From IMG/VR virus record IMGVR_UViG_3300023435_000073, positions 1-30,604 of that record: a DNA stretch of 30,604 bases, one strand, 5' to 3'. Under the pieces are notes generated by a model that saw nothing but the letters and a program-made list of their open reading frames with translations, did not search any database and had not been told where the DNA came from. Positions 1-30,604 of this stretch are shown here, piece after piece. The first letter of the stretch is position 1. Every line of letters begins with the position of its first letter. This stretch comes from a virus. Made by a program: the position numbers and the translations under genes.

Positions 1-53
1 TCCTTAATTATACTTACCCTTTTACCTGGGTATAGGTCTTTTTTATCAATCAT
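1..53 (-). CDS. partial hypothetical protein, truncated by window edge
   Basis: The first 17 codons of a leftward gene are visible, beginning MIDKKDLYPGKR and still open at base 1. The ATG sits one base after the TAA of the preceding gene (TAA-T-ATG), the usual junction in this phage, which supports the start. Too little is visible to assign a function. Confidence 0.6.
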   Translation of the reverse strand, partial: MIDKKDLYPGKRVSIIK

Positions 54-54
54 A

Positions 55-345
55 TTATTTCTTTTTCTCTTCCTTTTCTAACTTAGCAATTTGTTCAAGT
101 AAAGTTGGAAGGTGTTTTTTGTATAGGCTGTCAACTTCAAATCCTGAAAGTTCATTATCACAACCAAGTTTTTCTGCCATCGCTTCTGCTGATTTATATC
201 CCTGTTCTTTTGCTTCTAATTCACATAACGCCAACCGACACGCCTCTGTTAAATTAAGTTCTTCGTCGTACATACCATACTTACGCATTAGTTTGTCTTC
301 TGCTGATAGTCCTAGGTCTTTGATTCTCTTTAATACTTTGTTCAT
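55..345 (-). CDS. hypothetical protein, 96 aa
   Basis: I do not recognise this protein. It is charged and predicted mostly helical, with a lysine/glutamate-rich C-terminus (KLEKEEKKK) that could form a short coiled coil. It has no signal peptide or membrane segment. Its ATG overlaps the TGA of the upstream gene (ATGA), so it is probably translationally coupled. It lies at the distal end of the replication/recombination operon, which makes an accessory early function likely, but that is inference. Confidence 0.7.
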   Translation of the reverse strand: MNKVLKRIKDLGLSAEDKLMRKYGMYDEELNLTEACRLALCELEAKEQGYKSAEAMAEKLGCDNELSGFEVDSLYKKHLPTLLEQIAKLEKEEKKK

Positions 346-623
346 ACATTTTTTCTTAGGTTTATTAATTTTATTATTATATTCTTCATTACTTTGAACT
401 TGTGTTGTTCTTCAGGTGCATAGGCGAGACTGTCAAGATAGTAATGACTTTCCGTTCCATCAGATATTCTTCGAAACCTTGGAAGGTGCGAATCATCATC
501 TTTCATTAGTTCCAATATATCTCCATTAGCAAATGTACTATTATAGGAAGCAACAACAACAAATTTCCTTTGAATATCTATACCTAACTCTTTAATTGTT
601 TTTCCGCTTTCAAATGTTTTCAT
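342..623 (-). CDS. hypothetical protein, 93 aa
   Basis: The family is not recognised. The middle (about residues 20-65) reads like a small beta-rich domain with alternating hydrophobic residues (KFVVVASYN, GDILELMKDDD, PRFRRISDG), and the C-terminus is basic and helical (IIIKLINLRKNV). It ends in TGA overlapping the ATG of the next gene and starts three bases after the stop of the upstream gene. It belongs to the compact early operon. Confidence 0.7.
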   Translation of the reverse strand: MKTFESGKTIKELGIDIQRKFVVVASYNSTFANGDILELMKDDDSHLPRFRRISDGTESHYYLDSLAYAPEEQHKFKVMKNIIIKLINLRKNV

Positions 624-626
624 AGG

Positions 627-950
627 TTAATACTCCTTGTTTATTGTTGCTCTTTTTTTAGCTAACATAATAAATTCTTTTACAACTTCATCTCTGTTTT
701 TTAGTTCTTTATACACTTTATAATTATTACCACAATTTGCTTTTTGTTTAGCACTAGCTGATGTGTCTCCTGCACCAAGATATTCGCCTATCTCTTGGTT
801 ATACTTTAATTCTGCATTAAGCATTTCAGCTTTTAGATCAGACCATAACGCAGTTAATTGTATCGCTTTATCAATCCAGAAATCAGGTGTCATTACCCTG
901 CCCTCTATTACAGATAACTGCATTTCATCTAATAATGATTTGATAGTCAT
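627..950 (-). CDS. hypothetical protein, 107 aa
   Basis: A soluble, mostly helical protein of unknown family. It has a tryptophan-containing first half (DFWIDKAIQLTALWSDLK) and a basic second half (SASAKQKANCGNNYKVYKEL, AKKRATINKEY). Phage recombination operons often carry small helical proteins beside the annealing protein, so a recombination accessory role is conceivable but unproven. It has no SD site and sits one base from its upstream neighbour. Confidence 0.7.
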   Translation of the reverse strand: MTIKSLLDEMQLSVIEGRVMTPDFWIDKAIQLTALWSDLKAEMLNAELKYNQEIGEYLGAGDTSASAKQKANCGNNYKVYKELKNRDEVVKEFIMLAKKRATINKEY

Positions 951-951
951 A

Positions 952-1191
952 TTAAATAGGGATATTAAGTTTTGGTTCTGGTTTCCAGTCGTTCAACTTA
1001 AAGTAAAGGTTACCGTCTCTTGATTTATTAAAGTCTAAATTAACCCAGCCATTATATACATGCTTATCCAGGAATGCTTTAAACTCATCTACTTTAATTG
1101 ATACTGTTCCCTTGTTAAATTCAGGTGCATCATCTCTTGGTACTTTGTAAATCATTCCGTCGGGAAAGATAGTTTCTTTTTTTTGTTCCAT
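952..1191 (-). CDS. hypothetical protein beside the annealing protein, 79 aa
   Basis: A small acidic protein with an aromatic and glycine pattern (FPDGMIYKVPRDDAPEF, NGWVNLDFNKSRDGNLYF, LNDWKP). It looks like a compact beta fold with exposed aromatics. It lies directly after the Rad52-like gene in the same operon. A nucleic-acid-binding role, for example as an SSB substitute, would fit that position, but no OB-fold signature can be asserted by eye. Function unknown. Confidence 0.7.
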   Translation of the reverse strand: MEQKKETIFPDGMIYKVPRDDAPEFNKGTVSIKVDEFKAFLDKHVYNGWVNLDFNKSRDGNLYFKLNDWKPEPKLNIPI

Positions 1192-1206
1192 AGTTTTGTT
1201 TTATTA

Positions 1207-1611
1207 TTAAAATGGTACTCGTGCTATTGGTGTTTCTATACTTAGAGCTGTATGCTTTCCCTTGAAAACATCAATTCCAATCTCTAAATAACTACCTATC
1301 TTTGTAAGTGCGTCAGTACAAGCTCCCTTGTAAGCGTCTCCTAAGTCCTTATTATCATTACCACCAAAGGATTCAATGTGAATATCTTGATAAGTAAACA
1401 CTGACTTTACAACCACCATAGGATTTTCTGCCTCAGTTTTCTCTACAAACTCATTTGCGATTTTCCATTCACCTATACCAAATACTTCATTAAGTCGTTC
1501 TACCACATAAATAGCCTTGATAGAGCTTAGGAACTTTTTTGTAGGGTGTTGAGAAATAGCCTCTTCTGGTAATGGTGCTTTTAGTTTTTTTATTTGTTCT
1601 TCTGTAATCAT
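1207..1611 (-). CDS. Rad52/22-family single-strand annealing protein
   Basis: Probably a phage single-strand annealing protein that coats resected ssDNA and pairs complementary strands. The 134-aa sequence shows the family layout: an N-terminal helix with LKAPLPEEAIS, a VVERLNEVFGIGEW core strand-helix segment (about residues 36-50), beta strands with conserved hydrophobics (VVVKSVFTYQDI), and a GDAYKGACTDALTKIGSYL helix (about residues 91-110) like the 'A-D-A..K-R/A..G-x-Y-L' motif of Rad52-like proteins. It is shorter than full Rad52 but close to the N-terminal catalytic domain length. The start is one base after the previous stop (TAA-T-ATG). An annealase with no polymerase nearby suggests recombination-dependent replication using host enzymes. 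Confidence 0.8.
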   Translation of the reverse strand: MITEEQIKKLKAPLPEEAISQHPTKKFLSSIKAIYVVERLNEVFGIGEWKIANEFVEKTEAENPMVVVKSVFTYQDIHIESFGGNDNKDLGDAYKGACTDALTKIGSYLEIGIDVFKGKHTALSIETPIARVPF

Positions 1612-1612
1612 A

Positions 1613-1765
1613 TTAGAATATTACCTTATAATTTATTTGTGATACATCTTCATAAGAAGTTATACCAAGAGCCTTGAATATGTCTTCTTGTACATTATCA
1701 GATTCTAAGTACAAGACCATTGGTTCAGCTATACGCTCATAGAATACTTTGACCTCGTAATTCAT
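1613..1765 (-). CDS. small hypothetical protein, 50 aa
   Basis: Begins MNYEVKVFYERIAEPM and ends INYKVIF. It is acidic with a strand-helix look and no recognised family. Its ATG overlaps the TGA of the 34-aa gene (GTATGA), and a GGAG lies just before the ATG, so coupling is likely. The stop is followed one base later by the Rad52-like gene. Tight packing and the shared junction style support it as a real gene. Confidence 0.6.
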   Translation of the reverse strand: MNYEVKVFYERIAEPMVLYLESDNVQEDIFKALGITSYEDVSQINYKVIF

Positions 1766-1866
1766 ACTCCTATGTTATTAATCTTACTAAAAGTCTTATA
1801 TAGTTTACTTTTTCTTAACTCTGCTATTAAACATCTAAAGTGCATTTTTGCTTTTCGTTTATTCAT
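1762..1866 (-). CDS. small basic hypothetical protein, 34 aa
   Basis: Begins MNKRKAKMHFRCLIAEL and is strongly basic (many K/R). The ATG is preceded by an A-rich leader (AAAAAAAT) and no SD. The stop overlaps the next start by ATGA. A nucleic-acid-binding role fits the charge, but it is short and unrecognised. Confidence 0.5.
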   Translation of the reverse strand: MNKRKAKMHFRCLIAELRKSKLYKTFSKINNIGV

Positions 1867-1872
1867 ATTTTT

Positions 1873-2034
1873 TTAATTAGCTATGTATTCTATAAAGTCG
1901 CTATAAATATCATTTCGTTTTTCTGGATTATCTATCTGCTCATGTAGATAATAAGCAACTCCAGGCTCTCCTACAAAATGATTAGCGTATTCATCAACTT
2001 CCTCGTGTAATGCTTCTTTTGTTGGTTCTTTCAT
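1873..2034 (-). CDS. small acidic hypothetical protein, 53 aa
   Basis: Reads MKEPTKEALHEEVDEYANHF onward and ends in FIEYIAN. It is acidic. An upstream in-frame ATG at 2064 exists, but the start at 2034 is preferred: it lies one base after the TAA of the 40-aa gene (TAA-T-ATG), and the extension would overlap that gene in another frame. No family recognised. Confidence 0.6.
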   Translation of the reverse strand: MKEPTKEALHEEVDEYANHFVGEPGVAYYLHEQIDNPEKRNDIYSDFIEYIAN

Positions 2035-2035
2035 A

Positions 2036-2158
2036 TTAAAACATCTCCTCCCCTTGCACTTCACTGTATTGTCTTTCTACATTCTCACGACTTAACCTAC
2101 CCTCTTGTATTGCTTCGTCTAGTTGGTCTAACCAACCTTGCACTGTTTTACTTATCAT
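2036..2158 (-). CDS. small hypothetical protein, 40 aa
   Basis: Begins MISKTVQGWLDQLDEAIQEG and ends GEEMF. It looks like an amphipathic helical protein. It is the first gene after the hairpin leader at 2168..2229 and the extended -10 promoter at 2251..2256, so it should be the promoter-proximal gene of the recombination segment. A GGGGAGGAG run near its 3' end could act as the SD for the next gene, though the spacing is short. Confidence 0.55.
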   Translation of the reverse strand: MISKTVQGWLDQLDEAIQEGRLSRENVERQYSEVQGEEMF

Positions 2159-2167
2159 ACTGTTTTA

Positions 2168-2229
2168 TCTATTGAGGAAGAGCAAGTAAGCAATCGACTA
2201 TCTTACTTAACTTCCTCCTCATCAATAGA
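2168..2229 (-). promoter_or_regulatory. long hairpin in the 5' leader of the recombination genes
   Basis: Three nested perfect stems are visible: TCTATTGA (2168-2175) with TCAATAGA (2222-2229), GGAAG (2176-2180) with CTTCC (2211-2215), and AAGTAAG (2184-2190) with CTTACTT (2202-2208). The element lies between a predicted transcription start near 2244 and the ATG at 2158. There is no T-run after it, so it is not a simple terminator. It could control translation, act as an attenuator or stabilise the message. Confidence 0.65.
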
Positions 2230-2250
2230 CTCGATTATTTGTATATCTTT

Positions 2251-2297
2251 ATTATAACATAATTTTACAAAACTACCTAATTATTACCTGTGGATAA
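2251..2297 (-). promoter_or_regulatory. extended -10 promoter with upstream DnaA box
   Basis: On the minus strand a TGT-TATAAT extended -10 lies at 2251-2259. The -35 is weak (TAGGTA at 2274-2279, 17-nt spacer). An exact DnaA-box sequence (TTATCCACA on the minus strand) is at 2289-2297, nine bases upstream of that -35. The box overlaps the end of the 45-aa gene. It probably drives the hairpin leader and the genes leftward from 2158. Confidence 0.5.
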
Positions 2298-2414
2298 CTT
2301 TCTATTATATTCTTTTAATAAGCCTTTCATTCTATATACAGGACAAGTTACATATTCCCTACGTTCTTCTACTGTTTTATAAGCGTCTGGACTGCTACAA
2401 TATTTACACTTCAT
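2277..2414 (-). CDS. small zinc-knuckle-like protein, 45 aa
   Basis: Begins MKCKYCSSPDAYKT and has a second cysteine at VTCPVY. The CxxC plus C pattern suggests a small metal-binding knuckle. Its basic C-terminus (KEYNRKLSTGNN) could contact nucleic acid. The start lies one base after the TAA of the helicase-like gene (TAA-T-ATG). Its 3' end contains the DnaA-box sequence at 2289-2297. Function unknown. Confidence 0.6.
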   Translation of the reverse strand: MKCKYCSSPDAYKTVEERREYVTCPVYRMKGLLKEYNRKLSTGNN

Positions 2415-2415
2415 A

Positions 2416-3396
2416 TTAGTTTGTTGGTAAAAATGTATTTTTAAACTTTCCTATCTCGTCTACGAAAGTCCCTCTATCAAAGTATAATTCAGATACTGCT
2501 TCTGAATACCCTCTAGCCTTTTGCAAATATAATACTGACTTAATGTTTTCAGGGTATTCTGCGTCTGGGTTTTGGTTACGAGATATTTTTAACACCCTAT
2601 CTGCACCATCTGAAATTTTACCACTACCAGCCAACTCATCCATTCCTTTATCAGTTCCTTGACCACTTTTCCTGTAATGATGGATAAGAACTAACGGAAC
2701 TCTTGACTTAGATGTAAAATTCATGATAGACTTAACAATACGTTTCTGACGATCTATATCCGACTCACCCCTATTACCCTCTACAAGATCAAGATTGTCA
2801 ATGTATACAAGATCAAGTTCATCATACTTATTGATCAGTTTTAAGATACCTTCCCAACTGGCACTACCACCACGTCTTACTCCCTCAAAATAGAGGTTAT
2901 TAATAGCGTCAAGTTCTCCTAATCGTCTTTGATACATTAACACTTTCTTATCTGGTATTTTATAATCGTATTCTTCTTGGATAGTTATACCAGCATACTT
3001 TCTGGCAAAGTCTTCTAATATTTCGTCGTGCTCCATTTCAAGTGATATGTATAGGACCTTATGTCCTCTTCTAGCGTTCTTACACGCCATATCAAAGCTG
3101 TATGTAGTTTTTCCAGAAGCTCTCTTCGCAGCAATGACAATAAAGTCAGTCCTTTTAATAATAGCAAATTTATCGTCTAGTGTTGGAGTCCCCCAAGTAT
3201 ACCGTTTTCTGTAATCCTTTTTTATTACAAGTCCAGCTTCAACACCTTTCTGTGCTTTTTGTATAAGTTCATCTATAAGGAAATTGTTTGCAAATTTATC
3301 GCCCCACTGTTTTGTTATATCGCAATATAGATCAATCAAACCAACCCCATCTCTTATTTGCTTTTTAGTGTAGTTGTAAATATCTTCGACAAGCAT
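2416..3396 (-). CDS. DnaB/RecA-like replicative helicase ATPase
   Basis: A 326-aa RecA-fold ATPase most like the C-terminal half of DnaB-type helicases. Walker A is AAKRASGKTT (residues 89-98) and Walker B is LDLVYIDNLDL (about 195-204). A DnaB-like IHHYRKSGQG segment follows near residue 239, then AGSGKISDGAD. The N-terminal 65 residues are short and do not resemble the full DnaB primase-binding domain. It lies directly downstream of the initiator gene, the usual initiator-helicase pairing in phage replication modules. A RadA/KaiC-like ATPase is the alternative. A predicted promoter precedes it at 3418..3446. Confidence 0.82.
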   Translation of the reverse strand: MLVEDIYNYTKKQIRDGVGLIDLYCDITKQWGDKFANNFLIDELIQKAQKGVEAGLVIKKDYRKRYTWGTPTLDDKFAIIKRTDFIVIAAKRASGKTTYSFDMACKNARRGHKVLYISLEMEHDEILEDFARKYAGITIQEEYDYKIPDKKVLMYQRRLGELDAINNLYFEGVRRGGSASWEGILKLINKYDELDLVYIDNLDLVEGNRGESDIDRQKRIVKSIMNFTSKSRVPLVLIHHYRKSGQGTDKGMDELAGSGKISDGADRVLKISRNQNPDAEYPENIKSVLYLQKARGYSEAVSELYFDRGTFVDEIGKFKNTFLPTN

Positions 3397-3417
3397 AAAG
3401 ATTTTGTTTATATTTTT

Positions 3418-3462
3418 ATTATAGCATACTTATATTACCACACAAAGTGGGGGTGTGGACAA
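3418..3462 (-). promoter_or_regulatory. extended -10 promoter with overlapping inverted repeat
   Basis: On the minus strand a TGC-TATAAT extended -10 occupies 3418-3426. A weak -35 (TTTGTG) is at 3441-3446, spacer 17. A perfect 6-bp inverted repeat CCACAC/GTGTGG (3438-3443 and 3453-3458) overlaps the -35, an operator-like placement. TTGTCCACA on the minus strand (3454-3462) is a one-mismatch DnaA box seven bases upstream of the -35. It probably drives the helicase-like gene. Confidence 0.5.
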
Positions 3463-3465
3463 GTT

Positions 3466-3738
3466 TTATATGAACTTTTCTAAATATTTAATAGGGTCTT
3501 TTTCTAGTACCATTAGTTGTAAGTGGTATTGCCAAGCTGGTAAAAAAACGTCTTGCCAATTACCAACATATTGATAAGTTGTGTTTATTTCTTTCTCCCC
3601 CCAAAAAGCCTTTGCAAAGTCGTGTGAGAAAATCATTGCATAAGCCCCATTTCTAGGGTTAAATGAAATATTCTCTTTGCACCAACCATTGTTTAGAGCT
3701 TTCTCAATTGCTTTTTTTAGTATTTGTTCGTTTGTCAT
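3466..3738 (-). CDS. hypothetical protein, 90 aa
   Basis: Begins MTNEQILKKAIEKALNNGW and is rich in aromatics (AYAMIFSHDFAKAFWG, YQYVGNWQDVFLPAWQYHLQ). It is a soluble small phage protein of a type often found between initiator and helicase genes. I cannot assign a family. The neighbouring initiator gene ends six bases upstream, so the two are co-transcribed. Confidence 0.7.
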   Translation of the reverse strand: MTNEQILKKAIEKALNNGWCKENISFNPRNGAYAMIFSHDFAKAFWGEKEINTTYQYVGNWQDVFLPAWQYHLQLMVLEKDPIKYLEKFI

Positions 3739-3743
3739 AAGTT

Positions 3744-4577
3744 TTATAAATCAAATAATAAGTAATATTTAGCCTTTTCTTCATCATCCATATTGTTATC
3801 CTTGATAAACCTCTCCCAAGCGTTGTGTTGTGCTGGGGTGCTATCTCCGAACTTAGCTATGGAATCTTTTATGTATCGTTTAGACATTTCGTGCATTGAT
3901 TCTTTTGATTCTGTTATTTCATCGTTCCACTGCTTATTTCCCAACCAAGTTGGTGGGTGTGGTATATATTTTAATGTTTGCCACTGCTCAGACTTTTTAT
4001 GTTTTTCTAATGATGATAGTATGTTTTCTAACTCAATCCTTTTAATAGTAAGAAATATTTTTTGTGCTTTATCTTTTTTAACTTTTCTTCCTACAGGGTA
4101 TTTTTCCCAAAAGGAATTGAAGTCTGTTTTGGTCATTGCTAAATGACCAATAGTTTCTTTCTTTTCATTCTTTTCTTTCTTATCATTATTGTATGTGTAT
4201 TGTTTGGTGTCGGTTTGTTGTTTGTTTGTTGTATTGCCACCCTGCCATAAGTTATAATTATTGACTGTAATTACAGTAGTAACTCTGTTTGTTTGTTGTA
4301 TTATATCTCCGTCTTTTTCTAGTTCACTTAAATATCGTCTTACTTTATCTCTTGACCATTTCCACCTTTTTGACAGTGTTAATTGAGAATATCCAAGTTG
4401 TCCTCTTTCTAATTTAACTCTAATCCCACGAACCCTAAAAAATCCAGCAGTATGTTGTGCTATTCCAATTAGGTCTACCCAAGCCTGTCCTCTTGTAAAT
4501 TTTTCCGATAACCACCTATCGGAATGTATTAGATGTCTATTTACATAGAAAAAATTTGATTCTGGTTTGTTTTCCAT
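3744..4577 (-). CDS. phage replication initiator / replisome organizer
   Basis: A 277-aa protein with the two-part layout of phage replisome organizers. The N-terminal winged-helix region (about residues 45-110) contains RGQLGYSQLTLSKRWKWSRD and the recognition-helix-like VRRYLSELEKDGDI. A low-complexity N/T/K/E linker follows (about 115-145). The C-terminal domain contains FWEKYPVGRKVKKDKAQKIF, EQWQTLKYIPHPPTWL and KQWNDE, a conserved pattern in phage initiators next to DnaB/DnaC-type loaders. It should bind the origin and recruit the helicase encoded just downstream. The nearby region 4751..4954 is a plausible origin. It is probably transcribed from the strong promoter at 4718..4746. Confidence 0.82.
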   Translation of the reverse strand: MENKPESNFFYVNRHLIHSDRWLSEKFTRGQAWVDLIGIAQHTAGFFRVRGIRVKLERGQLGYSQLTLSKRWKWSRDKVRRYLSELEKDGDIIQQTNRVTTVITVNNYNLWQGGNTTNKQQTDTKQYTYNNDKKEKNEKKETIGHLAMTKTDFNSFWEKYPVGRKVKKDKAQKIFLTIKRIELENILSSLEKHKKSEQWQTLKYIPHPPTWLGNKQWNDEITESKESMHEMSKRYIKDSIAKFGDSTPAQHNAWERFIKDNNMDDEEKAKYYLLFDL

Positions 4578-4583
4578 ATTTTT

Positions 4584-4697
4584 TTAATTAAAAAAGACGA
4601 GAGCCACGCAAAGTATGAAACACCTCACTACAGGTGCAGTCGTTATGACTTCTTTACATGGCTTTCGCCTCTTTAAATATTGTAGTGATTTATTCAT
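4584..4697 (-). CDS. possible small hydrophobic protein, 37 aa
   Basis: Begins MNKSLQYLKRRKPCKE and ends in a hydrophobic stretch (VVRCFILCVALVFFN), so it would be a short basic membrane peptide. The ATG lies about 14 nt after the predicted start of the best promoter in the window, and the TAA is followed closely by the initiator gene. The same bases fold into a pseudoknot-like RNA (4588..4688), so the ORF may be incidental or the RNA may control its translation. Confidence 0.4.
   Translation of the reverse strand: MNKSLQYLKRRKPCKEVITTAPVVRCFILCVALVFFN
4588..4688 (-). ncRNA. candidate pseudoknotted structured RNA
   Basis: In the minus-strand transcript the 5' segment TCACTACA (4688-4681) is fully complementary to the 8-nt loop TGTAGTGA (4632-4625) of a hairpin closed by CACC/GGTG (4636-4633, 4624-4621). 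Between them lie GGC-GAAA-GCC, a GNRA tetraloop (4669-4660), and AGTC-ATAAC-GACT (4650-4638). GCCATG (4662-4657) can pair with CGTGGC (4608-4603), and a T-run follows (about 4595-4590). It starts about 25 nt after the predicted transcription start. It could be a riboregulator, a replication-control RNA or a structured leader. No known class is recognised. Confidence 0.5.
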
Positions 4698-4717
4698 ATA
4701 TTTTATTATTCACTTAC

Positions 4718-4761
4718 ATTATACCAAAAATAAAAGCATGTGTCAAGAATACTTATCCACA
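4718..4761 (-). promoter_or_regulatory. consensus sigma70 promoter with DnaA box
   Basis: On the minus strand TTGACA (4746-4741), a 17-nt spacer and TATAAT (4723-4718) match the consensus perfectly, with an added TGG extension of the -10. The exact DnaA box TTATCCACA is on the plus strand at 4753-4761, six bases upstream of the -35. This should be the main promoter for the replication operon, with transcription starting near 4711. Confidence 0.85.
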
Positions 4762-4948
4762 ACTTATACGAGTCATAATTGAACCAATATAATACCCCCC
4801 ATTACTATGCGGAAATTTCTGTTGCACAACTTGCTATACTAATTTTAGCAATTATATTAAAAATGGAGCTTCATTTTGCTCGTAGAAATTTCTGTGACAT
4901 ACAGAAAACTCTGTGTAACATATTAGACTATATATGTACATTGTAAAC
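4762..4948. other. non-coding, repeat-bearing region; possible replication origin
   Basis: No convincing gene is seen on either strand. The region holds an 11-bp direct repeat GAAATTTCTGT (4812-4822 and 4885-4895), dyads such as TTGCTA/TAGCAA around 4833-4853, and AT-rich DNA, next to the DnaA box at 4753-4761 and upstream of the initiator gene. This composition fits a phage origin, but there is no cluster of identical iterons, so the call is tentative. Confidence 0.3.
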
Positions 4949-4968
4949 AAAAAGGGAGGATTGCTCCC
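4949..4968 (-). terminator. probable second rho-independent terminator
   Basis: On the minus strand GGGAG-CAATC-CTCCC (4968-4954) is followed by TTTTT (4953-4949). The stem is short, but a run of G precedes it and may extend pairing. It lies downstream of the terminator at 5010..5034, so the two form a tandem stop before the replication promoter. Confidence 0.5.
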
Positions 4969-5009
4969 CCCCCAGACTCACTTTAGGTGAATATACATAT
5001 TAGCACAAC

Positions 5010-5034
5010 AAAAAAGAGCCATTTTCAGGCTCTT
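5010..5034 (-). terminator. rho-independent terminator
   Basis: On the minus strand AAGAGCC (5034-5028), loop TGAAAAT, GGCTCTT (5020-5014) and a T6 tract form a classical intrinsic terminator. It closes the transcript arising from the promoter at 5393..5420, and probably read-through from the virion operon. Confidence 0.8.
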
Positions 5035-5076
5035 AATTTTGATTTTTAACCGTACGAGAAAGAGGGGTATTCTTGC

Positions 5077-5132
5077 GTTCTAAGCGTGCTATTTTCCAGA
5101 GATAGGTCAATATACCTTTATTTGCTTAGAAC
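5077..5132 (-). ncRNA. structured 3' RNA between micro-peptide genes and terminator
   Basis: A perfect 9-bp stem GTTCTAAGC/GCTTAGAAC (5124-5132 with 5077-5085) encloses a second hairpin AGGT-ATATTG-ACCT (5117-5104). It lies in a roughly 200-nt gene-free stretch (5035-5231) of the transcript ending at the terminator at 5010..5034. It could be an independent small RNA or a long structured 3' UTR. No known family recognised. Confidence 0.4.
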
Positions 5133-5231
5133 TCAATTTTGGACGTTTTATGTACGTTTTGACTATTTTTCTTGTGTAAATTTACAGTAATAAAATTCAC
5201 TGAAAAAAAGTGTAGGTCTGCTTTTTGGCGT

Positions 5232-5324
5232 TTAACAACCAATCCAGTATTTTGCTACAAAATATGCACCTAAAAAGAGGAGTGCTTGACATAGCACAAA
5301 TAGTGTTAATAATACTTTTTTCAT
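5232..5324 (-). CDS. tiny membrane protein, 30 aa
   Basis: Sequence starts MKKVLLTLFVLCQALLFLG and continues AYFVAKYWIGC, a single membrane-spanning helix with a lysine-containing N-terminus. The ATG is one base after the TAA of the 19-aa ORF (TAA-T-ATG). It lies directly downstream of the strong promoter at 5393..5420 and upstream of a terminator, a genuine transcription unit. Candidate roles are antiholin/holin-like, superinfection exclusion or a toxin-like peptide; none can be chosen from sequence. Confidence 0.5.
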   Translation of the reverse strand: MKKVLLTLFVLCQALLFLGAYFVAKYWIGC

Positions 5325-5325
5325 A

Positions 5326-5385
5326 TTATCCGAATAATCCTTTGTAAACAATTAGTGCAAAAAGCACTGATAAAAATATTGACAT
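5326..5385 (-). CDS. tiny hydrophobic peptide, 19 aa, possibly leaderless
   Basis: Encodes MSIFLSVLFALIVYKGLFG, a nearly pure membrane helix. Its ATG lies at 5385, eight bases from the -10 of the promoter at 5393..5398, so the transcript would begin at or next to the start codon. It is joined to the 30-aa membrane peptide by TAA-T-ATG. The very small size keeps confidence moderate, but the paired arrangement under one promoter supports both. Confidence 0.4.
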   Translation of the reverse strand: MSIFLSVLFALIVYKGLFG

Positions 5386-5392
5386 ATAAGTT

Positions 5393-5420
5393 ATTATACA
5401 CTGTTATTTTATTTTGTCAA
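5393..5420 (-). promoter_or_regulatory. strong sigma70 promoter
   Basis: On the minus strand TTGACA (5420-5415), a 16-nt spacer and TATAAT (5398-5393). It begins just after the stop codon of the large gene at 5423..7252. Downstream are two tiny membrane peptides, a structured RNA stretch and a terminator at 5010..5034, giving an estimated transcript of about 375 nt. Confidence 0.75.
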
Positions 5421-5422
5421 GT

Positions 5423-7252
5423 TTACTTAGTTGATAATCTGGCAATTTCTGCTTTATCAATCGTTGACTGTGTTCTGGCTGGTAATGGTATAGGTATTCC
5501 TTGCCCTTTGCCCTGTGATTCAACTAATAATAATAAGTCGTTCTTTGGTAATTTACTATAATCCCATTTATTCCTTTCTAATACTGCTTGTATTCTGGCA
5601 ATTTCTTGTGCCTCTACTGTTGAAGCTGATCTAGCTCCAAGTGCAATAGCTTCATCGGATATTACCTGTGTTCTTGGTGCTCCTTCTTTGGCTGCCCCAA
5701 GTAATTTCATTGTGGCGTTTTTAGCAACTACGTCTTCTACTGGATCTCCAAGTTTACTAAATGCGTTCTTAATATATCTATTAGGATTATTCAACCATTT
5801 TATATATTCTTTTATTGACTTTCCTGCAACACCCTTAGCCACTAATGTAGGGTTAGCTGATAATAGACCAGCTGTAATTTCTCCACCTGTAAATATATCT
5901 GTTAGGTCTGCAAGACCAGCCTTTGCTTTTCTTGCCTGTATACCAGCACTTCTTTCTAGGTCTTTTTCAACTGTTTTTAATGCTGAATATTCATTTCTAA
6001 AATATTGATAATTTTCTCCACCTGTATTCTCAATTAGTTCATCTAGGTTTTGTCTTAACCTTTGTGCTATTGAAGCGTCTATTTGATTTGATACTTTGTC
6101 AAATCCAGTTGATGGAAATAAAGTTAAGCCAGTATTAAGTTCCTCAATTCTTTGTTGTATTTGTGATGGGTTAGCATTGTCTAGCGTTGATAATTCCTGT
6201 AACCTTTTAGAAGCGTAAGCCTTTACTTTATGAGAATAACCAGTTTCTTTTACCCAATTTGAAAGGTCTGCTTGTATTTTTCTAGGATTAAACTTAGCTC
6301 CAGCTTCTCCAGCACTTTTTGATATACTTGAATATATGTCATAAATTTTTCTTTTAGCTCTTCCCAATAGATCTATTGTTTCTGAAATTGTCTGTGGTTT
6401 CTCAATAACACCGTCTAATGTTTTTGAATACTTATTCATTACCGTAAAAGCCTGTTCAGCTTTGTCGTAATATTTAGGATTGCTTAAAGACTTTGCTGAT
6501 GGTCTCAGTGCTTTGTCAATAGCTTCTCTTAAAACAACTTTTGTTGATTTCGGAATTACTGCTTTTATTCCTTTACCTAATCCAGCCAATACTGCTGGAG
6601 CTACTAATGACATAGCACCAACTTTTAATTCTTCTTTACCAAGCTCACCACTTTGCATTGCTGATTGACCAGTACCAAGTACAGCCTCAGTTGCTCCAAT
6701 GCCAGCTAACTTAGCAGCACCTTTTACAACTTTTCCACCCTTAACTGTACTACTTGCAACCTTTCCAGCTTTCAAACTCATTGACCCTGGAATAAAAAAC
6801 TCTCCTATTTGCTCTCCGTAGAACCCTATTTTTTCAGCTGTTCCTTCTGGCTTAAATGTTTCTTCGCTTATTAATTCTTCTGCTCCTGTTAAGTCTTCTC
6901 CTTGCTTTTCTAGTCCAAGTCCTTTTTCTAATGACTTTGGTAAAAAGGTTCTTAAAGTTCCCCTAACAAATCTTTCTCCAAGTGAAGAAGCTCCTTTTAG
7001 TGTTGATCCAATTCCTTTCAATACTCCAGTACCAACCCCAGCTAATCCAGTTCTTCCAGTTTCACCTGGTTCTTCTGTTGCTGTATCAACTCCAGCCTGC
7101 TCAAAAACAGAAGGCTCTCTTTGTAAACCTTTAAGCCTTGTTATCCTGTCAGTTGCTTTTTGTTCTTTTTGAACATCAACGTCTACTGCTGGAGCAGATC
7201 CTATATTATACTTATTTCTTAGTTGTATAATTTCTTTGTTTGTTAATGACAT
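5423..7252 (-). CDS. internal virion / DNA ejection-like protein, 609 aa
   Basis: A large protein with a charged N-terminus, then long glycine/alanine-rich amphipathic segments (about residues 70-235: TGLAGVGTGVLKGIGSTLKG, MSLVAPAVLAGLGKGIKAVI) that look membrane-active, then a helical coiled region (about 260-450). This layout and the place at the distal end of the virion operon fit the ejection proteins of podoviruses, which insert in the host envelope during DNA entry. No enzymatic motif is seen. Starts two bases after the previous gene (TAA-AT-ATG). A tape-measure-like protein is an alternative, but no tail-tube genes are present. Confidence 0.55.
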   Translation of the reverse strand: MSLTNKEIIQLRNKYNIGSAPAVDVDVQKEQKATDRITRLKGLQREPSVFEQAGVDTATEEPGETGRTGLAGVGTGVLKGIGSTLKGASSLGERFVRGTLRTFLPKSLEKGLGLEKQGEDLTGAEELISEETFKPEGTAEKIGFYGEQIGEFFIPGSMSLKAGKVASSTVKGGKVVKGAAKLAGIGATEAVLGTGQSAMQSGELGKEELKVGAMSLVAPAVLAGLGKGIKAVIPKSTKVVLREAIDKALRPSAKSLSNPKYYDKAEQAFTVMNKYSKTLDGVIEKPQTISETIDLLGRAKRKIYDIYSSISKSAGEAGAKFNPRKIQADLSNWVKETGYSHKVKAYASKRLQELSTLDNANPSQIQQRIEELNTGLTLFPSTGFDKVSNQIDASIAQRLRQNLDELIENTGGENYQYFRNEYSALKTVEKDLERSAGIQARKAKAGLADLTDIFTGGEITAGLLSANPTLVAKGVAGKSIKEYIKWLNNPNRYIKNAFSKLGDPVEDVVAKNATMKLLGAAKEGAPRTQVISDEAIALGARSASTVEAQEIARIQAVLERNKWDYSKLPKNDLLLLVESQGKGQGIPIPLPARTQSTIDKAEIARLSTK

Positions 7253-7254
7253 AT

Positions 7255-9291
7255 TTATACTTTTAATTTTTTAGGTCTAATAGCCCCATAGATACTAGGA
7301 GAATAATAGTTTATTTTCCTATTGTGGGAAACCTTATTAGGCTCTTTGTAGTTAGATTCTGTCAAGACAAGATCTCCGTTTGGTAATATGTCCGTAACCA
7401 TTGCTGTGTGTCCGTACTTTTTGCTTTCGTCTGTTACTATAATATCGCCATTTTTAGGAAACCAATTTTCTTTTTTTATTCCAAACTTATCAACACTTGC
7501 AAACTTTTCATTCTTAAAATCCCCTATACTTGGAAATTCTGCTAGTCCATGCAAGAAAGTTGTGCATTGTCCTCCATAAGAACCTTCTTTTTTTAAGCCT
7601 TTTAAAGACGTACCAAGGTCTTGATTAAAACCTGAGCCGAACGCTCGGAGTATGTCATATTCACTTATATCAGGATTTTCCTGTATGATTTGGTCTATTA
7701 CTGCTTGGTCTTCTGGATTATCAATATAATAATTTTCAAATCTTTTTTTATCATCAGCGTCTAACAACCTTTGTGCATCTGGAGTTATAATATTATCTAA
7801 GCTAAGACCCCAAGTATCAGCTTGCCTTCTTGTTCTGCTCAAGGTATCTACCTGTTCTGCGTTATAACCTTCCAAAAGGTCTTGAGATATTTCATAAAAA
7901 GATTGTAGCTCTGCCTCTGTTACTCCAGCACCACCAAATCTTAAAGTATCTACTGTACCTTTTATTCTTCCTAGCAATGATTGACCTGCTCCACTTCTAG
8001 CATATTCTGATTCACGAACAACTGATGTAGGGTCTAACATTTTTTGAAATGTTACTAGAACTGTTTGAGTTGGAGCATTTTTACTTGTTCCGTCAAACCC
8101 AGCTTGAACTGCTGCGTTATAACCAGCCTCCATTATTCCAGCCTGTCTTGCTGCGTCTCTTGCTGTCTTTGTAGAAGAGTCAATCGTTTTCGACATTGAA
8201 AATTCTTGCTTTACTTTATCAGTTGGACTAAGAACTGCACCTGGCACAATACCCATTGCCGCTGCTTCTCTTTCAGTAGTTCCAAAAGGTAAACCCATTG
8301 CTGCTGCGTCTGTTCTGCTTAATAGGTCATCACTAGCAAGGGTTGCCAAAGACTCTCCTGCATTATATAATGCTTCTGCCTCACTTTCTGAAGCCATAAT
8401 AGCCTGAACCCTTGCTTGGTCTGCTCCTTTTTCTTGTGCCTTAAGTGCTATGTTAAAGACTGATTCTTTGATCGATTTTTTATTGTCTATTGCAGCCTGT
8501 TGTGCTTGTAGTGAAATACTTAATTCATCAGCCTTTTTTTTGTCTTCCCTTGTTAGGTTCTGATAGTTAAGCTCAAGAAGCGTTGCTATGTTTGCAATTT
8601 CTTGTTCAGCTGGTGCAAACTCTGCGTCTACTGCTCTTTGTGCCATTGCTTGTGCTGCATTGATATTTCCTGCTGCTGCTGTTGCCTGTATTTGTAGTCC
8701 AGCCAACTCAAGATTAGCCTGTCTTGCGATTGAGCTTGCCCTTCCTGTAGAGAAACGTCTTAGTCCAGTTCCAGAGGTTGCCTGTTCTTGTGCTAACAAT
8801 GATTGTGTTTGTGTTTGTTTTATTTGTTCGTTTAAGTCTCTTAGCGTTTGTTCTTTATCTGCTAATCCTAGTTTATTTTCTTCTTCTAAAAGTCTTTTCT
8901 CTCTGCCAGTGGTTTCATCCATTAATCCTTCAAGTCTTCCAGTCAAACTTTCTCGCTCTGTTTCTGTTTCAGTTTTAGCAAGGATAGAGTCTATGTTACC
9001 TACAGTGCTGTCTGCACTTGCATTTTGTGCGTCATCTAACATTGCCTGTGTTTCTTCTGGAGTTGTAAGTTCTGGAATAATAGGATCAGGAACATCTGTT
9101 AGTTCGTCTGGCGTAAAAGCCTCATTTGCTGCAGGCGTTACAAGTTCAGCCTGACCAGTAGCCATGCTCATATTTGGCTCTGTACTCATTTGTGGTGCAG
9201 TTATCTTTGCCAACTCGCTAGGAACTTCCTTGCTTTGAGTTTGGCTTTGGTCCACGAACCCACTTATTAAATTTTCGTTTGTAATTGCCAT
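7255..9291 (-). CDS. virion internal protein with C-terminal CHAP peptidoglycan hydrolase
   Basis: A 678-aa protein. Residues 1 to about 350 are acidic, alanine/glutamine-rich and helical (coiled coil). The last 108 residues form a CHAP domain with catalytic Cys576 in GGQCTTFLHG, His628 in KYGHTAMVTDI and an acidic/Asn site at LTESN (645-647). CHAP domains cut peptide cross-bridges or act as amidases. Placed on a structural protein, the domain should open the cell wall locally during DNA injection. It is followed immediately by the ejection-like protein, suggesting both travel in the virion. Start chosen after an A/T leader with no SD. Confidence 0.75.
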   Translation of the reverse strand: MAITNENLISGFVDQSQTQSKEVPSELAKITAPQMSTEPNMSMATGQAELVTPAANEAFTPDELTDVPDPIIPELTTPEETQAMLDDAQNASADSTVGNIDSILAKTETETERESLTGRLEGLMDETTGREKRLLEEENKLGLADKEQTLRDLNEQIKQTQTQSLLAQEQATSGTGLRRFSTGRASSIARQANLELAGLQIQATAAAGNINAAQAMAQRAVDAEFAPAEQEIANIATLLELNYQNLTREDKKKADELSISLQAQQAAIDNKKSIKESVFNIALKAQEKGADQARVQAIMASESEAEALYNAGESLATLASDDLLSRTDAAAMGLPFGTTEREAAAMGIVPGAVLSPTDKVKQEFSMSKTIDSSTKTARDAARQAGIMEAGYNAAVQAGFDGTSKNAPTQTVLVTFQKMLDPTSVVRESEYARSGAGQSLLGRIKGTVDTLRFGGAGVTEAELQSFYEISQDLLEGYNAEQVDTLSRTRRQADTWGLSLDNIITPDAQRLLDADDKKRFENYYIDNPEDQAVIDQIIQENPDISEYDILRAFGSGFNQDLGTSLKGLKKEGSYGGQCTTFLHGLAEFPSIGDFKNEKFASVDKFGIKKENWFPKNGDIIVTDESKKYGHTAMVTDILPNGDLVLTESNYKEPNKVSHNRKINYYSPSIYGAIRPKKLKV

Positions 9292-9297
9292 ATATTT

Positions 9298-9597
9298 TTA
9301 AGGTGCTAAATAAAAGTTAAATTTTAACCAAACCTTGCTATCATTATCCCAAACATACAATATTGAATTAACTCCGTTTGGTAATAGCTGTATATTGTCA
9401 ATATATCTTGTAGGTGCTTCTGTTGGTTCAATAGCCACTGTCTTAATGAATGATTGAGATAAGTCTTTTGGTTTGACTTTCTCAGCATTAATTCCGTCAT
9501 GGTTATGCTTGATAACTTTATCTAGCTTTTCACCACTAACTTTGTCATATAGTGGTTTCTCCTTTTTTTCTTTTTCTATTGTTATTTTGTAATCCAT
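9298..9597 (-). CDS. hypothetical tail-associated protein, 99 aa
   Basis: Lysine-rich N-terminus (MDYKITIEKEKKEKPLYDK), then HNHDGINAEKVKPKDLSQSF and a beta-rich C-terminal half ending VWLKFNFYLAP. 'NHDGxN' followed by K/D-rich text is common in phage receptor-binding or fibre-linked proteins. Lying between the propeller protein and the CHAP protein, it is probably a minor virion component. Starts one base after its neighbour's stop (TAA-T-ATG). Confidence 0.6.
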   Translation of the reverse strand: MDYKITIEKEKKEKPLYDKVSGEKLDKVIKHNHDGINAEKVKPKDLSQSFIKTVAIEPTEAPTRYIDNIQLLPNGVNSILYVWDNDSKVWLKFNFYLAP

Positions 9598-9598
9598 A

Positions 9599-11314
9599 TT
9601 AATAGAGGTTTACTGATATAAGTTCTGGCGAATGTCCAGTTTGTGAGTTGGTCTTTAATTCAATCTTAATCTGTATGCTGTCTACATTTATATCTTTATC
9701 TATTATCTTTTGATAACCTTCTGTGATTCTGCCAATCTCTGTAAAGTTCTCATTTAGTTTTGTTCTATAACTAACGATTACACTGTTTGCTGTTTCAAGG
9801 TCTTTTGCTAATACTATTTCTGTATGTTTGTAGACTGCTTTTCTTCTGTCTTGTCCAACTCGGTATAACCCAGTTTCAATATAACTGTCTTTTGTATATC
9901 GTCTTGATGTGCTTAGTCGGTCAATCTTGTTTACTGTGTCATCAGTATACCCAACAAATATATCTTCGTCACTTTTTACATATAAGCAATAAATATTAGT
10001 TAGAGTTCCCCCACTTCCATCACTTCCAGTTGACACTGTAAATTCTAGTGAAGTACCACCTGTTTGTGGGTTAAAACTGAACACTCCTACTGGATCGCCG
10101 TTTTGAGAAGTAATCCCACCAAACAATATTTTATCTCTGTATTTACCAATAGCGTTTGAGTATGTATTGAATTGCATACTATCTTGTTGTAGTCCTAGCA
10201 TTTGTGCGTTAATCATTCCAACTCTTTTAGAACTTGTACTATCAAGAGCGTATATCTCTCCTTTCGTTCCTGCCATTGCATAGATAACACCACCATAGTT
10301 TATCATTGATTTCACTCCTCTTGTTCCTAACTGTATTACAGTATCAGCTTGATCGTCTTGTCCATTCCAAAAGAATATGTCTGCGATTGTTCCTGCTCCG
10401 TCTCCAGTTCCGTATTGTGTGCCTATTGCTAGATAGCTTCCTAATTCTGCCAGTGTTGTTATCTTATAACCACTCGGAACGTCAAATGCTGTTGAATTAA
10501 CGTCATAACTAGCACCGTCATTTGGATCAAAAGTATCTCCTGCTGTTTCTTCTATTGTAACTATCTGATTTGAAACTCCTATATATAATCTTCTTGTTTC
10601 ATTAAGTCCTGCGTTGACTGGTCTATCTCCTGTTACGTCTGAAAATGTAGTAAAGTTTACTTTCCATGCAGCAGTGCTTATATCGCTTAATGTCCCGTAA
10701 ACATCTACCCCACTTGTACCTATTGCAAAAAGATAATCTTTCCAAATTACAAGGTTGAATACAGTTATGTTTGAGTTACCACTAATTACTGTCCAAGTAT
10801 CGTTATACTTTGTCCAGATAACACCGTTGCTGTCTACTGCAAAAATATTGAAAGTACCAGTTCCGTTATTGTCTACTATGCTTGTAATTCCACCTAGTGC
10901 TGTCGGAACGATTGTATGTGTTCCAGTTCCAGCGTCTATAATATCAATCTGTGTAGCTGTTAGTATGTTCGATAAACTAGAAGCAAGTTTCAGTGTATTT
11001 GTATTCTCTGTAATAACGTAATAAGTTGTGCTAGTTGATAGTCCTGCTGGCAACACTCCAGTTGTTGTTAGCGTTACTGCTGTTGCTCCAGAATATTCAT
11101 ATATACCAGATGTAGTTAATGTATCGTTGCCTGCGTTAGCTGTAAATGTATAAGATTCAAGACCGTTTACACTGCTAACGTCATCTTTCAAGGCATAGTT
11201 TACCATAGCCACACCACTAACCGTATCAGCGTCAATATTCTTTAGTTTACTAAACTCCTGGAGATAAGTTAAGTTTACTTTTTTTTGAAAATTGTTTATT
11301 TTTAGGTCTGCCAT
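9599..11314 (-). CDS. beta-propeller tail / DNA-stabilisation protein, 571 aa
   Basis: Repeated blade-like segments (GVIWTKYNDTWTVISG, DYLFAIGTSGVDVYG, SYLAIGTQYGTG, GVIYAMAGTKGEIYALD, DEDIFVGYTDDTVNKID) indicate a beta propeller like the P22 gp10-type plug or tail nozzle. An inserted domain (about residues 52-135) carries TTGVLPAGLSTSTTYYVITE and IDAGTGTHTIVP, a motif scattered through many phage tail proteins. The C-terminal 100 residues look like an all-beta docking domain. With the adaptor at 13012..13731 it should form the short tail below the portal. The gene adjoins the fibre gene with four A/T bases between stop and start. Confidence 0.65.
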   Translation of the reverse strand: MADLKINNFQKKVNLTYLQEFSKLKNIDADTVSGVAMVNYALKDDVSSVNGLESYTFTANAGNDTLTTSGIYEYSGATAVTLTTTGVLPAGLSTSTTYYVITENTNTLKLASSLSNILTATQIDIIDAGTGTHTIVPTALGGITSIVDNNGTGTFNIFAVDSNGVIWTKYNDTWTVISGNSNITVFNLVIWKDYLFAIGTSGVDVYGTLSDISTAAWKVNFTTFSDVTGDRPVNAGLNETRRLYIGVSNQIVTIEETAGDTFDPNDGASYDVNSTAFDVPSGYKITTLAELGSYLAIGTQYGTGDGAGTIADIFFWNGQDDQADTVIQLGTRGVKSMINYGGVIYAMAGTKGEIYALDSTSSKRVGMINAQMLGLQQDSMQFNTYSNAIGKYRDKILFGGITSQNGDPVGVFSFNPQTGGTSLEFTVSTGSDGSGGTLTNIYCLYVKSDEDIFVGYTDDTVNKIDRLSTSRRYTKDSYIETGLYRVGQDRRKAVYKHTEIVLAKDLETANSVIVSYRTKLNENFTEIGRITEGYQKIIDKDINVDSIQIKIELKTNSQTGHSPELISVNLY

Positions 11315-11318
11315 ATAT

Positions 11319-12410
11319 TTATGCGATTAGTTTAATATATGAATTAGCAACTGTAATATTGTTTCCAGCACTGCTTGTGTTAAATTGTACTGTAACTTTC
11401 AAATCTAATGCACCTGTGCTATCCTCTGCTGCTGTTCCTACTTGCGTATCCATACCGTATGTCCCGTTACCACCACCATTCAAATCTGGACTCATTGCGA
11501 TTGCCTCAAGCACACCCTCCTGAGCATTTGCTCCGTTTGCATACAATACTCCACTAAGAGACATTCTTTCAGTGTCTGGAGATGTATTAGGGTGAGTGAA
11601 TACTATTGTTGAAAGGGTTGTTCCTCCATATTTTAATCTTAAAGTTATTGTCTTTGTATCATCAATATCAAAGTCGCTAACAAATAACTTAAATTCAATT
11701 ATGTTAGCAGTGCCAAGTGCATTGGCTGGAACTGTATAGCTTAAAAGATCTGTTTCAGTGATTGAGCTTGCAACGGTTACATCTGTTAGTGTAGCTTGTT
11801 GCTTTTTGCATGTATTTGCTATTAGTACGCCTACATAAGTCTTACTTGTTGCAGCGTCTCCAGCTGTTGGAGTTGTTGCTACTAAAACATCCGAGTTAGC
11901 GTCTCTTCGTGCAATCTTACTAGCTGTTTTTGCTTCTGTAACATCGTCTGCTGTTACGAACTTATTAGCAGTGCTTGGAGTTCCGCTTGTACCAACCAAA
12001 GCATTGTTTTCGTCTGCTGTAGGAATCCTTGGATCATTATCTCCAACTGCAATAGGGTTAGTTGCTAATGCTGGAGCTGTGCTCATCTTTGCAACACCTT
12101 TGACTGTTGCTGAAGCGTTAGGCACTCCCGTTTGACCTACCCAAGTACCACCCTCATATTTCTCAACCTCGCTTGCAGTTGTGTTATATATAATGTGTCC
12201 GTTTGCTGGTATTAATAGATCACGTTGTACTGTTGTTAGGCTTTGAAGTTTTAGTCCGAATGAATCTGTTTGAGACCATAACTGTTCTCCTGTAAGTGTA
12301 CTTCCTGATTTCTCCACCTTATCATCGTTTAAGTTATCAAAGTTATCGTTTATAATTGTGCTACTAGCTGCACCAGTAGTTGTTGTTTCAAGATTAGTTA
12401 TGCTACTCAT
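11319..12410 (-). CDS. tail fibre / appendage protein, 363 aa
   Basis: The N-terminus SSITNLETTTTGAASSTIIN-DNFDNLND is typical of proteins that attach to the tail. A region with LIPANGHIIYNTTASEVEKY and GTWVGQTG resembles the tail-fibre 'anchor and shaft' style. The C-terminal 160 residues (LLSYTVPANALGTANIIEFK onward, ending NITVANSYIKLIA) read as a beta-sandwich or carbohydrate-binding-like domain. It probably forms a trimeric appendage on the tail. Its ATG overlaps the HNH gene's TGA by four bases. Confidence 0.65.
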   Translation of the reverse strand: MSSITNLETTTTGAASSTIINDNFDNLNDDKVEKSGSTLTGEQLWSQTDSFGLKLQSLTTVQRDLLIPANGHIIYNTTASEVEKYEGGTWVGQTGVPNASATVKGVAKMSTAPALATNPIAVGDNDPRIPTADENNALVGTSGTPSTANKFVTADDVTEAKTASKIARRDANSDVLVATTPTAGDAATSKTYVGVLIANTCKKQQATLTDVTVASSITETDLLSYTVPANALGTANIIEFKLFVSDFDIDDTKTITLRLKYGGTTLSTIVFTHPNTSPDTERMSLSGVLYANGANAQEGVLEAIAMSPDLNGGGNGTYGMDTQVGTAAEDSTGALDLKVTVQFNTSSAGNNITVANSYIKLIA

Positions 12411-12853
12411 ATGTTATGTGTTAAACACTTTTCAATATTCCATTTGTAGGTGTAATATCTTTGTCCCAATGTGCTTGTTTTTATTCCTAAATTCCTTGCC
12501 CATTGACTTAGTGTCATTGTTTGATTATTAAATGTTATAAATCTATTTCTCCTTGTGTTATTGTTTTGTTCAGTTCTGGTTGCCCATCTGCAATTTTGTT
12601 TGCAATAGTTTCCGTTATTATCTACTCTGTCCAAAAGCAACTTGTCTGTATATCCATCTTTCATATCAGCATAAAAATTTTCAAACTTGCTCCATCGTTC
12701 GCAAACTTTTACTCCACGACCACCATAGTTGTCATAAGCTTGACCGTTTTTATTGTTGCACCTTACTAGCATATTGCTCCAACACCACCAAATCCTGCTG
12801 CCAGAAAGACCGTGTCTAAAGGCATTAGAGCCAGTTCTCAATTTTGTACTCAT
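12407..12853 (-). CDS. HNH-like homing endonuclease, 148 aa
   Basis: A free-standing phage nuclease. Family signatures include SRIWWCWSNMLVRCNN, YDNYGGRGVKVCERW, LLLDRVDNNGNYCKQNCRWA and RTEQNNNTRRNR, typical of HNH/AP2-like homing endonucleases, followed by a DNA-binding helix-turn-helix-like tail (MTLSQWARNLGIKTSTLGQR). It sits between two structural genes and starts a few bases after its upstream neighbour (TAA-AAT-ATG), overlapping the fibre gene start by ATGA. This looks like a mobile insert that preserved translational coupling. It would cut a homologous site in a related phage. Confidence 0.8.
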   Translation of the reverse strand: MSTKLRTGSNAFRHGLSGSRIWWCWSNMLVRCNNKNGQAYDNYGGRGVKVCERWSKFENFYADMKDGYTDKLLLDRVDNNGNYCKQNCRWATRTEQNNNTRRNRFITFNNQTMTLSQWARNLGIKTSTLGQRYYTYKWNIEKCLTHNI

Positions 12854-12856
12854 ATT

Positions 12857-13009
12857 TTATCCTTCTGATTCGTTTGTCCATATATTAGATGGAACAAACT
12901 GCCAAATTAATTCAATGTATGAAAGAGCTGAACTATCCCAAGGTAGCCTATCAGCTGACCATAAAGCATTTTCAATTACACTTGGCTTGAAATCGTTTGT
13001 GTATGTCAT
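12857..13009 (-). CDS. small hypothetical virion protein, 50 aa
   Basis: Begins MTYTNDFKPSVIENALWSAD and contains three more tryptophans (LPWDSS, LIWQFV, IWTNESEG). It ends at the HNH gene start and begins two bases after the adaptor gene stop. Its place between adaptor and fibre suggests a small tail component. Family unknown. Confidence 0.6.
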   Translation of the reverse strand: MTYTNDFKPSVIENALWSADRLPWDSSALSYIELIWQFVPSNIWTNESEG

Positions 13010-13011
13010 AT

Positions 13012-13731
13012 TTATTTAAAGCTACGATACGCTGGACTAAGTATTTTCTTTTTAGCTGGGAATCTTCTATTAAAGTATTCTTTTAACTGAATTATCTTTG
13101 CGTCATACTTAGCTTGTATCTTTGCTGTTCTAGCGTCTTCTGGTAAATTAATGTCTAACCACTCTAAACTAGCTTTTAATGGAACTGCGTCATTGTATTC
13201 ACTTGCAAATCCAACTACCTTAGTTGTGTCTGTTGATACGAACTCTACTGAACCTCTGCTGAAATAAACCCTCATACCGTCTGTACTGTCATAATTTGGT
13301 GGTGAGAATAGTTCAAGTGTATCTCCTAAAAGCCTGTAATAAGTTGGCGATCCGTCTTCGTCATGGAACTCGTTAATAGCTCCTGGAATATCGTTTCTCA
13401 TTAAAGGGTGTAGCTTATACCAATTACCTGATTCATCTTTCAGTTCAACCCTTTTGATTATAAGAGCATCACTTGGTAAAGCATATTTAGATTGGCTTTC
13501 TACCACATCAGTTGTAGCCTGTGGTAAGTTTGTTTGATTACTGTCATCATATTCCCATACTCCAGTAGAGGTAAAAATATAATGCCAAAGATCTCGCATT
13601 GCAGCGTTCACATTGGCTGTAAATTCTAGTAGCACATCACTATTTCCAGTGATATTACCATACCCTAGCCCTGTGTGTTTCTCACAATATTGCAAGACTC
13701 CTTGTTTGTTTGTTGTGTTGCTAAATTGCAT
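13012..13731 (-). CDS. head-tail adaptor / tail tubular protein A-like
   Basis: A 239-aa protein with the look of podovirus connector proteins below the portal. The N-terminal helical segment contains LEFTANVNAAMRDLWHYIF. A middle beta region has SKYALPSDALIIKRVELKD, typical of gp4/gp11-type adaptors, where a 'Y-x-L-P-x-D' element precedes a strand. A PTYYRLLGDTLELFSPPN block follows, then a C-terminal helical tail (LKASLEWLDINLPEDARTAK, IIQLKEYFNRRFPAKKK). It should form a ring joining portal and tail nozzle. No SD; starts as TAG-AT-ATG. Confidence 0.65.
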   Translation of the reverse strand: MQFSNTTNKQGVLQYCEKHTGLGYGNITGNSDVLLEFTANVNAAMRDLWHYIFTSTGVWEYDDSNQTNLPQATTDVVESQSKYALPSDALIIKRVELKDESGNWYKLHPLMRNDIPGAINEFHDEDGSPTYYRLLGDTLELFSPPNYDSTDGMRVYFSRGSVEFVSTDTTKVVGFASEYNDAVPLKASLEWLDINLPEDARTAKIQAKYDAKIIQLKEYFNRRFPAKKKILSPAYRSFK

Positions 13732-13733
13732 AT

Positions 13734-13892
13734 CTATTTAGTTATTTGTGCCTTTGTAAAGTAATAAGCAAAAGCCATTGAAGCAAGAACCATAAAATCC
13801 TTTGACTCAATCTTGCCTAAGAATAGCCCAGCCACTACAGCTAAAGCCATTAGCATAAAAACTATCTTGCTTGCACTTTTTAATATTTCCAT
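13734..13892 (-). CDS. small membrane protein, possible holin-like, 52 aa
   Basis: Reads MEILKSASKIVFMLMALAVV then AGLFLGKIESKDFMVLASMA and ends YYFTKAQITK. Two hydrophobic segments (about residues 9-25 and 32-46) suggest a small hairpin membrane protein. The start at 13892 is chosen over an upstream ATG at 13931 because it carries the characteristic TAAATATATG context. It lies between the M23 endopeptidase region and tail genes, which fits a holin or antiholin. The XhlA-like protein at 16126..16374 is a competing holin candidate. Confidence 0.6.
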   Translation of the reverse strand: MEILKSASKIVFMLMALAVVAGLFLGKIESKDFMVLASMAFAYYFTKAQITK

Positions 13893-13896
13893 ATAT

Positions 13897-13968
13897 TTAT
13901 ATTTTAAATTCTTTTCTATCTTTAAATTCACTTTTTTTACCCTCGTTCCAACGACTTGTCGGACTCAT
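13897..13968 (-). CDS. possible micro-gene, 23 aa
   Basis: Reads MSPTSRWNEGKKSEFKDRKE and ends FKI. It is strongly charged. Its TAA is followed by ATAT and the ATG of the small membrane protein, the same junction style as real genes here. Its own start context is ordinary, so this may be chance. The stretch from 13969 to 14057 shows nothing firmer than a 19-aa open frame and short dyads (GTGAG/CTCAC, CACAC). Confidence 0.25.
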   Translation of the reverse strand: MSPTSRWNEGKKSEFKDRKEFKI

Positions 13969-14057
13969 ATATCCTACGACTCTTACCGTGAGTACACCTC
14001 ACACCGTGTGCGAGACATACTCTTACTTTCTCCTTTATTCATATTTACTATGGTTAT

Positions 14058-14216
14058 TTATTTTAAATTACTATCTTTTTTAGTCTGCCATAGTAATATT
14101 GGTTTATATTTATGATTAGATTTTATCTTCTCTCCGAATCTTCTAAGCTCTTCAACCATTCTCTTGCTATTTCGTCTTTCCCTTTTATAAGATTCCAAGA
14201 TGTTTGTAAAAAGCAT
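14058..14216 (-). CDS. small basic hypothetical protein, 52 aa
   Basis: Begins MLFTNILESYKRERRNSKRM and continues with VEELRRFGEKIKSNHKYKPI. It is very basic and helical. The ATG follows the TAA of the M23 gene directly with no gap (TAAATG), indicating coupling. Possible nucleic-acid or membrane-surface binding, but no family is recognised. Confidence 0.55.
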   Translation of the reverse strand: MLFTNILESYKRERRNSKRMVEELRRFGEKIKSNHKYKPILLWQTKKDSNLK

Positions 14217-14915
14217 TTAGTAGTTGTAATTCTCGTGCTTATAATCGTCATAATCAATCGTAGTTTCGATTCTGCCAACATATGGATAATACTTATTAGT
14301 TATATTATCTATGTTATGAATGGTTGCTTTACTAACTGAATAATCAAGTAACCACTTAAACATATTCTCGTCTCCTATCCATAACCTCTTATTGTTGATT
14401 ATCATGTATACTTGTTCTTCTGATTCGTTTTTAACAAGTACCCCTTCCAAGATTTTTTCAGCCAAAAAAGGAATAGGGTCAATCGCCCCATTATACCCAT
14501 TGTTTGAGTTTTTAATACTTCCGTCTTTATTAAGTTCATATAATCCAAAATGTAAGTGTGAGCCTGTTGTGTATTTACCAGTATTGCCACTTAGAGCGAT
14601 TACATCGCCTGTCTTAACCTTATTATCATTCTTTACCTTAAACTCGCTTAGATGGCAGTAGAGAGCCCTGAATTTACCGTCTTCGGAATATAAGAGTACA
14701 CTATACCCTCCACCCTCGGAGTAGTAGGTCTTAACTCTACCGTCAAAACAAGCTAAAACTTTTGTGCCTTGTGGTACTCCAATATCAATTCCGTTATGAC
14801 CTTCAATACCAAGAGCGTCATAAAAAGGTTTTGTGCTTGGAACACTTCCACCAAAAAACTGTGTTAATTGGTATCTATCAATATTTTTAATTGGTTTATC
14901 GAATGTTTGTTGCAT
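14217..14915 (-). CDS. M23-family peptidoglycan endopeptidase (probable endolysin)
   Basis: A LytM/M23 zinc metallopeptidase that cuts peptide cross-links in murein. Zinc and catalytic residues are in order: His40 and Asp44 in GHNGIDIG, His88 in LYCHLS, and His120-x-His122 in GSHLHFGLYE. The glycine-rich core segments (SEGGGYSVLLYS, GDVIALSGNTGKY) match the family. Residues 130-232 form an extra C-terminal region with NNKRLWIGDENMFKWLL that may bind wall or fold as a small domain. No signal peptide, so release would need a holin, and small membrane proteins are encoded nearby. A virion-associated role cannot be excluded. A 9-bp stem-loop lies in its leader. Confidence 0.85.
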   Translation of the reverse strand: MQQTFDKPIKNIDRYQLTQFFGGSVPSTKPFYDALGIEGHNGIDIGVPQGTKVLACFDGRVKTYYSEGGGYSVLLYSEDGKFRALYCHLSEFKVKNDNKVKTGDVIALSGNTGKYTTGSHLHFGLYELNKDGSIKNSNNGYNGAIDPIPFLAEKILEGVLVKNESEEQVYMIINNKRLWIGDENMFKWLLDYSVSKATIHNIDNITNKYYPYVGRIETTIDYDDYKHENYNY

Positions 14916-14922
14916 ATAATTA

Positions 14923-14949
14923 TTGCCTGTTTTTTTACAGAACAGGCAA
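14923..14949 (-). promoter_or_regulatory. perfect stem-loop just upstream of the M23 gene
   Basis: On the minus strand TTGCCTGTT, a 9-nt loop CTGTAAAAA and AACAGGCAA form a perfect 9-bp hairpin ending seven bases before the ATG. It lacks a following T-run, so termination is unlikely. It could restrict ribosome access to the lysin start or be an RNase processing site separating the 15-16 kb cassette from the lysis gene. Confidence 0.6.
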
Positions 14950-14966
14950 ACTGTATTGTTAAAGAC

Positions 14967-15094
14967 TTAATAATAGTTCCTCAATATCTACTTCGTAATC
15001 TTCTGAAATCTTTTTTAGATATTCGTTGAACTCGTCTTCATCTCCTTTTGCAAAAAGAACCCTTAACTTTTCAACTATTTTGTCATAGTCCATT
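14967..15094 (-). pseudogene. small acidic protein gene broken by a 1-nt frameshift
   Basis: A strong SD (AAAGGAG) and ATG at 15094 open a frame reading MDYDKIVEKLR, which then meets a G4 run and hits a stop after 18 codons. One base over, the frame reads VLFAKGDEDEFNEYLKKISE and continues to IEELLLSL and TAA at 14967, with no usable start of its own. Removing one G restores a 44-aa acidic protein. It follows the zinc-ribbon gene with a 12-base overlap, in the same SD-bearing cassette. Either the gene is decayed or the G run carries a sequence error. Confidence 0.6.
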
Positions 15095-15271
15095 TATCTC
15101 TCCTTTGGTAGTAAGGTCAAAAAACTCTTGTGCTGTTAACTCTAGCGTCATGCCTTGTCCGCAATTTTGACAAGTACAACTTAGATGTACCCAGCAAGCA
15201 CTTATCCTCGCTAATTTTGAATCAGCAAAGACCTGACTTCTACAACCTGAACATTTAACTGCTATTACCAT
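15083..15271 (-). CDS. zinc-ribbon protein, 62 aa
   Basis: Two CxxC pairs are visible, CSGC (residues 7-10) and CQNC (about 34-37), with an additional cysteine in SCTCQ, the signature of a treble-clef or zinc-ribbon fold. The C-terminal part LTAQEFFDLTTKG is helical. It has the strongest SD in the window: AGGAGG overlaps the stop of the phosphoesterase gene five bases before the ATG. It probably partners the phosphoesterase or binds nucleic acid. Confidence 0.7.
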   Translation of the reverse strand: MVIAVKCSGCRSQVFADSKLARISACWVHLSCTCQNCGQGMTLELTAQEFFDLTTKGEINGL

Positions 15272-15280
15272 TTCAACCTC

Positions 15281-16048
15281 CTATGAGCTAATAAAGATTT
15301 CCTTTTCCTTTGAGCCTAGCTTAATAATAGGGTAACCATTCTTTGCTGGTTCTAACCCCATGTCTTCTGCATAACTGTTCTCGTATTTCAGGAAAGAACC
15401 TGTTAATACGATATGCTTTCGTTCTGTGATTACATTCTTATTCCGTTTATCAATAAACATCATAGGAATAGAAGTATTATCAAGTCCATGCGTATGTGCA
15501 TATAGAACAAGGTCAACTATCTGATGAGTCGTTGCATTGGTTGCAGCGTTCAGCTTAGTAACTGTCTTCTTGGCATTAGACTTTCCATGTGTAACAAATG
15601 CTGTATAAGTAACATCGCCACATCTTATAAGCAATCTTCCTGTGTACCCAAGATAACGAACGCCAAGTATTTGGCACATTAACTTAGTAGGATTAATCCC
15701 AACCTCTTTATAAGCCCTCTGTTCATGGTTGCCATCAAGCAATCCAATCACAAGCCCAGCTTCCACTAAAGGTTTAATCATTTCAACCATTTCTTCCATT
15801 TGCTCCTGTAACATTTTACTCTGCTCATAAACACCTGAACCTACTGAGTACCTTGTGGCACATTCAAGTAAGTCTCCCATAAACAGGACTGGTATTTTCT
15901 TTTCAAGAAGAAATTTCAAAGTGTTCCTAAAGTGTTCTTCATCGCAAGTTGCAGCACCCCAATGGCAATCGCCAACTGCTGCTAATCTGCTGAATCCACT
16001 TGCACCTGGACCAATTGTTACCCTCGCTACTCTTGTTCTTTTCATCAT
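15281..16048 (-). CDS. calcineurin-like metallophosphoesterase
   Basis: A 255-aa two-metal phosphoesterase with all main motifs: Asp27-x-His29 (VGDCHWG), Gly58-Asp59 (LFMGDLLE), Asn107-His108 (DGNHEQ), His154 (FVTHGKS) and His185-x-His187 (YAHTHG). The substrate could be a nucleotide, RNA/DNA end or phosphoprotein; sequence alone does not choose. Unlike most genes here it has a clear SD (AAGGTGG) and its own promoter with a DnaA box at 16081..16124. An ATG at 16045 follows directly and could also serve. It heads a cassette with a zinc ribbon and a small acidic protein inserted among virion and lysis genes, suggesting a moron-like or early-expressed unit. Confidence 0.85.
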   Translation of the reverse strand: MMKRTRVARVTIGPGASGFSRLAAVGDCHWGAATCDEEHFRNTLKFLLEKKIPVLFMGDLLECATRYSVGSGVYEQSKMLQEQMEEMVEMIKPLVEAGLVIGLLDGNHEQRAYKEVGINPTKLMCQILGVRYLGYTGRLLIRCGDVTYTAFVTHGKSNAKKTVTKLNAATNATTHQIVDLVLYAHTHGLDNTSIPMMFIDKRNKNVITERKHIVLTGSFLKYENSYAEDMGLEPAKNGYPIIKLGSKEKEIFISS

Positions 16049-16080
16049 ACACCCACCTTTTTTAAGTTTTATATACCTAT

Positions 16081-16124
16081 ATTATACCATATTTTAAGGA
16101 ACTTTTCAATCAATTTTATCCACA
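16081..16124 (-). promoter_or_regulatory. sigma70 promoter with DnaA box, upstream of the phosphoesterase
   Basis: On the minus strand TTGAAA (16109-16104), a 17-nt spacer and TGG-extended TATAAT (16086-16081). The exact DnaA box TTATCCACA is on the plus strand at 16116-16124, six bases upstream of the -35. Box orientation, 6-nt gap, 17-nt spacer and TGG extension all match the replication promoter at 4718..4761. It lies right after the holin-like gene's stop codon. Confidence 0.8.
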
Positions 16125-16125
16125 A

Positions 16126-16374
16126 TTAGCCTCCAACTAATAATTGTTTAACCGCGATAAAAAACACTGGTAAAACTATGGTTGAAAGTATTGCAATTGC
16201 TCCCATTATATAATATCTCCATTCCGTATTTTTCAAAACCTTACCATTCGTTTTTTTTTGGTGGACTATAATTTCTTCGTGTTGTTTCTGGTTCTCGTCA
16301 AACCTATAATTAATAAGAGTTTCAATTCCTCTTATTTTTTCAACCACAACTTCTAATGTTGGTTTTTCAGGCAT
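16126..16374 (-). CDS. XhlA-like holin / membrane protein, 82 aa
   Basis: The N-terminal 50 residues are an amphipathic, charged helix (LEVVVEKIRGIETLINYRFD, QKQHEEIIVHQKK). A single membrane segment follows near residues 55-76 (IMGAIAILSTIVLPVFFIAV) and a short tail. This layout matches XhlA-type hemolysin/holin accessory proteins found beside phage endolysins. It probably helps lysin release or membrane permeabilisation. The M23 gene lies about 1.2 kb downstream, separated by the phosphoesterase cassette. Confidence 0.65.
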   Translation of the reverse strand: MPEKPTLEVVVEKIRGIETLINYRFDENQKQHEEIIVHQKKTNGKVLKNTEWRYYIMGAIAILSTIVLPVFFIAVKQLLVGG

Positions 16375-16379
16375 ATTTA

Positions 16380-16547
16380 TTATTTAAATAGTTTTAATTT
16401 TTCTTTCAAATCTTTTATTTGATTAGGTATTTCTAGCAACTCATTTTCAAGTGCGTGTAGTTCAAGCTCAATAACCTCTTTTGGAAGTTCTATCGAATTT
16501 ATTTCTTTCAAAAATTCCTTATTGTCTTTTATTATTATTTTATTCAT
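16380..16547 (-). CDS. small coiled-coil protein, 55 aa
   Basis: Begins MNKIIIKDNKEFLKEINSIE and is dominated by heptad-like leucine/isoleucine spacing (VIELELHALENELLEIPNQI, LKEKLKLFK). It should form a coiled coil. Its place between the fibre gene and the holin-like gene resembles small chaperone or XhlA-linked genes. It has an A/T-rich leader and no SD. Confidence 0.6.
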   Translation of the reverse strand: MNKIIIKDNKEFLKEINSIELPKEVIELELHALENELLEIPNQIKDLKEKLKLFK

Positions 16548-16553
16548 ATATTT

Positions 16554-18611
16554 TTATTGCCATTCCCCATCAGTAGAATCCCAACTCAAAACGATTGTTT
16601 CTCCTTGATATAATATTGATGTGGCTGTTATTGAGCTTATATTTCCTGATAATGTTACTGTTCCAGCACCTCTGTTTACTATTTTTTGTTCTTCGCCATC
16701 TTGTCCACCGTCTGTTACTGTCAAGGTAAACGCTGTTGTACTATCGCAAAGATGCAAATAAACAAGTTCTGTTGTGTCTGTTTCAGTATATATATATTTA
16801 CTTCTAATCTGTTTACGAGTAACAAACAAATCTGTTCCATAAGTACCACTTCCTCCAATAGCACAAGTATTGTCAGCATCAACTGTTGCTCTATATCCTA
16901 AAGCCATTGCGTTTGTTCTTTGTGTTGTCGAACCTAGCCCTGTATACATTCCTATAAATGTACAATCAGTTGAAGTAGTACATGCGTTTGCAACTAATGC
17001 GTTTGGATAATATCCTGAAGCATACCCGATAGCAGTTGTTCCAGTTATATTTGTAGCCTTATACATCACTTGATTTCCGACTAGAGTTACACCACTTCCA
17101 ACTGTTGCATTATACCCACAACCAAATCCGACAGATACGTTATAGTTAGAGTCTAATTTATAAAGTCCAACATTACCTACAATTACATTCCTGCTAGCTG
17201 TGGTAATTGCTCTTCCAGCTGATACGCCAATCGTAATGTTGTCATAACCAGTTGATATTGAGTACCCAGAATATGAACCTACACCAACACAATTACTAGA
17301 ATATAATAAATTAAATAGTGAATAAGTCCCAACTCCAGTATTAAGACTTCCAGTTGTTATTTTGTTAAGTGCATATAAACCAAGCCCAAAATTGAAATAT
17401 CCAGTTGGTTCTCCTGCTGGATTATAAGCTCCTAAACCTAACGAAACATTAGTTTCTCCAAAATATGCAACTCTTGACCCATCCTTGTATAGTCTACCAG
17501 CAGTACGATTGCCTATATTTCTATAATCACCAGAAGGTAAACTTGTATCAGCAATATTGTCTGTATAAGTTGTGGTAGTATTGTCTGTAATTTCTGCAAC
17601 GTAATAATAGCTTGAAGTTGAACCACCAACCATACCTCTAAATATCTTTCTACCAGTAACTTCACTATCACTTGATACTGGAATATTATCTAATATAATT
17701 TGACCAGCTATTGTGTTGTCTACGACAGTTGTTGTTAAATATGTTGCACTTAAACTAGTATCGCCCCTATCAGATGTATACATTATCTTGTATTGTCTTG
17801 TTCCATTCTCTAAGTTGCCAGCACCACCAAGCGTATATGTCATTGATGAAGTTATCGGAATTGCTATAACTTTAAAATGTAAATCTCCTTTAACATCAAT
17901 CTCGTGTGATGGTGTATCTCCAGTTTCCAAATTTACACCAAGCATTTTGTTGGTATAAACATTTCCGTCTATTGATAAATCATCTCCAGCATTTGTTGTA
18001 CTTAGAGTTGTGCCAGTTCTAGTAAATAAAGCAGTAGCAGGAGTTAAATATCCTGAATCATTAGTAAAGATTGAAATATTTGGTGGAGTTGCAAGCCAAG
18101 CTGAGAATATAGGATCAGTTTCATCTTTAGTTATGGTTCCTACATTCTGTATAATCTGTGATAACGCTCCACCTTTCTTTCCTAAGTTGACCCATTTACC
18201 AAAAGAACCATCAGAATTTTCAAATGATAGCTTAGTTCCCTTCCATTTATGTTTTGGTATATCCCCCTTGTCTCCTTGTTCTCCTTGTTCTCCGTCTTTA
18301 CCGTCAGTTCCGTCTAGTCCGTCAAATCCTACTACTCCTCTTTCCCCTTTAGTTCCGTCCTTTCCTTTCTTTCCAGTCTTTCCCTCTTTACCTCGTTCGC
18401 CTTTATCTCCGTTTGGTCCAGTTGAACCCTTATCACCCTTATCACCCTTATCACCCTTATCACCCTTATCACCGTCTTCGCCATTAACTGATTCTAACTG
18501 TTCTTTACTTTCTTTTATATAATCAAATAGCACTAAATCACTGTCAGCCTTTATTTTTTCAATTAGCCTTATGTCCTCTAGTGCCTTTCTTTGTTTTTCT
18601 GTTATTGGCAT
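16554..18611 (-). CDS. collagen-like / YadA-like trimeric fibre, 685 aa
   Basis: Residues 1-43 are a helical base. Residues 44-117 are an uninterrupted Gly-X-Y collagen-like shaft of about 25 triplets rich in GDK, GER and GKD. A beta-rich middle follows, then about residues 395-590 carry YadA-head-like repeats (GLGLYALNKIT, NTGVGTYSLFN, VGVGSYSGYS, NITIGVSAGRA), a trimeric beta-roll. The C-terminal 95 residues resemble a fibre tip or trimerisation domain. It should be a host-binding fibre or head decoration. The adjoining glycosyltransferases could modify it. Five exact 9-bp repeats within the shaft make length variation likely. Confidence 0.8.
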   Translation of the reverse strand: MPITEKQRKALEDIRLIEKIKADSDLVLFDYIKESKEQLESVNGEDGDKGDKGDKGDKGDKGSTGPNGDKGERGKEGKTGKKGKDGTKGERGVVGFDGLDGTDGKDGEQGEQGDKGDIPKHKWKGTKLSFENSDGSFGKWVNLGKKGGALSQIIQNVGTITKDETDPIFSAWLATPPNISIFTNDSGYLTPATALFTRTGTTLSTTNAGDDLSIDGNVYTNKMLGVNLETGDTPSHEIDVKGDLHFKVIAIPITSSMTYTLGGAGNLENGTRQYKIMYTSDRGDTSLSATYLTTTVVDNTIAGQIILDNIPVSSDSEVTGRKIFRGMVGGSTSSYYYVAEITDNTTTTYTDNIADTSLPSGDYRNIGNRTAGRLYKDGSRVAYFGETNVSLGLGAYNPAGEPTGYFNFGLGLYALNKITTGSLNTGVGTYSLFNLLYSSNCVGVGSYSGYSISTGYDNITIGVSAGRAITTASRNVIVGNVGLYKLDSNYNVSVGFGCGYNATVGSGVTLVGNQVMYKATNITGTTAIGYASGYYPNALVANACTTSTDCTFIGMYTGLGSTTQRTNAMALGYRATVDADNTCAIGGSGTYGTDLFVTRKQIRSKYIYTETDTTELVYLHLCDSTTAFTLTVTDGGQDGEEQKIVNRGAGTVTLSGNISSITATSILYQGETIVLSWDSTDGEWQ
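18427..18471 (-). repeat. five exact 9-bp tandem repeats inside the collagen shaft
   Basis: Five identical copies of CCCTTATCA on the plus strand encode successive Gly-Asp-Lys triplets. Because the unit is 9 bp, slippage changes shaft length without breaking the frame. Exact DNA identity, beyond what amino acid identity needs, points to recent expansion or slippage. Confidence 0.9.
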
Positions 18612-18613
18612 AC

Positions 18614-19201
18614 TTATTTAATTGCCTTTTTATTGTATTTACCTATTGCAAAAGCTCCACAAAAGAGATCGCCTTTAGGATTAAATCTTTTATTAAAAAT
18701 ATCTTTGTTCTCTTCTCTTATATTCGGATTGACATAACAACCACCAATGTTTAACGCTTCTGCTCCTATGTATAAAGATTGAATACACACACCAGCGTCA
18801 AGGTAAGGCATGTTATCACGTTCAGCAGGATTCTTGTAAGCTGTCATATCAGCAAACAATAATATAATCTTATCAGATCTATGTACCCAACCAACACCAC
18901 CGACTAACAATCCACCTAATAGAGCCTTGCTATCTCTACTTTCAATACAAGATATAAATATAGGTTTTCTGTCGCAAGAACTTGGCATTGTTCTTATTAT
19001 AGACATAAGTTTTTCCAGCTCTTGAGAACTAACCTCACCACTATAAAACCTTTGACTTCTCCTATTCTTAAAAACTTCCAATACTGTATCAAAAACTTTA
19101 GAATTGTAAGTCTTAAACTTAGTCGTTCCAAAACTGCTAATCAATGATTCTTTCTTTCTTTTTTGATGAGCTATGTATCGCTCTTGGTAAACATCAGACA
19201 T
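18614..19201 (-). CDS. nitroreductase-family protein, 195 aa
   Basis: Family features are visible: an N-terminal RRSQRFYSG motif (residues 47-55), where the arginine/serine pair contacts FMN phosphate, then PSSCDRKP (73-80), and the long signature helix YLDAGVCIQSLYIGAEALNI followed by GGCYVNPNI. Nitroreductases use FMN and NAD(P)H to reduce nitro groups or quinones, but relatives also modify peptides or flavins. It overlaps the glycosyltransferase gene by eight bases, so it is part of that operon. A flavoenzyme among phage glycosyltransferases is unusual. Its substrate is unknown. Confidence 0.75.
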   Translation of the reverse strand: MSDVYQERYIAHQKRKKESLISSFGTTKFKTYNSKVFDTVLEVFKNRRSQRFYSGEVSSQELEKLMSIIRTMPSSCDRKPIFISCIESRDSKALLGGLLVGGVGWVHRSDKIILLFADMTAYKNPAERDNMPYLDAGVCIQSLYIGAEALNIGGCYVNPNIREENKDIFNKRFNPKGDLFCGAFAIGKYNKKAIK

Positions 19202-19826
19202 ATTGGTTTATATAGTTTGTTACATCTTCTATGCTCTTTTTATCTCTTAGCCCACTATGGCTTTTCTCCCACCTTATATATTCAGCACATACAGTCTTTG
19301 TCTTACTGAACCTTACCCCATTATGTAATTGTTGAAATATAAATGGCAAGTTCGGATAGTCCGTATCAACATAAGGTATCTGCTCCCAAATAGATTTCCT
19401 GTATATAAGGTAACCAGGAACTATGAACTTATGAGCCCACCTGTTGATTGAAGAAACACTTGGTAATGTTATTTCGTAATCTGTAACCTTTCCGTCTTTG
19501 TGTATTTCCAGTCCTAGAAAACAAGCGTCAGCACACCTTACGCCCTGCTTAACTTCGTATACAATATTCTCTTTTAATAAGTCATCTATTGAGAAGTATA
19601 ATATCCATTCTGCATTAGTAGCCCTTACTCCTATATTCCTTGCAACCCCCATAGTAACCTTGTCCGAGTAAATAACATTAACCCAATCAGGTATATCTGT
19701 TATTCCGTGATCTTTTCCCATAGCAACTATGGTAATGTTCCTAGATAGCTGAGACATACTCTCTGCCCACTTCTTAGCAAACTTACCGTAACCGTTATAG
19801 CAAATTGTTACTATTCCTATATCCAT
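19194..19826 (-). CDS. GT-A-like glycosyltransferase, 210 aa
   Basis: A family-2-like glycosyltransferase: an N-terminal Rossmann strand DIGIVTICYNGYGKFAKKW, the ARNIGVRATN segment that follows nucleotide-sugar binding, and an acidic metal site ILYFSIDDLL (about residues 71-80). A later PYVDTDYPNLPFIFQQL region is consistent with acceptor binding. It has a good SD (AGGAG) within the upstream gene, overlapping it by ten bases. Probably adds a sugar to a virion protein or host surface structure. It is shorter than bacterial GT2 enzymes and lacks membrane segments. Confidence 0.72.
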   Translation of the reverse strand: MDIGIVTICYNGYGKFAKKWAESMSQLSRNITIVAMGKDHGITDIPDWVNVIYSDKVTMGVARNIGVRATNAEWILYFSIDDLLKENIVYEVKQGVRCADACFLGLEIHKDGKVTDYEITLPSVSSINRWAHKFIVPGYLIYRKSIWEQIPYVDTDYPNLPFIFQQLHNGVRFSKTKTVCAEYIRWEKSHSGLRDKKSIEDVTNYINQYV

Positions 19827-20470
19827 TGTTCTCCTGAGTCTTTGAAATCACTATATTCCTTGTACTCTGTGTTATCTAAATAAGTTAAGTGTTCAGCCAT
19901 TACATCAGTTAAATAATAAGTGTAAAAGTATTTCCTTACATTTATATCCCATTCAACATCATCCCACCCATATAGACCGTGATTCTCTGGCAAATAACCA
20001 GCTACTTCAAATACTTCTTTCTTAATAGCCTGTATACCAACAACCTTAGCCTTTATAAGGTTTCCTTCAACTTCTCCTAGTTTACGTTCTGGGATATTAG
20101 TATCGTTCCAAACAATGCCAACCACTCCAGCTCTTCTGCCAGTTTCAAGACCTTCTACTAGTTTCTTTAACCAGTCTTGTGGCAATACCATATCAGTACC
20201 AGGTTTAACAATTATATCCCCCTTTGCTATTTTGTAACCTGCATTATATCCACGAGCCACCCCTGTGTTTTCATTATTGAGTATCTCTTTATCAAGACCA
20301 AGTCCTTGCATATAGCCGATAGTACCGTCTGTTGAATTGTTATCTACCCATATAACCTCAAATATAGGGTAACCTGCCTTTGCAAGGTTATTCTCAACGC
20401 TCTGTCTTACATACTCTAACCGATTATATGTAAGCAATACTATACTAACTTTTTGTATGCTTCTTTCCAT
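19817..20470 (-). CDS. GT2-family glycosyltransferase, 217 aa
   Basis: Clear GT2 motifs: VSIVLLTYNRLEYVRQSVEN (residues 8-27), VIWVDNNSTDGT (39-50, nucleotide binding with Asp43), NTGVARGYNAGYKIAKGDII (68-87) and VKPGTDMVLP (the DxD-like metal site region). GLYGWDDVEWDI near the C-terminus matches the catalytic-base ED/DDV region. It transfers a sugar from a nucleotide donor in the cytoplasm. It overlaps the GT4-like gene by 31 bases and the next transferase by ten, forming a tight block. Confidence 0.85.
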   Translation of the reverse strand: MERSIQKVSIVLLTYNRLEYVRQSVENNLAKAGYPIFEVIWVDNNSTDGTIGYMQGLGLDKEILNNENTGVARGYNAGYKIAKGDIIVKPGTDMVLPQDWLKKLVEGLETGRRAGVVGIVWNDTNIPERKLGEVEGNLIKAKVVGIQAIKKEVFEVAGYLPENHGLYGWDDVEWDINVRKYFYTYYLTDVMAEHLTYLDNTEYKEYSDFKDSGEQWI

Positions 20471-21465
20471 AGATGTGCCTTGTCTTCTATATTATAGTTC
20501 TCAATAACATGGACTCTCGCTTTCTTTCCTATCTCTTTTCGCCATTCAACGTCTACCATTAGCCCCAAAACAGCGATTTCCCACTCTTCAGGTGTATTAG
20601 CTGTAATTAGGTAATCATTATTGTCATAAGGACTTAGATCGTCTCCAAATGTTTGTGCTATTACTGGTATCTCACACATTGAAGCTTCCAAGAACTTACA
20701 ATTACTTTTACACTTATTAAAATATGTATCTGCCCTCGGAATTAACATCAGATCAAGTTTCAAACTGTTCAGCTTATCAGGGTATTCACTATTAACAACA
20801 CTGTCGACCCATTCAATATTAAGCCCAGCCCAATAGTCTATCTCCTCTTGCATTTTCTCTTTGAACACCTTAGGCATTTCTCTCATACCCATTACAACAA
20901 GTTCAACGCTACCAATTTCTGCTAATACCTCGATCAGTTCTTTTATATGTTCGTAATCCTTGTTATGAGTAACACTACCAACCAACCCTATACGTACCTT
21001 CCCATTATCGTTTCTTAATGGTGTGTCCCAATCGTCAGGATCTATAAAGTTTGGTAATACTACAACATTCTTATTAAGTTTTCTATATTCTTTAGCTAAT
21101 GTTTCAGTTGTTGTTGTTACAAGGTCAGCCATTTCAATAAACTCGTCTAGTGTACCGGCTTGCAACTCGAACTCTTTTTTGAAATTCATTCTATCATCTA
21201 GCTTTTTATAAGTATCGTCATTATCAAATACGATCTTCTTACCAGCCTGTTGTAATAGTTTAGCTGAGTCCAAACGTGGCAACTCTGACGGTCTTTGATA
21301 TACAACTATATCCTGTTGCATTACCTCCTTAGCTATTTGTTTGCTATCTTTGCCCTGTGAATACATTGAAATATAGTTACCATCCCAACCATTGTGTAAC
21401 ATTGGTAAATAACACCTGTAATAGTAACAACCTCCTGGAACTGTTCCTACATAATATATATTCAT
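20440..21465 (-). CDS. GT4/GT-B glycosyltransferase, 341 aa
   Basis: A GT-B-fold enzyme. The N-terminal domain begins MNIYYVGTVPGGCYYYRCYL and contains VVYQRPSELP and the acidic KIVFDNDDTYKKLDD segment typical of a phage and bacterial GT4-like group. The interdomain region has VVLPNFIDPDDWD. The C-terminal donor domain has VRIGLVGSVTHNKDYEHIKE, DLMLIPRADTYFNKCKSNCK and FLEASMCEIPVIAQ, the usual sugar-nucleotide-binding 'E...G/P-V-I-A' region. It is the first gene of the glycosyltransferase/nitroreductase block and starts without an SD. Confidence 0.85.
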   Translation of the reverse strand: MNIYYVGTVPGGCYYYRCYLPMLHNGWDGNYISMYSQGKDSKQIAKEVMQQDIVVYQRPSELPRLDSAKLLQQAGKKIVFDNDDTYKKLDDRMNFKKEFELQAGTLDEFIEMADLVTTTTETLAKEYRKLNKNVVVLPNFIDPDDWDTPLRNDNGKVRIGLVGSVTHNKDYEHIKELIEVLAEIGSVELVVMGMREMPKVFKEKMQEEIDYWAGLNIEWVDSVVNSEYPDKLNSLKLDLMLIPRADTYFNKCKSNCKFLEASMCEIPVIAQTFGDDLSPYDNNDYLITANTPEEWEIAVLGLMVDVEWRKEIGKKARVHVIENYNIEDKAHLWKEAYKKLV

Positions 21466-21575
21466 ACAAAAGATTTACTCTGTTTTAGTTTCATTGCGTT
21501 AGCTTTTACTCCGTCTAACTGTCTTATAGTATCTATCCTGTCTTGTGTAAGACCTTTACTTTGCCTTTGCTCCAC
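21462..21575 (-). CDS. possible small gene with GTG start, 37 aa
   Basis: An open frame in the 90-bp gap before the glycosyltransferase block reads QSKGLTQDRIDTIRQLDGVK and ends KQSKSFV. Only a GTG at 21575 offers a start, inside the end of the preceding gene. The stop overlaps the next ATG as ATGA, as in other coupled genes here. Weak evidence; it could also be a frameshifted C-terminus of the 123-aa gene. Confidence 0.3.
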   Translation of the reverse strand: MEQRQSKGLTQDRIDTIRQLDGVKANAMKLKQSKSFV

Positions 21576-21927
21576 TGTCAGCTCCTTTGCTTCCTGTGTT
21601 TTCTGTCTTAGGCTTTTCATATTTCTGTTTTAAATAATTTTCTTTATAGAAAGCTACTGCGTCTGTAATCTCTGCTACAACTTCACCGTCTACGATTGCA
21701 ACTGATGTAACATCTTCTGTCTCAGTTAGATCCATATCTTTATAACAACCCTTTACCAAAGGAATGATTTTGTCTTTGACCTTTTGAAGTCTTAATCCGA
21801 CCTTTTTTAACTCTTCTTCAATATTGCCATATTCAGTAGCTAATACCTTACCTTCGTTTACTGTCTTTTCTTTCTTCTCTAGTAATCCTTTAATCTTATC
21901 GTCTTTTATTTTGTATTGTCTTGTCAT
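21556..21927 (-). CDS. hypothetical head-region protein, 123 aa
   Basis: The N-terminal two thirds is a lysine/glutamate coiled-coil-like helix (DDKIKGLLEKKEKTVNEG, NIEEELKKVGLRLQKVKDK). A short beta segment (VTSVAIVDGEVVAEITDAV) and a lysine-rich tail follow. It is downstream of the capsid gene and one base after the 51-aa gene (TAA-T-ATG). It may be a minor head or assembly protein. No family identified. Confidence 0.7.
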   Translation of the reverse strand: MTRQYKIKDDKIKGLLEKKEKTVNEGKVLATEYGNIEEELKKVGLRLQKVKDKIIPLVKGCYKDMDLTETEDVTSVAIVDGEVVAEITDAVAFYKENYLKQKYEKPKTENTGSKGADSGAKAK

Positions 21928-21928
21928 A

Positions 21929-22084
21929 TTATTTTTTGATCCCCAATCTTTTTAGTCTTGCGTCTACCTTGCTCTGCAATTCAGCCCCAGGTTTAGACAT
22001 ATCAATTATTTCACTACTCACTATCTCCCCTTGCTTACCTAACATTGTTTTCTTTTTGGTCAATAGACCTAGTTTTACGCTCAT
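21929..22084 (-). CDS. small basic hypothetical protein, 51 aa
   Basis: Begins MSVKLGLLTKKKTMLGKQGE and ends KRLGIKK, with a net basic charge. It is the first gene after the capsid gene and the pseudoknot-like element at 22091..22140. It starts TTAATATG with no SD. Likely a small head-associated protein; function unknown. Confidence 0.6.
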   Translation of the reverse strand: MSVKLGLLTKKKTMLGKQGEIVSSEIIDMSKPGAELQSKVDARLKRLGIKK

Positions 22085-22090
22085 ATTAAT

Positions 22091-22140
22091 TTACTTCAGA
22101 CCCATTGGCTTGGTCGGTCTGACGATTAGCCAATGAGTAA
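22091..22140 (-). ncRNA. pseudoknot-capable element after the capsid gene
   Basis: In the transcript ATTGGCT (22134-22128) pairs with AGCCAAT (22110-22104), while CAGACC (22121-22116), inside that loop, pairs with GGTCTG (22102-22097) beyond it: an H-type pseudoknot arrangement. An outer stem TTACT/AGTAA (22140-22136 with 22095-22091) closes the whole. There is no T-run. It starts 15 nt after the capsid stop codon. It could protect capsid mRNA from 3' decay or tune expression of the next gene. Confidence 0.6.
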
Positions 22141-22155
22141 ATTATATTATCTAAT

Positions 22156-23061
22156 TTATGCACTAGTTAAGATTGTAACACCAGCTGTTGCTCGGTTCAT
22201 TACTACACCATAACATAGGTCAGCTGTTACTAATGTTCCTAAATATTCAGGAATATAGTTAGCTTGTACTCGTACCCCCTGAGCACCTACCATTCCACTG
22301 TTTCCTTCAACTTTGAAAGAACGACTAGCCCAATGGATAGCTTCTTTCTTAGCCAAACAGTTATAAGCACCAGTTGTACCTGAAACGTATGCTACGTTTA
22401 CAGTTCTGTATACTGGAATACCATATAGGTAACCATCTGGAACTTTACTTACTGGATCTTGTACAGGAGCGTTGATTGCCAAAGCAAATCTATCTAGCCC
22501 TTGAATTTGATTCCAGAATACTGAAGGTTTAACAAAGAACGCTGTATCGTTTACGTCTACTGTTGACAATGTACCAGTTTCTAATGTAGAAATAGCACTT
22601 CGGATTGAACTGTCTACTAATGAAGCAGTTGATCCACCAACACTAGATGTGAAGTTATCAAACAATGCTGCTACTGCTGATTCAAGATCAGTTGAAACAG
22701 TCTTAGCTGCACCTTTCATTTGGACTTCCATTACGTTGTACCCTTGTTTCATGGTTGAAGCTTCTCTATCTTCAATTAAGAATGATACTTCGCTCCAAGT
22801 TGTTACAGTTAGATCAACTGATAGTTCAGTTGGTTTGTTCAATGTAACTTCGCTTCCGTTTGCTTTTGGGTTAGAAGCCATTTCCACCATTGTAGGTGTG
22901 TGTAAAATGTCTCCACCTGCTACCAATTCTTCACTTCTGTCAATGAAGAAAGGTGCAATTACTAAATCTTGCCAATAAAAATCGTTAATTTTTTGTCCCC
23001 ATACTTCTGGGATAAGAGTAGCAAGTGTTGTACTTGTCTCGTGATTTGTTCCTAAAGCCAT
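22156..23061 (-). CDS. major capsid protein, 301 aa
   Basis: A HK97-fold-type capsid protein by context and pattern. The N-terminal arm has TSTTLATLIPEVWGQKINDF. An E-loop-like segment (GGDILHTPTMVEMASNPKAN, SVDLTVTTWSEVSFLIEDRE) follows, then a spine helix (KTVSTDLESAVAALFDNFT). The P-domain contains FFVKPSVFWNQIQGLDRFAL and YGIPVYRTVNV. The C-terminal strands (AYNCLAKKEAIHWASRSFKV, EYLGTLVTADLCYGVVMNR) match the end of many podovirus/siphovirus coat proteins. It follows the scaffold gene and should form the icosahedral shell. It has no strong SD; the start is TTAATATG after a small hairpin. Confidence 0.85.
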   Translation of the reverse strand: MALGTNHETSTTLATLIPEVWGQKINDFYWQDLVIAPFFIDRSEELVAGGDILHTPTMVEMASNPKANGSEVTLNKPTELSVDLTVTTWSEVSFLIEDREASTMKQGYNVMEVQMKGAAKTVSTDLESAVAALFDNFTSSVGGSTASLVDSSIRSAISTLETGTLSTVDVNDTAFFVKPSVFWNQIQGLDRFALAINAPVQDPVSKVPDGYLYGIPVYRTVNVAYVSGTTGAYNCLAKKEAIHWASRSFKVEGNSGMVGAQGVRVQANYIPEYLGTLVTADLCYGVVMNRATAGVTILTSA

Positions 23062-23067
23062 ATTAAT

Positions 23068-23086
23068 GTTCGCAGGAACAACGAAC
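23068..23086 (-). promoter_or_regulatory. short hairpin in the capsid gene leader
   Basis: GTTCG and CGAAC (23086-23082 and 23072-23068 in transcript order) form a 5-bp stem between the scaffold stop codon and the capsid ATG, seven bases before the start. It may control access to the capsid start or be a processing site. It is small, so chance is possible. Confidence 0.35.
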
Positions 23087-23090
23087 TACC

Positions 23091-23609
23091 TTAATTACCT
23101 GTTGCCTTTTTCCAAAGCTCTTTATGGTCATCTCTGTCCATATCTCTTTCAACTGTCGGTCTTGCAGGAGCACCACGCTTGGAATTAATACCAGCTTGTG
23201 CATCCTTTCGTTCCGTTTCCTTTTTCTCAATGTACGCAGTAAATAAGGGATCAGCTTGTGCTTCTGTGAAGTCTTTGCCTGTTCCACGCATTACTTTGTT
23301 TAACTCGAGTAAGTCTTCTCTGTTGTGTCCTTTGGTAAAGAACTCGATCTTTAAGTCTACCTCGTCATCCTGTGGTTCTTCTTTCTTTTCTTTTTTATTA
23401 TCTCTCTTTAATCTGCCATAGAGCTTTTTGTTTTCAGCTTCTATCTTTTCAAGTCGCTGTTTCAAACTCTCAACATCTTCTGAAGATTCCTCTGTTTCAA
23501 CAGTCTCTTCTTCCTGTGTGTTATCGACTTGTTCATTGTCGGTTTCTGGAGTAGTTGTCTCTACATTTTCCTCAAAGATTTCCTCCTCTTGGAATGTTTC
23601 ATTTTCCAT
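23091..23609 (-). CDS. scaffolding protein, 172 aa
   Basis: Highly acidic N-terminus (FQEEEIFEENVETTTPETDN, TQEEETVETEESSEDVES), then a coiled coil (LKQRLEKIEAENKKLYGRLK), then a basic C-terminus (INSKRGAPARPTVERDMDRD, HKELWKKATGN). An acidic N-terminal half and a basic helical C-terminus that binds the coat is the classic scaffold design. It lies directly upstream of the capsid gene and downstream of the portal. It should direct procapsid assembly and then leave the shell. Confidence 0.75.
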   Translation of the reverse strand: MENETFQEEEIFEENVETTTPETDNEQVDNTQEEETVETEESSEDVESLKQRLEKIEAENKKLYGRLKRDNKKEKKEEPQDDEVDLKIEFFTKGHNREDLLELNKVMRGTGKDFTEAQADPLFTAYIEKKETERKDAQAGINSKRGAPARPTVERDMDRDDHKELWKKATGN

Positions 23610-23656
23610 AAAATGATAGGTTATTATTAAATCACTTTTTAATAGATTAGTGAGAA

Positions 23657-23827
23657 CTAATTTTTAAATATTTTTGTTCGCTTCAATCCTTTGCCCCATA
23701 GTATCTGTAATGAATAGTTATGGTCTGCTAATACTGTATTATCTGTATAATCAGATAACCAGAACCATAGCCACTTAAAGCCAAATCCATAGCTTACTCC
23801 TCCGTAATAGCTTGTAAGTCTTTTCAT
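23657..23827 (-). CDS. small hypothetical protein, 56 aa
   Basis: Begins MKRLTSYYGGVSYGFGFKWL and continues WFWLSDYTDNTVLADHNYSL. It is rich in aromatic residues and ends in a basic tail (KGLKRTKIFKN). It starts one base after the upstream stop (TAA-T-ATG). It lies between portal and scaffold. A minor head protein is possible. The 47 bases after it hold nothing recognisable. Confidence 0.6.
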   Translation of the reverse strand: MKRLTSYYGGVSYGFGFKWLWFWLSDYTDNTVLADHNYSLQILWGKGLKRTKIFKN

Positions 23828-23828
23828 A

Positions 23829-24047
23829 TTATTTGTAGCTTACTTTATCTGTTTCAATTCCTATTACCTTTGTCTTGATACGTTTCAATACTTTCGATAT
23901 AATCTTCTCAGCTTCCAGATTAGCAACATATCTCTTAGCTATAAACTCGTTGCTCTTATCGACATTGATTGACTTATTAAGTTTCTTAATCTCTTCTAAG
24001 AATAACGCTTCTATTAATACTAAATCTTCATTTGAAATGTTGCTCAT
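23829..24047 (-). CDS. hypothetical protein, 72 aa
   Basis: A helical protein (NEDLVLIEALFLEEIKKLNK, KRYVANLEAEKIISKVLKRI) with alternating acidic and basic residues. It starts after the portal gene with TAA-ATAT-ATG. Small helical genes between portal and scaffold are common in podoviruses, but I cannot assign one. Confidence 0.65.
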   Translation of the reverse strand: MSNISNEDLVLIEALFLEEIKKLNKSINVDKSNEFIAKRYVANLEAEKIISKVLKRIKTKVIGIETDKVSYK

Positions 24048-24051
24048 ATAT

Positions 24052-25713
24052 TTATTCGCTATCTACTGATGAAAGTAATTTATCTTTTGTTTTACCTGTC
24101 TGTATTGCTTCTGATGGTGCATTAGGTTGTGCCTGCTGTTGCATTTCTTGTACTTGGTCAGGTGTAAGTCTCCAGTAATTAATACCGTTCTCTTCACAAT
24201 ACTGTTTGAAGTACGGAACATTTACAATAGCTGGATTACTCTGTACCCAAGTCAATGCGTTATACAGTGCGTCATTACGTTGCTGTTTATCAATAGCTTC
24301 TCCTGTAATATTTGTTCGTATCTGGAACTTGAAATTAAAGAAGTTCTTTGGAATTTGTATCTTCTTAGGAGCTTCTTCATTACCCTCTGCCAACACCTTA
24401 TCAAGCTGATCGAGTTCTTCCATTGAAGTTGCCCTACCTGCTAACAAGTTCTTAGTAAAGGTTCTCCATCTCATTAGTTTACCTACTTGTTTTTCAAAGT
24501 ATTTTAGATCAGCCTCATCTCTTGCTATTTCAAACAACTCTCCCTTATTCCATTCAGCCACAATAGCTGGGAATATCCTTTCTTTTAATAAGTACCCTGT
24601 TGATTCTCCTACACTTTCCTTGATAAGTCTGAACGCACTCTTACCTGCATTGGTAAGTGTTGCTAGACTTCTGAAAGGCATATTGGCAGGAGTAGCTTCT
24701 GCTGTAATTACATTCGGTGTTAGACATAGTTGATCTGCCTTATCTTCAATCTTCTGTAACTGTGCTATAAATGTACTAAACTGTGAGTTTGTAATACCAA
24801 TTTGTTGCAAGTCATCTGAATTGATAATCTCTCCACTCATTACGTCTTGAAGAGCGTTCCCCATTAGTTCAGGGTTAGCTGTTCTTAGTAATAGTAATGA
24901 AGCAATATCATTGTTCTTGTCGTTTTGGTTTACCAACTTATTAGCTAGTACCTGTAAATCAAATAATCTTTCTCCTACACCGATTCTTAGCCACCTACCT
25001 TGATATTCTCCAACATGGAAATCATAGTAAGGACTTTCCTTTAACTTCTTTGTATATAATTCAATATAATCATCTCCATATCCGTAACCGTATACGTCTT
25101 GATACACTCCATCATAAGTCCCTGTGAACTTCCAAATCTCTACTGTATCTTTCTTGCATAGGTCAAGAACTGTATTTGTATGTTCCCAAATACCTTCTTT
25201 CTCTGTGATCTCGTCTCGTGTTAAGTAATATTTACGAACCACATTAGTATCTCTAATACTCTCAACAGTTGTATCAAAGTACATATTACCTAATGGAACT
25301 TCTACTGCTTCTGTCTTTGCACCTGTCTTGCTAACTTCCCAAATCCAACTACCAAAGCCTGACAGTCCTACACTCCTTGAATTGAGCGTTAATGCAAAAT
25401 GGTTATCTTCCAACCATCGATAAAATTTCATCTTTAATATCCATGACTGAATATATCCCACTTCACCCTCTGCATGAGGTTGCAAGTCTTTTGTATCTAA
25501 ATCAATGTTCTTTGCAAAATGTACAATACGTGGATTGATAATGTTCCAGAATATACCAGGGTTGTTATCAATGTATCTGCTGTTTATATAAAACTCTATT
25601 CTTCTAATAGTTTCAAAGTGATTGAACTTTAAAGCACTCTCACTTTCGCCTACTGTTATATTAATTGACTCTTGTGTCAAATCTATAATTCTTTTAACTT
25701 CTTTATTTATCAT
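24052..25713 (-). CDS. portal protein, 553 aa
   Basis: The size and gene order (between terminase and scaffold/capsid) identify the dodecameric portal through which DNA is packaged and ejected. Features consistent with portals include the N-terminal helical region with a FYINSRYIDNN segment, a beta 'wing' with long aromatics (YYLTRDEITEKEGIWEH, YDGVYQDVYGYGYGDDYIEL), the NKLVNQNDKNNDIASLLLLR and TPANMPFRSLATLTNAGKSA helices, and a glutamine-rich C-terminus (LTPDQVQEMQQQAQPN). It starts two A/T bases after the terminase stop. Confidence 0.85.
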   Translation of the reverse strand: MINKEVKRIIDLTQESINITVGESESALKFNHFETIRRIEFYINSRYIDNNPGIFWNIINPRIVHFAKNIDLDTKDLQPHAEGEVGYIQSWILKMKFYRWLEDNHFALTLNSRSVGLSGFGSWIWEVSKTGAKTEAVEVPLGNMYFDTTVESIRDTNVVRKYYLTRDEITEKEGIWEHTNTVLDLCKKDTVEIWKFTGTYDGVYQDVYGYGYGDDYIELYTKKLKESPYYDFHVGEYQGRWLRIGVGERLFDLQVLANKLVNQNDKNNDIASLLLLRTANPELMGNALQDVMSGEIINSDDLQQIGITNSQFSTFIAQLQKIEDKADQLCLTPNVITAEATPANMPFRSLATLTNAGKSAFRLIKESVGESTGYLLKERIFPAIVAEWNKGELFEIARDEADLKYFEKQVGKLMRWRTFTKNLLAGRATSMEELDQLDKVLAEGNEEAPKKIQIPKNFFNFKFQIRTNITGEAIDKQQRNDALYNALTWVQSNPAIVNVPYFKQYCEENGINYWRLTPDQVQEMQQQAQPNAPSEAIQTGKTKDKLLSSVDSE

Positions 25714-25715
25714 AT

Positions 25716-27082
25716 TTATTTATAATCTCTCAAGACTCCCCCTGATAATGGTCTTACTGTTGTGTTTTTAAATTGAAAGTACATTCTCATAATAAGCATA
25801 TCAAGGAAATCAGGACTTCTACCCAGAACCTCTTTCATTTCTTCTTTAGGTATAATCTTTAACTTACCGTCTTTGTCAGAGTCTTTACGTCTCAACACTT
25901 CTAACTCTTCTATTATAAGGTTCTTTGTAGTTTCGTCTTCAACTGTTATCTTAATTTTATGTAGTTTAATTAATCTTGCTAACTCGTATGCACATTGTGC
26001 TTTCAAATGCTGATAGTTCTGTTTAATTCCTCCAATATCCATTGGACTAGAGTTATTTACAAACCCTTTAACACCACCAAGCATATCAGTTACACCACCA
26101 CCAACTCCGTCATCATCTACAACACAATGGCTATAAGGTATCTGTTCGTTGATTAAATCGTCTCTGATCTGAGTAATAGTGGTATCAAGTCCTTGCTTCT
26201 GATTCCAACTTATATTGTAACAATGAAATCCGTTCCATTTACCTTTAACTATCCTATCTCCTCCATACCTTGCTATATCTGCAACGTAATACTTATTTCC
26301 ATGCTCTGCTACATTAGTAAAGCAATCTATAATATCGTCATAAGTAAGCATTGCGTTATCATCATCATCATACTCCCAGTTACCGTGCATTAGTCTTTGT
26401 CTTGTGGCGTTGTCTGTAATCTCGCTTAGATTCTCTCCGTACTCGTCTGCTGTAAACGGATTGTCTGAGTACAATGATTGAATAAACGCCCATTTAGGGT
26501 CAAGTGTACCTTCTTTGAAAGGTTTGTATACTAACTTATATAACCAATTCTTTTTAGGATTACAGGTCATTAACATCTTGCTCTTGATCTCGTATTCTTT
26601 ATTCATGTGTCTGCCAAGTCTACTCTTTAACACATCAAAAGCCATGTAGTTAGTTTCGCCTGCTTCTTCAATCCAGCCACCTGTATATTCTGAACTACCG
26701 TAACGCTCATACAAGGGGTCAGAAGGTTTCATTGCTAAGTCTAGCAGATCAATTCTGCTCCCATTTGTGAACTCTATGTAGTTGTCTTGTCCGTTTAGTT
26801 TCCAATCAGTATCAGGTATCTTGTGATAAGCACATACCTTTGTGAAAGTAACAAATGTACTCTTTTTAAGTCGGCTCAGTTCTTCTCTACCTATAAACCA
26901 TTTCGTTCCAGGGTAGAAATAACATTGAGTAAGTAACCATTCACAACCGAGCCAGCTCTTCCCACCTCCTACTAAGCTCCCCCACCAAATACCACATACT
27001 TTGAGATTGTGTCCTGTAACATTAGCCATGCTTGATGTTGCTTTTTTGTTGGCTTAATTGTGGGAGTTATCTCTGTTCTCAT
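25716..27082 (-). CDS. terminase large subunit, with a frameshift near the N-terminus
   Basis: Packaging motor ATPase and nuclease. The true start is probably ATG 27082: that frame reads KPTKKQHQAWLMLQDTISKY-VVFGGG, typical of TerL, then reaches TAG TAG after a G5 run (26979-26983). The other frame continues SLVGGGKSWLGCEWLL and on to 25716. Adding one G joins them as VVFGGGSLVGGGKSW, a normal TerL Walker A region. Later motifs are intact: Walker B region YTGGWIEEAGE, KSKMLMTCNPKKNWLY, and nuclease acidic sites VADIARYGGDR, CVVDDDGVGGG and RSPDFLDML. The ATG at 27029 seems spurious. Total about 455 aa. A sequence error is the likeliest cause. Confidence 0.88.
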
Positions 27083-27102
27083 ATGATACTTAGTGGGGGA
27101 AA

Positions 27103-27433
27103 TTACCTTTGCCACCTTTTATGAACATTGTCCTTAAGGTGTATTATTTTATGTTCTTTTCCTGTTACTAATTTTAAGTTTTCTATATTGTTATTTAATC
27201 CGTTACAGTCTATGTGGTGGACCTCTAGTTTTCGGTCTAAGTAATCGCCAAGCAACTCTTCAATTACTAATCTATGCTGTGCCACACAGCCATCCTTATT
27301 ACAATGTGGATGATTTGGTGATTGTATGTATTTATAACTTGTGTTCTTACCCTTCTTTATGTAGCCACCTTTATAATTGTTTGGACGGATATGTTTTAAA
27401 TTCCTTGTTGCAAACTAGACAATTTTTAATCAT
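27103..27433 (-). pseudogene. HNH endonuclease gene broken by a 1-nt frameshift
   Basis: ATG 27433 overlaps the TerS stop (ATGA) and opens MIKNCLVCNKEFKTYPSK, a CxxC zinc finger common at the N-terminus of phage HNH nucleases, then stops after 20 codons. One base over, the frame continues NNYKGGYIKKGKNTSYKYIQ, then CVAQHRLVIEELLGDYL and the nuclease core KLEVHHIDCNGLNNNIENL. Removing one A in the AAA near 27385 restores about 109 aa. It sits between the two terminase genes, a favoured site for homing nucleases. Confidence 0.72.
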
Positions 27434-27876
27434 AATTTATCTGGTTTCTCATAAATAAATCCTTTTATTAAAGGTTCTCCCTCTGCTCCTGTATGCTCAC
27501 TTCTCTTGCTATAAGTCTTCTTTCCTAACGTCTCTGCTGTGAACTTAGCTATATCAGCCTGTACCTTGATAGTATCTTTATCACTTACATCAAAGTCTAG
27601 TATATCTTCTAACTTCTTTTCAGCTAACATTAGCTTACGATCTCGCTTCCACCCTTCAACCTTATCAGCCATATCTAAGTAATTATCGCAATTCCAGTTA
27701 TAGAACTTCTGTATATAGTTATCTACCCCATTGCCTTTCTCTTTTTCACCTAAGTTAGGGTAATTTTCAAATATATAAATTGCTGTTTCTTTTATGTTTC
27801 TACCACCCAAAATAGACTGTTTAATTTCCTTAATCAGTTCATCTGTCAAGTCAGTTGGTCTTCCTGCTTCTGCCAT
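27430..27876 (-). CDS. terminase small subunit-like protein, 148 aa
   Basis: Begins MAEAGRPTDLTDELIKEIKQ, where 'GRPT' followed by a helix-turn-helix is common in phage TerS. The middle has a helical pair (NGVDNYIQKFYNWNCDNYLD) and the C-terminal region (VQADIAKFTAETLGKKTYSK and HTGAEGEPL) matches the TerS oligomerisation and tail style. It should recognise the packaging site and hand DNA to TerL. It lies upstream of TerL, with an HNH gene inserted between them. Confidence 0.75.
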   Translation of the reverse strand: MAEAGRPTDLTDELIKEIKQSILGGRNIKETAIYIFENYPNLGEKEKGNGVDNYIQKFYNWNCDNYLDMADKVEGWKRDRKLMLAEKKLEDILDFDVSDKDTIKVQADIAKFTAETLGKKTYSKRSEHTGAEGEPLIKGFIYEKPDKL

Positions 27877-27877
27877 A

Positions 27878-28081
27878 TTATTTTTTTTCTGTACTAATTA
27901 AAATCTCTCCATCTTCTGCAATAGTATATTTAGCTTTCGGATCAAGTTTATACTTTTCTAATATTCCTGTAACGTAAATATCTTTTTCATTAGACAACAA
28001 ACTAAACTCAATCTGTTTAGCCTGTAATAAACTTTCTCTTACCTTTACACCGTTTAATTCTTCATTAGTAAACTTAGCCAT
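27878..28081 (-). CDS. small hypothetical protein, 67 aa
   Basis: Begins MAKFTNEELNGVKVRESLLQ and contains LLSNEKDIYVTGILEKYKLD and AEDGEILISTEKK. It is common in style near phage terminase genes, where such proteins often accompany small head genes. Soluble, mixed alpha/beta, unknown function. Starts after an A/T leader without SD; the next gene begins one base after its stop. Confidence 0.65.
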   Translation of the reverse strand: MAKFTNEELNGVKVRESLLQAKQIEFSLLSNEKDIYVTGILEKYKLDPKAKYTIAEDGEILISTEKK

Positions 28082-28090
28082 AATATATTA

Positions 28091-28216
28091 TTATTTCTTA
28101 TCATAATGATCGTCATATCCTGTTACCTCTTCTAACTCAGCGTACCAGCCATTCTCGTTTACGCCTTTTCTTAGTAGGTAATACTTCTTATCAATTTTAA
28201 CTGGTTCGTTTTCCAT
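28091..28216 (-). CDS. small hypothetical protein, 41 aa
   Basis: Reads MENEPVKIDKKYYLLRKGVN and then ENGWYAELEEVTGYDDHYDK. A short beta-rich acidic protein. Its ATG lies two bases after the 18-bp inverted repeat ends (28219), so the leader structure may control it. It is the first gene after the promoter at 28499..28527. Confidence 0.55.
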   Translation of the reverse strand: MENEPVKIDKKYYLLRKGVNENGWYAELEEVTGYDDHYDKK

Positions 28217-28218
28217 AC

Positions 28219-28359
28219 TTTTTAGTACCATTAAGATTTAAGAACAGTTGTAACATTCCTCCAAGAGTATAGGAAATAAGAAGCCGAAGCCTTTTATACC
28301 TAATCGAAGAATTGAGGTGTTTTATCTTACTTGTCGTTCTGTCTTAATGGTACTAAAAA
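28219..28359 (-). ncRNA. large structured leader RNA with 18-bp inverted repeat
   Basis: TTTTTAGTACCATTAAGA (28219-28236) and its exact complement (28342-28359) enclose 105 nt. Further pairing continues inside (AGAAC with GTTCT after a 4-nt bulge), together with an inner C-UUCG-G tetraloop, GTATA/TATAC and CCTC/GAGG pairs. The region lies between the promoter at 28499..28527 and the gene at 28091..28216. It holds no convincing gene. It could be a regulatory leader, an independent RNA, a packaging-related element or the relic of a mobile element. Confidence 0.55.
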
Positions 28360-28441
28360 ATGCCCAAACTTGTTAGTATTGAGTCGATTTTTTGTTTATT
28401 GTAGTTCTCTGCATGGTTTAATCCTTAATAAGGTCGGGAAA

Positions 28442-28470
28442 TAATATAGTGGGAGGGGATTACTATATTA
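28442..28470 (-). ncRNA. 9-bp hairpin with an anti-SD-like loop
   Basis: TAATATAGT (28470-28462 in transcript order) and ACTATATTA (28450-28442) pair perfectly around the loop AATCCCCTCCC. GGGA/TCCC can extend the stem across small bulges. The loop contains CCTCC, complementary to a GGAGG downstream in the same leader (near 28261). It starts about 22 nt after the predicted transcription start. The rest of 28360-28498 has only short dyads (GCTT/AAGC, CCTTA/TAAGG). Confidence 0.5.
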
Positions 28471-28498
28471 AGTCCCAGCTTCATTAAGCATTACCTTA

Positions 28499-28527
28499 AG
28501 TATAGCAAACTTTTAGGGTTTTGTCAA
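28499..28527 (-). promoter_or_regulatory. strong sigma70 promoter for the terminase/virion operon
   Basis: On the minus strand TTGACA (28527-28522), a 17-nt spacer and TATACT (28504-28499) with a TGC extension. The -35 overlaps the TGA stop of the gene upstream. No DnaA box lies next to it. It should drive the structured leader and the terminase-portal-capsid genes. Confidence 0.8.
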
Positions 28528-28766
28528 CACCCCAAAAACTCGCTTATTTTACTATACCTACAATTTCTGTCCACAGCCACTTTTACGAGCTTATCTATTT
28601 TGCAGTACAAACTATCAATCTGTCTGTCTATCATATACACATCATGCCAGTCCATTTTACTTTCTTCAACCATTTCAGACCAAAAGCTATTATGCTTTAG
28701 TTTAGCTTTTCTTCTGCCTATCTGATATTTCATGTATTGTATTCGTTCTCTTACGTCTTTTCTCAT
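28524..28766 (-). CDS. hypothetical basic protein, 80 aa
   Basis: Begins MRKDVRERIQYMKYQIGRRK and is very basic at the N-terminus, then has DWHDVYMIDRQIDSLYCKID and ends SKISEFLGC. Helical and probably soluble. It overlaps the HNH gene's stop by four bases, so it is coupled to it. Its TGA stop forms part of the -35 of the virion-operon promoter. Function unknown. Confidence 0.65.
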   Translation of the reverse strand: MRKDVRERIQYMKYQIGRRKAKLKHNSFWSEMVEESKMDWHDVYMIDRQIDSLYCKIDKLVKVAVDRNCRYSKISEFLGC

Positions 28767-29122
28767 AAGTAATTATTATCGCCCTCTAAGTGAGATTGTA
28801 CCTGTTCAAAAGTACCTTTAAATATTTTATTAGATTGTGCCACTATCTCATTTAACCAGTCTTTACCTCTTAACTTTAGCATCTCTCCCCTGAACCACTC
28901 TGGATCGCCGTGTGCTGATTTTACAGCCAAAGTATGATGTGAAGCACATAGACATATCCCATTGGGTAGATACCACCTTGTGGCTCTGTTTCTTCTACCT
29001 ACATAATGGTGTGGGTGTAGTTGGCACTCATCTCCTTGCTTACCACAATATTCACAATGTCCGAGACTTCTTATCTGTAAGCTCCATTCCTTGTCTAGTT
29101 TTTTTATTTCTGTTTTTTTCAT
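28763..29122 (-). CDS. HNH endonuclease, 119 aa
   Basis: A zinc-type HNH nuclease: CEYCGKQGDECQLHPHHYVG (from about residue 23) gives the first CxxC and the catalytic HH, followed by RWYLPNGICLCASHHTLA with the asparagine and second metal ligands (C, HH). The rest, GDPEWFRGEMLKLRGKDWL, resembles the C-terminal part of NinG/Rap-like or terminase-linked HNH proteins. HNH proteins beside terminase genes can be needed for DNA packaging (as with HK97 gp74), whereas others are homing enzymes. Here the compact operon setting slightly favours a phage function. Confidence 0.8.
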   Translation of the reverse strand: MKKTEIKKLDKEWSLQIRSLGHCEYCGKQGDECQLHPHHYVGRRNRATRWYLPNGICLCASHHTLAVKSAHGDPEWFRGEMLKLRGKDWLNEIVAQSNKIFKGTFEQVQSHLEGDNNYL

Positions 29123-29190
29123 ACTAACTAGTAGCTGTCAACTTTCATTTGTTTTGTCATAAGTTTTTTGTTATTTAATAAATTAATTTA

Positions 29191-29249
29191 TGGAATGATA
29201 GCAGTAATAAGACCACCTACCTAAGCAGGTGAGCTGGACCATCATTCCA
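29191..29249 (-). ncRNA. candidate structured RNA, 9-bp closing stem
   Basis: TGGAATGAT (29191-29199) and ATCATTCCA (29241-29249) pair perfectly and enclose an inner CACCT/AGGTG hairpin (29214-29218 with 29227-29231). The element lies in a 154-bp gap (29123-29276) with no convincing gene. It is too short for a tRNA and lacks tRNA arms. There is no T-run on the minus side. It may be a small RNA, an mRNA stabiliser or a protein-binding site. Confidence 0.5.
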
Positions 29250-29276
29250 TGAGTAAACATACTTATATTATTATTT

Positions 29277-29360
29277 TTATTTTCTTTTTTCATAATCTCT
29301 TTTTTGTTCACCACTTTTTCTATATAGTGCTTTACCACATTGTTTGCATATCCTATTCAT
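29277..29360 (-). CDS. zinc-knuckle micro-protein, 27 aa
   Basis: Reads MNRICKQCGKALYRKSGEQK and ends YEKRK. CKQCG is a CxxCG zinc knuckle in a very basic peptide. It starts inside the end of the 3D-domain gene (eight bases overlap). It resembles the other CxxC micro-proteins nearby. Short, so moderate confidence. Confidence 0.45.
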   Translation of the reverse strand: MNRICKQCGKALYRKSGEQKRDYEKRK

Positions 29361-29721
29361 ATATTATTATCTTCTTAGTTTGTCTGCCGAAATTAACTGC
29401 CTTCTGAATATTCGCTGTGGTACACGAACCCATATATATATCAATATGGTCTTGATACCTTTGTGCCATTTTGTCTTCGTTGGTGTATAGAACTCCATCA
29501 ATACTGATAAGTTGGTGAGCCTTGAGGAAGTTCGATGCAACCACCTTGCTGTCATCTGTGAGTTTATAACCATATGCAGTAATGCCTGGACTACCATCAG
29601 TTTGCCATTCACAACTATTGTAAGCACTCGCCTCAACCACAACCTCATAGATATTCGCTTGGCACATGATTGCTTGTGTTTGTATTTGAATTGCATATAG
29701 AGTTAAGATTAGGGTTAGCAT
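29353..29721 (-). CDS. secreted 3D-domain (RlpA/MltA-like) cell-wall protein
   Basis: Residues 1 to about 22 form a signal-peptide-like hydrophobic segment (MLTLILTLYAIQIQTQAI). The rest matches the '3D' double-psi beta-barrel found in lytic transglycosylase-like proteins: VVEASAYN, TDGSPGITAYGYKL, SKVVASNFL, NEDKMAQRYQDHIDIYMG and ending KKIIIYE. Two of the three namesake aspartates are visible (Asp83, Asp94), but the first motif reads V-A-S-N, with Asn64 where Asp is usual. It may act on peptidoglycan outside the membrane in lysis or exclusion, or be a non-catalytic relative. It starts TAA-T-ATG. Confidence 0.75.
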   Translation of the reverse strand: MLTLILTLYAIQIQTQAIMCQANIYEVVVEASAYNSCEWQTDGSPGITAYGYKLTDDSKVVASNFLKAHQLISIDGVLYTNEDKMAQRYQDHIDIYMGSCTTANIQKAVNFGRQTKKIIIYE

Positions 29722-29722
29722 A

Positions 29723-29827
29723 TTAAGTTAATATATTCTTTATTTTAATTAAATAATATATTGCTAACCATAATATTAATGAAATATGGATTAGTAAAAA
29801 GATTAAAGAATAATTATTTTGTTGCAT
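29723..29827 (-). CDS. small membrane protein, 34 aa
   Basis: Reads MQQNNYSLIFLLIHISLILW and ends YYLIKIKNILT, a single membrane helix with a basic C-terminus. It ends one base before the secreted 3D-domain gene, suggesting a shared envelope function. Starts after an A/T-rich leader. No family recognised. Confidence 0.5.
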   Translation of the reverse strand: MQQNNYSLIFLLIHISLILWLAIYYLIKIKNILT

Positions 29828-29838
29828 ATTATTTATTA

Positions 29839-29973
29839 TTAATTAACTGAAAAAACTGGTCGCCAATTATCACATAATCTTCTGTCTTGTCCAACAAAGG
29901 ACTGCTTATATGAAAAATTAATACCACATTTTATACAAACACACCTTTTCCTTTTTAGCTTATTTTTTTTCAT
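29839..29973 (-). CDS. zinc-knuckle small protein, 44 aa
   Basis: Very basic start (MKKNKLKRKR) followed by CVCIKCGINFSYKQSF and DRRLCDNW, giving a CxCxxC...C metal-binding pattern. Likely a nucleic-acid-binding zinc finger. It overlaps a 10-codon frame upstream and lies among similar CxxC genes. Confidence 0.55.
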   Translation of the reverse strand: MKKNKLKRKRCVCIKCGINFSYKQSFVGQDRRLCDNWRPVFSVN

Positions 29974-29993
29974 ATTCTTCTATTGTGTACATA

Positions 29994-30167
29994 TTAATTT
30001 ATTGTTGGCGTATAATAAGGATTATTTGGTATTATTGGTGTTGTGTTTGGGGTTATCGGAGTTAAAACATATTCAATCTTATTTTTCCAAGACTTACCAC
30101 ATTTAATACAGAAAACAAAATCCTCTTCCTTATTTAACTTTAATTCGTGTGAGCATATTTCTATCAT
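29994..30167 (-). CDS. zinc-knuckle small protein with Pro/Thr tail, 57 aa
   Basis: The N-terminal half carries ICSHELKL and FCIKCGKSW, a CxH...CxxC zinc-binding pattern, and the C-terminal half is a low-complexity tail rich in P, T, I and N (TPITPNTTPIIPNNPYYTP). The tail may be extended. The 132 bases upstream (30168-30299) hold only short dyads and no clear gene. Confidence 0.55.
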   Translation of the reverse strand: MIEICSHELKLNKEEDFVFCIKCGKSWKNKIEYVLTPITPNTTPIIPNNPYYTPTIN

Positions 30168-30299
30168 AGGTTTTATTGGTTATAAATTAAAGATTAACTA
30201 AATGATTAACTTAACCATGATGTCTAGGTAGTGTAAGATTTTTTAGACCACCCCCAGTAACCATTATGGTAAGCCCCACGAATGAGGCTCACTAAATGA

Positions 30300-30593
30300 T
30301 TATTTTAGAGCTTGTTCCTTTGTGTAAGGCACCCAATCCCATTGACCACTAGCTTGTCCTTGTTTAACCTCTCTACTAAAGAAAAATCCTTCTGGGTTAA
30401 ATACACATAAACTAATAATTCCTTCTTCTGCATTAATCACTTCCGTAATTGTAGCTGCTCTATCGACTGATGGATATTCTCCACCTGGAGTTCCATATGA
30501 CTTGTAATAAACCATTCTCCCCACTGTTGGGATCATTTTAGGTGTTAGCCCTTGTATAGGACTTTGAGTAACACTTTCTGTTTCTTCTTCCAT
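30300..30593 (-). CDS. conserved-type phage hypothetical protein, 97 aa
   Basis: After a short acidic N-terminus, residues 20-97 contain MIPTVGRMVYYKSYGTPGGE, AATITEVINAEEGIISLCVF and FNPEGFFFSREVKQG, then WDWVPYTKEQ. This pattern occurs in many unrelated phages as a small beta-rich accessory protein of unknown role. It is the most upstream gene in the window, and its start is complete. Confidence 0.75.
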   Translation of the reverse strand: MEEETESVTQSPIQGLTPKMIPTVGRMVYYKSYGTPGGEYPSVDRAATITEVINAEEGIISLCVFNPEGFFFSREVKQGQASGQWDWVPYTKEQALK

Positions 30594-30604
30594 ACTTAAT
30601 TATT

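Follow-up and report, generated by a model that had tools for sequence, protein, structure and literature searches.

The stretch of DNA analysed here, hereafter the window, is a 30,604-base phage record of IMG/VR in which almost all genes lie on the minus strand. Its features of interest are four predicted promoters (P1 to P4), all read on the minus strand, the DnaA-box-like sites beside them, and the genes and leader RNA that follow (Table 1). Beyond its first gene, the P1 unit continues into an M23 peptidase and structural genes; a collagen-like tail fibre, a head-tail adaptor and a terminase were also identified in the window (PHROG/Pfam). Judging from the genes behind P2, P4 and P3, three of the four transcription units thus serve replication or recombination.

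Table 1. Coordinates of the promoters, boxes, genes and leader RNA in the window
Feature	Position	Strand	Description
P1 box	16116..16124	+	Exact, candidate DnaA site; 6 nt upstream of -35
P1 promoter	16081..16109	-	TTGAAA (16109-16104), 17 nt, TGG-TATAAT (16086-16081)
MPE/SbcD-like DNA-repair nuclease	15281..16048	-	First gene behind P1; PHROG 7339, E=9.6e-40; Metallophos, 2.9e-5
P2 box	4753..4761	+	Exact, candidate DnaA site; TTATCCACA on +, TGTGGATAA on promoter strand; 6 nt upstream of -35
P2 promoter	4718..4746	-	TTGACA (4746-4741), 17 nt, TGG-TATAAT (4723-4718); 12/12 consensus
Structured leader RNA	4577..4690	-	From P2 to DnaD-like gene; conserved; long stem, three-way junction, terminal U-run
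DnaD-like helicase loader	3744..4577	-	Behind P2 and leader; PHROG 2514, E=4.4e-17
P4 box	3454..3462	-	One mismatch, TTGTCCACA; gap 7 or 8
P4 promoter	3418..3446	-	TTTGTG (2/6), gap 7, 17-nt spacer, TGC-TATAAT (3423-3418)
DnaB-like replicative helicase	2416..3396	-	Behind P4; PHROG 19, E=1.9e-29; Pfam DnaB_C, 6.6e-19
P3 box	2289..2297	-	Exact, candidate DnaA site; TTATCCACA on promoter strand; 9 nt upstream of poor -35
P3 promoter	2251..2279	-	TAGGTA (3/6), 17 nt, TGT-TATAAT (2256-2251)
Rad52/Erf-like ssDNA-annealing gene	1207..1611	-	In early operon behind P3; Pfam Rad52_Rad22, 9.3e-5; PHROG 1097, 0.0014
Box-less consensus promoter (internal contrast)	5393..5420	-	TTGACA-16-TATAAT; no TGN, no DnaA box

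The DnaA box was defined as the 9-mer TTATNCACA, with TTATCCACA as its best form. Exact TTATCCACA occurs three times in the window, compared with a mean of 0.36 in shuffled versions of it, none of which reached three copies in 100 shuffles. Sites with at most one mismatch are as frequent as expected (10 versus 10.1), so only the exact copies are non-random, and the case rests on these and on their placement; the one-mismatch search was set aside as uninformative.

Extended -10 promoters of the sigma70 type (TGN-TATAAT, with or without a TTGACA at 16-18 nt) were found at four coding-strand sites. Among the 68 TATAAT hexamers of the window, five are preceded by TGN. The four coding-strand TGNTATAAT sites all have a box that starts 38-41 nt upstream of the -10, which places a DnaA site within the promoter region as in DnaA-regulated promoters, and the fifth (plus strand, 16609) has none. 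All three exact boxes and the one-mismatch copy thus sit just upstream of the -35 of these four promoters, with their centres at about -46 to -49; by a rough placement estimate, the probability of such an arrangement arising by chance in the window is about 3e-10. P4 can also be read with a gap of 8 nt to TTGTGT (3/6) and a 16-nt spacer. The initial annotation had described two exact boxes 6 nt from a -35 with a 17-nt spacer and TGG-TATAAT, and two boxes in the other orientation, one of them with a mismatch, at 9 and 7 nt; all coordinates, orientations and distances were confirmed, apart from the alternative at P4. It had also seen no further exact copy and regarded every visible one as promoter-linked, and the scan of the whole window found only the three exact copies, each beside a promoter. 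Overall, the observation held and proved stronger than first described. No partner box was found 2-3 bp away at any window promoter in a one-mismatch search, each box being single.

The consensus promoter at 5420-5393 indicates that not every strong promoter in the window carries a box. Behind it, at 5237-5389 on the minus strand, are two tiny ORFs for hydrophobic peptides of about 19 and 28 aa (by eye). The P3 box falls in the final codons of a small ORF read from the sequence as zinc-ribbon-like, and a long imperfect hairpin, possibly a leader or terminator structure (by eye), lies just downstream of P3 at about 2165-2235 on the minus strand.

Spacing of box and promoter in IMG/VR and in relatives

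IMG/VR was scanned with the pattern box-N{0,30}-TTGACA-N17-TATAAT in both box orientations; these scans select perfect-consensus promoters and are silent on weaker ones such as P3 and P4. A box upstream was found in 118 stretches for TGTGGATAA and 116 for TTATCCACA, versus 31 for the reversed 9-mer and 19 for a box placed downstream of the same promoter, so that the box is 4-6 times commoner before TTGACA-N17-TATAAT than in the two controls. Because the viral matches include homologous copies, the set was dereplicated before spacing statistics were computed. In the TTATCCACA orientation, gaps of 8-11 nt were observed 42 times versus 12.5 expected (p 1.5e-13), and in the TGTGGATAA orientation, gaps of 5-8 nt were observed 21 times versus 10.6 expected (p 0.0014). 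The gaps were helically phased (p 4e-7 for TTATCCACA and 0.003 for TGTGGATAA), and the control 9-mer had neither preferred spacing nor helical phasing in the dereplicated set. Boxes in those loci lying outside the selection had a gap of 8-10 nt in nine cases versus 0.36 expected. P3 (gap 9) and P1 and P2 (gap 6) fall in the two IMG/VR classes, with P4 (7 or 8) at the edge. Chance intergenic packing, considered as a source of this layout, was ruled out by the reversed 9-mer, the downstream control and random positions.

The phage genes found behind box promoters (Pfam/PHROG) include recombinases, Erf and Sak4 annealing proteins, a primase, exonucleases, HNH endonucleases and integrases, a listing for which no enrichment is claimed. 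In an unrelated 89-kb phage record, box promoters precede a UvsX-like recombinase and are also found a short way upstream of genes for replication-initiator-like, helicase and SbcD-like proteins.

No near DNA match to the window was found in phage records, and conservation was examined in more distant relatives, designated G001 to G003. G001, whose helicase is 60% identical to that of the window, has a P3-type box promoter downstream of the helicase (gap 9) and a second box promoter (gap 5) upstream of a DnaD-like gene, for which homology to the loader is weak. In G003 (nuclease 78% and helicase 52% identical), the P3-type box is kept with a conserved flank, but at a gap of 17. The core promoter and leader of P2 are nearly identical in G003 to those of the window, but 58 nt separate the -35 from the closest upstream box, TTATACACA; at P1 of G003, a site TTATGCACA occurs at gap 4 with a poor -10. 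G002 has a box near its loader gene, without the same promoter adjacency. Conservation of box and spacing in relatives had been proposed as a check in the initial annotation: it held for the P3-type linkage in G001 and, at the longer gap, in G003, and the gap-5 promoter of G001 adds to it, but it failed at the P2 core of G003, which lacks an adjacent box. The relatives thus commonly show the box linked to predicted promoters, though individual promoters can lack the link.

In G003, the small zinc-ribbon ORF is separated from the P3-type box by a methyltransferase-like gene (by eye; L257:14231-15172), and the box is encoded in the last codons of this gene, as the window box is in those of the zinc-ribbon ORF. 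The leader RNA has its counterpart in G003 at L257:11079-11190, where the inner hairpin is changed compensatorily. It had no match in Rfam, and a pattern scan with a 20-mer from it matched only G003, already known as a relative. The leaders before the loader in G001 and G002 are different from that of the window but comparable.

Layout in bacterial chromosomes

Patescibacteria are tiny, poorly studied and form the largest uncultured bacterial radiation. The strict pattern at gaps of 8-10 nt was found in 42 stretches among 85,000 species genomes, and 27 of the 42 are patescibacterial, from Magasanik-, Moran-, Falkow-, Nomura-, Kuenen- and other lineages. Six of the 42 are apparently, from their downstream ORFs, the oriC-linked rnpA/rpmH promoter of Firmicutes and were left out of the support. 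Relaxed patterns gave 30 matches in 285 further Patescibacteria versus 0 with reversed-pattern controls, and no match to the layout was found in 118 Bacillota genomes. For the second orientation, 14 of 30 matches in 380 Patescibacteria had gaps of 5-8 nt (4.1 expected; control 0).

The genome AH-259-L07 contains the box 125 times and the reversed word 7 times. Among 77 of its boxes chosen regardless of promoters, a sigma70-like promoter was found at gap 8-10 for 21 (versus 0.85% of random positions) and at gap 4-8 for 13, of which 8 were at exactly 6 nt (versus 0.7% of random positions); taken together, 34 of the 77 lie at the two preferred spacings, where about 1.2 would be expected. Across the phages and chromosomes covered here, box and predicted promoter thus form one module whose geometry is fixed, the orientation of the box deciding which of two spacing classes applies; the window, other phages and patescibacterial chromosomes have this module in common.

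In AH-259-L05 and AH-259-L07 (L349-L366), many box promoters precede toxin-antitoxin-like pairs, and others precede LexA-like repressors, an Hsp20-like gene and AAA ATPases (all names by eye). A broader proposal, put forward tentatively as a near-even possibility, is that some Patescibacteria use DnaA as a general transcription factor. A large class of promoters (those of lexA-like, toxin-antitoxin and stress genes) would then be defined by one box whose distance from the -35 is fixed and depends on its orientation, and phages would bear this element on their replication and recombination operons as a means of sensing the replication state of the host.

The spacers of several box-linked promoters (L276, G219, L206/L211) contain LexA-like palindromes or half-sites, and in L276 a LexA-like site, GTGAACGCTCGTTCAC, stands in front of a LexA-like gene. 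Such sites hint at joint control by DnaA and LexA. No LexA-like palindrome was seen by eye in the window.

Binding protein, direction of control and host

The explanation that we consider probable as a whole is that host DnaA binds the box beside extended -10 promoters of the sigma70 type, modulates initiation and ties phage operons to DnaA. As a monomer or small oligomer, DnaA would bind on one helix face beside RNA polymerase and modulate initiation, most likely positively, and phage replication and recombination operons would thereby be coupled to the amount of host DnaA or to its nucleotide state. The simplest reading is that the phage would time its replication genes by host DnaA. Weighing against this explanation are the P2 core of G003 without its adjacent box, the altered P1 site of G003, the single boxes, the consensus sequence of P2, repression at uvrB, the failure to find a homologue of the helicase in 380 Patescibacteria, and the three patescibacterial genomes in which DnaA domain IV was not detected.

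Activator sites just upstream of a -35 (class II-like) are centred at -41.5 and show helical phasing. The present layout shares the position upstream of the -35 and the phasing; it differs in its centre, near -46 to -49, and in that the activator would be a replication initiator. Activation or repression cannot be told apart from sequence alone, and the direction of the effect is what we infer. Activation is favoured by the box being upstream of the core promoter, by the helical phasing, by the rarity of boxes downstream, and by the weak -35s of P3 and P4, which rely on the extended -10. P2, at 12 of 12 consensus positions, should by contrast not need an activator. In the cited parts of PMC8203912, DnaA activates at ori-lambda through the beta subunit of RNA polymerase, and activates nrdAB at low DnaA-ATP. 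E. coli DnaA prefers pairs of boxes 2-3 bp apart and in most cases depends on pairing (PMC11317965); the single boxes seen here genuinely depart from that.

Of the alternatives, an unlikely one is that DnaA at the box acts chiefly as a brake, repressing these promoters in the way it does E. coli dnaA and uvrB until DnaA-ATP drops or replicating phage DNA titrates it. Several E. coli promoters are repressed by DnaA, including uvrB together with LexA (PMC6015884); the LexA-like palindromes in some spacers, one of them before a LexA-like gene, and the already near-perfect P2 would fit such a role. A brake is, however, less readily reconciled with boxes that lie upstream of the -35 and overlap no core element, that are six times rarer downstream of the promoter in IMG/VR, and that accompany the poor -35s of P3 and P4.

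The 9-mer is the canonical DnaA site, and domain IV of DnaA was found in four of seven patescibacterial genomes scanned and in none of eight phage records. The initial annotation had suggested that host DnaA, or a phage protein of like specificity, times these units. That the boxes belong to promoters was borne out in the window, by the IMG/VR spacing and its controls, and in patescibacterial chromosomes; on the identity of the protein, the site and the distribution of domain IV make host DnaA the likely one. It is improbable that another DNA-binding protein of DnaA-like specificity, from host or phage, uses the motif: domain IV was not detected in AH-259-L07, despite its 125 boxes, nor in AH-259-L05 or G008, but both AH-259 genomes are apparently incomplete drafts, three of six members of the AH-259 family have the domain, the 9-mer matches the canonical box exactly, and no domain IV is encoded in the phage records.

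Still less probable is a reading in which the boxes serve a phage replication origin as its DnaA sites and stand near promoters because of transcriptional activation of the origin or intergenic packing. The boxes at 2289, 3454 and 4753, which flank the genes for helicase and loader, and about 0.85 kb of non-coding DNA next to P2 would fit this. The region 4570-5430, however, holds one box and no box cluster, iterons or direct repeats, and so lacks the features that, with an AT-rich unwinding region, would define an origin; the fourth box lies 11 kb off at the nuclease gene, an origin has no need of a fixed spacing to a -35, and the same geometry is seen in chromosomes at dispersed promoters, those of toxin-antitoxin and lexA-like genes. 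That the main role of the boxes is to titrate host DnaA and so stall replication of the host is hardly credible, since consensus sites on a multiplying phage genome, although taken as high-affinity, number only three or four, and titration would not require promoter spacing.

No bacterial initiator is more conserved than DnaA; what is known of it as a transcription factor comes from a handful of model organisms, in which regulons are small and site layouts vary. If control by host DnaA is correct, a hard-wired DnaA-box promoter class would show transcription reading replication status on a broad scale, and would offer a sequence handle on regulation in Patescibacteria. DnaA-regulated promoters are already known; the open-access literature searched contained no description of a recurrent class of fixed geometry in phages and Patescibacteria, nor any paper joining DnaA boxes with Patescibacteria. 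The recurrence of the layout in many phages and in patescibacterial chromosomes points to a previously unreported class of DnaA-linked promoters. The cited parts of PMC8203912 describe, for E. coli nrdAB and lambda ori-lambda/pR, a DnaA site likewise near a sigma70 promoter and phage replication genes dependent on host DnaA. E. coli DnaA sites are usually box pairs (PMC11317965), whereas here a single consensus box occurs at two orientation-specific spacings over many promoters. The confirmed DnaA sites of lambda pO lie downstream of the promoter (PMC3985674) and those described here upstream. The uvrB promoter of E. coli likewise combines DnaA boxes with LexA sites, but DnaA represses there through several boxes (PMC6015884); here there is one upstream box, and only some of the host and phage promoters have LexA-like palindromes. 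In the regulons of Bacillus subtilis and Caulobacter the initiator likewise acts as a transcription factor over many genes, with no fixed -35 spacing class described in the cited parts of PMC8203912, and the sample of 118 Bacillota genomes contained no match to the layout.

For the host, tRNAs were sought as a clue and none was found in the window. Searching 380 patescibacterial genomes with a profile of four helicases gave no homologue at E<=1e-20 (a species sample, with no positive control), and comparison of the window helicase with named phages returned only distant relatives, so that naming the host by homology failed. The window shares both patescibacterial spacing classes, 6 and 9 nt, and this promoter layout is suggestive of a patescibacterial host rather than defining proof of one; the host is plausibly a patescibacterium with the standard genetic code. 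If so, the layout could serve as a clue to phages infecting Patescibacteria. A Patescibacteria phage with DnaD-like, DnaB-like and Mre11-like genes has apparently been described, according to the cited part of PMC13059738.
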